Shown: positions 1 to 45,886 of the stretch, piece after piece
Position numbering within the stretch: position 1 is the first letter of the stretch
Layout: each line of letters starts with the position of its first letter
NCBI GenBank assembly: GCA_025350905.1
Contig: JANXWY010000139.1
Span: 1 to 45,886, forward strand
DNA length: 45,886 nt
Origin: Verrucomicrobiota bacterium
GTDB taxonomy: Bacteria; Verrucomicrobiota; Verrucomicrobiia; Limisphaerales; JADLHS01
Direction: 5' to 3'
Notes under the pieces: model-generated
Seen by the model: only the letters and a program-made list of their open reading frames with translations
Database searches by the model: none
What the model was told of the DNA's origin: nothing
Program-made: the position numbers and the translations under genes

Positions 1-297
1 TCGTTGCTGCTGCCCCAGCAATGATATGCCGAACACCTGAAGGAATGTAGTTAACCCTGAGCGTAGTGGCCCACCGCCCCGGCGATGAATAGCTTTAAAT
101 TACATATATTTGTCGGTGGTGCGAAACCCGAATGCCGGGCAGGGCTGGTTGATCTCGCGGGATGCGCGAAATCCAAGCCCGCCACACCTTTTCCCACGTT
201 CCTTGACAGTTGAAAATTCGACCGCGACGAAAAGCTCATCCTATTCGCGGATATACCTTAGCAATGGTTTTTGGTTCTGCCGGTTGGCAGGGCCGCA
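1..297. other. Gene-less stretch, possible CRISPR leader
   Basis: No credible protein is seen here on either strand; the open frames are short and low in coding character. The part just left of the first CRISPR repeat (about 190-297) is more AT-rich than its surroundings. In the orientation given by the ATTGAAAC repeat end it would be the leader side. That role is inferred from position only. Confidence 0.35.
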
Positions 298-405
298 GTC
301 GCCCCGCTCGCGAGAGCGGGGCGCGGATTGAAACACTCCTACCAACTGACAAAGGCAGTTGATGTTCTGTCGCCCCGCTCGCGAGAGCGGGGCGCGGATT
401 GAAAC
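298..405 (+). CRISPR. Two-repeat mini CRISPR, type I-like repeat
   Basis: Two identical 37-bp repeats (298-334 and 369-405) flank one 34-bp spacer (335-368). Each repeat begins GTCGCCCC, contains a perfect 10-bp stem CGCCCCGCTC/GAGCGGGGCG with a 4-nt loop, and ends ATTGAAAC, the usual 3' end of type I (I-C/I-B-like) repeats. Transcription would therefore run on the plus strand with the leader at the left. No third repeat is recognisable after 405. No cas gene lies in the window, so this is either an orphan or the edge of a locus that starts upstream. With only two repeats, an ordinary palindromic repeat pair is not fully excluded, but perfect identity, the spacing and the ATTGAAAC end favour CRISPR. 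Confidence 0.75.
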
Positions 406-558
406 TGCGCTGCAGTAATCAGACGAGCAACGATTCCGGGGCGACGCAGGATCGCCTCGCCTCGCCTCGCTTGCGGAGATTCCGGTCATCGATCCAGCCC
501 CGATAGTTTGCTTGCGGCCGCGCCGGCCTTTCTTCCAAAAGCTTGCGCGCGTCAGCAG

Positions 559-1035
559 CTAGCTAGCGGACTTTTTGGGGCGGGTGGTTTTCTGCGGATC
601 GTACGGGGGAGCGTCCATGCTTATCACCAAGGCCGACTTGCCCGCAAGCAGACTGTAACCGTGTTCCGTGCCCGCGGGGATGCTGATGTAATCACCCGCC
701 CGCAGCGTGGTCTCCAGATCGCCGGCGCGTACGGTCAAATCGCCGCTGATCACATAGAGACTGTGCTCTGCATCCGGATGAATGTGCTTGCCCAACTCAC
801 CGCGCATCTCGACCAGGTTGGTTCGCGAGGTGGCGGATTGGTGCAACCGCCAGACCTGGCTCTCGGTGGAACTGGGGTTGGGTTCGCGCGCCATCAGTTC
901 ACGGGTGCGGACGATCGTAGTCCTCGGGGCCGAGACTGGGGCCGCCACCTCCGCGGCGTGCAAGGCTGGCGGCAGTATGAGCGCAAAGGCACCGGCTTGT
1001 TTCAAGAAGCGTCGGCGGTGAATGACTTTTTTCAT
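559..1035 (-). CDS. Secreted cupin-domain protein
   Basis: This is a 158-residue protein. Its N-terminus (MKKVIHRRRFLKQAGAFALILPPALHA) is a Tat-like signal: an RRRFLK basic motif, a hydrophobic stretch and an AxA-type cleavage site. The rest is a single small beta-barrel cupin (about residues 65-145), with the metal-site motif GKHIHPDAEHSLYVISG followed by the second motif GDYISIPAGTEHGY. Cupins of this size bind a metal and act as enzymes or sensors, and the substrate cannot be told from sequence. It stands alone between the CRISPR and a prepilin-like gene on the other strand. The start was chosen because it gives the complete export signal. Confidence 0.8.
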   Translation of the reverse strand: MKKVIHRRRFLKQAGAFALILPPALHAAEVAAPVSAPRTTIVRTRELMAREPNPSSTESQVWRLHQSATSRTNLVEMRGELGKHIHPDAEHSLYVISGDLTVRAGDLETTLRAGDYISIPAGTEHGYSLLAGKSALVISMDAPPYDPQKTTRPKKSAS

Positions 1036-1474
1036 GGTGGTTTCAAGCGTACGCGAGCCAAGCCGTCAGCGCAAACTCGCCGGATTATCCCCTCGGGGTC
1101 AACATCATTTTCTAGCTGCTGATGCATTAACAGCGGCTTCCGCTTAGAATGCCACAGCCGGGTGGGTTACGAGGGGGTGCGGGCAGCATGCTTCGTTGGA
1201 GGTTCCCATTTTTTGCAGTTGTCTGGTGACTTTGGGAGCTTCGTGAAATGACCGTTCTTCCGGGCGTTGTGGTGATTCGGGCGAGGACTTCAAGGGGGTT
1301 GCGCCAAGCGGCAGCCAAAGTTCCGATTATTTGCGTGACAGGCGAGGTCAACCGACTTATTGTCGCGGCAAGCCCAATGGAAAATAAAGTGAAACGCGTG
1401 GGATTTTTCTCGCCAATGTATCGCGACAAGGTCCGCTCGGTACCAGTTAATACCACGAGCACCGGAGCACACCT
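1036..1474. other. Intergenic region between divergent genes
   Basis: About 440 bp separates the divergently transcribed cupin and prepilin-like genes and presumably holds both promoters. A plus-strand open frame (1248-1478) runs into the next start codon but has no recognisable domain, and I do not accept it as a gene. No clear terminator or operator was found. Confidence 0.4.
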
Positions 1475-2275
1475 ATGAAATCTTCTCTAAACCTGCGAAA
1501 TGCCAAATTGGCTTTCACCCTGATTGAATTACTGGTTGTGATTGCCATCATCGCCATTTTGGCGGCGATGTTGCTGCCCGCGTTGTCCTCGGCCAAGGAC
1601 AAAGCGGTCCGGACCACCTGCCTGAACAACCAGCGGCAGTTGATGCTCGCGATGAAGATGTACGCGGATGACAACCTCGACCAGTTGCCGTATCCCAATT
1701 GGGACGGTGGCAGCGCCGGCGCCACCAAGGGCTGGCTTTATACCGGCAACGTCCCGAACCTGCTGGTCGTCCCCTACAAAGACAACAATTCATTGGGGTA
1801 CACGGGCGGGGTTTGGTATCCGTATCTGAACAATCCCAAGACTTATCAATGCCCCGTGGACATCAAGAGCAAATATTACCCCCTACGCATTAACAAACTG
1901 TCGAGCTACGTCATGAACGGCGCCTCGATTAACTACGGGAACTCCCCGCGACCCTGCAAAATCGGCGCCGCGTGGAGTTCCATGTGCTACCTGTTGTGGG
2001 AGCCAGATGAAAATGCCCTCGGGCCGGGCAACCCGGGGGCTTTTGAATTCAACGATGGCGCCAACTTTCCGCGCAAATCCAACGGCGAAGGGATTGGGCG
2101 GCTGCATAGTCGCAAGGGCGGGGTGATCATGGCCCTGGCGGGTCACGTCCAGTTCGTCACCAAGGCAGCGTTCGATAGCGAATCCCTTGCGGCCGGGACG
2201 CCGCAGGCCACGGGCCCGCTCAAAAGCACCTTGTTGTGGTGGGCCCCCGGCGTGCCCGGTGGTGGCGGCCCCTAG
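1475..2275 (+). CDS. Prepilin-type N-terminal cleavage/methylation protein
   Basis: This 266-residue protein opens with a short leader ending near KLA, followed by [31 protein letters not shown]. That is the classic class III signal cleaved and N-methylated by prepilin peptidase, with the conserved Glu five residues after the Phe. The long C-terminal globular part has the [19 protein letters not shown] and [21 protein letters not shown] segments. These are typical of the large pseudopilin family expanded in Verrucomicrobia, Planctomycetes and Lentisphaerae (DUF1559-like, H-X9-DG type). These proteins are probably exposed on the outer face of the inner membrane, and their precise role is unknown. 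No secretion ATPase or platform gene is adjacent. The start is clear because it directly precedes the basic leader. Confidence 0.9.
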
Positions 2276-2297
2276 GAAATAGCATCGGCCGTTGGCG

Positions 2298-3272
2298 CTA
2301 CTTCTTCTGGGCGGCGACGGGCGCGGCGGGCGGTTGGATAACCGGCGGCGCGCTTCCCAGTCCGGCGGCCGGCAATGCGGCAAAACCCTTGGCCAGTAGT
2401 TCGGCCGCTTTGGCGTCGCGCACTTTCAAGGTGGTGCTGTCGAATACAATGGCGATGACGCGCTGGCCATGCCGCGCCGCCGTGACGGCAATGGAAAACC
2501 CCGAGGCCGTGATGTAACCGGTCTTCAATCCATCGCAGCCTTCCACGTGCCCGAGCAGATGGTTGTGGGTGCGCATGATCACCGTCTTGCCGGCGACATT
2601 CGGGCGAAACGGCCGTTCGCGAGTGGCGGTGTAACGCAAGGTGTCGGAGTGCTTGAGTAGTTGGCGACACAGGAGCGACAAGTCGCGCGCCGTGGTGACG
2701 TCATTTTCCTGTCCCTTTCCCGGCGGTAACCCATGAACCGAGTGGAACACGGTGCTGTTCATGCCCAGCTCTTTGGCCCGCCGGTTCATGAGTTCAATGA
2801 AGGCATCCGTGCTGCCCGCGACCTTTTCCGCCAGCGCCACCGCCACGTCGTTGGCCGACTGGATCATCAGCGCGTACAACATCTCATCGACAGTAAAACT
2901 TTCCTTGTCCGCCAGCCACACCCGCGAACCACCGGTATGCGAGGCTTTGGCGCTCACGGGCACCTGGTCTTCCAGGGTAAGTTGCTTTTGTTCGATCTTT
3001 TCCAGGATGATCAGCAAGTCCATCAGTTTCAAAACACTGGCTGGATAGCCTTTCGTGTCCGCCTGATCTTCGTACAGGACCTTGCCGGTGGCGGCATCCA
3101 AAACAATGGCCCCCAGCCAGGGATCACGGGAAATGGGCTGGCGGCGCGCTGATGTAGCCGACGGCGCGGCGGCGGCGGCTTTGGTGGCGGTCGCGGCGGC
3201 GACATTAGCAGTGGGTTGGTTTGCCAAGAGCAGCAACAGCAGACCAGGGATAATCCAATTCATGGGCTTCAT
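2298..3272 (-). CDS. D-alanyl-D-alanine carboxypeptidase (PBP5/6 family, S11)
   Basis: This is a penicillin-binding serine peptidase of 324 residues that removes the terminal D-Ala from peptidoglycan pentapeptides in the periplasm. All three active-site motifs are present: SVLK (Ser79-Lys82), SAN (139-141) and KTG (250-252). I start at MKPMNW because the hydrophobic run WIIPGLLLLLLANQ just after it is a signal peptide, while the longer upstream frame has no such character. The Ala-rich linker (25-45) and Pro/Ala-rich C-terminus look disordered, and no obvious C-terminal amphipathic membrane anchor is seen. The first motif reads SVLK, whereas most homologues have S-L-T-K; the catalytic Ser and Lys are kept. 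Confidence 0.92.
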   Translation of the reverse strand: MKPMNWIIPGLLLLLLANQPTANVAAATATKAAAAAPSATSARRQPISRDPWLGAIVLDAATGKVLYEDQADTKGYPASVLKLMDLLIILEKIEQKQLTLEDQVPVSAKASHTGGSRVWLADKESFTVDEMLYALMIQSANDVAVALAEKVAGSTDAFIELMNRRAKELGMNSTVFHSVHGLPPGKGQENDVTTARDLSLLCRQLLKHSDTLRYTATRERPFRPNVAGKTVIMRTHNHLLGHVEGCDGLKTGYITASGFSIAVTAARHGQRVIAIVFDSTTLKVRDAKAAELLAKGFAALPAAGLGSAPPVIQPPAAPVAAQKK

Positions 3273-4187
3273 TGTTTTCTTCAAAGCTAAATCAAAACGG
3301 CCGCTAGCTTCCGCGCGACCAGGGTGACGGTCAAGCCTGCAACGCGCCCTCAAAGCGCTTTTCGTCATACCCGCTATCGGCGCTGCACCGATGGTCGGCG
3401 GTTCCCACTGGCCAAGTCGGTCGCGGCGAAGTCGTGAATGCTGGTTCGCCCGCCAGTATCCGCCAGCGGCAACATCGCGACAGTCAAGCAGCCGAACCAG
3501 TTGCCGGTCGCAAGTGGTCCTCGAGGCGGGTAAGTTTCGCTGGAAGCCTAGCGCCGCATGAATACAGTTCTTCAAGCAATGAGGAATCCCTCAATCGCCC
3601 TATCCACGTTGAGCTGGGTTCGCACGCAGAAGATTGAAGTCGATGGCGATTTTTGGCAGGGCTGCTCAATACCAAAATTCGGTTCCTGGGACGCTGGCTG
3701 GAGCGCGCGGGGTTCTGTCCAAGCAGTGATATTCGGGTGACGTACGTTGCGCCGTGGGTGAGTGAACTCCACTCCTCCGAGGTGGGCGCGGAGCAGCGAA
3801 CCGAATGACGCCAGGACGGCCCGTTTGGCAAACACCGACCGGCGCTGTTACTGCGCTTTTACTCTCCTTTTCTTAAATTAGTAACCAATGGACTGGCATG
3901 GCGTCATTGCAGCCCGCCGTGGGACGCACCCGGGTGTGCTCGTCTCGCGGCCGGCCGGAAACCGGACAATTCACAATTCCTGACATGCGACATCCAGTCT
4001 ACATACGACGGACGGTCGACGACGAGCGACGGATGAGTGGTGACAGCCGGCCAACGAACTGCGACGGCTAATTGTCGCCGCCACTCGCCGACCGTCAGCC
4101 TGCCACTTGCAGTTTGTAGCTTGGAGCTTGGGCCCCGGGCGCAACACATGACTTTACACAATTTCTCCGCGGCCTTAAGCTGACGGC
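3273..4187. other. Long gene-less region
   Basis: About 900 bp has only short open frames on both strands, none with a recognised domain or convincing start. Near 4097-4135 there is a run (cacttgcagtttgtagcttg...) resembling the degenerate 'SFKLQA' type of dispersed repeat, probably an eroded copy. The 3' part should hold the promoter of the 4188 gene. Confidence 0.4.
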
Positions 4188-4865
4188 ATGGCTACCCAAT
4201 ACGATGCTACCGAGTTTGTGGATACCGATTTTCAGACGCGCAAGGCGTCTTATGCCACCACCACCACCACGGCCGCCACCGCCTCGCTGCGCGCCCCCAC
4301 GCGTGAAGAGGTGGATATCAAAGTCACCGAAGCGCAGCAGCAGCTCGCGGAACTCAAGCGGGCGCAGGAGGAACTGGAACGCGAGCGCTCCACGCTGGAA
4401 GAGCTGCGGCGCCGCCAGATGGAATTCCAGAACGGGCGCACGGAGATCGTCCAACAGCTCGCGCGCGGCCTCGGGTTGCTCGAGGAAGCCGAGTTCGCCG
4501 CGCGGCGCGATGCCGGACAGATGGCGAAATCCATCGGTGAAATGCGGGACGCCCTGGAAAAAGTGCAGGCGTTGCACGAAGCGGGCTGGACGAAGGATAA
4601 CTTCAACGTGGAACTAACCCGCGCTTTGACGACCATTGAAAATGCCCGCCTGGAATGGAACGGGGCGCGCTTGAAATTTCCCGTGCTGTCCGGCCCGGCG
4701 ACCACCGTGGCGAGTGATGTGAAGCCCGGTCAAGCCGCGGTTTCGACGCTGGACGGCAAAAGTTTTGCCCAACTCTGCCGGCTGGGGCTGGCCCTGACGT
4801 GGCCCCTGGCGACGATCGCGCTCGCGGCGCTGGGTGTTTTGCTTTTCGTGCTGCTTCGCCATTGA
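4188..4865 (+). CDS. Coiled-coil protein with C-terminal membrane anchor
   Basis: This is a 225-residue protein of unknown function. A Thr/Ala-rich N-terminus (about 20-38) is followed by a strongly charged heptad region (about 42-105, rich in Gln, Glu, Arg and Leu) predicted to be coiled coil. A second helical segment follows (105-170), and one membrane segment sits at the very end (about 198-222, LALTWPLATIALAALGVLLFVLL). With no signal peptide it is probably a tail-anchored protein with its bulk in the cytoplasm. The next gene (4922) repeats the plan of N-terminal coil plus C-terminal anchor and starts 56 bp later, so the two may be co-transcribed and interact. I recognise no family. Confidence 0.8.
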   Translation: MATQYDATEFVDTDFQTRKASYATTTTTAATASLRAPTREEVDIKVTEAQQQLAELKRAQEELERERSTLEELRRRQMEFQNGRTEIVQQLARGLGLLEEAEFAARRDAGQMAKSIGEMRDALEKVQALHEAGWTKDNFNVELTRALTTIENARLEWNGARLKFPVLSGPATTVASDVKPGQAAVSTLDGKSFAQLCRLGLALTWPLATIALAALGVLLFVLLRH

Positions 4866-4921
4866 GGCGGGGCCAATGCCCGGCAAACCGGAATGGATTC
4901 GGGTTGGCGGGGCCTGTTCAC

Positions 4922-5449
4922 ATGGGCTGGTTCAAAAAACAATCGGATCCCATATCGGATCGCGCGTCCGCGCTGACCTCTGAGATTGCCTCGTTGGAGG
5001 CGCAGATCAAGCGCTTGGATGAAAAATTGCATCACGGCCCGGGCCAGCCGCGCTTGCGTTCCACCGCGCTGCCGCATGGCTTGACCATCAGCCACACCGC
5101 CAAGGGGCCCGCCGCCCCGGCCCCGACCGGGGCGCCCGACCCGGTCTTCGAAGAAATCAACCAGGAACGGCTCGCGCCACGAACGGACCTGGAAACCACG
5201 GCGGAGCACTACAACGAACTGGGCCTGCGCAAGTATGATTTCCCCGCCTTGCTCGAACGGCTCCGCCATTTTTTCCACGGGCCGAGCACCAGCAATCCCA
5301 AGCTGGTGAGCTACCTGGCCGCCGGGGGCGTGCAGGGGCTGCGCCCCTTGCGCAAGGAAAAGCGCGTGGCCCGCAACCGCTTCATCGCCTTCACCATTTT
5401 TCTGCTGCTGACCTTGGTGGGTTTGTTTTACATGTTTCTCCGCGGTTAA
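4922..5449 (+). CDS. Small coiled-coil, C-terminally anchored protein
   Basis: This 175-residue protein of unknown function has a predicted coiled coil at residues 14-38 (DRASALTSEIASLEAQIKRL), a Pro/Ala-rich linker around 60-75, a conserved-looking central part (LETTAEHYNELGLRKYDFPALLERLRHF) and one C-terminal membrane span (about 152-172). I start at MGWFKK rather than the upstream in-frame start at 4799, because the upstream part lies inside the end of the preceding gene. The stop is 10 bp before the methyltransferase start, so 4188, 4922 and 5460 probably form one transcription unit. Confidence 0.78.
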   Translation: MGWFKKQSDPISDRASALTSEIASLEAQIKRLDEKLHHGPGQPRLRSTALPHGLTISHTAKGPAAPAPTGAPDPVFEEINQERLAPRTDLETTAEHYNELGLRKYDFPALLERLRHFFHGPSTSNPKLVSYLAAGGVQGLRPLRKEKRVARNRFIAFTIFLLLTLVGLFYMFLRG

Positions 5450-5459
5450 CGAAAGCCCC

Positions 5460-5972
5460 ATGCCCGCTCCCGTTGACTCGAATTTGATTCGCCTCCGCAT
5501 TGCCACGCGGGCCGGAGTTTTCCGCGCGGAATATTCGGCCACGGGGCTCGCGCAACTCCATTTTCCGACCGCCGGCTCTCCGCCGCTTCGGCCGGTGCTC
5601 GGCCGCCGCGCACCGCGCGTTCGCCCCTGGCACACCGCCACGAAAGCGGCGCTCAAAGCCATTCTCGCCGGCCGCGCGCCGCATCGTTTTCCGCCACTGG
5701 ATTTGTCCGCGGGTAGCGCCTTCCAACAGGCCGTCTGGCGCGCGCTGGCCAAGATCCCACTGGGCGAGACGCGGAGCTACGGCGAAATCGCGCGCGCCCT
5801 TGGCAAACCCAAAAGCGTCCGGGCCGTGGGCGGCGCGTGCGGGGCGAATCCCATTCCGGTTCTCATTCCGTGTCATCGGGTGTTGGCGGCGCAGGGCAAG
5901 CTCGGGGGATTTTCCGGAGGACTGGATTGGAAGCGTCGGCTGCTCGCTCGCGAAGGTTTAAACCCCCGCTAA
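5460..5972 (+). CDS. ogt: Methylated-DNA--protein-cysteine methyltransferase
   Basis: This suicide DNA-repair enzyme transfers the alkyl group of O6-methylguanine to its own cysteine. In the 170-residue protein the active-site motif IPCHRV has Cys138. The DNA-binding segment GSAFQQAVWRALAKIPLGETRSYGEIA (86-111) and the RAVGGACGANPIPVLIPCHR core are typical of the C-terminal Ogt/MGMT domain, and the less conserved N-terminal ribonuclease-like domain is present. It is probably the last gene of the unit begun at 4188 and converges on the minus-strand transporter, whose stop lies 5 bp away. Confidence 0.93.
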   Translation: MPAPVDSNLIRLRIATRAGVFRAEYSATGLAQLHFPTAGSPPLRPVLGRRAPRVRPWHTATKAALKAILAGRAPHRFPPLDLSAGSAFQQAVWRALAKIPLGETRSYGEIARALGKPKSVRAVGGACGANPIPVLIPCHRVLAAQGKLGGFSGGLDWKRRLLAREGLNPR

Positions 5973-5977
5973 CCTGG

Positions 5978-7351
5978 TCAAGTCGCCGCCGTCGGTTTCA
6001 GCCGGCGCTGCTTGCACATCACCAACAGCATCGCACTCCCGCCGAGGAAGCCGAAGCCCGCCATGGTCGGATACCAAACGCCCCAGCCATATTTGTCAAT
6101 CAGCCGGCCCGTGATCGGCAGGGCGATCGCCGTCCCATAATATTGGAAGGAATCAATCACCCCTGTGGCAAACCCGGCCCGGCGGCGCCCGCCAATATCC
6201 ATCGGGGCGGCAGCGCCGACGATCGCATGCGTGGAGTTGGCCGTGAGGGAAATCAACACCAGAAACAGACAGCCCAGAAAGATTCCGCCCGGCGTCGGCC
6301 CGACGACGCCGGTGTAGATGACCAGGGCCGCGCCGAGAATGACGAGGCTTTCCAAATAGTAGAGCGTCATGGCCACGGGCGAGCGCTGGCCTTGGAAAAA
6401 GCGGTCTGACACCCAGCCCGCCGAAAATGATCCCAGCACCGCCACCAGCGGCATCAGGTTCATCGTGTAAAAAACCGCCGGTGGTTTTTTTGCCAAATCC
6501 AGATGTAACTGCTCTACAAAGTATAACACGGCGAGCTGGTCGGAACTGTTCCGCACCGCCCCCGTACAGGCATAAGCGAGCGCATAATACCACACGAGCG
6601 GGTGCCGAAAGATGGTTACGAACGATTCCTTGAGCGTGGCCCGGGTCCCGAGGTCGGTCGGATCATCGCCGTCCTGGATTACGTCCGAATAACCTGCCGC
6701 CTCCGGCGATTCCCTGGGGATCAGCACGAGCAAGATGGCCATCGCTGCAGTGAACAACGGCGGGAGGCGGAATAGCCAGCGCCATTCGCCTTTCGCCACG
6801 ACGAAGGCGCCGACCGTAAACCCGGCGAGCATCACCGGCGCCAGATTATTGATAATCACTTGTCCCAACTGGATCATGAAGCCGAAGATGCCGGCGAACG
6901 TGCCGCGCTCGGGACGGTTAAACCAGGCGGTGTTTATTTTTACCATGCCCGGTGCCCCAAATGATTGAAACCAGCCGTTCAGCAGCCAGATGAGGGCGAA
7001 CGTGGAGAAAGTTCCCACCTGGGAGCCGAACCCAAAAAGCAGGTTCATCACCACCGTGCCGGTCGCGCCCAGCAGCATGGCCGCTTTGCCACCGATGCGG
7101 TCGGTGAGCAGACCGTTGACGAGCTGGCCGGTGCCGTACGCGATGGCCCACGCACTTAGCATGTCCGTGATCTGCGTTTTGCTGAACCCGAATTCGGCGA
7201 TCATGCCCGACGTGGCGAAGCGAAAGTTGTAGCGGCACGTGTAGTACGAGGCATACAGGAGGCCCAGGATGATCCAGTTCCAACCCCGCCGGACGCGAAA
7301 GCCAGGTGGGTAGTGGGGCGATGGGGCAACCGATGGCACGATGGCAGTCAT
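5978..7351 (-). CDS. MFS transporter, organophosphate:phosphate antiporter family
   Basis: This 457-residue inner-membrane protein has 12 predicted membrane helices. The N-terminal segment WNWIILGLLYASYYTCRYNFRFATSG and the loop GLLTDRIGGKAAMLLG match the OPA group of the major facilitator superfamily (GlpT/UhpT/PgtP-like), which exchanges sugar phosphates or glycerol-3-phosphate for phosphate. The second half has the matching GWVSDRFFQGQRSPVAM loop. The substrate cannot be fixed from sequence. A terminator-like palindrome (6469-6490) lies within the coding region. Confidence 0.88.
   Translation of the reverse strand: MTAIVPSVAPSPHYPPGFRVRRGWNWIILGLLYASYYTCRYNFRFATSGMIAEFGFSKTQITDMLSAWAIAYGTGQLVNGLLTDRIGGKAAMLLGATGTVVMNLLFGFGSQVGTFSTFALIWLLNGWFQSFGAPGMVKINTAWFNRPERGTFAGIFGFMIQLGQVIINNLAPVMLAGFTVGAFVVAKGEWRWLFRLPPLFTAAMAILLVLIPRESPEAAGYSDVIQDGDDPTDLGTRATLKESFVTIFRHPLVWYYALAYACTGAVRNSSDQLAVLYFVEQLHLDLAKKPPAVFYTMNLMPLVAVLGSFSAGWVSDRFFQGQRSPVAMTLYYLESLVILGAALVIYTGVVGPTPGGIFLGCLFLVLISLTANSTHAIVGAAAPMDIGGRRRAGFATGVIDSFQYYGTAIALPITGRLIDKYGWGVWYPTMAGFGFLGGSAMLLVMCKQRRLKPTAAT
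6469..6490. other. Terminator-like palindrome inside the MFS gene
   Basis: AAAAAACCGCC followed by GGTGGTTTTTT forms a 22-bp inverted repeat with one mismatched pair and flanking A/T tracts, as in a bidirectional intrinsic terminator. It encodes the KKPP loop of the transporter, so it may be coincidental or may attenuate the transcript. Confidence 0.35.
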
Positions 7352-7452
7352 GAAGCGTTCGTCAGCGTGGCCTGCAAATCAGGGGGCCGTCCAGCCAGAA
7401 CCACCTTGGCATCGTTTCGTTCCAGAGTTGGAAAGTTGGATCGCCCGCTGCC

Positions 7453-8163
7453 TCACGCAAAAAAATAGCCCAACTCCCGCAACGACACGTAGTCCTTTGG
7501 TCGGTCCGGCGTGGCGCGCCCGAGGATGACGTGGTCCAGCACATCGATCTTGAGCAACTGCCCAGCGCGAATCAGATCCCGCGTCACTTTGATGTCCGCC
7601 TCGCTCGGGGTTGGGTCACCGCTGGGGTGATTGTGGGCCAGAATAATGCCGGCGGCGTTGGCGGCGATGGCGGATTTGAAAACCTCGCGCGGGTGCACGA
7701 GCAGCGTGTCGATCGTGCCGTTCGTGACCGACTCCACGCGGATGAGCCGGCGGCGCGTATTGAGCAGGAGCACCTGCAGTTGTTCCACGCCGAGCAGGAG
7801 ATTGCGCGCCCGCAGCAAATTCACCACCGCCTCCGGCGTGTCCAGCACCGGCGATTCGTCCTGCAATTCCTTCGCCATTTTGTGGGCGAGGGCAAAGGCC
7901 GCCACCAAGGTCACTGCCTTGTCGCGGCCGATGCCTTTCACTTTTTTCAGGTCGTCCACCGACGCCCGCGCCAACCCATGCAACGAGCCAAATGCCTGCA
8001 GCAACTGCCGGCCAACCTGCACGGCGTTCACGCCTTTGAGACCCGTGCGCAACAGGATGGCGATCAGCTCCGCCGGGCTCAAAGCCTCCACCCCGAGCGC
8101 CACCAGTCGCTCACGCGGACGCTCGCTGGCGGGTTGATCTTTGAGGCGCAAACTCTGGGACAT
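7453..8163 (-). CDS. radC: RadC-family JAB/MPN protein
   Basis: This 236-residue protein has an N-terminal helix-hairpin-helix-like part (LGVEALSPAELIAILLRTG, VKGIG) and a C-terminal JAMM metalloprotease-like domain. The signature is His177-x-His179-P-S-G followed by PSEAD (Asp190), which forms the zinc site. RadC was once called a DNA-repair protein; its true role is unresolved. The start MSQSLRLKDQPASERPRERL is the canonical RadC N-terminus. It sits downstream of an intergenic region containing a 20-bp palindrome at 8352-8371. Confidence 0.93.
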   Translation of the reverse strand: MSQSLRLKDQPASERPRERLVALGVEALSPAELIAILLRTGLKGVNAVQVGRQLLQAFGSLHGLARASVDDLKKVKGIGRDKAVTLVAAFALAHKMAKELQDESPVLDTPEAVVNLLRARNLLLGVEQLQVLLLNTRRRLIRVESVTNGTIDTLLVHPREVFKSAIAANAAGIILAHNHPSGDPTPSEADIKVTRDLIRAGQLLKIDVLDHVILGRATPDRPKDYVSLRELGYFFA

Positions 8164-8605
8164 GTGCGAAATCTAAAACGAACCCTGGCAAAGCCCAAGC
8201 GCCAAGTTTCGACTTTTAAGTTTCGAGGTCGCACCGCGCTCCTGAGATTTTTTTCCGGACGGTGCCAGGAGGCGGCGGCCTGAAACCGGCCACCGGACAC
8301 GGGACGGAGATGGAATTACTCCGTTGAGTCATCGCCAAATCGAAGGAATGGTCACACTTTGCAATGTGTGATCCTGACCTGGATAACCAAGCCCTGGTCC
8401 AATACTTTCCGGCCGACCGAAGACTCCTAAATGCGGCTGACTTATCAGAGCAATATTACTGCGTTTAAACGCGGATCGGGAAAATTTCAAGCTACGAGCG
8501 AACCGGCGAGGCCACCCGACTATTCAAAACTCAACGATTCCTCACGGCGCCGAGACCTGCCCCGTTCAGTGCTACCCGTCCCGTCCGCATGCTGCCCAAT
8601 TGTCC
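8164..8605. other. Intergenic region, no gene seen
   Basis: No coding potential is evident in this 440-bp stretch between two minus-strand genes. It contains the palindrome at 8352-8371 listed separately and presumably the radC promoter. Confidence 0.4.
8352..8371. promoter_or_regulatory. 20-bp palindrome, possible operator
   Basis: TCACAC-T-TTGCAA-T-GTGTGA is palindromic except for one T/T pair and stands isolated about 190 bp upstream of radC and downstream of the AraC-type gene. The half sites resemble CRP-type TGTGA/TCACA but face outward, so CRP binding is not implied. It could bind a dimeric regulator. Confidence 0.3.
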
Positions 8606-9490
8606 TCAGGCTATGGCTGGCAGCCGCCCGCGATACTCCGTGGGCGTTTCCCCCATGATGCGCTTGAACATCCGGCTGAAGTGGGTCAGCGACTGAAAGC
8701 CGGCGGCGAATGCGATTTCGCTGATGCGCAGGTTGCGGTTGAGCAAGAAGCCCCTCGATTTCTCGACCCGGGTGCGCGCGACAAATTCCGTAAAGCTGAC
8801 GCCCGTGGCCTTACGGAACTGTTTGCAGAAGTAAAAGCGACTGGTGTTCACATTGCTGGAAACCTGGCCTAACGAGAGGCTTTCGGTGTAATGGTCGCGG
8901 ATGAATTGCTTCGCCTTGGCGATGATCGGCAACTCGGCATGGGCGGTCTGCACGACGAGTTGGTTGCTTTTCATCGCGAGATGGTCGGCGAAGATGGCCA
9001 GCAAGCCCGCCACTGCATCGAGTTTCTTCTGCGTGACGACCGGCGTGCGGAAGAAAGCGAGTTTCGCCGCCGCGTTGTCGATATCCACCCCCCGACTGGC
9101 CGCTTGTTCGATGGCACGTTGGAACGACGCTTCGGTCGGGGGCTGCCGCAACACCTGGCCGGTTTGTAGGAAGCCGATGGTCTGGGGGCCGAGCTTCACG
9201 GGCACGGCGGTTTCGCACAAGCCGTAGGCGCACGTCCGGGTCGCTGCTTTGTGGATGGCATCCTGCGTAAGCTTTTCCTGCAACTGGAGGCACGCGGCAC
9301 AAGTGCGGCTCTTTTCGGCCATCACCGCACAAAACGGACCCTCCCGCCGCATGCCGTGGAATGGCAACTGCCAGGTATTGACCGGCCGCAGCGTCAGGGG
9401 CATTCCGGTGGCCTCCGTGTAGGCGCGCTCGTAGGTCTTAAAGGTTTCCGAGCGGGTCAAGAGCTCCAGCAGCGATCCATTAGCATTCAT
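8606..9490 (-). CDS. AraC-family regulator with PocR sensor domain
   Basis: This is a 294-residue cytoplasmic transcription factor. Residues 1-170 form a PocR-type ligand-binding domain with its characteristic cysteines (FCAVMAEKSRTCAACLQLQ and CAYGLCETAVPV). The family senses small molecules such as propanediol-type compounds or hydrocarbons. Residues 190-292 carry two helix-turn-helix motifs of the AraC/XylS type (LSLGQVSSNVNTSRFYFCKQFRKATG and RISEIAFAAGFQSLTHFSRMFKRIMGETPTEYR). It follows the cyclic-nucleotide-binding gene on the same strand. Its target genes are not evident; the glycan cluster at 14-32 kb is one candidate. Confidence 0.9.
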   Translation of the reverse strand: MNANGSLLELLTRSETFKTYERAYTEATGMPLTLRPVNTWQLPFHGMRREGPFCAVMAEKSRTCAACLQLQEKLTQDAIHKAATRTCAYGLCETAVPVKLGPQTIGFLQTGQVLRQPPTEASFQRAIEQAASRGVDIDNAAAKLAFFRTPVVTQKKLDAVAGLLAIFADHLAMKSNQLVVQTAHAELPIIAKAKQFIRDHYTESLSLGQVSSNVNTSRFYFCKQFRKATGVSFTEFVARTRVEKSRGFLLNRNLRISEIAFAAGFQSLTHFSRMFKRIMGETPTEYRGRLPAIA

Positions 9491-9602
9491 TGGGTGATTA
9501 TTCAGGTTGCGGGTTCACCCGTAGGGGGCGAGACCCGTGACGGTTTCGTGCTAAATGCCCGCATCCGTTTTGGGGATTCCGTTGCCGGAGATGCGCGCTT
9601 CG

Positions 9603-10175
9603 TCATCCATTCGAGGGGTTATTGGTCACGATGGTTTCCTTCAGGCGCTGCTGTGTGACCTGGAGCTGGTGGATGACTACTTCCGCGATTCGCAGCATGA
9701 GTTGGTAACCCAAGTCATGGTCCCGTTCGCACTGCTCCCGCAAACGGGTGCCATAGAAAAAAATGGTCCGGGTCGGCTCCAGGGCCCGGGCGCTCAAGTT
9801 CAGAAGGTACGGGGGAAACAGCCAGGACCAGCCCAAGTAATCCCCCGGCCCCAACGTCGCCATCTGGAAAATACCGCGCTCGTCCACGGCCGACTCGAGC
9901 ACTACGCGGCCTTCCAAGATGAGATAAAACCGATTAGCTGGACTCCCTTCCTGAAAGATCGACTGACCGGATTCATACTGAATTTCCATGGCGGATTCCG
10001 TGAGCCGTTGCAGGTGGTGCGCACTCAATCCCTTAAAAAACGATTGCTGTTCGATCAGCGTCTTGAGGGCTTCCGACCGGGCCACGCCGCCTTCGATCGC
10101 CGAAGCTCCCAGGTTGTCTGGAATCGCGGGCGACGAGTCCCGCCGGGGCAGAATTGGGAGGGCGGGTATTTTCAT
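9603..10175 (-). CDS. Cyclic-nucleotide-binding domain protein (Crp-like, no HTH)
   Basis: This 190-residue protein has a cNMP-binding beta-roll (about residues 45-150: FFKGLSAHHLQRLTESAMEIQYESGQSIFQEGSPANRFYLILEGRVVL ... LGPGDYLGWSWLF). After the long C-helix no Crp-type DNA-binding domain follows. The canonical phosphate-binding cassette is poorly conserved, so ligand binding is uncertain. A regulatory role through protein contacts is possible. Its start overlaps the stop of the upstream gene by an ATGA, suggesting translational coupling. Confidence 0.82.
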   Translation of the reverse strand: MKIPALPILPRRDSSPAIPDNLGASAIEGGVARSEALKTLIEQQSFFKGLSAHHLQRLTESAMEIQYESGQSIFQEGSPANRFYLILEGRVVLESAVDERGIFQMATLGPGDYLGWSWLFPPYLLNLSARALEPTRTIFFYGTRLREQCERDHDLGYQLMLRIAEVVIHQLQVTQQRLKETIVTNNPSNG

Positions 10176-10573
10176 GGTCCTGATATTTTAACCGCGCGCT
10201 CAGCGCGAAGGCCCGGTGCTCGTTCCGCTCCGGAGCAACCTTCGGCGATCAGTTGCCCACCAAGGTTTCGATCTGGCGCGACCGCAGGCTGGCCGGGCGA
10301 GCTGGGCGCGTGGCGGCTGCGCGAGCCCGGTTTCAGTTCCGGGCGTTCGGATTCGGGCGCCGATGCAAGAGTGGCCAGCTGGGGTTCGCTGATTCGATCG
10401 TAGGTCATTTTCCACTCGGCCGGATCTCCATCGGGGCTGGCGGCGTTAGGGGCGGAACGACCGTTGATGATCACCAGTCCAACCGCCCGCTCCCCCATCG
10501 CAGCCCGGGTCCCGGCGCCGAGCGCAGCCGTTTGCCCAGTCAAAACGCCTTCCTTTAGTCGGTTGTGCTTCAT
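10172..10573 (-). CDS. Hypothetical protein, coupled to cNMP-binding gene
   Basis: This 133-residue protein belongs to no family I can name with confidence. The N-terminal part (LKEGVLTGQTAALGAGTRAAMGERAVGL) looks folded; the rest is Pro/Ser/Glu-rich and probably disordered. The stop overlaps the start of the next gene by 4 bp (ATGA), which supports real translation. No Shine-Dalgarno motif is seen. It could be a decaying gene. Confidence 0.45.
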   Translation of the reverse strand: MKHNRLKEGVLTGQTAALGAGTRAAMGERAVGLVIINGRSAPNAASPDGDPAEWKMTYDRISEPQLATLASAPESERPELKPGSRSRHAPSSPGQPAVAPDRNLGGQLIAEGCSGAERAPGLRAERAVKISGP

Positions 10574-10843
10574 GGTCTAGGATCAGAGCAAGGCGCAAAT
10601 GCGGAAAAGCGTTTGGGAGTTATGCGATGTCATTATCGGGGGCGCTCTCCGGGCGTCGCGCGAACCTTGGGATCGGGAAAATATTTTGTCCCGCTGGGGA
10701 GGGTTTGGGCTCGCGGCTGCGGCCTTGAGGTTCACGCCCAGTTTGCGGATGGCGGTTTGGAAAACCGGCGACCGACGGGTTTCCGCGAGCGGGGTGAGCG
10801 AAGTTTTCATGATTGGAGGCTTAGGCCGTGGGTTGCGGGTGGA

Positions 10844-11113
10844 TCAAGACTTGTGGTGGTTGTGAAAGCCATGAACCCGCGTAAGGTTGCGTTCAGCGAG
10901 CAATTCTGCCTCGGCTGCCAACCAATGCTGTACCGCTTGCCCGGGCTGGGAACCTTGGTTCAAATAGCTGAAGTAAGCTCGCCGGGCCACTTCGTCGGCG
11001 TTCGGCACAAAATCAATTTCATTTTGGTTCAAGTCCAAGTCCGTGGCCGCAGCCGACCGGGAAGTATCGGCCGGTTTTGGGCTGCGGTCCTGGGAAAGCT
11101 TGTCGCGCTGCAT
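10844..11113 (-). CDS. DUF2934 domain protein
   Basis: This small protein has 89 residues from the ATG at 11113; a GTG one codon upstream is also possible. The segment EVARRAYFSYLNQGSQPGQAVQHWLAAEAELLAERN (about 40-76) matches DUF2934, a short helical domain of unknown function, often with the xRAYxxYxxxGxxxGxxxxxWxxAE pattern. The N-terminal 35 residues are charged and probably disordered. Relatives are common near stress or envelope accessory genes, and here PRC-barrel and DUF3309 genes lie upstream on the same strand. Confidence 0.8.
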   Translation of the reverse strand: MQRDKLSQDRSPKPADTSRSAAATDLDLNQNEIDFVPNADEVARRAYFSYLNQGSQPGQAVQHWLAAEAELLAERNLTRVHGFHNHHKS

Positions 11114-11157
11114 CACGAAAGCATCGGCGATCCGCGGGTGCGTTCGCTATGGGGTCT

Positions 11158-11589
11158 TCACCCCAGTACCCGGAGGACTCCGAGCACGCACCTGTCGCAC
11201 TGCGCGATTCTGTTGGTGGGCGGCGGGGACGCCAGCGGGACCGCGCTGGATGGGAGCTGGATGGGAGTTGGCCGATGCGAACGACTGGCGTCTGATCTCC
11301 GATCGCTCAGAAGATTACTTTGTGTTGTCGGCCCGGGAGGAGCGAACCGGCGTGGCCGAGATTTTTCCTTCGCCCGCGCAGGCCTTGATGATGGCTTGCG
11401 TTTTTTCTTAAACATCGCGCGGGCTCGGGTGAGCCAGCGTTGCGCCTAAAGAAACTTCGTCGCCAGAATTGCCAGTCGGACTGGAATCACCAGCAGGGCG
11501 GGGCCGGGCAAGACGAGCATGGCAATTCCCACCAACCCCACGCTGCCGCCCACCACCGCGATCGCGAGCTGGTGCCGGCACGCAAGTTC
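11158..11589 (-). pseudogene. PGPGW membrane protein broken by in-frame stop
   Basis: Reading the minus strand, residues ...LAIAVVGGSVGLVGIAMLVLP, PGPALLVIPVRLAILATKFL, then a TAG stop (11446-11448), then AQRWLTRARAMFKKKRK follow in one frame. This is the complete core of the PGPGW transmembrane family (two helices around LVLPGP, ending LAILATEF-W-ARRWL). The stop falls exactly where family members have a conserved Trp, so TGG to TAG is the simplest change. No ATG precedes the core; only GTG/TTG codons are available. The part after the stop remains open to 11158, but its later residues are low in complexity. It may be a pseudogene, a sequencing error, or, less likely, a read-through gene. Confidence 0.6.
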
Positions 11590-11638
11590 AGTTGGCCCAG
11601 GCTTGCTCGTCCGAACGAAGAGCCCCGGAGCATCGGCG

Positions 11639-12352
11639 TTAACCGGCCGTAGCCACTGAAGCCAAGGGCGGCGCGAGACTTTGCGCGACGGCCGCTTTGG
11701 TCAAATTCACATAGACCGTGGATTCCTCATAACTGATCCGGGTCACGCTGTTCGTCGGGATGAGCACCTCTTGGCCGGAGAATCGGTGTCCGATCTTGAT
11801 GACCAACTGATCTATCCCCCAAGTGTGATCGTCCATCATGAAATCACAGACGTGACCGGTCGTGCCATCGCTCGCGGCGAGGTGATAACCGCTCACGGCC
11901 TGCGCGCTCCGGAGATGCGCATCGGCCGCCCCGGGTCGCGGACCGTGCGCCGCGGACGGTTTGCCCGGGAGCGGAGTCGGGGGCAGGTCCAGAATCGGAA
12001 AGCCGCTCATGCCCCACAAGGCATCGCCCTGCCAGTAATACGGCCAGCCGAAATAGCGGTGATACTCCTCCTCGTATTGGCGCGAGACCGGTTTGTGGGA
12101 ATCAATTGAAGGGCTGTTCGCAATCTGTTCCCGGGTCAGATTCACGAGCAGAACTTTTCTCGTCGCTTGGAGTCGCCCGAGGGAATAGGGCGAAAGGAGC
12201 ACCTGCCGCCCCGTGAGCCAGGAACCCGTATCGGCGACCAGATATCGAATCACCCAGTTCTGGTCATCGAAATAAAAGTCTTTCACCTGGCCGATTTCGC
12301 CATCCGACGCTCCGAGATGTTCGCCGTATAGTTGTTTAATGCTTCGTAACAT
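11639..12352 (-). CDS. Two-domain PRC-barrel protein
   Basis: This 237-residue protein has two PRC-barrel domains. The first (about 3-80) contains LGASDGEIGQVKDFYFDDQNWVIRYLVADTGSWLTGRQVLLSP. The second (about 148-225) repeats the pattern (LAASDGTTGHVCDFMMDDHTWGIDQLVIKIG, then SGQEVLIP). A Pro/aromatic linker separates them. PRC barrels bind protein or RNA partners and occur in photosynthetic reaction centres, RimM and many stress-associated proteins of unknown role. There is no signal peptide. It lies downstream of the DUF3309 gene on the same strand. Confidence 0.88.
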   Translation of the reverse strand: MLRSIKQLYGEHLGASDGEIGQVKDFYFDDQNWVIRYLVADTGSWLTGRQVLLSPYSLGRLQATRKVLLVNLTREQIANSPSIDSHKPVSRQYEEEYHRYFGWPYYWQGDALWGMSGFPILDLPPTPLPGKPSAAHGPRPGAADAHLRSAQAVSGYHLAASDGTTGHVCDFMMDDHTWGIDQLVIKIGHRFSGQEVLIPTNSVTRISYEESTVYVNLTKAAVAQSLAPPLASVATAG

Positions 12353-12466
12353 AATCGTGATTTTCTGCTCGCTGGCGCGGACCGCTGCCCTAGCAACTTA
12401 ACCTTGCCCGGCCTTCGCGCCAACGAACCGCCACGTCTGGCGCGTGTGAATTCCCGCCGGCCTGAT

Positions 12467-12628
12467 TCAAACTCTGCCCAGCAAAACCAGCACCAGCAGC
12501 AGCACCAGCACCAGTCCCAGTCCCAGTCCGCCGCTCGGGTAATAGCCCCAGCTTTTGCTGTGGGGCCAGGCGGGGAGCGCGCCGAGTAACATCAGTACGA
12601 GCAACACTACTAAAATAGTTCCTAACAT
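12467..12628 (-). CDS. DUF3309 small membrane protein (53 aa)
   Basis: This short gene encodes 53 residues. It starts MLGTILVVLLVLMLLGALPA, continues WPHSKSWGYYPSGGLGLGLV and ends with a Leu/Val run and GRV. The pattern LGTILxxxLxLxLLGALPxWPxSxxWGYxPSGGLGLxL is the full DUF3309 family signature. Two hydrophobic helices flank the conserved WPHSxxWGYxPSGG loop. An AAAGGG sequence lies just upstream of the ATG as a weak ribosome-binding site. The function is unknown. It is probably the first gene of the minus-strand run that ends near 8606. Confidence 0.85.
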   Translation of the reverse strand: MLGTILVVLLVLMLLGALPAWPHSKSWGYYPSGGLGLGLVLVLLLVLVLLGRV

Positions 12629-13189
12629 AATTTCCCTTTCATGGGGCCAAGGGTGCTGGGCTTCCGTTGCGGGAGCGGCTCTGGCTTTGGCTTCTCATGC
12701 CCAGATCATCACCTTGGCGGCCGGCGCGCGCCATGGGGTGTTCTCCCTATCCCGGACGGCGGCGTGCCGCCCCCGGGCGTGCGTGCACGGCGATGCGCCT
12801 CCCGTTCCGACCCCGACTCGGACGATCGGCGTGGGCTTTTTGGGAACGCCAAATTCCGCAAAGGATTGGGCAAGATCGGGCGTGACGGATTCCGCGCCGG
12901 CGCTCAAGGTCAGCCCATTGCTCGCAAGGTTCCGTTCCGGGGGAGGCAATTCAAATTCCGGCGCGCAAAATTCGCCGGCCGGCTTCCCCGTGCCGCGGGG
13001 CCGCTTGCCGAGCGCGGCGCTGGATGGGACTTGGCCAACCGCCTTCGCTCGCATGGCGTCGGCCCCGGCCCGATGGGGAGAGGGAGGGAGCGGATTTGGC
13101 GGCGCGGACGTGCCCCTGACGTTCGCCGAAAGCCGCGACGGACGAAGGCCGGAATCAGCGATCGGGTTGGCGGACGTACGGTTGTGGTC
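12629..13189. other. GC-rich gene-less region
   Basis: About 560 bp of high-GC sequence lies between divergent genes. Open frames run through it on both strands, as expected at this base composition, but the translations are Arg/Gly/Pro-rich without domains. The plus-strand frame that joins the 13190 gene has no membrane or signal features before its Met at 13190. Confidence 0.4.
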
Positions 13190-13801
13190 ATGATTACCAC
13201 CTGGATCAAGCACGGTCTGACGCGCATCGGAGTCTGGTGTGCGCTGGTCGGAGTAACGGTTTTGCTCACGGTGTTGTTCAATTTTCTGGGCAACCTGACA
13301 TGCGCAGTGTTGTCCGGTATGATCCTGGGGGCGGCGCGACGCTGGCGCTGGAACGCGATTCCGATTTCGCTCGTGTTTCCGGCAGTCCTCCTCAGTCTCT
13401 CCCACTTTGCCAAGCTCGAGCTGCCGCCCGGCAAAGTTCAACTGATTGCGGGCGTCTGCGCCGCCGCGTTCTGGGGTGTGTACGGTCTGACTTTCGGCTT
13501 GTACTTTCTGGAGCAGAAGCCGGAGCTGCCGGCGATCCCCACCGCCGCAATGCCCGGGAGCGTGAAACCGAAATTTAGTCTGGCGACCTTGTGCGGGAGT
13601 TGGACGTGCGAGGACCCCGCCCCGAATGGAGCGCCGCAGTGCAAGACGCTGCGGATTGAAGCGGGCAAGTTTGCGCTCACGTTCAGCGAACCTGGCGAAC
13701 CCGGGTACGAGCTGGCACAGGGAGAAGTGAGCGTCGAGACCTCCCGCCCGGAACGCACGACGGTCCGGTTCGCCGCGGCTCCGGAGTCGCCCGCGCCTTG
13801 A
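13190..13801 (+). CDS. Hypothetical membrane protein
   Basis: This 203-residue protein, starting MITTWIKHGLTRIG, has four predicted membrane segments (about 12-33, 36-52, 56-76 and 84-107). A soluble C-terminal part of about 95 residues follows, with LATLCGSWTCEDPAPNGAPQ and a beta-rich stretch (KTLRIEAGKFALTFSEPG) that resembles a small lipocalin-like barrel. I chose the Met at 13190 because it directly precedes the first hydrophobic helix. I recognise no family. It precedes the glycan cluster on the same strand but is separated from it by a possible promoter. Confidence 0.65.
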   Translation: MITTWIKHGLTRIGVWCALVGVTVLLTVLFNFLGNLTCAVLSGMILGAARRWRWNAIPISLVFPAVLLSLSHFAKLELPPGKVQLIAGVCAAAFWGVYGLTFGLYFLEQKPELPAIPTAAMPGSVKPKFSLATLCGSWTCEDPAPNGAPQCKTLRIEAGKFALTFSEPGEPGYELAQGEVSVETSRPERTTVRFAAAPESPAP

Positions 13802-13842
13802 CCTTCCGCCAGGGTTCCCACTTTTTGCGCTCAAATTTTGTT

Positions 13843-13871
13843 TTGACACGCTGCGGTTTTGCGTGTGTTGT
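13843..13871 (+). promoter_or_regulatory. Possible sigma-70 type promoter
   Basis: A consensus -35 TTGACA (13843-13848) within a T-rich run is followed after 17 bp by a weak -10 candidate TGTTGT (13866-13871). It lies about 60 bp before the start of the sugar isomerase-like gene. The -35 is good and the -10 is poor. Confidence 0.3.
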
Positions 13872-13929
13872 CAGGCGTCGGGATTAACCAGCCTGACGGA
13901 TCATAAACGCTAGACCACATAACCCTAAT

Positions 13930-14802
13930 ATGACTTCAACGCTCAAGACTCTCTCCCAATCGCTGGCGCTCACGGCGACGTTGCTCGCCACGTCCGCCGC
14001 CGTGGCCACCCCGATTCCGGAAGATGCCAAGATTGCCGGCTTCGCCCTCGGCTCCCAGGCCTACACGTTCAATCGCTTTTCCGCCTTCGAGGCGATTGAG
14101 AAAACGGCGCAAGCCGGCGGCAAGATCATTGAATTTTACCCCGGCCAGAAGCTCAGCCCCGCGCAGCCGGACGTGAAATTGCAGCACGATGCGTCCGCGG
14201 AAACCATTGCGGCCGTCAAGGCCCAACTCGCGAAATACGGCGTGCGCGCGGTCAACTACGGCGTCGTTGGCGGCAAGGACGAGGCCGAGTGGCGGCAGAT
14301 TTTTGAATTCGCCAAAAAAATGGATCTCTACGCGATCACCACCGAAGACGTGCCGCATCTCGATATTATTGAAAAACTGGTCAAGGAATTCGACATCTGC
14401 GTCGCCTACCACGAACACGCCCGGCAGCCGAACAATCCCAAATATCAGGTCTGGGATCCGAAATATGTCGCCGCGCTGGTCAAGGATCGGGATCATCGCA
14501 TTGGCGCTTGCGCCGACACGGGGCATTGGGCCACGTCCGGGCTTACGCCGCTCGAGGGCATTAAAATTCTCAAGGGGCGCATCATCAGCGTGCACCTCAA
14601 AGATCGCCCGGTGATTGGCAAGCAAATGCCCGATGTCGTTTATGGCACGGGCGTGTCGGACATCAAGGGCATCCTCAAAGAACTGAAGCGGCAGAAATTC
14701 CAGGGCAACATCTCCCTCGAGTACGAAGCCAACTGGGATAATTCCGTGCCGGATGTCGCGCAGTGCGTCGGCTTCGTCCGTGGCTGGGGCGTGTGCCAGT
14801 AG
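13930..14802 (+). CDS. Secreted sugar phosphate isomerase/epimerase-like TIM barrel
   Basis: This 290-residue protein has a signal peptide (first 26 residues, ending SAAVA-TP). The rest is an AP-endonuclease-2/xylose isomerase-like TIM barrel. Metal-site residues of the fold are visible: GKIIEFYPG, the AYHEHARQ segment, GACADTGHW (Asp and His), SVHLKDR (His and Asp) and the terminal SLEYEANW Glu. Family members isomerise or epimerise sugars or inositols; exported versions are common in Planctomycetes and Verrucomicrobia, and their substrates are mostly unknown. It opens the plus-strand glycan-degradation series. Confidence 0.87.
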   Translation: MTSTLKTLSQSLALTATLLATSAAVATPIPEDAKIAGFALGSQAYTFNRFSAFEAIEKTAQAGGKIIEFYPGQKLSPAQPDVKLQHDASAETIAAVKAQLAKYGVRAVNYGVVGGKDEAEWRQIFEFAKKMDLYAITTEDVPHLDIIEKLVKEFDICVAYHEHARQPNNPKYQVWDPKYVAALVKDRDHRIGACADTGHWATSGLTPLEGIKILKGRIISVHLKDRPVIGKQMPDVVYGTGVSDIKGILKELKRQKFQGNISLEYEANWDNSVPDVAQCVGFVRGWGVCQ

Positions 14803-14959
14803 ATCAGGTGACAGAATTTTCTGGCGATTGATTTCATCCGTCGCTCGCTGGTGGTGGGCGGGCGCCGGTTGGACACTGGCGGTGTTGTGTTGGCGGCACG
14901 CGCTACACTGCGCCTCGGTCGTAGTTTAACCGCGCGTTCCAAACTCAAGCCGGTCGTTT

Positions 14960-16855
14960 ATGAACATCAAAGCAAGCCTACAACCATTCGCGGTTCTCCT
15001 GTTGCTTGGTTGCGGGTCCGTCGGGGCGGCGGACCAGCCCTGGTCCCCCGCCCAAGGGCCGCTCCGGACGCGTTGGGCCGCAGAGGTTTCGCCCAAGAAC
15101 GCGCTTCCCGAATACCCGCGTCCGCAAATGGTGCGCAAGGACTGGCAAAACTTGAACGGCCTCTGGGATTACGCCATCACGACCAAGGACGCCGCGCAAC
15201 CAATACAGTGGGACGGACAAATTCTTGTGCCGTTTCCCATCGAGTCCGCCTTGTCCGGCGTGATGAAACGCGTCTATGAGACGAACCAGCTTTGGTATCG
15301 CCGGACGTTTGAAGTGCCAACGAAGTGGAGAAGCCAGCGCGTTTTGCTGAACTTCGGCGCGGTGGACTGGGAAACGACGGTCTATGTGAACGGCAAGGAA
15401 GTCGGCTCGCATCGCGGCGGCTACGATGGCTTCAGCTTCGATATCACCGAGGCGCTCAAGCCGTCCGGCGAACAGGAAATTGTCGTGGCCGTTTGGGATC
15501 CGACCGACGCCGGCCCGCAACCGCGCGGCAAGCAGGTGAGCCATCCGAACAGCATCTGGTACACGCCCACGAGCGGGATTTGGCAGACGGTGTGGTTGGA
15601 GCCGGTGAGTACCGCGCACATCGAAAGTCTCAAGATTATCCCTGACATGGATAACAATACCGTCGCAATCGAAATTGATACTGTGGCAGCCGGTCTTTAC
15701 GGAAATTCAGAAGCCGCGACGGAGGTCGAAGTTCAGGTCCTCGATGGTAAGCGAGAGGTTGCGAATGCTAATGTTGCCGCGACTCTGATTGGGAAGCAGA
15801 TGGCCGTGCGTTCGCGGGCAAAACTGGCGCTGACGAAGCCGAAACTCTGGACTCCGGATTCACCAAGTCTTTACGATCTGAAGATTTCTCTTCGCAACGG
15901 CCGCAAGAAAATTGACCAAGTCGAGAGTTACTTCGGCATGCGCAAGGTCTCGCTCGGCAAAGATGAGCAGGGTCGTTTCCGGCTGTGCCTCAACAACCAG
16001 CCCTATTTCCAACTCGGCCCGCTGGACCAGGGCTTCTGGCCGGACGGACTGTATACCGCACCGACCGACGCCGCGCTTCGCTCCGACATTGAGATGACGA
16101 AGCAGCTCGGGTTCAACCTGGCGCGCAAGCACGTGAAGGTGGAGCCGGATCGCTGGTATTATTGGTGCGACAAACTCGGTCTGCTTGTCTGGCAGGACAT
16201 GCCCAGCGGCGACCGCAGTGCCGAGTGGCACGGCCCGAGTGGCGTGGACGGCCAGGAAATGAAACGGACGCCCGAGTCCGTCGCGATTTATGAACACGAA
16301 CTGCGCGCCTTGATCGAGGGCCGCTACAATCATCCGTCCATCGTCACCTGGGTGCCATTCAACGAAGGCTGGGGGCAGTTCGACACCGTCCGCATTCTTA
16401 ATCTCGCCAAGGAACTCGATCCCACGCGGCTGGTGGACGGTGCGAGTGGCGGCAATCATTTCTCGGCCGGCGATATTCTGGATCATCATCAGTATCCTGG
16501 GCCGGGCGTGCCGCCGGCAGTTACGGACCGCGCGATGGTGCTGGGCGAATTCGGCGGGCTGGGCCTGCCGGTCAAGGGTCATACCTGGCAGGCCGAGAAA
16601 AACTGGGGCTACCGCAGCTTCACCAACGCCGAGGCGCTGACGACGGCCTATGTCGGTTTGCTGGAGCAACTGCCCGCGTTGGTCAGCTCGAATGGTTTGA
16701 GCGCTGCAATCTACACGCAGACGACGGACGTCGAGGTTGAGATCAACGGGCTGATGACCTACGACCGCGCGGTGGTGAAGATGAATCAAGCCCAGGTTAC
16801 GGAGGTGAACCAGAAAGTTGCTGGATCATCGATCAAGGGTTCGCCGCCCAAATAA
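14960..16855 (+). CDS. Glycoside hydrolase family 2 protein
   Basis: This is a 631-residue exported enzyme. An N-terminal hydrophobic segment ends in [12 protein letters not shown], a possible lipobox at LLGC. Then come a sugar-binding jelly-roll domain (about 45-215; [45 protein letters not shown]), an Ig-like domain (about 220-330) and a TIM barrel. The acid/base Glu is in [10 protein letters not shown] (near residue 468) and the likely nucleophile in VLGEFGG (near 530). GH2 includes beta-galactosidases, beta-mannosidases and beta-glucuronidases; the specificity is not clear. It is shorter than LacZ and lacks the C-terminal LacZ domains. Confidence 0.9.
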
Positions 16856-17027
16856 TCGCAGGAGCTTCGCATGAGAACTAAAGTCCGTCCGTTCGATTTC
16901 AAGCCGCTCGTCTCGCCGACAGGTCTTGGAGTGCGCCAGCCCTGTGGCGCTTTTCGGGATGCCGCGGCCGGTGACAAAGCGGCGGAGGGCGCTTGCCATC
17001 ACCCACAAGTCGGGACTGCTGTTCGGT

Positions 17028-17256
17028 CAATCCCAACGGGATTGTGTCGTCTAGCCCAGGGTTGGTCCGAGCCGGACTGGCGAGGAGCTACCCTGGGAAA
17101 GGTTGTCGAATGTTTATTCAACCCCAACGGGGTTGTGTCTGTCCGCGGGGCGGGAGGGCTTCAACCCCGTTGGGGTTGGAAGGTTCTGGTCGGGCCTACC
17201 CAGGGTAGCTCGTGCCTCGCAACCCTGGGCTTGGTTACGGAATCCCTTTGGGATTC
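17028..17256. repeat. 229-bp nested quasi-palindrome
   Basis: The element is built of nested inverted repeats around a centre near 17145. From outside in: hairpin CAATCCC-AAC-GGGATTG (17028-17044), which mirrors GAATCCC-TTT-GGGATTC (17240-17256); AGCCCAGGGTTG (17053-17064) with CAACCCTGGGCT (17220-17231); AGCTACCCTGGG (17086-17097) with CCCAGGGTAGCT (17199-17210); and two inner hairpins CAACCCC-AAC-GGGGTTG (17119-17135) and CAACCCC-GTT-GGGGTTG (17162-17178). It lies between the GH2 gene and the DUF4965 gene. Its presence argues that the long upstream reading frame here is not coding. Confidence 0.85.
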
Positions 17257-17344
17257 TTGGATTTCCTCCGTTGGAGCATTGTGGCCGAAAGCAAGCGCGG
17301 GCGGCCGAACTCCACGACGCAACCGCGTTGCCGTTGGCTGCTGC

Positions 17345-20134
17345 ATGATCATTACCGCGGTTCAGTCGGTGCTCACTGCGGCCGGTCAGAATCTCCCGCC
17401 GCTGCGCCCGCCGGCCGTGCCGTTGGTGGCGTGCGACCCGTATTTCAGCATCTGGTCGCCGGCGGACAAGCTGACCGATGCGGACACGGTGCATTGGACG
17501 GGCAAGCCGCACCGGCTCACGAGTATGGTGAAGATTGGCGACAAAGTGTTTCGCCTGATGGGCAAAGAGCCAGCCAACGTGCCCGCGCTCCCGCAAACGA
17601 ATCTCGAAGTACTGCCGACGCGGACGATTTACACGTTCGAAGGTGAAGGCGTGCGGCTGACGCTCACGTTTATGACGCCGGCGTTGCCGGAGGATTTGGC
17701 TCTGCTTTCAGAGCCCGTGACTTATGTGACGTGGGCAACAACCGCACTGGACGGTAAAGAACATCCGATCGGTGTCTATTTTGATTGCGCCGGGGAAATT
17801 ACGGTGAACGAACCCTCACAAGAAGTCTCATACGCTTTCGATGTTTGGTATGGCACCCCGATCCACCGGTTGCAATCGGTTGAGCAGCCGATTCTTCAAA
17901 AAAAGGGTGACGATCTGCGGATTGACTGGGGTGAGTTCCTAGTCAGCGAACCCATCGGATTTCGGGCCACCGAAGTGTTCGTGGGCTCCTTGGAGCAGGC
18001 GCGACGCTGGTTTACAACCGATGACATCATTGAGTCTGACTGGCCTGAACTCAAAACGCCTGATCCGCGATTGGTTTCCAGCGGGATGTATATCAAGCCG
18101 GACTGGAGAATTCCAAGACGCGCGGATGAAGGATTGCCCGGCCTTGCATTGACGTTCACCTGGCAACTGAAAACCGCCGACGGCCGTGATGGCGATTCGC
18201 GAACAATCCTCCTTGGCTACGACGACCGTTACTCCATCCAATACTTCAAAAAGAACTTGGAACCATACTGGAAGAAACAACACGGAAATATTTTCCGGGG
18301 TTCTGGTGGCGATCTCGTCGGGGACGCGGGTCACAATTTTGAGAAACGAAAGAAAATGTGTGCGGCATTTGACTCGGAACTCATGGCGGATTTGCGTCAG
18401 GCCGGCGGCGAGAAATATTCCCGGCTCGCCGCGCTCGCCTATCGCCAGTGTTTCGCCGCCGGCAAATTCGTTGCGGATGCCAACGGCCAGCCGCTCCAGT
18501 TCTGCAAGGAGAACCATTCCAACGGTTGCGTCGGCACGTCGGACGTGTTTTATCCGATGGCGCCGCAGTTCCTGCTGTTCGGGCCGTCGCTGGCCAAATC
18601 GTTCCTAGTGCCGTTCATGAATTACGCGGCGAGCGAGCGTTGGAAATTTCCCTTCGCGCCGCACGACCTCGGCACTTACCCGCACGCCAACGGCCAGGTC
18701 TATGGCGGCGGCGAACGCAACGAGCGCGACCAGATGCCCGTCGAGGAAAGCGGCAATCTGCTCATCCTCATGGCCGCCGTCGCGCAGATGGAAGGTAACG
18801 CCGACTTCGCCGGCCTTTACTGGAAGCAGCTCGAACAATGGGCGGAGTATCTCAAGGCGAAGGGCTTCGATCCCGAGAACCAGCTCTGCACCGACGACTT
18901 TGCCGGCCACTTGGCGCACAACGTGAACCTGAGCGCCAAGGCGATCATCGGCCTCGGCGCGTTCGGTAAGTTGTGCGAATTGCGCGGGCGACCCCTCACC
19001 CCTTCCCTCTCCCCATCGGATGGGGAGAGGGTGGCGAAGCCGGGTGAGGGGAAGGAGTGGATCATAAAAGGCGACGTCTATTCCAAGCTCGCCAAGGAGT
19101 TCGCCGCACGCTGGGTGAAGGAAGCCGCCGACGGCGATCACTACCGGCTGGCGTTCGATCGCCCGGATACGTGGAGTCAGAAATATAATTTGATCTGGGA
19201 TCGCATCCTGGACCTGAATCTTTTCCCCGCCGAAGTCGCGCGCAAGGAAATGGATTTCTACAAAAAGCACCAGAATCAGTACGGCCTGCCGCTGGATAAT
19301 CGGAAGGACTACACCAAGCTCGATTGGATTACCTGGACGGCGACGCTCACGCAAAGCCGGGCGGACTTCGAGGCGTTGATTGATCCAGTCTACGCTTTTT
19401 TAAACGCAACGCCCGATCGCTCGCCGATGACGGATTGGTATGAGACGAAGGATGCGAAGAAAGTCGGCTTCACCGCCCGGCCCGTGGTGGGTGGAGTCTT
19501 TGCGCAGTTGCTTTACGACAAGGCGGTCTGGAAGAGGTGGGCGAGCCGTGACAAAACCAAGGCCGGCAACTGGGCGCCAATCCCGCAGATGCCGAAGATC
19601 ACAGCCGTGGTACCCGCGGCCGACAAACAATCCGCGATCTGGCGTTACACCACCGTCAAGCCAACTGAGGATTGGATGAAATCGGGCTTCAACGATTCGC
19701 CTGGGAGCGCCGGCATCCCTGCCGGCGAATCGGCAACCCTCGCGAAAAGTGCCGGCAAGGATGCCGGCGCTCCCAGGACTTGGAAAGAAGGCAAGAGCGG
19801 CTTCGGTACGGAAGGCACTCCCGGCGCGGTCATCGGCACGACTTGGAACACGCCGGACATCTGGCTGCGGCGCGAGGTCGAAATTCCCGCGGACAAGCTG
19901 AAGAACCTCGAACTGTGGATTCATCACGACGAGGACGCGGAGATTTACATCAATGGCGTCGCCGCCGCGCATCCGCAGGGTTATGTGTCGGATTATTTCA
20001 ATCGGCCGCCGAACGCCGCCGGCCTGGCCGCGCTGAAGCCGGGCAAGAATTTGATCGCCGTTCATTGCCACCAGACCGGCGGCGGCCAATATATTGATGT
20101 GGGCTTTGTGGAAGTTGTGGCGGTGGAGAAGTAG
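17345..20134 (+). CDS. Exported DUF4965/DUF5127 (glutaminase A-like) protein
   Basis: This is a 929-residue protein of the GtaA-type group: an N-terminal DUF5127-like beta-sandwich (about 20-330; LVACDPYFSIWSPADKLTDADTVHWTGKPHRL) and a DUF4965/DUF1793 alpha/alpha barrel (about 350-720; AFDSELMADLRQAGGEKYSRLAALAYRQCFAAGK, APHDLGTYPHANGQVYGG). A C-terminal beta-sandwich follows (about 820-925, LRREVEIPADKLKNLELWIHHDEDAEIYINGV). Some homologues are called glutaminases, and many in glycan loci are uncharacterised. The frame stays open from 16871, but that part is palindromic repeat. The first usable ATG gives a weak signal peptide; a TTG at 17279 would give a better one (RTPRRNR then a hydrophobic run). 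Two palindromic elements are inserted in frame. Confidence 0.82.
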   Translation: MIITAVQSVLTAAGQNLPPLRPPAVPLVACDPYFSIWSPADKLTDADTVHWTGKPHRLTSMVKIGDKVFRLMGKEPANVPALPQTNLEVLPTRTIYTFEGEGVRLTLTFMTPALPEDLALLSEPVTYVTWATTALDGKEHPIGVYFDCAGEITVNEPSQEVSYAFDVWYGTPIHRLQSVEQPILQKKGDDLRIDWGEFLVSEPIGFRATEVFVGSLEQARRWFTTDDIIESDWPELKTPDPRLVSSGMYIKPDWRIPRRADEGLPGLALTFTWQLKTADGRDGDSRTILLGYDDRYSIQYFKKNLEPYWKKQHGNIFRGSGGDLVGDAGHNFEKRKKMCAAFDSELMADLRQAGGEKYSRLAALAYRQCFAAGKFVADANGQPLQFCKENHSNGCVGTSDVFYPMAPQFLLFGPSLAKSFLVPFMNYAASERWKFPFAPHDLGTYPHANGQVYGGGERNERDQMPVEESGNLLILMAAVAQMEGNADFAGLYWKQLEQWAEYLKAKGFDPENQLCTDDFAGHLAHNVNLSAKAIIGLGAFGKLCELRGRPLTPSLSPSDGERVAKPGEGKEWIIKGDVYSKLAKEFAARWVKEAADGDHYRLAFDRPDTWSQKYNLIWDRILDLNLFPAEVARKEMDFYKKHQNQYGLPLDNRKDYTKLDWITWTATLTQSRADFEALIDPVYAFLNATPDRSPMTDWYETKDAKKVGFTARPVVGGVFAQLLYDKAVWKRWASRDKTKAGNWAPIPQMPKITAVVPAADKQSAIWRYTTVKPTEDWMKSGFNDSPGSAGIPAGESATLAKSAGKDAGAPRTWKEGKSGFGTEGTPGAVIGTTWNTPDIWLRREVEIPADKLKNLELWIHHDEDAEIYINGVAAAHPQGYVSDYFNRPPNAAGLAALKPGKNLIAVHCHQTGGGQYIDVGFVEVVAVEK
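18992..19051. repeat. In-frame palindromic element 1 in DUF4965 gene
   Basis: An outer stem CCCCTCACCC (18992-19001) pairs with GGGTGAGGGG (19042-19051). It encloses an inner 13-bp stem CCCTCTCCCCATC (19005-19017) with GATGGGGAGAGGG (19019-19031). It is translated in frame as RPLTPSLSPSDGERV followed by AKPGEG. Elements of the same CCCTCTCCC type lie in the gaps at 20141, 20263, 22084 and 22187. Confidence 0.85.
19701..19776. repeat. In-frame palindromic element 2 in DUF4965 gene
   Basis: A perfect 17-bp inverted repeat, CTGGGAGCGCCGGCATC (19701-19717) and GATGCCGGCGCTCCCAG (19760-19776), bounds a 76-bp element with inner CCTGCCGGC/GCCGGCAAGG pairing. It is translated as PGSAGIPAGESATL and AKSAGKDAGAPR without breaking the frame. 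A single arm of the same element recurs at 24465-24490. Confidence 0.88.
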
Positions 20135-20140
20135 CAAATG

Positions 20141-20181
20141 CCCTCTCCCCGACCCTCTCCCATCCGATGGGCGAGGGAGAA
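20141..20181. repeat. CCCTCTCCC-type palindromic repeat
   Basis: Just after the DUF4965 stop, the arms CCCTCTCCCATC and GATGGGCGAGGG form an imperfect hairpin preceded by a partial CCCTCTCCCC unit. It belongs to the same family as the in-frame element at 18992. Located at the gene end it could also act as a transcript-stabilising 3' hairpin. Confidence 0.7.
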
Positions 20182-20262
20182 TTGCCCACTGACTCTTGAT
20201 GAATCTTGAGCCGGAGATTTTCGGTTGGCCGTTTGAAAATCTGGAACTGACCGAATGCTGTT

Positions 20263-20295
20263 CCCTCTCCCGTTGGTCGGGGGAGGGTCAGGGTG
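20263..20295. repeat. CCCTCTCCC-type palindromic repeat
   Basis: CCCTCTCCC, a short loop GTTGGT, and CGGGGGAGGG followed by TCAGGGTG form another imperfect hairpin of the family. The trailing TCAGGGTG is shared with the copy at 22187. Confidence 0.65.
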
Positions 20296-20327
20296 CACTG
20301 CCGTTGAATTAGGCTTTGGAACCGAGT

Positions 20328-20406
20328 TCTTAATCTTAATCGTAATCTTGCTCTTAATCTCTGTGCGGCGGGAAGATTATGATTATGAGAAAGATTAAGA
20401 TTACGA
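20328..20406. repeat. AT-rich inverted repeat of TTAATC units
   Basis: TAATCTTAATC (20331-20341) pairs perfectly with GATTAAGATTA (20393-20403). The interior is filled with further TAATCTT/GATTATGA units. Its composition is quite unlike the GC-rich surroundings. It lies between the DUF4965 and pectate lyase-like genes. Confidence 0.8.
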
Positions 20407-20562
20407 ACGGCCTGGCGTTGCTGCGTCCAAACGCTTATTTCAACGGCAGTGGGGCCGGCGTGAGGGGCGGGCCGCCGCTATCGCGACCAAGCACTTAATG
20501 ATTGCAGCAGTGTGACTAAAGTGCGCAGGAATAAATTGAACCGGGAATTGCTCGTTACGAAT

Positions 20563-21858
20563 ATGAAGTCGCCAACTCTTTCACTCCTTCCCCAAGCCAT
20601 CCTCAGTCTGATCCTCGCCGTGCAAGGTTTTGCGGCCAGCTCGGATTCCTTTTCCGTGACCGACTTTGGCGCAAAAGGCGACGGCAAGAAGGACGATACC
20701 GTCGTCTTCCAGAAGGCGCTGGATGCCGCGGGCAAAGCCGGGGGTGGCGTGGTTTACGCACCGCGCGGAAATTATTTCTTTGCCGGCCATCTCAATGTTC
20801 CCGCCACCGTCACCCTGAAGGGCGTTTGGGAATCCGTCCCGGCGCACAACGGGATCCGGGACGCGGGCCTGCCCAAGCCGACGGACGATGGCACGACGTT
20901 TCTCGTCACGGAAAGCGCGGGCCAGGAAGACGGACCGGCATTCCTCACGTTGAACCACAACTCCACTTTGAAAGGAGTGGTGATTTATTACCCTGATCAG
21001 GACCCGGCCGAGGAACCAAAGCCGTATCCCTACGCCATCGCGATGCGCGGGAAGAATCCGGCGGTGCTCGCGGTCGAGTTGCTCAACCCGTACAACGGCA
21101 TCGACGCTTCCCAGAACGAACGGCATTTGATCCGCGACGTGCAAGGGCAGCCGCTGCGGCGGGGGATCTTTGTGGATTTCATTTACGACATCGGACGCAT
21201 CGAGAACGTCCACTTCAATCCGTGGTGGAGTCTGAAGCCGAGGTTGTTCGCGTGGCAGCAGAAAAACGGCGAAGCGTTCATCTTCGGAAAGAGCGACTGG
21301 CAATACGTCTACAACACGTTTTGCTTCGGCTACAACGTCGGTTACAAGTTCATCAAGACCAAGTCCGGTGATTGCAATGGCAACTTCCTCGGCATCGGCG
21401 CGGACGATTGCTTCACGGCGCTGGAAGTCGAACAATGCTCGCCCATCGGTTTGCTGATCTCGAACGGCGAGTTCGTTTCGTTCCATGGCCCGGATCCGAC
21501 GATGGTGCGCGTGGGGACGAACAACGCCGGCAGCGTCCGGTTTGTGAACTCGGCATTCTGGGGGCCGTGTAATCAGATCGCGAAAATCGCCGGCAAAGGC
21601 ACGGTGGGTTTCAGCGATTGCACCTTCGTTAATTGGGACAGCAAGAAGGAAGGTCGCCCTGCGATCCAGGCCGAGGGCGGCAATCTGCTCGTGCGCGGCT
21701 GTGAGTTTGAGGAGAACAAGGCGCAGGTTGAAATCGGCGCGGCCGTTCGCAAGGCCATCGTCACGGAGAATATCATCAAAGGCAAATTGCGCATTGCGAA
21801 CAACAGCAGCGGCGTGGTGATCGTGAAGGATAACGCCAGTGATGATGCCAAACCTTAA
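20563..21858 (+). CDS. Pectate-lyase-superfamily beta-helix protein
   Basis: This 431-residue exported protein has a signal peptide (MKSPTLSLLPQAILSLILAVQGFAAS). The entry strand of the fold is canonical for Pectate_lyase_3/GH28-like proteins: FSVTDFGAKGDGKKDDTVVFQKALDAAGKAGGGVVYAPRGNYFFAG. A long right-handed parallel beta-helix follows, with repeated turns such as GSVRFVNSAFWG, GTVGFSDCTFVNW and GNLLVRGCEFEENKAQVEIG. Members cleave or bind acidic polysaccharides, and no catalytic residues can be named safely. I start at MKSPTL rather than the upstream in-frame start at 20512 because it begins the signal peptide. Confidence 0.87.
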   Translation: MKSPTLSLLPQAILSLILAVQGFAASSDSFSVTDFGAKGDGKKDDTVVFQKALDAAGKAGGGVVYAPRGNYFFAGHLNVPATVTLKGVWESVPAHNGIRDAGLPKPTDDGTTFLVTESAGQEDGPAFLTLNHNSTLKGVVIYYPDQDPAEEPKPYPYAIAMRGKNPAVLAVELLNPYNGIDASQNERHLIRDVQGQPLRRGIFVDFIYDIGRIENVHFNPWWSLKPRLFAWQQKNGEAFIFGKSDWQYVYNTFCFGYNVGYKFIKTKSGDCNGNFLGIGADDCFTALEVEQCSPIGLLISNGEFVSFHGPDPTMVRVGTNNAGSVRFVNSAFWGPCNQIAKIAGKGTVGFSDCTFVNWDSKKEGRPAIQAEGGNLLVRGCEFEENKAQVEIGAAVRKAIVTENIIKGKLRIANNSSGVVIVKDNASDDAKP

Positions 21859-21923
21859 ATCGTCATAGAAGAACAATGCTCAAGCGCTCGCCCTCTCTCC
21901 GGCCCTCCCCATGAACCGCCCGC

Positions 21924-22044
21924 CCGTAGCGCAGGTTGGCAACCTGATGTATCGCCGACTGGTAGTCGGCTCGGCAGAGTCGTACCATCGGGTCGCTGCG
22001 GATTGCCAATCCGCGACACAGCAGACTGCCAGTCTGCGCTACGG
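21924..22044. repeat. Cloverleaf-like repeat: outer stem plus four hairpins
   Basis: A perfect 11-bp outer stem CCGTAGCGCAG (21924-21934) / CTGCGCTACGG (22034-22044) encloses or overlaps four hairpins with 1-3 nt loops: CAGGTTG-G-CAACCTG (21932-21946), GCCGACT-GGT-AGTCGGC (21954-21970), GCGGATTG-C-CAATCCGC (21998-22014) and GCAGACTG-C-CAGTCTGC (22021-22037). It is non-coding and lies between the two beta-helix genes. Confidence 0.85.
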
Positions 22045-22083
22045 TTCAAGGTCGCAAATCGCGGCTTGTCGCGGGCCGTGGAA

Positions 22084-22106
22084 TCTCTCCCCCGGGGAGA
22101 GGGAGA
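22084..22106. repeat. CCCTCTCCC-type palindromic repeat
   Basis: TCTCTCCCC and GGGGAGAGGGAG form a short palindrome around a CCGG centre in the same gap as the cloverleaf element. It is a reduced member of the family found at 18992, 20141, 20263 and 22187. Confidence 0.6.
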
Positions 22107-22186
22107 ATCGTTCGCCAGCTCTGGAAATTTTGAGCGCCGGAGATTGTGGGATATGTGCTGGAAAATAAACCGCTTCCATCGCTGTT

Positions 22187-22211
22187 CCCTCTCCCATTGG
22201 ATGGGAGAGGG
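22187..22211. repeat. CCCTCTCCC-type palindromic repeat, perfect stem
   Basis: CCCTCTCCCAT (22187-22197) pairs perfectly with ATGGGAGAGGG (22201-22211) around TGG and is followed by TCAGGGTGAGGG. It lies about 60 bp upstream of the beta-helix gene at 22273. Confidence 0.8.
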
Positions 22212-22272
22212 TCAGGGTGAGGGCGGGTCGAGGAATCGATCTGAAAACCACTAGAATTGTTAGGGACTTACT

Positions 22273-24405
22273 ATGAGGATCAAAACCAAAATTACAATTG
22301 GCGGAGTGTTCGTGGCCGTGTGCGTCTTGTGCGGTGGCACCGGGTGGCTGGCCTCCCGCGCGATGGCAGCGGAGACTCTTCAGCCGGCGCCGGGAGTTTT
22401 CTTCGTGGCCACAAACGGGAATGACGCATGGTCGGGCCAGTTGGCCGGGGCCAAGGAAAACACCGGTAAAGGCCCCTTTGCAAATTTGCCGCGCGCGCTG
22501 GCCGCGGCGCGGGAGTTCAAGTCCGGGCCCGGGGCTAAGAATTCCGCCGTGACGATCTGGGTCCGCGGCGGGACTTATTTTCAAACGGCGCCGATTACAC
22601 TCAAGCCCGAGGACTCGAACCTGAAGCTATTGACCTATCCGAAAGAGCGCCCGGTCATCAGCGGCGGCCGGCGGATCACGGGTTGGAAGGAAGTGACCGT
22701 CGCGGGCCAAAAACTTTGGGCGGCGGAAATTCCCGAAGCACGGGAAGGGAAATGGTTTTTCCGCGAGCTGTGGGTGAACGGGGAACGACGTGTCCGCGCG
22801 CGGCAGCCGAATAAAGGGTATTTGGTCATCGAAGACCTCCCGGATAAAGTGACGGAGTGGACCAAGGGACACACGCGGTTTCAGTTTCGTGGAAATGATT
22901 TGAAAGCATGGCCATCGGTGACCAACGCCGAGGTGGTCGCCATGACGCGCTGGGTGGAATCGCGACTGCCGGTGACGAGCGTGGATGAGGCGGCGCACGT
23001 GGTGAACTTCCGCAAGCGTTCCGTGTTCGAACTGCAGAAGGATGACCTTTACTACATCGAACACGCGTTCGAATTGCTGGACGCGCCGGGCGAATGGTAT
23101 CTCGAGGCGACGACCGGCACGTTATATTATATGCCGATGCCGGGCGAACGGCCGGATCGCATTGAGGCCGTTGCGCCGGTGCTGACCCAGTTGGTCCGGC
23201 TCGAAGGCCGGCCGGAGGCGGGCCAATTCGTGGAGCACATCGAGTTTCGCGGGCTGACGTTTTCCCATACCGAGTGGAATCTGGCAAAGGCCGGGGACCC
23301 GAACGCCGGCCCGGGTTGGCCGGCGCCGACCAGCGAAGTGGGCGGGTTCAGCCAGGCGGCGATTGGCGTCCCCGGCGCGGTCTGGGGTGAAGGCCTGCGC
23401 GCTTGTGAGTTTGCGGATTGCTCGTTCCTCCACCTCGGCAGTTACGGTTTGGAACTGGCGCGCGGCTGTCAGTCCAATCGGATTTCGCAGTGCGAATTGA
23501 CGGATCTCGGTGCCGGCGGAATCAAGATTGGCGAAACCACCATACGCACCAACGCCGCCGAGCAAACCCAGGGCAACGAAATTTCTGATTGCCGGATTCA
23601 TGCGGGCGGGAAGTTGTACCAAAGCGCCATCGGAGTGTGGATTGGGCAGTCGCCGAACAATCGGATCCTGCACAACGCGATCCACGACTTTTACTACACC
23701 GGCATTTCCATCGGCTGGACCTGGGGCTACGGGCCGGCGCTCGCGTCGAACAATATTGTGGAGTTCAATCAGGTCCATCACATCGGGGTGATGTCGAACG
23801 GCGACGGCCCGGTGCTCAGCGATATGGCGGGCATCTACATGCTCGGCAAACAACCCGGCACGCGGGTCGTGAACAATCTCTGGCACGACGTGGCCGCCAC
23901 GAAATATGGCGGCTGGGGCATCTACACCGACGAAGGCAGCAGTGGCATCCTCATCGAGAGCAACGTCGTCTATCGCACCACCCATGGCGGCTTTCATCAG
24001 CACTACGGCGAGACAAACATCGTCCGGAACAATATCTTTGCGTTCGCGCGCGACCAGCAACTCCAGCGTTCGCGGGACGAAGATCATGTGAGTTTCAGCT
24101 TCAGCAACAATATCGTCCTGTTCGACCAAGGCGTCCTCCTCGGCAGCACGTGGAAGAACGATAAATTCGTCATGGATCGCAACCTCTACTGGGATACGCG
24201 TATCGCCCAGCATCCGGGGGAAATGAAATTCGCCGGCCAAACCTTGGAGTCGTGGCGCAGTCGCGGTCATGACCAAAATTCCATGATCGTTGACCCGCTG
24301 TTTGTTTCACCACAAAAAGATGATTTCCAACTCCAGCCAGGTTCCCCCGCGTTGAAGAATGGCTTTCACCCGATTGACTTGAGCCGGGTAGGTCCCCGGC
24401 CATGA
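22273..24405 (+). CDS. Exported right-handed beta-helix glycosidase (GH141-like)
   Basis: This is a 710-residue protein. Its signal/anchor (ITIGGVFVAVCVLCGGTGWLASRAMA) is followed by FFVATNGNDAWSGQLAGAKENTGKGPFANLPRALAAARE, the typical entry of large parallel beta-helix enzymes. VTIWVRGGTYFQTAPITL and RPVISGGRRITGWKEV come next. An inserted beta domain is seen at about 150-300, and the helix coils then run to the end (SDCRIHAGGKLYQSAIGVWIGQSPNNRILHNAIHDFYYTGISIGWTWGYG). The plan fits GH141-type fucosidase/xylanase proteins or related uncharacterised helices. Assignment to an activity is inference. Confidence 0.85.
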   Translation: MRIKTKITIGGVFVAVCVLCGGTGWLASRAMAAETLQPAPGVFFVATNGNDAWSGQLAGAKENTGKGPFANLPRALAAAREFKSGPGAKNSAVTIWVRGGTYFQTAPITLKPEDSNLKLLTYPKERPVISGGRRITGWKEVTVAGQKLWAAEIPEAREGKWFFRELWVNGERRVRARQPNKGYLVIEDLPDKVTEWTKGHTRFQFRGNDLKAWPSVTNAEVVAMTRWVESRLPVTSVDEAAHVVNFRKRSVFELQKDDLYYIEHAFELLDAPGEWYLEATTGTLYYMPMPGERPDRIEAVAPVLTQLVRLEGRPEAGQFVEHIEFRGLTFSHTEWNLAKAGDPNAGPGWPAPTSEVGGFSQAAIGVPGAVWGEGLRACEFADCSFLHLGSYGLELARGCQSNRISQCELTDLGAGGIKIGETTIRTNAAEQTQGNEISDCRIHAGGKLYQSAIGVWIGQSPNNRILHNAIHDFYYTGISIGWTWGYGPALASNNIVEFNQVHHIGVMSNGDGPVLSDMAGIYMLGKQPGTRVVNNLWHDVAATKYGGWGIYTDEGSSGILIESNVVYRTTHGGFHQHYGETNIVRNNIFAFARDQQLQRSRDEDHVSFSFSNNIVLFDQGVLLGSTWKNDKFVMDRNLYWDTRIAQHPGEMKFAGQTLESWRSRGHDQNSMIVDPLFVSPQKDDFQLQPGSPALKNGFHPIDLSRVGPRP

Positions 24406-24464
24406 GCTGAAGAGAACCCGACGGCGCGGGGTCGGCTCGCGGAGCGAAGCGCCGGCTGGCAGCC

Positions 24465-24490
24465 CTGGGAGCGCCGGCATCCTTGCCGGC
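24465..24490. repeat. Half copy of the GGGAGCGCCGGCATC element
   Basis: CTGGGAGCGCCGGCATC followed by CTTGCCGGC is identical over the first 17 bp to the left arm of the in-frame element at 19701, here without its distal arm. It directly precedes the direct repeat at 24491. Confidence 0.8.
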
Positions 24491-24607
24491 AAAAGCCGCA
24501 GCCGCATAGCGAGCCCCGCTGAACTTTGGCCGCGGGTTCGTTCAACCCAGGAATGCAATCAACCCATCGCTGCGCTCCAGGCTAACTGCATTCCTTCAGA
24601 TGTTGGA
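24491..24607. repeat. Direct repeat copy A (117 bp)
   Basis: This stretch is clearly similar along its whole length to 26084-26200. Shared blocks include AAAGCCG, CGAGCCC, ACTTTGGCC, TTCGTT and GGAATGCAATCAA (24550-24562), then GCATTCCTTCAG (24588-24599). GGAATGC and GCATTCC pair in both copies across a variable middle. Copy A overlaps the stop codon of the minus-strand gene at 24596. Confidence 0.8.
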
Positions 24608-25015
24608 CATTGAAAAGATGATCTTGGTGTGGTCTTTGGAGACGGCCAAGTCCACATCGTGCGTGTCGTCGATGGTGAAGTGGTAGGACTCAAACTCGGA
24701 TGGCGTGCCCGGCCAAACCGAAGCGAAATACTGCGCGGGCTTAGTCCTGGAGTTCCTAAATCCACTCGCCCAAGGGCGAGCTTTGAGCAGAAGATCAAAG
24801 TCCCTGGCTGAAATGGAATAAGCAGCCACGCAGAAACCATCGCCCAGTGTTGGCTCGAAAAGCCGAAGGGTCTTGACGTGGCGGAGCGTCGACGGAAACG
24901 GAGACACGATCTTGGGGACGTAGTGGTCAGGGTGGTGTCCCGCTGGCAACGGAAACAGCAAAACACCAATTCCGATGGCGCAGAGAAGCAAGATAGCAAT
25001 AATGGCTTTCTTCAT
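24596..25015 (-). CDS. Hypothetical exported or anchored protein
   Basis: This 139-residue protein of unknown function has an N-terminal signal or anchor helix (KKAIIAILLLCAIGIGVLLFPL). The remaining 115 residues look globular (KTLRLFEPTLGDGFCVAAYSISARDFDLLLKARPW, FTIDDTHDVDLAVSKDHTKIIFS). It is one of three short minus-strand genes bracketed by the two direct repeats A and B. Its stop codon lies within repeat A. Confidence 0.72.
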   Translation of the reverse strand: MKKAIIAILLLCAIGIGVLLFPLPAGHHPDHYVPKIVSPFPSTLRHVKTLRLFEPTLGDGFCVAAYSISARDFDLLLKARPWASGFRNSRTKPAQYFASVWPGTPSEFESYHFTIDDTHDVDLAVSKDHTKIIFSMSNI

Positions 25016-25134
25016 GGCAGATGAGTTCAGTCAACGTCCCGGCTCACCGACCTGGCGCAAATGGCTCCTGACATGCAACCGAAGCGTCATCGTCGGGTTC
25101 GGTGCAGCCGGCTGGTTCGGCGCTTTCGTTGAAA

Positions 25135-25572
25135 TCATGACCGTGATCTTAGCTTGAACTCCTTACCGAGCAATCGGAGAAGCCAACTGAAGCGACCGCC
25201 TCGCGCCTGCCGCAACTCCTGTCGTCGCATTTCGGGAGTGATGACCTCGATGACTTTCACACTGATCTGCAAGGCATGCTGGGCCAATTGTGCATTTGCT
25301 CGGTCGAGAAACTCCACGAGTCTTGGGTCTGGGTGGTGCTGAATGCACCACAACTGGAAGAAAACCAGTTTGCCCACCAAGTCTGGATAATCCACGGCCA
25401 ACTGACCCTGACGCGCAAATGCTACGTAAGTGTTAATCTTCTCACGCAGTTCGACGATGCGCTGGTGTGATCCATCCCAAGGCCGGTCTTCGCGCATGAT
25501 GAGCGCGACATTTCCGTCTTTGTCTTTGATCACCTTGTCGATGATGTCGGGATACTGAACACCCTCAGGCAT
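25135..25572 (-). CDS. Hypothetical protein, DUF6572-like
   Basis: This 145-residue cytoplasmic protein has the segment IIDKVIKDKDGNVALIMREDRPWDGSHQRIVELREKINTYVAFARQGQLAVDYPD (about 9-65). It resembles the small DUF6572 family (ID-x-DKxGNVxLxIxDHLxW, LLQEKINxYLxFIESGE), found among genes near toxins and in defence islands, function unknown. The C-terminal half is Arg-rich. The family match is from memory of the pattern. It lies between two other small genes on the same strand. Confidence 0.68.
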   Translation of the reverse strand: MPEGVQYPDIIDKVIKDKDGNVALIMREDRPWDGSHQRIVELREKINTYVAFARQGQLAVDYPDLVGKLVFFQLWCIQHHPDPRLVEFLDRANAQLAQHALQISVKVIEVITPEMRRQELRQARGGRFSWLLRLLGKEFKLRSRS

Positions 25573-25843
25573 AGTAAAACGCTGAACTTTTATTCAACAA
25601 CCGTCGGTACGTATATCGAACTTCGTCCCGTGCTAAAATCGCATTTCGCAATTCCTTCATAATCAAAAAAACCGCGCCTCGATATACGGCTGGCGGTTCG
25701 TTTATTGCCATTTGACTCCAAGCTGGACCAGTCCTTCGGATTGCTTGTCGCGAATTTAGGTCGGGGCGACGGGAGCGTCAAACTCAGATACCAGGATTTA
25801 CCCAGGAAACCGACCGGCGCGCCCGACCTGGGTGCGACCAAAG

Positions 25844-25989
25844 GTGGCGGTCAACCCGGGTGGTAGGAGTGTTCGCGCTGCGAACACTCTGCCCGCGCAG
25901 AGCGGGCGGAACGTGCGGTGACTCGGGCGTGCCGCTGGACGCGGCACGACGGCTCGCAGCGCGAGCCGTTCTACCACACTGACCGCCAC
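25844..25989. repeat. Second cloverleaf-like repeat, four hairpins
   Basis: Outer stems GTGGCGGTCA (25844-25853) / TGACCGCCAC (25980-25989) and GTGGTAG (25860-25866) / CTACCAC (25971-25977) enclose four short-loop hairpins: GTGTTCGC/GCGAACAC (25869-25887), GCCCGC/GCGGGC (25891-25907), CGTGCCGC/GCGGCACG (25928-25948) and GGCTCGC/GCGAGCC (25951-25967). It shares the layout, but not the sequence, of 21924-22044. Confidence 0.85.
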
Positions 25990-26083
25990 TTCCAGTCGCA
26001 CCCGCCCGACCTCCGCCGCCAAGCCGTTCGGTAAGCGCCGGCGGCCGAGCGAATCGGAGTATGGGTGGAAAAAGTCTTCCAGA

Positions 26084-26200
26084 AAAAGCCGAAGCCGCGT
26101 ATCGAGCCCTGTCTAAACTTTGGCCTCGGATTCGTTGAACCCGGGAATGCAATCAAGCCACCGTTGCCCCTTGGTTAACAGCATTCCTTCAGCTGTTGGG
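26084..26200. repeat. Direct repeat copy B (117 bp)
   Basis: This is the counterpart of 24491-24607 in the same orientation, with the conserved GGAATGC (26144-26150) / GCATTCC (26181-26187) pair and diverged middle. It ends 7 bp before the stop of the minus-strand gene at 26207, just as copy A sits at the stop of the 24596 gene. Confidence 0.8.
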
Positions 26201-26206
26201 TCGCCT

Positions 26207-26599
26207 TCATGGATGATTTGTTCTCCAATACTCCATATGGCTGGCAATCGAACACGCCGGCAACTCACCAACGCGCCCGATGGTGTATACCCCGCCATCA
26301 GGACATGCCAGCGGGAGGCGGGCTCGGATGAAATAGGGACGAAGGTCATCCCAGGTCGGGGCGTGGTTTGTCGCCTGGTCGTACTTCAAAGCCCATTGCA
26401 CTTTCGCGCCGTCAATCTGACGCAGTTGATTGAGGCACGAATTCTTTGCGGTCACCACGCGAGAACGGGCAAAGTTGGGGATCGCGATAGCCAGGAGCAG
26501 ACCCATGATCGCAATCCCGCCGATCACGATTCTTGTCGCTTGTGACCTGCAGGCGGACCGACACTGACAGTGGGATGAGCGATTGGGAAGGACAGTCAT
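26207..26599 (-). CDS. Pseudopilin-like protein
   Basis: This is a 130-residue protein. After an unusual Cys/Arg-rich N-terminus (NRSSHCQCRSACRSQATR) comes a hydrophobic helix IVIGGIAIMGLLLAIAIPNFARSRVVTAKNSCLNQLRQIDGAKVQWALKY. This is the helix-plus-globular pattern of verrucomicrobial pseudopilins, with the later PTWDDLRPYF, LACPDGGVYTIGRVGELPACS segment typical of that subgroup. The usual G-F-T-L-I-E cleavage site is absent and no Glu follows the cleavage point, so normal prepilin processing is doubtful. It could be a degenerate or membrane-retained relative. Confidence 0.72.
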   Translation of the reverse strand: MTVLPNRSSHCQCRSACRSQATRIVIGGIAIMGLLLAIAIPNFARSRVVTAKNSCLNQLRQIDGAKVQWALKYDQATNHAPTWDDLRPYFIRARLPLACPDGGVYTIGRVGELPACSIASHMEYWRTNHP

Positions 26600-26918
26600 G
26601 GGGTTATTGCGGTTGCGCCAAATTTGTGGGCGAGGTGTTGCATGATGTGTCGGAGTCAGGTTGCACGAGAAGGCGCAGTTCCCCGCTGTCGTGCCAGGGC
26701 GAGCGGCTCTCGTACGCCACGGTGATCACCAGCCCCTTGGGATTGTCTTGGCGCAGCGGCGCATGGCTGCCCGGCCAATCGCTGGCTTAGGCCAGCACCG
26801 AACTGCAATCGGCTGCGGTTCATACCTATTTCAGGTTCACCCGGCCATCGACGAGGATCCGCCAGCCGTCGAAAAACTGCTCCCGCCGCTCCGGTTAATG
26901 CAGTCGGCTTCGTCGTGG
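26600..26918 (-). other. Intergenic region with possible decayed coding fragment
   Basis: No intact gene is seen. On the minus strand, two stop-bounded pieces read like protein: EQFFDGWRILVDGRVNLK (ending near 26825) and, further down, ASDWPGSHAPLRQDNPKGLV then ITVAYESRSPWHDSGELRLL. They have no start codon and are separated by stops. They may be remnants of one eroded gene. No family is recognised. Confidence 0.3.
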
Positions 26919-29900
26919 TCAGCGCGCTGTGAACTGCTTGAGTTCAAACGGTGCAAACAACCCATAACCCACTGTGGAGTAATTCGCCCCCGGCGGCGGG
27001 CCGGGATTCGGGCCCACTTGAAACGCACTGGGCCAGGCCGCGCCGAGCGCCGGGTTGCCGTGATGCGGCCCGAGCGTGTTCTTCAACGTGCCGATGACGG
27101 TGACTTCGATGTTGTTTTCGCCGCGCTGGAGGCGTTGCGTCACGTCGCACTCCCACGGCGGCGCGTCAATGTAGCCCGCCAGTTTGCCGTTCACGGTCAC
27201 CTTTGCCACGCTGCCAAGCCACCGCGGCAGGGCAACGACATATTTGCCATCCGCTTTCCCGAGATCGTAGCGTTGCTGGTAGGCGACGCCTGCGCTGTAA
27301 AAAGGCTGCCCTTGTTCATTCCACTTACCCAAAGCGAGCGGCAGGTCCGCGGCAAGCACGAAGCCAGATTCGACGGGCTGGAGCGTGAAGTCGCCGAGCA
27401 GGTAGGCGGGTTCGAGTTCGTGGTAGATCGTGAAGGGCGAGGCTTTGATCGTGACGATGTTCTCGCCGGCATGCGCCACGGCCGCGAGCGGAATCTTGCC
27501 GAAGGCCTTGTCTAGCCACCAGTCGCCGCGTTTGACTCTCACGCGTTGGCCGTTACAGGTGATCGTGTAGAGGTCCGGGCGCTCGATAACGATGACGAGG
27601 TTCTTGGGCACGGCGCTCGCAACCGTGAATTTGTAACTCGCCGTGAAGCCGCTGTCGGGCGCGAACTTTTTTGTTATCAACTCATCCTTGAATTGCACGG
27701 CACTGTCCCACGGATTGCGCGGCAGCCCGTTTTTCTGGAACGCCAACTGGCCCGCCGGATAGAAATACCAGTTGGTCTTCGTCTCGCCGCCGGCGGTGAT
27801 ATCCACATAGTCGAGCGTGAGGACGTTGGGTTCAAGGCGGCGGACCAAGGTGGGGCCGATCGCTGGCAACACGACCACGGTCTCACTCGGAGCCGAGGGG
27901 GTTGGTTTGCCCGGTTTGTCCGACAGCACGAGCAGCAAGCTGCCGGAAGGCGGCAGCTTGAAACTGGCCGTCACACCGGATGGAGACTGGCCGAAGGGAT
28001 AGGGCTTAACTTTGCCCATGTAGGGATCCAATTGCTCAATGCCGTGGAGTGTGGACGAAATCTCACCCGCCGATGGCGACTCGATGCTGGTGTTCACCAG
28101 GAAGAGCAACTGGCCATCCGCGATTTGACGGCGCATGTGGAAGAGAATGCCGCGGTCGTCCGCCGCCCGACGAATTTGGAATTCGTCACTTCGGTTCCAT
28201 TGCCCCAACACGGCGACGGCGTTTTCAACTTTTGCCGTCACCCAGCCCGGTTCGTTCACACCGGCTGCGACCCGCGATGACTCGAGGCCGTTCAGCCGCG
28301 ACGGCGCTTCTCCGAAGCAGACAACTTTGCCGCCTGCGCCGAGGAATTGTTCGCCGAGGTCCGCGACCCGTGAGTCGAGATTCTCGGTGTGCGGCGGCAG
28401 GACGACCACATCGTAATCGCGCTGGCCGACGCGAAACTGGTGGCCAATCACCGAGCCGTGTCGGGCAATCACGTCCTCACAGCCGAGGTCGTATTCGATC
28501 TGCGCCGCTTCGAGCGCCAGCAACAGCTGGAAAAAGGAATCGCCGATCTCCTTGAGCTTGGCTTCGTTGCCCTGATACATCCAAGCGGTCGTCGTGGGTT
28601 CGAGCACCAGAATCCGGTTGATTTGTTCGCCTTGCGTCAGCGCCGCGGAAAGTCGCGCGAGGTATTCGGCCGAGACGTGATAGGCGTCCCACCACGGCTC
28701 GTGATACGAGAAGGACTGCGGGTGGTCGCGTTTGCGGGCGCCGCGGAGGGTGACGTAATCGAGATGCTGGTTGAGGGTGTTGACGCCCAGGACTTCGAGC
28801 CAGTCGCCGATGCGTTTCATGTCCTCGAAGCGCAAGTCCCAGCCGCCGGCGCCATAAACTTCGACGAGCGTGCGGCGACCAAACTGGTTGGCGAGGCTGG
28901 AGATTTCGCGGCAGGAACGCACGTTGCCGAACTGGGCGTGCGTGTTCTCCTCATACCGGTTCATGAGGATGTCAATGCCCGGACGCTGTTGCCAGGCCGC
29001 CATCGCCATGTTGTCCGGGACGCCGTTGCAGCGCGGCCAATCGTGTTCCCAGTAATGCCCGGTAAATTCGAGGTTATTTTTCGCGCAGTAATCGAAATAG
29101 GGCTTGCCCCAGCGCTCAATGAACAGGTCGAGCAACGTCTGATAATAATTGTGCCGGACGCGTTTCCAGTCCCCGACTTCGACTTTCAAGCTGGGCAAAT
29201 TATCGATTAATTCGTAACCCCAGCGCTTCTGAAATTGCGCGGGCAAATCCTCCGTCCACGGCAACCCGCCCGCGGGCGTTAGCTCCGGCTCATCCGTGAA
29301 GGAGCCGGGAATGCGTTTTCCGAACTCGTTGCCGAAATGTTTGCGATAGGCTTCCAGCGTGACCTCCAGGAATTTCTCCGTCACGCCGGGATACAGCAAA
29401 TCCACGTAGCAACGATCGGCGTTCCAGGGCGAATTGCCGGCGCGCAGTGCCGACGCGGTGAGATAGCGGCCTTCGCCAGCTGATTCGCCGGTCTTCACCT
29501 TGGCGGTGACATTTTCGGCGACGCCGTCTTTAAGGAGAAAAACCGCGAGCAGATTGGTGTCCCACGCCGGCGGCAATTTGCTTTCGGCCAGCTTCAAGCC
29601 GCGGCCGCGCGACTCGGGCATCAGTTCCGGCACCCAGCCGCCGGCAAAGCCAGAGGGATAAGAATTCTCGTCATAAATCCAGACGTTCATGTCGAGCCGC
29701 CGGGCTTCGTCCAGCGCGACTTTCCAAAGGTGAAACCAGCGTTTGCTCAAATACGGCGTCATCAAGCCCGGGCGCGGGTGCACCCAGACTTGTTGCACCT
29801 TTTGGACGGCGAGGTCACGCAGCGTGGAACGAATCTGCTCGTCGGTCAGCAGATCGTTCCAGACCCACAGCGGACCGGTGCTGTATTCGCGCGGTGGCTG

Positions 29901-30008
29901 CTTGAAGATTTTTTTGACGTGCGCCGAATCAACCGCGGACGCGGAAGCCAGCCCACCCAGTAACAATAAAAGAAACCCGGACCGGAATGAGAGTGGGAGC
30001 ATTTTCAT
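26919..30008 (-). CDS. Glycosyl hydrolase, alpha-L-rhamnosidase-like (GH106 group)
   Basis: This is a 1029-residue exported protein with a signal peptide (LPLSFRSGFLLLLLGGLASASA). The start of the mature part, FKQPPREYSTGPLWVWNDLLTDEQIRSTLRDLAVQKVQQVWVHPRPGL, and the motif WIYDENSYPSGFAGG are hallmarks of the GH106-like TIM barrel group. ITGSFTDEPEL-like and EFTGHYWEHDW segments supply candidate acidic residues. The C-terminal third has beta-sandwich domains ending in a GH2-like sugar-binding jelly roll (WLGSVAKVTVNGKLAGYIDAPPWECDVTQRLQRGENNIEVTVIGTLKNTLGPHHG). GH106 enzymes remove alpha-L-rhamnose. It is transcribed opposite to the other glycan genes. Confidence 0.86.
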   Translation of the reverse strand: MKMLPLSFRSGFLLLLLGGLASASAVDSAHVKKIFKQPPREYSTGPLWVWNDLLTDEQIRSTLRDLAVQKVQQVWVHPRPGLMTPYLSKRWFHLWKVALDEARRLDMNVWIYDENSYPSGFAGGWVPELMPESRGRGLKLAESKLPPAWDTNLLAVFLLKDGVAENVTAKVKTGESAGEGRYLTASALRAGNSPWNADRCYVDLLYPGVTEKFLEVTLEAYRKHFGNEFGKRIPGSFTDEPELTPAGGLPWTEDLPAQFQKRWGYELIDNLPSLKVEVGDWKRVRHNYYQTLLDLFIERWGKPYFDYCAKNNLEFTGHYWEHDWPRCNGVPDNMAMAAWQQRPGIDILMNRYEENTHAQFGNVRSCREISSLANQFGRRTLVEVYGAGGWDLRFEDMKRIGDWLEVLGVNTLNQHLDYVTLRGARKRDHPQSFSYHEPWWDAYHVSAEYLARLSAALTQGEQINRILVLEPTTTAWMYQGNEAKLKEIGDSFFQLLLALEAAQIEYDLGCEDVIARHGSVIGHQFRVGQRDYDVVVLPPHTENLDSRVADLGEQFLGAGGKVVCFGEAPSRLNGLESSRVAAGVNEPGWVTAKVENAVAVLGQWNRSDEFQIRRAADDRGILFHMRRQIADGQLLFLVNTSIESPSAGEISSTLHGIEQLDPYMGKVKPYPFGQSPSGVTASFKLPPSGSLLLVLSDKPGKPTPSAPSETVVVLPAIGPTLVRRLEPNVLTLDYVDITAGGETKTNWYFYPAGQLAFQKNGLPRNPWDSAVQFKDELITKKFAPDSGFTASYKFTVASAVPKNLVIVIERPDLYTITCNGQRVRVKRGDWWLDKAFGKIPLAAVAHAGENIVTIKASPFTIYHELEPAYLLGDFTLQPVESGFVLAADLPLALGKWNEQGQPFYSAGVAYQQRYDLGKADGKYVVALPRWLGSVAKVTVNGKLAGYIDAPPWECDVTQRLQRGENNIEVTVIGTLKNTLGPHHGNPALGAAWPSAFQVGPNPGPPPGANYSTVGYGLFAPFELKQFTAR

Positions 30009-30237
30009 AAGAGTGCCTTGACTGAATACAGACTATAATTAGAAAGCTAAGTCAAAGGCTTTTTGCAGCGGAGCAAAAACGAGACTCCCGCCGCTTTCCG
30101 AACAAGGTGCGGTGACGCGGATGATTTTCCACCTCGGCCCACGACGGCGCCTCAGATTTGCGAGTCGGTTGCAACTGGCCTTAGTCCGCCCAGCCTGGAG
30201 CTTGACGCTCGATCCGGCCGACCTAGACTCGCAGCTA

Positions 30238-32334
30238 ATGAATGTACCGGCGTGCCGATTTCTCCTTTGCCTGCACTGCGCCTTCTTCGCTCTCATCGGA
30301 TGCACCCGCGTTTTTGCTGAGGATCAAACGCTCTTCGATTTTGTCGGCGCGCCCCGCTTTCCCGGAGTCACCACCACCGACGCCGCCGTTGCGGTCGTGA
30401 AGGCGGGCACCGCCACAGCGTTACGCGTTACCACCGGGACGAATCAGCCCTGGCCCGGCATCACGCTCCCCGCGCCCAACGGGCATTGGGATTTGTCGCG
30501 ATTCGCCGAGGTGTTGGTGACGGTGAAAAATGTCGGCCCGAACCGGGGCACGCTCAATTGCCGCGTGGACAACCCGGGCGCCGATGGCACGAAGAATTGC
30601 GTCAATGGCTCGCTCACGCTCAACCCTGGCCAAAGGGATACGTTGCGGGTTGCCCTGCGGCGCACGAGCGACGACCAATTGAGCGGAAAGCTGTTCGGTT
30701 TGCGGGGCTATCCGGTGGTGGCGGGCGGCCTGGGAACCATCAAGCCCACGAACATCACCCAGATTCTCTTGTTCGTGAGCCAACCGAAAGAGCGCTACGT
30801 CTTCGAGGTGGGCGACGTCCGTGCCACCGGCGACTACACCGCGCCGACGGCGTGGATCACCGATGCCGACCCATTCTTTCCCTTCATTGACACTTTTGGC
30901 CAATACAAGCACAAGGACTGGCCCGGAAAGATACATTCGTTGACCGACCTGCAACTGCAGCGGGAGCTGGAGGCCAAGGAACTCGCCGCGCAGCCGGGCC
31001 CGAAAGATTGGGACAAGTATGGCGGTTGGGCCGAGGGGCCCCAGCTCCGCGCCACCGGTTTTTTCCGCACAGAGAAGTACCGTGGCAAGTGGTGGCTGGT
31101 GGATCCCGACGGGCGACTGTTCTTCTCGCATGGTATTGATTGCGTACGGATGATTGACACCACGCCCATCGAAGAGCGCGCGAACTGGTTCGAAAACTTT
31201 CCGGGCCTCCAACCGGAATTCAAGGAGTTTCTCGGCAACGGCCACGCGCTGAAGGGGCATTACGCCGGCCGGGCGCCGCAGTGCTTTGCCTTCGCTGCCG
31301 CCAATCTGAAGCGCAAATACGGCGCGGACTGGCAGCCGACCTATGCTGCGATCACTCACCAACGCCTGCGGAGTTGGGGGCTTAACACCATCGGGAACTG
31401 GTCCGACGCGGGCGTCTGCCGCCAGCGTCGCACGGCCTACACGGACAGCCTTGGCTCCGAAGGCGCCCGGATGATCGAGGGCAGCGAAGGTTATTGGGGC
31501 AAATTCCCGGACGTGTTCGATCCCAGTTTTTCCAACGGCTTACATCGCGCGATGCAAGCCAAGCGGAGCGGCAGTGCCAATGATCCGTGGTGCCTCGGTT
31601 ACTTCTCCGACAACGAAATGTCCTGGGGCAATGAAACTTCGCTGGCCCTCGGCGCGCTCAAGTCGCCGGCGGATCAGGCGGCAAAGCTCGAGTTCCTCAC
31701 CGACCTGAAGGCGAAATATGGTGACATCATAAACCTGAACACCGCATGGGGCACGGAGCACTCTACTTGGGCGGCCTTGGGCGAAAGTCGCACCGCCCCG
31801 GATCCGGGCAAGGCGCGGGCCGACCTGACCGCATTTTATACGAAGTCTGCCGAAACCTATTTCCGTATGGTGCGTGATGCGATTCATGCCGTGGCGCCGC
31901 ACCAGCTTTACCTGGGTTGCCGTTTTGCCTGGGTGAATGATTGGGCCGATCGGGCGGCGGCCAGATATTGTGATGTCATCAGCTACAACCTGTACCAGCG
32001 CGGCGTGGCCGATTTCCAAAATCCGAGCCATGACAAACCGTTGCTCATCGGTGAATTTCACCTGGGCGCGCGCGACCGCGGCTTGTTCCACCCCGGACTC
32101 GTCCCGGTGGAGAACCAAACCGCCCGGGCTCAAGCTTACAAGGACTACGTGCTCGGCGCGCTCAAACATCCGCAGTTCGTGGGCACCCACTGGTTCCAGT
32201 GGATGGACGAGCCGACTACGGGCCGGGTGTACGACGAGGAGAACTACCAGATCGGTTTCCTCGACATCGCCGACACCCCTTACCGTGAAACCATCGCCGC
32301 CAGTCGGGAGGTCGGGGCCCAGCTTTACCGCTAG
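30238..32334 (+). CDS. Exported agarase-like glycoside hydrolase (GH50-like)
   Basis: This 698-residue protein has a signal ending in CAFFALIGCTRVFA, a plausible lipoprotein cleavage at LIGC. The N-terminal part (30-230) is a CBM-like beta-sandwich (NVGPNRGTLNCRVDNPGADG). The TIM barrel shows KYRGKWWLVDPDGRLFFSHGIDCVR, typical of GH50 beta-agarases. The acid/base Glu is probably in LGYFSDNEMSWG (near 459) and the nucleophile in PLLIGEFHLGA (near 605). I start at MNVPACR because it begins the signal peptide; the frame is open from 30112. GH50 enzymes act on agar-type galactans, and the true substrate here may differ. Confidence 0.85.
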   Translation: MNVPACRFLLCLHCAFFALIGCTRVFAEDQTLFDFVGAPRFPGVTTTDAAVAVVKAGTATALRVTTGTNQPWPGITLPAPNGHWDLSRFAEVLVTVKNVGPNRGTLNCRVDNPGADGTKNCVNGSLTLNPGQRDTLRVALRRTSDDQLSGKLFGLRGYPVVAGGLGTIKPTNITQILLFVSQPKERYVFEVGDVRATGDYTAPTAWITDADPFFPFIDTFGQYKHKDWPGKIHSLTDLQLQRELEAKELAAQPGPKDWDKYGGWAEGPQLRATGFFRTEKYRGKWWLVDPDGRLFFSHGIDCVRMIDTTPIEERANWFENFPGLQPEFKEFLGNGHALKGHYAGRAPQCFAFAAANLKRKYGADWQPTYAAITHQRLRSWGLNTIGNWSDAGVCRQRRTAYTDSLGSEGARMIEGSEGYWGKFPDVFDPSFSNGLHRAMQAKRSGSANDPWCLGYFSDNEMSWGNETSLALGALKSPADQAAKLEFLTDLKAKYGDIINLNTAWGTEHSTWAALGESRTAPDPGKARADLTAFYTKSAETYFRMVRDAIHAVAPHQLYLGCRFAWVNDWADRAAARYCDVISYNLYQRGVADFQNPSHDKPLLIGEFHLGARDRGLFHPGLVPVENQTARAQAYKDYVLGALKHPQFVGTHWFQWMDEPTTGRVYDEENYQIGFLDIADTPYRETIAASREVGAQLYR

Positions 32335-32690
32335 GACTTCAGTCGACGGGTGCGACCTGCGACGGGAAAGTCGGATTGACGGGGCCGCGCCGGTGTCGTC
32401 TGTGATTTCGCCATCACGAATCAGCCAACGAGCCCGATGGAATTGAATCGTGCGGCCGGAAAAATTCCATCCCATCCGGTCCCGGGTCCCGGGGCCTTCG
32501 TGAAGATTCGGTCCCGCGGCCAGGAAGTTTTTCGTCGATGGTGCTGAAGTTGCTGATAGGCGTGCGCGCCAGGCATTAAGTATGAATTCACTCCTCCTTC
32601 GCGGGTGTTCCGGCGAAGGGGCCGGTGCGGTTCGACTGGCAAATGCGTCCGGCAGGTGACTACGGGTCGGTGTGTCGATAAAGACAACCT
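32335..32690. other. Intergenic region, no gene seen
   Basis: This 356-bp gap lies between the agarase-like and kinase genes. There is no convincing open frame or RNA; it presumably contains the kinase promoter. Confidence 0.4.
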
Positions 32691-35027
32691 ATGCAGTCCG
32701 ATATTTTGGCATTATTTGGGGACCAAGCAGATTATCTGGCGTTGGTCGCGGGTGCATTGGGATTGCTCTCGCTGATTGCATTCTGGCTGCGTTCGCGGGA
32801 GATGTCGGCGACTTTGCCGCGTCTGGTATGGTTGACTTCCGTTGCCGTATTGTGTGGCGGTTGGTGGGTGGTGCAGCGCGCGGGCGAGCACGCTCGACAG
32901 GAAAGCATCGCCCAGGTCAGCGCGCTGGCGCCGACGTATGCCTATGACCTGGAACGGATGGGCCACGCACGGGTGACGACGGCGACCTCGCCTGGTGATC
33001 CGCTTTATCTGTCGCTGATCGAAGCACAGATCCAATGGGAGAAACTCAATCCAGCAGTCAACGACATCTATACGATGCGGAAGCGGGCCGATGGGACCAA
33101 CATCCTCGTGGTGGATTCGGAAACGGACTACAACCACAATGGGGACTACCAAGGGGACAACGAATCCCGAACTCCCATCGGCAAGGTCTATCCCCAGCCG
33201 TTGGAAGGACTGGAAAAAGCTTTCCACGGCGAGGCCAATTTTGACAGCAAGATTTACAGCGACGAATGGGGCACGTGGGTGAGCGCTTTCGTGCCGATGC
33301 GCGATGCCGGTGGAAAAATCGAAGCGGTTTTGGGGGTCGATTTTGATGCGCGGGCCTGGGCCAGCGCCATTGGCAAGGCCCGGCGAACCGTGATTTTCGC
33401 CACCGGGCTGCTGCTGCTCTTGATCGCGGGTGCGGGCTTGGCGATTACCCTGTTGCGTGCCGACCTCGTGCGCCGGGTGGAAGCGGAACAACGGTCCCGT
33501 CGCGCCGAAGAGCGCATGCAACTGGCCATTCAGCAAATGCCGCTGGGGTTCATCGAGTGGAATCCACAAGCGGAAGTCGTCGTGTGGAATCCGCAAGCGG
33601 AAAAAATCTTCGGATATGCCGCGGCGGAGGTGCTGGGGAAAGTCATCTTTCCCTTGATTGTGGCGCCGGGGGCGCGGGAACAGGTGGATAAGGTATGGAG
33701 GGAGGTGAGCCGCAATTCGGGTGGCACCCATAGCACCAACGAAAACGTCACCAAGGACGGGCGGCTCATCGTGTGTGAATGGTTCAACACGCCGTTGATC
33801 GGGACCGATGGAAAAGTCGCCGGGGTTTTCTCCCTGGCCCAAGAGGTCACCGAGCGGGTGAATCTGGAAAAGCATCTCCAGCAGAGCGAACGAATGAACG
33901 CGGTGGGCCAGTTGGCGGCCGGCGTCGCCCACGACTTCAATAACATCCTGACAATTATTACGGGCCACACGGGGTTGTTGCTCGCCAATCAAAACCTCCC
34001 GCCGCAATTCCGCCCGGAACTCGGTCGCATTGAAGGCGCGGCCCTCCGCGCCGCCAATCTCACCCGGCAATTGCTCGCCTTCAGCCGCAAGCAGGCGATG
34101 TTCCCGCACCCGTTGCATCTCGCCAAGATCGTGGAGAGCACCACCGCCATGCTCGCGCGGCTGCTCGGTGCGAACGTTAAATTCACCGTGCGCATCTCCG
34201 ACCACGTGCCGCCCGTTGACGCCGATCCGGCGATGATCGAGCAGGTCCTGACCAATCTGGTGCTCAATGCGCGAGATGCCCTCACCGGTGCCGGTTCGAT
34301 TACGGTCACCTTGGATGCGACGGTCCTTTCCAAGGAGACGGCTTCGCAAAATCCGGAAGTCCGCCCGGGGCTTGCCGCCTGTCTTTCCGTCTGCGACACC
34401 GGGAGCGGCATCGCGCCGGATGCTTTACCCCGCATCTTCGAGCCCTTCTTTACGACCAAGGCGACCGGGCGGGGCACCGGCCTCGGTCTCTCGGTGGTTC
34501 ACGGTATCATCCAGCAGCACAAGGGCTGGATCATCGTGGATAGCACGCCCGGCCAGGGTTCAACCTTCAGCGTTTATTTGCCGCCCACCGACCGTCCTGT
34601 GTCCGACGCGCCCCCCGGCGCCCTGGTTAAATCCCAGGTCGCGGCCACGAAAGCCTGTACCATCCTGCTGGCTGAAGATGAGGAGATGGTGCGCGAACTG
34701 GCCCGCACCACATTGCAACGCGCGGGCTATCGAGTGTTCGAAGCCAACGACGGACATGAGGCGGTCAAACTTTGGGCGCAGCACCGTAACGAGATCGACT
34801 TGCTGCTGACGGATATGGTCATGCCGAATGGGATGACGGGTTGTGAACTTTCCGAGCGCCTGTTGGCCGACCAACCCAATCTGCCGGTGATTTATTCGAG
34901 TGGCTACAGCATTGAACTCACCGCGCCCGGCTTCAACGAAAACGAGCGTCTGGTTTTTCTCCCCAAACCCTACCTGACCGGCCAATTGCTCACCGTGGTG
35001 AACCGCTGTCTGTGCCAGACCAAGTGA
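32691..35027 (+). CDS. Hybrid sensor histidine kinase/response regulator
   Basis: This is a 778-residue membrane sensor. Two membrane helices near the N-terminus (about 13-30 and 42-62) are followed by an extracytoplasmic Cache-like sensing region (about 65-220; YTMRKRADGTNILVVDSETDYNHNGDYQGDNESR, WVSAFVPMRDAGGKIEAVLGVDFDA) and a third helix (about 230-252). A PAS domain follows (265-390), then HisKA with the phosphorylated His in GVAHDFNNILTIITGHTG (near 413). HATPase is at about 510-640 (NLVLNARDAL, DTGSGIAPDALPRIFEPFFTTK, GTGLGLSVV). A C-terminal receiver has its acceptor Asp in LLLTDMVMP (near 707). It probably signals through phosphorelay to an unlinked partner. Confidence 0.93.
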   Translation: MQSDILALFGDQADYLALVAGALGLLSLIAFWLRSREMSATLPRLVWLTSVAVLCGGWWVVQRAGEHARQESIAQVSALAPTYAYDLERMGHARVTTATSPGDPLYLSLIEAQIQWEKLNPAVNDIYTMRKRADGTNILVVDSETDYNHNGDYQGDNESRTPIGKVYPQPLEGLEKAFHGEANFDSKIYSDEWGTWVSAFVPMRDAGGKIEAVLGVDFDARAWASAIGKARRTVIFATGLLLLLIAGAGLAITLLRADLVRRVEAEQRSRRAEERMQLAIQQMPLGFIEWNPQAEVVVWNPQAEKIFGYAAAEVLGKVIFPLIVAPGAREQVDKVWREVSRNSGGTHSTNENVTKDGRLIVCEWFNTPLIGTDGKVAGVFSLAQEVTERVNLEKHLQQSERMNAVGQLAAGVAHDFNNILTIITGHTGLLLANQNLPPQFRPELGRIEGAALRAANLTRQLLAFSRKQAMFPHPLHLAKIVESTTAMLARLLGANVKFTVRISDHVPPVDADPAMIEQVLTNLVLNARDALTGAGSITVTLDATVLSKETASQNPEVRPGLAACLSVCDTGSGIAPDALPRIFEPFFTTKATGRGTGLGLSVVHGIIQQHKGWIIVDSTPGQGSTFSVYLPPTDRPVSDAPPGALVKSQVAATKACTILLAEDEEMVRELARTTLQRAGYRVFEANDGHEAVKLWAQHRNEIDLLLTDMVMPNGMTGCELSERLLADQPNLPVIYSSGYSIELTAPGFNENERLVFLPKPYLTGQLLTVVNRCLCQTK

Positions 35028-35085
35028 TCGAGAGCTACGCACAACTCTCCGCCGTCGGCCCAGCGGGATGGTGCATCCGTCCGCG

Positions 35086-35520
35086 TCAAGCCGCCCGCAA
35101 TTGGCCTGGTTCGCTGGGCGCGCGGAGGCCGTACTCCAAGCTGAGCTTGTAGCGCAGGATATTGTGGCAGTGGACCCGGTCGATGGTGGTCTTGCTCAGC
35201 CAACCCTGACAGCACATTTCGCCGGTGGCGGTACCCTCCCGCGCATTAACGGTTTGGGTGAGTGTCTCGCTCAAATCAAAATCCCCGCCAATACATTCGC
35301 TGTTGGGACAATCCAGGCGGAACACGGACTTGGCATGATCGGGGTTGACCGTGTATTTGATCTGACTGTTTCGCGTGACGCCTTCCGGGCTGAAGTGACC
35401 AAACTCCACCGTCAAGGACTTCAAATGTCGAAACTTCTCCGTGAGGCTGATGGAGGCCTGGGTGCGCTGGGCTTCCGCCAGCCGGTAATCCGCGCGCGGA
35501 GTGAATTTTTGGTGACGCAT
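35086..35520 (-). CDS. Conserved hypothetical Cys-rich protein
   Basis: This 144-residue protein has no signal peptide. The central and C-terminal parts look conserved: HLKSLTVEFGHFSPEGVTRNSQIKYTVNPDHAKSVFRLDCPNSECIGGDFDL, then GEMCCQGW and RVHCHNILRYKLSLEYG. The pattern C-x4-C ... CC ... C-x-H could form a zinc site. I believe similar proteins occur in other soil bacteria but know no function. It converges with the kinase gene. Confidence 0.72.
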   Translation of the reverse strand: MRHQKFTPRADYRLAEAQRTQASISLTEKFRHLKSLTVEFGHFSPEGVTRNSQIKYTVNPDHAKSVFRLDCPNSECIGGDFDLSETLTQTVNAREGTATGEMCCQGWLSKTTIDRVHCHNILRYKLSLEYGLRAPSEPGQLRAA

Positions 35521-35885
35521 AATTTATCTCGATTTGTTTCCTAATAAGCCAGCATCGTATCAGAAAATGGTTGGCCGTCTGTAACAATCGTCAGGAGATT
35601 TCCCGGCCCGTGGCGGGCGCAGGCAAAATCGAGAGGCGGGCGCTGCTTGTGGCGAACATGCCACCGCGCCGGCTGGTTTCCCGGCGAGCGAAGGAATCGC
35701 AGGAATCCGTTCCGACCCAAGGGGTCCGACGGTCCTCGCGGAAACGTCACCCTCCAGCCAAGCATGCCGTCGGAGCGTCGAATTCCGATTCGGCACGATG
35801 ATACTGTCGCCCAGCCGGGCGGTTGCGGTGGGGTACGCGTGCTGACGGGTGGCCTTCACCACCGAGGTGAAGACCAAGATGTTAA
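35521..35885. other. Intergenic region, no gene seen
   Basis: About 365 bp lies between two minus-strand genes. Only short Arg-rich frames without domains are present; no structured repeat or RNA gene is evident. Confidence 0.4.
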
Positions 35886-38057
35886 CTAAACCACTTCCAC
35901 CGGACACTTCGGCAGCGCGTCGAGAAAAGCCTGGCCGTATTGCTTGGCGAGGATCCGGTTGTCCAGCACGACGATGATGCCGGAGTCCGTCTTGGTGCGA
36001 ATCAACCGGCCTACGCCTTGACGGAATTTCAGGATCGCCTCCGGCAGGGAAAATTCACTGAAGGAATTGCCGCCCCGCGCCTCAATGGCTTCGATGCGCG
36101 CCTCGATAAGCGGATGGTCCGGGACGGCAAATGGCAGCCGCGTGATGATCACATTGCTCAACGCCTCCCCGGGAACGTCCACGCCTTGCCAGAAACTGTC
36201 GGTGCCGAATAGCACCGAGTCCACGTCGTCCTTGAACTGCTCCAGCATCGTCGAGCGCGGCGTGCCCGTGCCCTGCACGAAACAGGCGACACCCAACCGG
36301 TCGAAGAACGGTTGCATCAACTCGGCGACTTCCTGCATGAGCTTGTAATTCGTGAACAGCACGAACGCCTTGCCATGCGTCTGCTTCACAAAATGTTCAA
36401 TCCAATGGATCAGCGCATCGCGGTAACCCGCCTCGCGCGGGTCGGGCATCTTCTTGACGGCGACAATCTTCATCTGCCGCTCGTAGTCGAACGGCGTGCC
36501 GACTTGCAAAAGCGTCGCCGCTTCCGCCCCGACGCGCTTCGCGAAGTAATTCAACGGCGACAACGCAAGTCGTGGGTCGCGGGTCGCGGGCTTTGGTCGG
36601 CTTTCGACTCCTGGCGGTCGCATCTCGACCTGGAGCTTGGCCTTCACGGCAAGGGTCGCGCTCGTCATGATGATGCTCGTGTCGCTCTCGAACAATCGAC
36701 GGCGCAGGAATTCCGCCACGTCAACGGGCGCTGCGTTTAGCGACAGATTGCGCTGGGTCTTGCCGCCCCGTTCCACCCAGTAAACATGCTCCGCCTGGCT
36801 TTGCTCCAGGAACGCCTTCACCTCGTCGCGCAACTCCGCGAGGCGACGGTTGCACTCCACCAATTCCTGCCCGACGTCCTTGTCTTCGCTCAGTTTGATC
36901 AGCTCGCTAACCGCCTCACGCAGGCGCTGGATTGGCAACGTCACATTGTCTTGCACCAATTCCGCGCGGCGAATGCGCAGCTCCTTCCACTCCCGCTTCC
37001 GTGGTGCGGGGGAGCGTCCCCGCGCGCCGGGACTTTCCGCCGCGGTTTGGCTCTGCTGATTCAATTCCTCGCAGGCCGTTTCAACGCGCTCGAAGAATTT
37101 GTCCGACTCGGTCAGGATGTCCGCCACCAGCTTCACCGCGCCGCCTTGGCGCAACATACCGAGCAAGCCCTTTTCCGTGCGCGGATTCCACAGCCGGTTT
37201 AGCGCGTAACGCAGCTGACCGCTGGAGACACTCAAACCGATATGCCGCGACGCCACGCTCTCCATCGTGTGCGCCTCATCAAAGATCACGAAGTCGTTCT
37301 TGAATAGGATGCCGCCTTCCATTTCCTCCTCAATGCTCCCCAGCAAAGTGAAAAACAGCGTGTGATTCAACACCAGCACGTCGGACGACAGAATCCGGTT
37401 GCGCGCCCGCTGAAAGAAACAAAGCCCGTGATCCTTGCCGAAGTCGGACTGATAGCCGCAGATTTTCGGCGAGCACAGTCCGCGCTCGGAACAAACCTGC
37501 CCCCACACTTTCGGATCGGGCTCGATCTCGAAGTCCGACAGGCTGCCATCCTTGGTTGCCTTGGACCACTCATAGATGCGCTGTAATTCCTCGGCCTCGG
37601 ACGACGTGAACAAGTTGCCGGATTGCTGCACCGCCTTGTGCAAGCGCCGCGTGCAGAGATAATTCGCGCGGCCTTTGAGCATGGTGAAGTTGAACTTCAC
37701 CGGCACGGCCAACGCCGCGAGCACGGTGGCGAGCATCGGGAGGTCTTTCTCCGTGAGTTGTTCCTGCAAATTAATCGTGTGCGTGGAGATGACGGCCTTC
37801 TTCTTCTGCGTCGTGGCGAAAAGGATCGCCGGCACCAGATACGCCAGACTTTTGCCGACCCCGGTGCCCGCTTCCACCGCGAGGTGTTCCTGATTCTGCA
37901 ACGCCCGGGCCACGGCCACGGCCATCTCCTGTTGCTGGGGCCGATACTCGAAATTGTTCGCCCGGGAAAGAATTCCGCTCGGCGAAAAGATTTCCGCCAC
38001 TTGCGCCACGAGATCGGCTTGCGCCCCGGCGGGTTGGTGTTCGATGGCAGCAATCAT
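35886..38057 (-). CDS. ATP-dependent DNA helicase, DinG/XPD family
   Basis: This 723-residue superfamily 2 helicase has Walker A VEAGTGVGKSLAYLVP, motif II DEAH in FVIFDEAHTMESVA, and later motifs IIMTSATLA, FVLFTNYKLMQEV, GTDSFWQGVDVPG and RQGVGRLIRTKTD. Four cysteines in the region YLCTRRL ... CSERGLCSPKICGYQ suggest the iron-sulfur cluster of this family. It unwinds damaged or structured DNA 5' to 3'. The start at MIAAIEHQ is fixed by a strong GGAGG seven bases upstream. Two short segments (about 340-352, ARGRSPAPRKRE, and about 484-498, VESRPKPATRDPRL) look like loop insertions and coincide with palindromic or repetitive DNA. Confidence 0.9.
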   Translation of the reverse strand: MIAAIEHQPAGAQADLVAQVAEIFSPSGILSRANNFEYRPQQQEMAVAVARALQNQEHLAVEAGTGVGKSLAYLVPAILFATTQKKKAVISTHTINLQEQLTEKDLPMLATVLAALAVPVKFNFTMLKGRANYLCTRRLHKAVQQSGNLFTSSEAEELQRIYEWSKATKDGSLSDFEIEPDPKVWGQVCSERGLCSPKICGYQSDFGKDHGLCFFQRARNRILSSDVLVLNHTLFFTLLGSIEEEMEGGILFKNDFVIFDEAHTMESVASRHIGLSVSSGQLRYALNRLWNPRTEKGLLGMLRQGGAVKLVADILTESDKFFERVETACEELNQQSQTAAESPGARGRSPAPRKREWKELRIRRAELVQDNVTLPIQRLREAVSELIKLSEDKDVGQELVECNRRLAELRDEVKAFLEQSQAEHVYWVERGGKTQRNLSLNAAPVDVAEFLRRRLFESDTSIIMTSATLAVKAKLQVEMRPPGVESRPKPATRDPRLALSPLNYFAKRVGAEAATLLQVGTPFDYERQMKIVAVKKMPDPREAGYRDALIHWIEHFVKQTHGKAFVLFTNYKLMQEVAELMQPFFDRLGVACFVQGTGTPRSTMLEQFKDDVDSVLFGTDSFWQGVDVPGEALSNVIITRLPFAVPDHPLIEARIEAIEARGGNSFSEFSLPEAILKFRQGVGRLIRTKTDSGIIVVLDNRILAKQYGQAFLDALPKCPVEVV

Positions 38058-38064
38058 TTTATTT

Positions 38065-38069
38065 CCTCC
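38065..38069 (-). promoter_or_regulatory. Shine-Dalgarno GGAGG deciding helicase start
   Basis: Minus-strand GGAGGAAATAAAATG gives a perfect GGAGG with 7-nt spacing to the ATG at 38057. This decides for MIAAIEHQ over the in-frame TTG upstream at 38114. Confidence 0.8.
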
Positions 38070-38173
38070 GCAGGAGCGCGGAGCCGCCGAAGTCTGGCAA
38101 AGAACGCCACGCAAAACAAATCTTTGCGCGGGTTGGTTTTGGTATTTCTGCTCGCGTGCGTTAACCTCGCGTC

Positions 38174-39595
38174 ATGCTCAACTACATCTGGCTCAGCCTG
38201 GTGGTGGCGGCGGTGTTGATCGGTGGGTGGCACGACCTCACCGGCGCGCCGACCGGCACGCTTAAGGAAGTGACCGGGCAGGCGTTTGAAATGACCCGAG
38301 TGGCGGTAATGGACATTGCGCTGCCGCTGATTGGCATCATGGCGCTTTGGCTTGGCATCATGCGCCTCGCGGAAAAGTCCGGGCTCGTCCAACTCCTCGC
38401 CCGCGCCTTCCGACCCGTCATGAGCTGGCTTTTCCCGGAGGTGCCCGCGGATCATCCGGCGATGGGTGCCATGCTGCTGAACATGGCGGCAAATTTTCTC
38501 GGTCTGGCCAACGCCGCCACTCCGCTCGGATTGCGGGCCATGAAGCATTTGGAAACCCTCAACCCGCGGCCGGGCACCGCCACGAATGCCATGTGTACCT
38601 TCCTCGCCATCAACACGAGTTCCATTCAACTTGTGCCGGCAACGGCCGTCGCGGTGCTGGTCGTGGCGGGCTCCCGCCAGCCCTACGCCATCATCGGCAC
38701 GGCGATGCTGGCGACCACCTTTTCCACCATCGCCGGCATCACCGCGGTGAAGTTGTTGGAAAAATTACCAGGGTATCGGCTGCCACCTGTGGCGGCGGGC
38801 GGCGCGCCTGCCGTAGATCCATGCGTCTCGCCCGGCGGAAATGGCGGTGACGGAGCTGGGCTTGGGATAAGTTCGGACGCGGGACCGGGCGGCAAGAGGC
38901 CGCCCGCTGCGGCAGGCGAGACGCCTGCCGCTACTCTCAGTTGGTTCGGCATCGCGGCGCTGGGGTTGTTCTTCCTGTTCTTCGTCGTGTTGTTTGGGGC
39001 GATCAGTTTTCCCGAATTCTTCCACCACCCCGTCTCCGTCGAATTGCAGAGGCAACCGCCAGCCATCCGTTCGCTGAACACGATCTCGCTGTTGGCCATC
39101 CCGTTTATGCTGGCGTTTTTTCCGCTCTACGCCGCGCTGCGGCGGGTAAAGGTCTATGAGCAATTCGTCGAGGGGGCAAAGGAGGGCTGGCAAGTGGCGG
39201 CCACGATCATTCCGTTTCTCGTGGCGATCCTGGTGGCGGTGGGCATGTTTCGCGGTGCCGGTGGCATTGACTTGGTCACGCAGGCGCTCCGACCGGTGCT
39301 TGATCTCATCCATTTCCCGGCCGAACTTTTGCCGATGTGCCTGATGCGGCCGTTGAGTGGCAGCGGCACGCTCGGGATGTTCACGGAACTCGTAAAGGAA
39401 TTCGGCCCGGACAGCCTGATCGCGCGCACGGCGGGAACCATTTTCGGCAGCACGGAGACGACTTTTTATGTGATCGCGGTTTATTTTGGCGCCGTGAATA
39501 TTCGCCGTACGCGCCACGCCGTCCCGGCGGGCTTGATTGCCGACGCCGTCGGCATTGTCGCCTCGGTCATCGTCTGCCGGATGATGTTTGGGTGA
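38174..39595 (+). CDS. SpmA-SpmB fusion, nucleoside-recognition/Gate domain membrane protein
   Basis: This 473-residue inner-membrane protein joins two proteins named after Bacillus spore maturation genes. Residues 1-200 are SpmA-like (RVAVMDIALPLIGIMALWLGIMRLAEKSGL, NMAANFLGLANAATPLGLRAMKHLE, AINTSSIQLVPATAVAVLV). Residues 260-473 are SpmB-like (FVEGAKEGWQVAATIIPFLVAILVAVGMFRGAGG, PLSGSGTLGMFTE, FGSTETTFYVIAVYFGAVNIRRTRH). Both halves carry the Gate fold. Fused forms occur in many non-sporulating bacteria and probably transport an unknown solute. The junction (about 206-256) is a Gly/Pro/Ala-rich stretch encoded by tandem palindromes. Confidence 0.88.
   Translation: MLNYIWLSLVVAAVLIGGWHDLTGAPTGTLKEVTGQAFEMTRVAVMDIALPLIGIMALWLGIMRLAEKSGLVQLLARAFRPVMSWLFPEVPADHPAMGAMLLNMAANFLGLANAATPLGLRAMKHLETLNPRPGTATNAMCTFLAINTSSIQLVPATAVAVLVVAGSRQPYAIIGTAMLATTFSTIAGITAVKLLEKLPGYRLPPVAAGGAPAVDPCVSPGGNGGDGAGLGISSDAGPGGKRPPAAAGETPAATLSWFGIAALGLFFLFFVVLFGAISFPEFFHHPVSVELQRQPPAIRSLNTISLLAIPFMLAFFPLYAALRRVKVYEQFVEGAKEGWQVAATIIPFLVAILVAVGMFRGAGGIDLVTQALRPVLDLIHFPAELLPMCLMRPLSGSGTLGMFTELVKEFGPDSLIARTAGTIFGSTETTFYVIAVYFGAVNIRRTRHAVPAGLIADAVGIVASVIVCRMMFG
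38791..38935. repeat. In-frame palindromic insert at SpmA/SpmB junction
   Basis: Two hairpins are clear: GGGCGGC-AAGAG-GCCGCCC (38887-38905) and GCGGCAGGCG-AGA-CGCCTGCCGC (38909-38931). The left part contains related GGCGGGCGGCGCGCCTGCC. The stretch is read in frame as VAAGGAPAVDPCVSPGG, a Gly/Asp-rich middle, then GGKRPPAAAGETPAATLS. The AAGETPAATLS ending is typical of dispersed repeat translations. Confidence 0.75.
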
Positions 39596-39650
39596 CGGAA
39601 GTGCTGCTTCGCGCTCGACTTCGTAGCGACCCGCCCGACAATTCTGACTG

Positions 39651-40793
39651 ATGCCGCGAATTGTTCTCGAACAAGTGACCAAAGCCTTTGCGGCGCCGGA
39701 CGGAAAATCCGTCTGCGCCGTAAATGACGTGTCGCTGACCGTCGCGGACAAGGAACTGCTCGCGCTCGTCGGGCCGTCTGGCTGCGGCAAGACAACGCTG
39801 CTCCGGCTCATCGCTGGACTGGAGCGCCCGGAGCCCGGCCGCATCCACTTCGACGGGCAGGCCGTGCATGCCTGGTCGCCCCTGGCGCGCAACGTCGCCA
39901 TGGTGTTCCAGTCGCCCGCACTATTTCCCCACCTGACCGGATCGGAGAACATCGCGCTCGGGCTGAAACTTCGGGGTGTGGCGAAAAGAGAAATTGGAGA
40001 GCGGGTCCGCGCCGTGGCGGAAATGCTCGGAGTAATGCATTGCCTGCATCGTTCGCCGGCCAAACTTTCCGGCGGTGAGTGCCAACGCATCGCCTTGGGT
40101 CGCGCACTGGTGCGGCGCCCGCAAATCCTTTTGCTCGACGAGCCGTTCTCAAATCTGGATGCGCCGTTGCGCGCCCAACTGCGAACCGAAATGCAGGACC
40201 TCCGGACGCGCCTGGCGATGACCGTGATCTACGTGACCCACGATCAGGCAGAGGCCCTGGCCCTGGGCGACCGCGTCGCCGTCATGGCCGAAGGCCGCTT
40301 GCAACAAGTCGATCGGCCGCGCGAAATTTATCACGCGCCGGCGAACCGGTTCGTCGCAGGGTTCATCGGGTCGCCAGCCATGAATTTGTTTCCCGGCACC
40401 ATCGGGCGGCGGGACGGGCATCTGGTTTTCGTTGGCGCGGAAGGGACGCCCGCCGGCACGGGGTCGGGTTTCATGTTGCGACTCGAGGGGGAGCAGAGCG
40501 AGGCATTCCATCGCCATCTGGGTCAACGCGTGCTGTTAGGATTTCGCCCGGAACACCTCGCCGTGGTAGAGGTCGCGCCGCCAGCCACTCCCCAACCAAC
40601 GATTACCGCAACACTGCAAGCCGTGCAGTTCGCCGGCGTGGAAACGATTTTGCGCCTGACGGTGGGCGCGGAAACCCTTCACGTCCGGGCGGGTGCAAAC
40701 GGAGCCCTAACGCCGGGACGGAACATGACGGTGGCGTTTGATCTGCGCGGGGTCCGGGTCTTTGATGCGGCCACGGGCGGGTTATTGTCCTGA
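39651..40793 (+). CDS. ABC transporter ATP-binding protein (MalK/UgpC-like)
   Basis: This 380-residue cytoplasmic ATPase has Walker A GPSGCGKT (41-48), a Q-loop in MVFQSPALFPHLT, signature LSGGECQR, Walker B ILLLDEPFSNLD and switch His in VIYVTHDQAEALALGDR. The C-terminal 130 residues form a TOBE regulatory region (FIGSPAMNLFPG, LLGFRPEHLAV), as in the CUT1 sugar/polyol and phosphonate/iron importer ATPases. No permease or binding-protein gene is adjacent, so it may serve a transporter encoded elsewhere. Confidence 0.92.
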   Translation: MPRIVLEQVTKAFAAPDGKSVCAVNDVSLTVADKELLALVGPSGCGKTTLLRLIAGLERPEPGRIHFDGQAVHAWSPLARNVAMVFQSPALFPHLTGSENIALGLKLRGVAKREIGERVRAVAEMLGVMHCLHRSPAKLSGGECQRIALGRALVRRPQILLLDEPFSNLDAPLRAQLRTEMQDLRTRLAMTVIYVTHDQAEALALGDRVAVMAEGRLQQVDRPREIYHAPANRFVAGFIGSPAMNLFPGTIGRRDGHLVFVGAEGTPAGTGSGFMLRLEGEQSEAFHRHLGQRVLLGFRPEHLAVVEVAPPATPQPTITATLQAVQFAGVETILRLTVGAETLHVRAGANGALTPGRNMTVAFDLRGVRVFDAATGGLLS

Positions 40794-40941
40794 TCCTTCC
40801 CTCGAGCGCCTGACAGGAGCCCGGCTGGAGGAACCCGTTGGAAAATTCGAACCCGGTACGCAGGAGACGCCGTGAGGTGGCGCATGGCTCCGTTCAAGAA
40901 CGAAAGCGACTTTACGTCGGCCGCGACTGGTCAAACCGGTG

Positions 40942-41889
40942 CTAAATCTGAAAATCCACCACTGTCTGCTTCTCGGCCTTGTTTAGCACGCGCATGTCGA
41001 GACCGTCGTAGATCACGAGCGAATTGGGCGCCACACTGTCCATGATGAACACGTTGCCGCCGATGGTGCTGCCCGCGCCGATGACGGTCGCGCCGCCGAG
41101 GATCGTCGCGCCGGGATAGATCGTCACGCGGTCCTCGATGGTGGGATGACGTTTCTGTCCGCGCAACTGCTGCCCCCCGGAGGTGGACTTCGCGCCGAGC
41201 GTCACGCCGTGATACATCTTCACGTGATTGCCGATCACGGCGGTTTCGCCCACGACCGTGCCGGTGCAATGATCCACAAAGAAATGCGACCCAATTTGCG
41301 CGCCCGGATGCAGGTCCATACCGGTGCGCCCGTGCGCCCACTCGCACATGATGCGCGGAATGAGCGGCACATGTTTGAGATACAGTTGGTGGGCGAGCCG
41401 TTGCACCGCGATGGTCTCGATGAACGGGTACGCGACAATGACCTCCTCCTTGCTCAAGGCGGCGGGGTCGCCGTGGAACGCGGCTTCGGTGTCCGTCTGC
41501 AATACTTCGCGGAGGCACGGCAGGCAGCCGAGAAATTCCAGCGTCAGCGCGTGGGCGGCACCAGTGATTTCCTTCTTGGGGAGATCGGCCGGCGGCTGAT
41601 ATTCGAGGCTCTTGCGGATTTCGTCCTCCAGCTGACCAATGATCGAATCGAGCAGGACGGCGGTTTCCGCCCTAAGCTCCGAGGAGTGAATCAGCTTCTC
41701 GTCGAAGAATCCGGGAAACAGCAGGCGCAACAAATCCTTGGTAATGGTGGCCACGACGCGCTTGGACGGGAGATTTTTGCCGTCCAGATGGTTGATGCCG
41801 CCCGCCCGCGCATAAGAGGCGATCAGTTCACTGGTCAATTGGGTGACCGGATCATTCACGGCGCGAGTATCGGGCAGAGGCCAGGGCAA
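40942..41889 (-). CDS. cysE: Serine O-acetyltransferase
   Basis: This enzyme acetylates L-serine with acetyl-CoA in the first step of cysteine synthesis. The 315-residue protein has a long helical N-terminal region (1-170), as in the EpsC/plant-like subgroup, and a C-terminal left-handed beta-helix of hexapeptide repeats. Catalytic motifs are clear: DLHPGAQIGSHFFVDHCTGTVVGETAVIGNHVKMYHGVTLG with the DH pair, then GQKRHPTIEDRVTIYPGATILGGATVIGAGSTIGGNVFI. Alternative starts a few codons downstream (e.g. near AVNDPVTQ) cannot be excluded. It converges on the ABC ATPase gene. Confidence 0.92.
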   Translation of the reverse strand: MPWPLPDTRAVNDPVTQLTSELIASYARAGGINHLDGKNLPSKRVVATITKDLLRLLFPGFFDEKLIHSSELRAETAVLLDSIIGQLEDEIRKSLEYQPPADLPKKEITGAAHALTLEFLGCLPCLREVLQTDTEAAFHGDPAALSKEEVIVAYPFIETIAVQRLAHQLYLKHVPLIPRIMCEWAHGRTGMDLHPGAQIGSHFFVDHCTGTVVGETAVIGNHVKMYHGVTLGAKSTSGGQQLRGQKRHPTIEDRVTIYPGATILGGATVIGAGSTIGGNVFIMDSVAPNSLVIYDGLDMRVLNKAEKQTVVDFQI

Positions 41890-42107
41890 GGCAAGTTTCG
41901 TGGCGGTCAGCTGGCAGTCAGCCTTGGAATCCGGCTCTTGGTCCTGCTCTTCAAGGACATCGTGATCTCGTCATCCCTGTCGACCGATGAACATTCCAAA
42001 AGGGAGCAAGCGGAAGTCAAAAAATAAATCGGATCACGACCGGGTCGCTTTTTCCCAACAACTGCAGATACGCCCCGTTTCGCTGGGTGGATTCCGCGGC
42101 CCACGGC

Positions 42108-43118
42108 TCAAAATCCGCCCGCGTCCTGGACTTGTTGGAAGTAACCCCTGTAAAAGCCGACGACCCGCCAGGCGATGATCAGCGCGACGATCAGGTACAA
42201 CAGCCGCGGTGTCCATTGGGCGACGGCGTGCAGCTTGCGCGTGCCTTCCTCCTGATAGTATTGGTGGAGCCGGATCAGCACGGAATCCAATTTTCCGCTG
42301 ACTTCACCGGTGGCGTATTGGTTGGCGAACAAGTCGGGAAAACGGCCGGAGGACCGGAGGGTTTCCGCGGGCGTCTGGCCGGCGCGCACCGCCGGCAACC
42401 AAGCGTGAACGGTACGGCGCAGTTCGGGCGAACCGCTCACCGTGGCGGCGAGTTGCCAGGCCTCGATGATCGAGACGCCGGCGCTGATGAGTGCTTCGAG
42501 CGCCATCGCGAGCCGGGCCAGGGCGAGGTCGCGGCGGCCGCTGCCGAGGAGTGGCACCGGGCGCAAAATGCGTTCCAGGAACGCGCGCCAGCGTTCGCCG
42601 TGCTTGCCCTGCGCGGCATAAATCAACACGGCCACGAATACGTAAAGGGGCAATAACACGCCGAAGGTTTGTGCGAGATAGCGGAGCCAATTCCCGGTGG
42701 TAAAAAATTGGGCGAAGGGCAAAATAAAAATGGCAAAGTGGAGCAGAAAGACGGGATACGCCAAATCGCCGATCACCTGGCGGGCGGTGCGGGCGCGGGC
42801 CGTATAGTAATCCGCCAGTACCCGAAAACAGGCGTCGAGCCGGCCACTGCGCTCGCCGGCGTCGAGCAGTGAGAGATCAAAGGCGGAAATCCAATTGCCG
42901 GAGTGCTGAACCGATTCGGTGAAAGTACACCCGGCGGAAATTTCGTGAATCACTTGCCGGAGCGGTTCGCGAAAAGCCGGGGCGGGTGGATTCCGGGCGA
43001 GCTGTTCCAAGGCCGGCACAATTGCCAAGCCCGCTGCCGTGAGTTGGCTGAGTTGGTGGTAGAGTTCCGCGCGCCGGGTAAATTGGCCCGGGAAGACGAG
43101 GGTAGCAGCGGGCGGCAT
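42108..43118 (-). CDS. Type II secretion/type IV pilus platform protein (GspF/PilC)
   Basis: This is a 336-residue inner-membrane protein with two T2SSF domains. The first has ELYHQLSQLTAAGLAIVPALEQLAR and LLDAGERSGRLDACFRVLADYY; the second has LARLAMALEALISAGVSIIEAWQLAA and YATGEVSGKLDSVLIRLHQYY. Membrane helices lie at about 115-140, 150-170 and 305-325. It would form the inner-membrane platform for pseudopilin assembly. Neither GspE/PilB nor PilT is in the window, so it is an isolated copy that could serve the prepilin-like proteins seen at 1475 and 26207. Confidence 0.9.
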   Translation of the reverse strand: MPPAATLVFPGQFTRRAELYHQLSQLTAAGLAIVPALEQLARNPPAPAFREPLRQVIHEISAGCTFTESVQHSGNWISAFDLSLLDAGERSGRLDACFRVLADYYTARARTARQVIGDLAYPVFLLHFAIFILPFAQFFTTGNWLRYLAQTFGVLLPLYVFVAVLIYAAQGKHGERWRAFLERILRPVPLLGSGRRDLALARLAMALEALISAGVSIIEAWQLAATVSGSPELRRTVHAWLPAVRAGQTPAETLRSSGRFPDLFANQYATGEVSGKLDSVLIRLHQYYQEEGTRKLHAVAQWTPRLLYLIVALIIAWRVVGFYRGYFQQVQDAGGF

Positions 43119-43186
43119 TTGCGGTAGGCCTCTCCCCGGCGGTTGTTAAACCCGACCGCCTCGGGCCATCCGCTCCGGCGGAACGA

Positions 43187-43528
43187 TCAGGCGAGCGCCC
43201 CGTCGAGCAGCGACTTCAACTTGGGCTTGCCGCCAGCAATCCCGACGTGTTGCGCCACAATCTGGCCGCCCTTGAAAACCAGGAACATGGGAACGGATTG
43301 TACGCGATACGTGACGGCGAGTTGTTGGTTCGAGCCCTCTTCGATGTTCAGCTTCGCGACTCTTGCCTTGCCCGTATATTCGTCCGCAATCTCATTGAGG
43401 ACGGGGGCAATTTGTTTGCACGGACCGCACCACTCGGCCCAAAAATCGACCAGCACTGGCGTGGTCGATTTGAGAACTTCGGCGTCAAAATTTTCAGCGG
43501 ACAAGGTGACGATGGTAGGAGAGGCCAT
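43187..43528 (-). CDS. trxA: Thioredoxin
   Basis: This is a 113-residue thioredoxin fold. The active site WCGPCK has Cys34 and Cys37, preceded by VLVDFWAEW, and the cis-proline loop is VQSVPMFLVFKGG. It is a cytoplasmic disulfide reductase working with thioredoxin reductase, encoded elsewhere. The length is standard. It is flanked on the same strand by the Ala/Pro-rich membrane protein gene (upstream) and the GspF-like gene (downstream). Confidence 0.95.
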   Translation of the reverse strand: MASPTIVTLSAENFDAEVLKSTTPVLVDFWAEWCGPCKQIAPVLNEIADEYTGKARVAKLNIEEGSNQQLAVTYRVQSVPMFLVFKGGQIVAQHVGIAGGKPKLKSLLDGALA

Positions 43529-43583
43529 AGATTATTATTTTAGTGTTATGGAATTGAGTCAAAAATAAAGCCGCTCTTCCCGC

Positions 43584-44012
43584 TCAGGGAGTCGGCAGCA
43601 GCCAGATATAAACGACACTGCCAACGGCCAGCAATCCGATGATGGCGGCAGCAAGCGCCAGCGCTTTATCCAGTCCGCTGACACTCGCAGCGGCCTGGGG
43701 TCGAGCTGGCGCTGGGGCGGAAGCGGACTTCTGCGCCGTTGGCGCCGAGGCCATCCGTTGCGCGGCCGGGGCGGCTGACGGGCGTGGGGCAGGTGGCGCG
43801 GGTGAGGCGGCGGTGACCGCCGGTGCGGCCATGGGCGCCGCACTGGCGCCGGTCGGACCGCCGGGCGGAAGCGTGGGCAGTTTGATGGTGGGCGCAGCGG
43901 AAGGTTTGGGTGGCAGGTTAATGCGGACCGTTTCCTTCTTGGGTTGAACCTTGCCCGTCTCCTTCTTCGGTGGCATGGCCCCCGTGGGAATGTTTGGTAT
44001 GTTCTCGGCCAT
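43584..44012 (-). CDS. Ala/Pro-rich single-span membrane protein
   Basis: This 142-residue protein has an N-terminal segment MAENIPNIPTGAMPPKKETG then KVQPKKETVRINLPPKPSAA and PTIKLP, which I recognise as a recurrent start of verrucomicrobial hypothetical proteins. A long Ala/Pro/Ser-rich disordered region (50-110) leads to a C-terminal membrane helix (about 114-138, ALALAAAIIGLLAVGSVVYIWLL). I start at the ATG 44012; an upstream in-frame TTG (44030) adds six residues. The function is unknown. Confidence 0.75.
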   Translation of the reverse strand: MAENIPNIPTGAMPPKKETGKVQPKKETVRINLPPKPSAAPTIKLPTLPPGGPTGASAAPMAAPAVTAASPAPPAPRPSAAPAAQRMASAPTAQKSASAPAPARPQAAASVSGLDKALALAAAIIGLLAVGSVVYIWLLPTP

Positions 44013-44274
44013 AAATTCTATTGCCGCCAAGATAGTTTTCCGACCGTCGGTGTCAACTCCTTATTGTTGGCGGGCCCCGGAGTTTTCAGAACCGGACAGC
44101 TTCGGACTTCTTGCGAGGCCGGCGGTAACTCACTCCACACCCATTCCACCGTTGACGACCGCTGCCCCGAGGCAAGCGCATGGATTTGGCCAGCAGGCGC
44201 CGGATCGGGGTAATCATTGGCAGTGCTTCCAATACGACTTCCCGGGTTTTCACTGGCCCGTACTACTGCCTGGA

Positions 44275-45615
44275 TCAAATTTGCTCGAAATAGCGCCGGC
44301 GTTCCCAATCTGTCACGGCGCTTTCAAACGCCTGAACTTCCAACCGCGCCGTCTGAACATAAAAATCCACCACACGCTCGCCCAAGGCCTGACGGGCAAG
44401 TTGGCTGCGATCCAGGCGCTCCGCCGCTTCGCGCAAGGATCCGGGCAGGGCCGGCAATTTAGCGTCCAAGTAAGCATTGCCGACGTATTCCGGGCCGCAA
44501 TCCAGTCGCTCCTCCACCCCCGCCAGTCCCGCCACCATCATGGCCGCGAAAGCCAGGTACGGGTTGGCGTCCGCGCCCGGCATCCGGTTTTCGATGCGAA
44601 AGGCATCGCCCTGGCCGACCACGCGGAAGCCCACCGTGCGATTGTCGCGCGACCAAGCCATCCGGGTGGGCGCCCAACTGGCGGATTGGTAACGTTTGTA
44701 CGAATTGATGGTCGGCGCAAAGAGGCAGCCCAGTTCGGGCGCATACTTCATCAGCCCGCCGAGAAACTGCCGGAAACATTTTGTGCCGCCGGTTTTGGCA
44801 TCCCAGAAAAGATTTTTGCCTCCGCGCCAGAGGCTGATGTGAATATGGCAACTGCTGCCCACCTCGGTGTGCCAGGGTTTGGCCATGAACGTGATGGCTT
44901 TGCCCTGCTGCGCGGCGATTTCCTTGAGGCCTTGCTTGAAGACCACGTGCATATCCGCCATGGGCAGCGGCTGGTCGTAAACGAAATTGATTTCGTGCTG
45001 GCCCCGACCCCATTCGCCCTTGCTGGATTCGACCGGCACGCGGGCGGCGGCCATCGCGTTGCGCGCGGCCCGCATGAGCGTTTCGTCGCGCGTGGGCTGC
45101 ATCGTGTGATAATCAATCCGGTAATCGCTGGAGGGAATCAGATTCCGGTAATCGCCGGCGAAAGCGTCGTGATAGCTCTGGTTGAAGAGGAAGAATTCCA
45201 ATTCGCTGGCGATCCCGGCGGTCCAGCCTTTCTTCGCCAACCGTTCGATCTGCCGCCGCAGTACGGAACGCGGCGCTTCGGCGACCGGTTGCCCATCCGC
45301 CTGCAGTGAATCGCAGATGACGAGCGCGGTGCCGGGCTGCCAGGGCAGCCCGCGCAGCGTGGAAAAATCCGGCCGCATTTCAAAGTCGCCAAACCCTTTG
45401 TCCCAGTTGGCGAGTTGGAAACCGTCGAGCGGATCCATTTCAATGTTCACCGTCAGGAGGTAGCTGCAACCGTGCGTACCGTGCTGGGCGTGGTGGCGGA
45501 AAAATTCGCCGGTGCAGCGTTTGCCGACCAGCCGCCCGAAGACATCCGGAAACGCGACGATGACCGTGTCAATTTCGCCGTTTTTGATTTTGGTGAGCAA
45601 GGCGCGCAGGTTCAT
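44275..45615 (-). CDS. Glutamine synthetase family protein (gamma-glutamyl ligase)
   Basis: This 446-residue protein has the GS fold: an N-terminal beta-grasp domain (about 15-105) and a C-terminal catalytic domain. Motifs include GIASELEFFLF (metal-binding Glu), GQHEINF, FMAKPWHTEVGSSCHIHISLW (ATP/metal site), SWAPTRMAWSRDNRTVGFRVV and ENRMPGADANPYLAFAAMMVAG. The sequence is closer to the PuuA-like/GlnA3-type subfamily than to canonical GlnA, so the acceptor may be a polyamine, amine or amino acid rather than ammonia. The canonical C-terminal adenylylation motif is not seen. Confidence 0.85.
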   Translation of the reverse strand: MNLRALLTKIKNGEIDTVIVAFPDVFGRLVGKRCTGEFFRHHAQHGTHGCSYLLTVNIEMDPLDGFQLANWDKGFGDFEMRPDFSTLRGLPWQPGTALVICDSLQADGQPVAEAPRSVLRRQIERLAKKGWTAGIASELEFFLFNQSYHDAFAGDYRNLIPSSDYRIDYHTMQPTRDETLMRAARNAMAAARVPVESSKGEWGRGQHEINFVYDQPLPMADMHVVFKQGLKEIAAQQGKAITFMAKPWHTEVGSSCHIHISLWRGGKNLFWDAKTGGTKCFRQFLGGLMKYAPELGCLFAPTINSYKRYQSASWAPTRMAWSRDNRTVGFRVVGQGDAFRIENRMPGADANPYLAFAAMMVAGLAGVEERLDCGPEYVGNAYLDAKLPALPGSLREAAERLDRSQLARQALGERVVDFYVQTARLEVQAFESAVTDWERRRYFEQI

Positions 45616-45886
45616 GAGTTGATTCAGACTTGTTGGTGACTAATTTGACGGCAGGCTGGCGCCCGCGCAAGGCAACTTTCGGGTTGAGGGCAGCAGGTTC
45701 CCGTCTTGACCCATTTCTTGCAGAGTCGGCAGCTGAATTTGGCATCGCCAGGGGTGTTTCATCTGGGATAAGCAAGCCGCAGGTGAGGAGGAGGTTAGTG
45801 GAAAATGACTGGACATCGGCAAGACGACTTTCTACACCTTGGGCATGCCGAAGCCACTAACCGGTGCTGAATCCGCGATTCTCCAA
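45616..45886. other. Window end, no gene seen
   Basis: This is the upstream region of the glutamine synthetase homologue. The short open frames have no domains. It presumably holds that gene's promoter. Confidence 0.4.

Follow-up and report, generated by a model that had tools for sequence, protein, structure and literature searches.

Rickettsia palindromic elements (RPEs), together with the palindromic elements of Wolbachia that stand beside them, form the close known system with which the repeat described here can be compared. In the parts of two sources consulted (PMC10969869, PMC2229807) RPEs are dispersed palindromes, many of which lie in frame in unrelated conserved genes and encode a conserved peptide, with further copies between genes. 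Intragenic REP sequences of the GTAG type were reported by Di Nocera et al. (2013; PMC3733652), and the parts of that paper compared here describe them most of all in Opitutus terrae, list as hosts uvrA and the DNA ligase gene in O. terrae and, in other species, genes for UvrD/Rep helicases, count more than half of the intragenic inserts as dimers or groups encoding 20–30 residues, and note that recB of two Xanthomonas species was struck at about the same site. MITEs such as ERIC and the 107-bp Neisseria (Correia) element are, according to the part of PMC2229807 used, small non-autonomous repeats, some of which have open frames fused to genes.

The window analyzed here is a stretch of 45,886 nucleotides from a bacterium of the order Limisphaerales (Verrucomicrobiota), and it contains a palindromic element, family A, that is read in frame within a GtaA-type gene (Table 1). 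Family A is very probably a short palindromic mobile repeat that works like an RPE or an intragenic REP. It shares with the RPEs of the consulted sources the in-frame insertion in unrelated conserved protein genes; those RPEs, however, are about 105–150 bp long and fall into ten families, whereas family A is mostly 60–63 bp long, forms three hairpins and belongs to another phylum. The ends differ as well, being reported as CGTC for R. conorii RPE sequences (RPE-4 and RPE-6; parts of PMC3733652) and being CCCC/GGGG in family A (CCCCTCACCC/GGGTGAGGGG). The intragenic REPs of O. terrae described in the same parts come from the same phylum as family A, but family A is without the GTAG tag: of 94 copies, two have GTAG or CTAC in the 12 nt on their 5′ side and none has either in the 12 nt on the 3′ side. 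Family A is a different family from the published GTAG REPs. The kind of behavior is already known, in Verrucomicrobiota too, because both RPE behavior and the O. terrae repeats are published, and the original prediction was wrong in supposing that it had not been described in this phylum. As far as the literature searched shows, what is new is family A itself, its scale in Limisphaerales, and the filling of loops by interchangeable palindromes; among the matches listed by a literature search that did not reach most subscription journals, nothing dealt with palindromes of Limisphaerales or Pedosphaera.

Table 1. Palindromic features of the window and their host reading frame (strand "." where none applies).
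Feature	Position	Strand	Description
Host ORF, GtaA-type	16871..20134	+	1087 aa; Pfam PF16334, PF17168, PF16335
Family A palindromic element	18992..19051	+	60 bp, in frame; encodes PLTPSLSPSDGERVAKPGEG
Family A inner hairpin core	19005..19031	.	CCCTCTCCCC-ATCGGAT-GGGGAGAGGG
Family B palindromic insert	19700..19777	+	78 bp, 26 residues; second in-frame insert, interrupts the same ORF
Relative of family A core	20153..20177	.	intergenic
Relative of family A core	20263..20287	.	intergenic
Relative of family A core	22085..22101	.	intergenic, short form
Relative of family A core	22187..22211	.	intergenic
Family B single copy (monomer)	24464..24493	.	intergenic

The element in the GtaA-type gene

The prediction of an in-frame palindrome inside a DUF4965 gene was borne out by an exact 60-bp copy in the region of PF16335 (GtaA_6_Hairpin in Pfam), which we take to be the former DUF4965. 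The outer arms of the element enclose the inner core and a small second hairpin (GGC-GAA-GCC) placed ahead of the closing arm. Its first base is codon position 1 of the host ORF and its product is exactly 20 residues, so that the predicted loop of 20–25 residues was right at the low end; the four copies expected in nearby gaps were recovered as the related cores of Table 1. The suggestion that the insert occupies a helix-helix connection was not confirmed, as an AlphaFold2 model of residues 500–930 with two homologs was discarded for a mean pLDDT of 38.7, and a PDB search with the window protein gave no relative reaching E 0.001.

Homologs were aligned around the insert using 29 loci fetched from the 87 of 116 genomes with a match to the host protein. 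The 20 residues are absent from 27 of them, which have a short stretch such as DKAK in their place; one of these is G011, whose identity (81%) is the highest of any relative. The remaining two, from the same genus (G005) and the same family (G009), carry the identical 20 residues at the homologous place. Both also have the DNA palindrome, sharing 59/60 and 60/60 bases, respectively, with the element of the window; a peptide conserved without the palindrome was not seen. That the insert is an ordinary Pro/Gly-rich loop which looks palindromic by accident would agree with the general knowledge that Pro/Gly/Ser loops are common in linkers, but 60 of 60 bases are common to the GtaA element and a copy in purL (contig C83), the same bases recur in genes that have nothing in common, and intergenic relatives of the element are present in this genome. 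This reading could hold only if the repeated DNA were an artifact, and we give it practically no weight.

A whole-gene tree of GtaA requires two changes for the carriers, which first suggested independent gains. This claim was dropped because, of the 105 sites that unite G000 and the empty G011, 93 are located upstream of the insert by more than 600 nt; the gene looks mosaic when its informative sites are compared along its length. The three carriers (G000 included) have common extra codons 3′ of the element, which the non-carriers in the alignment do not have, and a single insertion inherited by descent is therefore plausible at this locus. For family A at large, vertical descent from an old insertion, retained because its structure as DNA or RNA is useful, would be consistent with these shared codons and with the informative sites between 600 nt upstream of the insert and the gene end, which join G000 with G005 in 23 cases, with G009 in 10 and with the empty G011 in 12. 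The two changes required by the tree count against it, though in a gene that is indicated as mosaic; many relatives have no insert, and from one related species to another a loop may be occupied by palindromes of different families. We regard it as an unlikely general account.

The family B insert of the same ORF is missing in all 28 homologs that cover its place. At the other end of the gene (16871–17340) the first 120–180 residues of the ORF are without counterpart in the aligned homologs, homology starting at about residue 123–181, and the DNA there has several inverted repeats, among them AATCCCAACGGGATT and CAACCCCAACGGGGTTG; the true start may lie further in, or this may be a third insertion.

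Family A across the genome and the order

The genome of the window (6.27 Mb, 489 contigs) was searched with the core pattern CCCTCTCCC N4-14 GGGAGAGGG, which occurs 68 times, compared with 0 times for its reversed form. A DNA search then supplied the 30 best copies of family A as loci; 47 ORFs of at least 170 aa span them, 20 of which were scanned with Pfam in addition to those scanned earlier, and the short gene names used here are our reading of the Pfam matches. At least 16 of these 30 copies are in-frame inserts that either interrupt a conserved domain or separate two domains of a single ORF, and they do so in both orientations: four in sense (GtaA, PurL, an AMP-binding enzyme and KsgA) and 12 in antisense (B12-radical SAM, UvrA, TrpE, two kinases, a histidine kinase, MutS, UvrD, RecN, a pyridine-nucleotide-disulphide oxidoreductase, Dus, where the copy is partial, and LigA). 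Each of the remaining 14 is either intergenic, flanked by a domain on just one side, or undecided.

Across the order the 60-mer was matched at E 0.001 in 165 of 388 genomes, with two candidates scored per genome, and the translated peptide at E 1e-4 in 32 of 388. When a collection of 84,980 genomes was searched with the exact pattern of the 60-nt form, 19 stretches matched; from this collection records near the window's genome were possibly left out; 18 of the 19 are titled Verrucomicrobia, Limisphaerales or Pedosphaera, and 16 lie in frame in a gene recognizable by Pfam or flanking sequence, including a suspected chimera (L146) and a locus with a frame break further upstream (L154). The locus sets overlap because the same species are present in both genome collections. 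Over all loci the recurring hosts are GtaA, PurL, TrpE, MiaB, MnmA, GatB, IspG, MutS, PcrA, GyrB/ParE and kinases; PurL and the hosts named after it have the peptide in frame in other species, and TrpE, MiaB, GatB, IspG, MnmA and PcrA were found as hosts in other families of the order. The kinase copies sit directly after the kinase motif DFG. Five proteins (PurL, TrpE, MnmA, PcrA and MutS) were aligned to solved structures, and in all five the alignment stops or opens a gap where the insert lies. Since most homologs are without the insert, the DNA is dispersed, and the same peptide interrupts many unrelated conserved proteins, the RPE-like behavior that had been proposed is strongly supported.

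Most source genomes look like fragmented metagenome assemblies, in which contigs might have been joined by assemblers at repeats. One probable case was met, in which a family A element marks the point where the front of UvrD passes into the back of IspG (L146 1343–3352, minus strand; probably a misassembly at the repeat), and one contig of G270 starts at the element (L132). In the compiled cases, however, both flanks come from the same gene and are in frame, and family A lies well inside contigs of 729 kb (PurL) and 500 kb (TrpE) in G003, as do other palindromes inside a 239-kb contig of G010. Inserts so far within long contigs argue against an artifact, which we hold to be most improbable as an explanation of the family.

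The 98 distinct full copies gathered by similarity to the 60-mer comprise 41 of 60 nt, 25 of 62 nt, 27 of 63 nt and five others of 59–66 nt, the small hairpin of the 60-nt form being one base pair shorter than that of the 62-nt form. Among DNA-found full copies (two partial ones left out), examined stop to stop in one orientation and found with a query that was itself a 60-nt in-frame copy, an open stretch of at least 300 aa in sense frame 0 occurred in 20 of 22 copies of 60 nt and in 4 of 24 copies of 62 nt (Fisher p = 3e-7). Copies of 60 nt are thus read almost always in a single sense frame; the contrast says nothing beyond that. An interpretation of this contrast as a multiple-of-three filter was set aside as too strong, as several 62-nt copies are antisense in genes here. 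Seven of the 16 bracketed copies of the window's genome are 62 nt long, six of them antisense, and in-gene copies of this length must have gained at least one extra base to keep the frame.

Pairs of copies in the same gene differ in 0–4 of 20 third positions and 0–8 of 60 bases of the element, while third-position identity beside it is mostly 40–80%, with extremes of 38 and 88% computed without the frame-broken left flank of L173. On these comparisons family A is conserved beyond its host genes, which plain neutral descent does not explain; the copies would be either recent, or homogenized, or constrained as DNA. Such unusual conservation would also be in keeping with the inheritance of a useful structure considered above. 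Covariation in the long arms was not above that of shuffles in these similarity-gathered, nearly invariant copies (two-sided changes 3 versus a mean of 0.7 and a maximum of 4, and 2 versus 0.75 and 4), and paired changes were recognized by eye in the small hairpin only (GGCC/GGCC, GTCC/GGAC, GACC/GGTC).

The same loops filled by different palindromes

Six loops (TrpE, B12-radical SAM, UvrA, KsgA, PurL and LigA), picked because family A fills them in the window's genome, were compared at 60 loci, drawn from as many as 11 genomes of the family. Gaps could be read in 59 loci and all 59 are multiples of three, for which reason translational bypass or splicing was dropped as an explanation. The folding test covered 58 loci, leaving out two LigA stretches of 245 aa (G006 and G010), and 39 of these loci have at least 45 nt between the matched flanks. 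A fold z below −2 was obtained for 29 of the 39 long stretches versus 3 of 77 neighboring control windows, and exact inverted arms of at least 8 for 28 versus 2, respectively. Ten of the 39 did not fold unusually, and thus not every long loop is a palindrome. In 12 of the 39 GTAG lies near the start and CTAC near the end, so that repeats like REP dimers fill, in relatives, the loops that hold family A.

The same loops hold different palindromes in different species. The PurL loop is filled in all nine other loci (eight genomes of the family, no PurL match being listed for the remaining three) by several palindrome families. Of 11 TrpE loci, six have a longer stretch, and a short PAPGKEPC stretch is common to five. 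No longer loop was present in 19 of the 30 IspG loci fetched; the other 11 have family A, repeats beginning GTAGGACAGGCG (which are present in the window's genome too, L220), inverted repeats of other kinds, or stretches in which no inverted repeat is obvious. Family A itself was found at the same place in opposite orientations across species in TrpE, in a linker of the B12-radical-SAM protein, and in kinases, compared by place, after DFG. Such swapping of families in one loop is absent from the parts of PMC3733652 compared.

It is conceivable that the palindromes of these loops are exchanged or inverted in place, whether by recombination or by a transposase that works on the palindrome already there, and do not stem from repeated random hits. 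This is compatible with a mobile repeat, since it concerns how the copies arrive, and the filled PurL loops, the opposite orientations and the closer likeness of the elements than of their host genes would all fit it. Against it, the junction sequences differ between species, permissive loops alone would also concentrate the surviving insertions, the loops compared were picked as filled in the window's genome, and neither an enzyme nor an exchange intermediate was seen. We therefore consider exchange in place improbable, and it is to the same degree doubtful that loops of housekeeping enzymes in Limisphaerales are shared sockets in which unrelated palindromic cassettes have been inserted, exchanged and inverted over evolution with the frame preserved, through an active process that targets these sites or the palindromes resident there, beyond random insertion and selection.

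For the mobile repeat that we prefer, a mostly tolerated, near-neutral insertion would be the likeliest mode. On this reading family A has spread through the genome, between and inside genes, and in-gene copies that keep the frame without a stop persist, being read as a loop of 20–21 residues where the enzyme tolerates one; the peptide is presumably translated and flexible. If true, protein-coding palindromes would be a main source of new loops in core enzymes in a whole environmental bacterial order, beyond Rickettsia. With single loops that some species leave empty and others fill with different palindromes, the group would offer natural experiments on the harmless entry of mobile DNA into essential proteins, and on its frequency.

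Two of the compared loops also hold longer stretches. The LigA loop of L326 (G006) and L328 (G010) has about 245 extra residues in frame where the window's genome has family A, possibly an inserted domain. KsgA of G003 (L307), G010 (L304), G004 (L305) and G007 (L306) has 47–91 net extra residues beginning ALTP, with CCCTCACCCC-type repeats at both ends in three of these four relatives (not in G003).

Arrival of the copies and other repeats

Family A has terminal inverted repeats of the MITE type, 10-bp outer arms with standard pairs in 791 of 840 cells, and like ERIC or the Correia element it is a small repeat; a target-site duplication, however, was not found, identical flanks of 3 nt occurring in three of 94 copies with exact ends (1.7 expected) and of 4–9 nt in none. 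Family A and the REP/RAYT system have in common a palindromic form without target duplication seen, but no RAYT was found close to family A, and neither a core nor a half core of it was present in 16 Y1_Tnp loci searched over about 1.5 kb on each side. Family B copies, in contrast, flank and appear within a Y1 transposase ORF on contig C187, a clustering like that of REPs with a RAYT. Because family A is without target duplication and family B is linked to Y1, we infer that copies may arrive by a transposase of the Y1 type that acts in trans on a folded single strand, in a REP/RAYT-like manner.

A Y1 transposase ORF with in-frame family B-like stretches (GAPASLPAS...AAGRDAGAP) was noted in L242 (1027–1869, plus strand). 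Two further repeats of the window deserve mention. A 55-nt direct repeat at 24519–24573 and 26113–26167 is 85% identical between its copies, and at 298–405 two identical 37-nt repeats ending GGATTGAAAC, with starts 71 nt apart, look like the remnant or the end of a CRISPR array.
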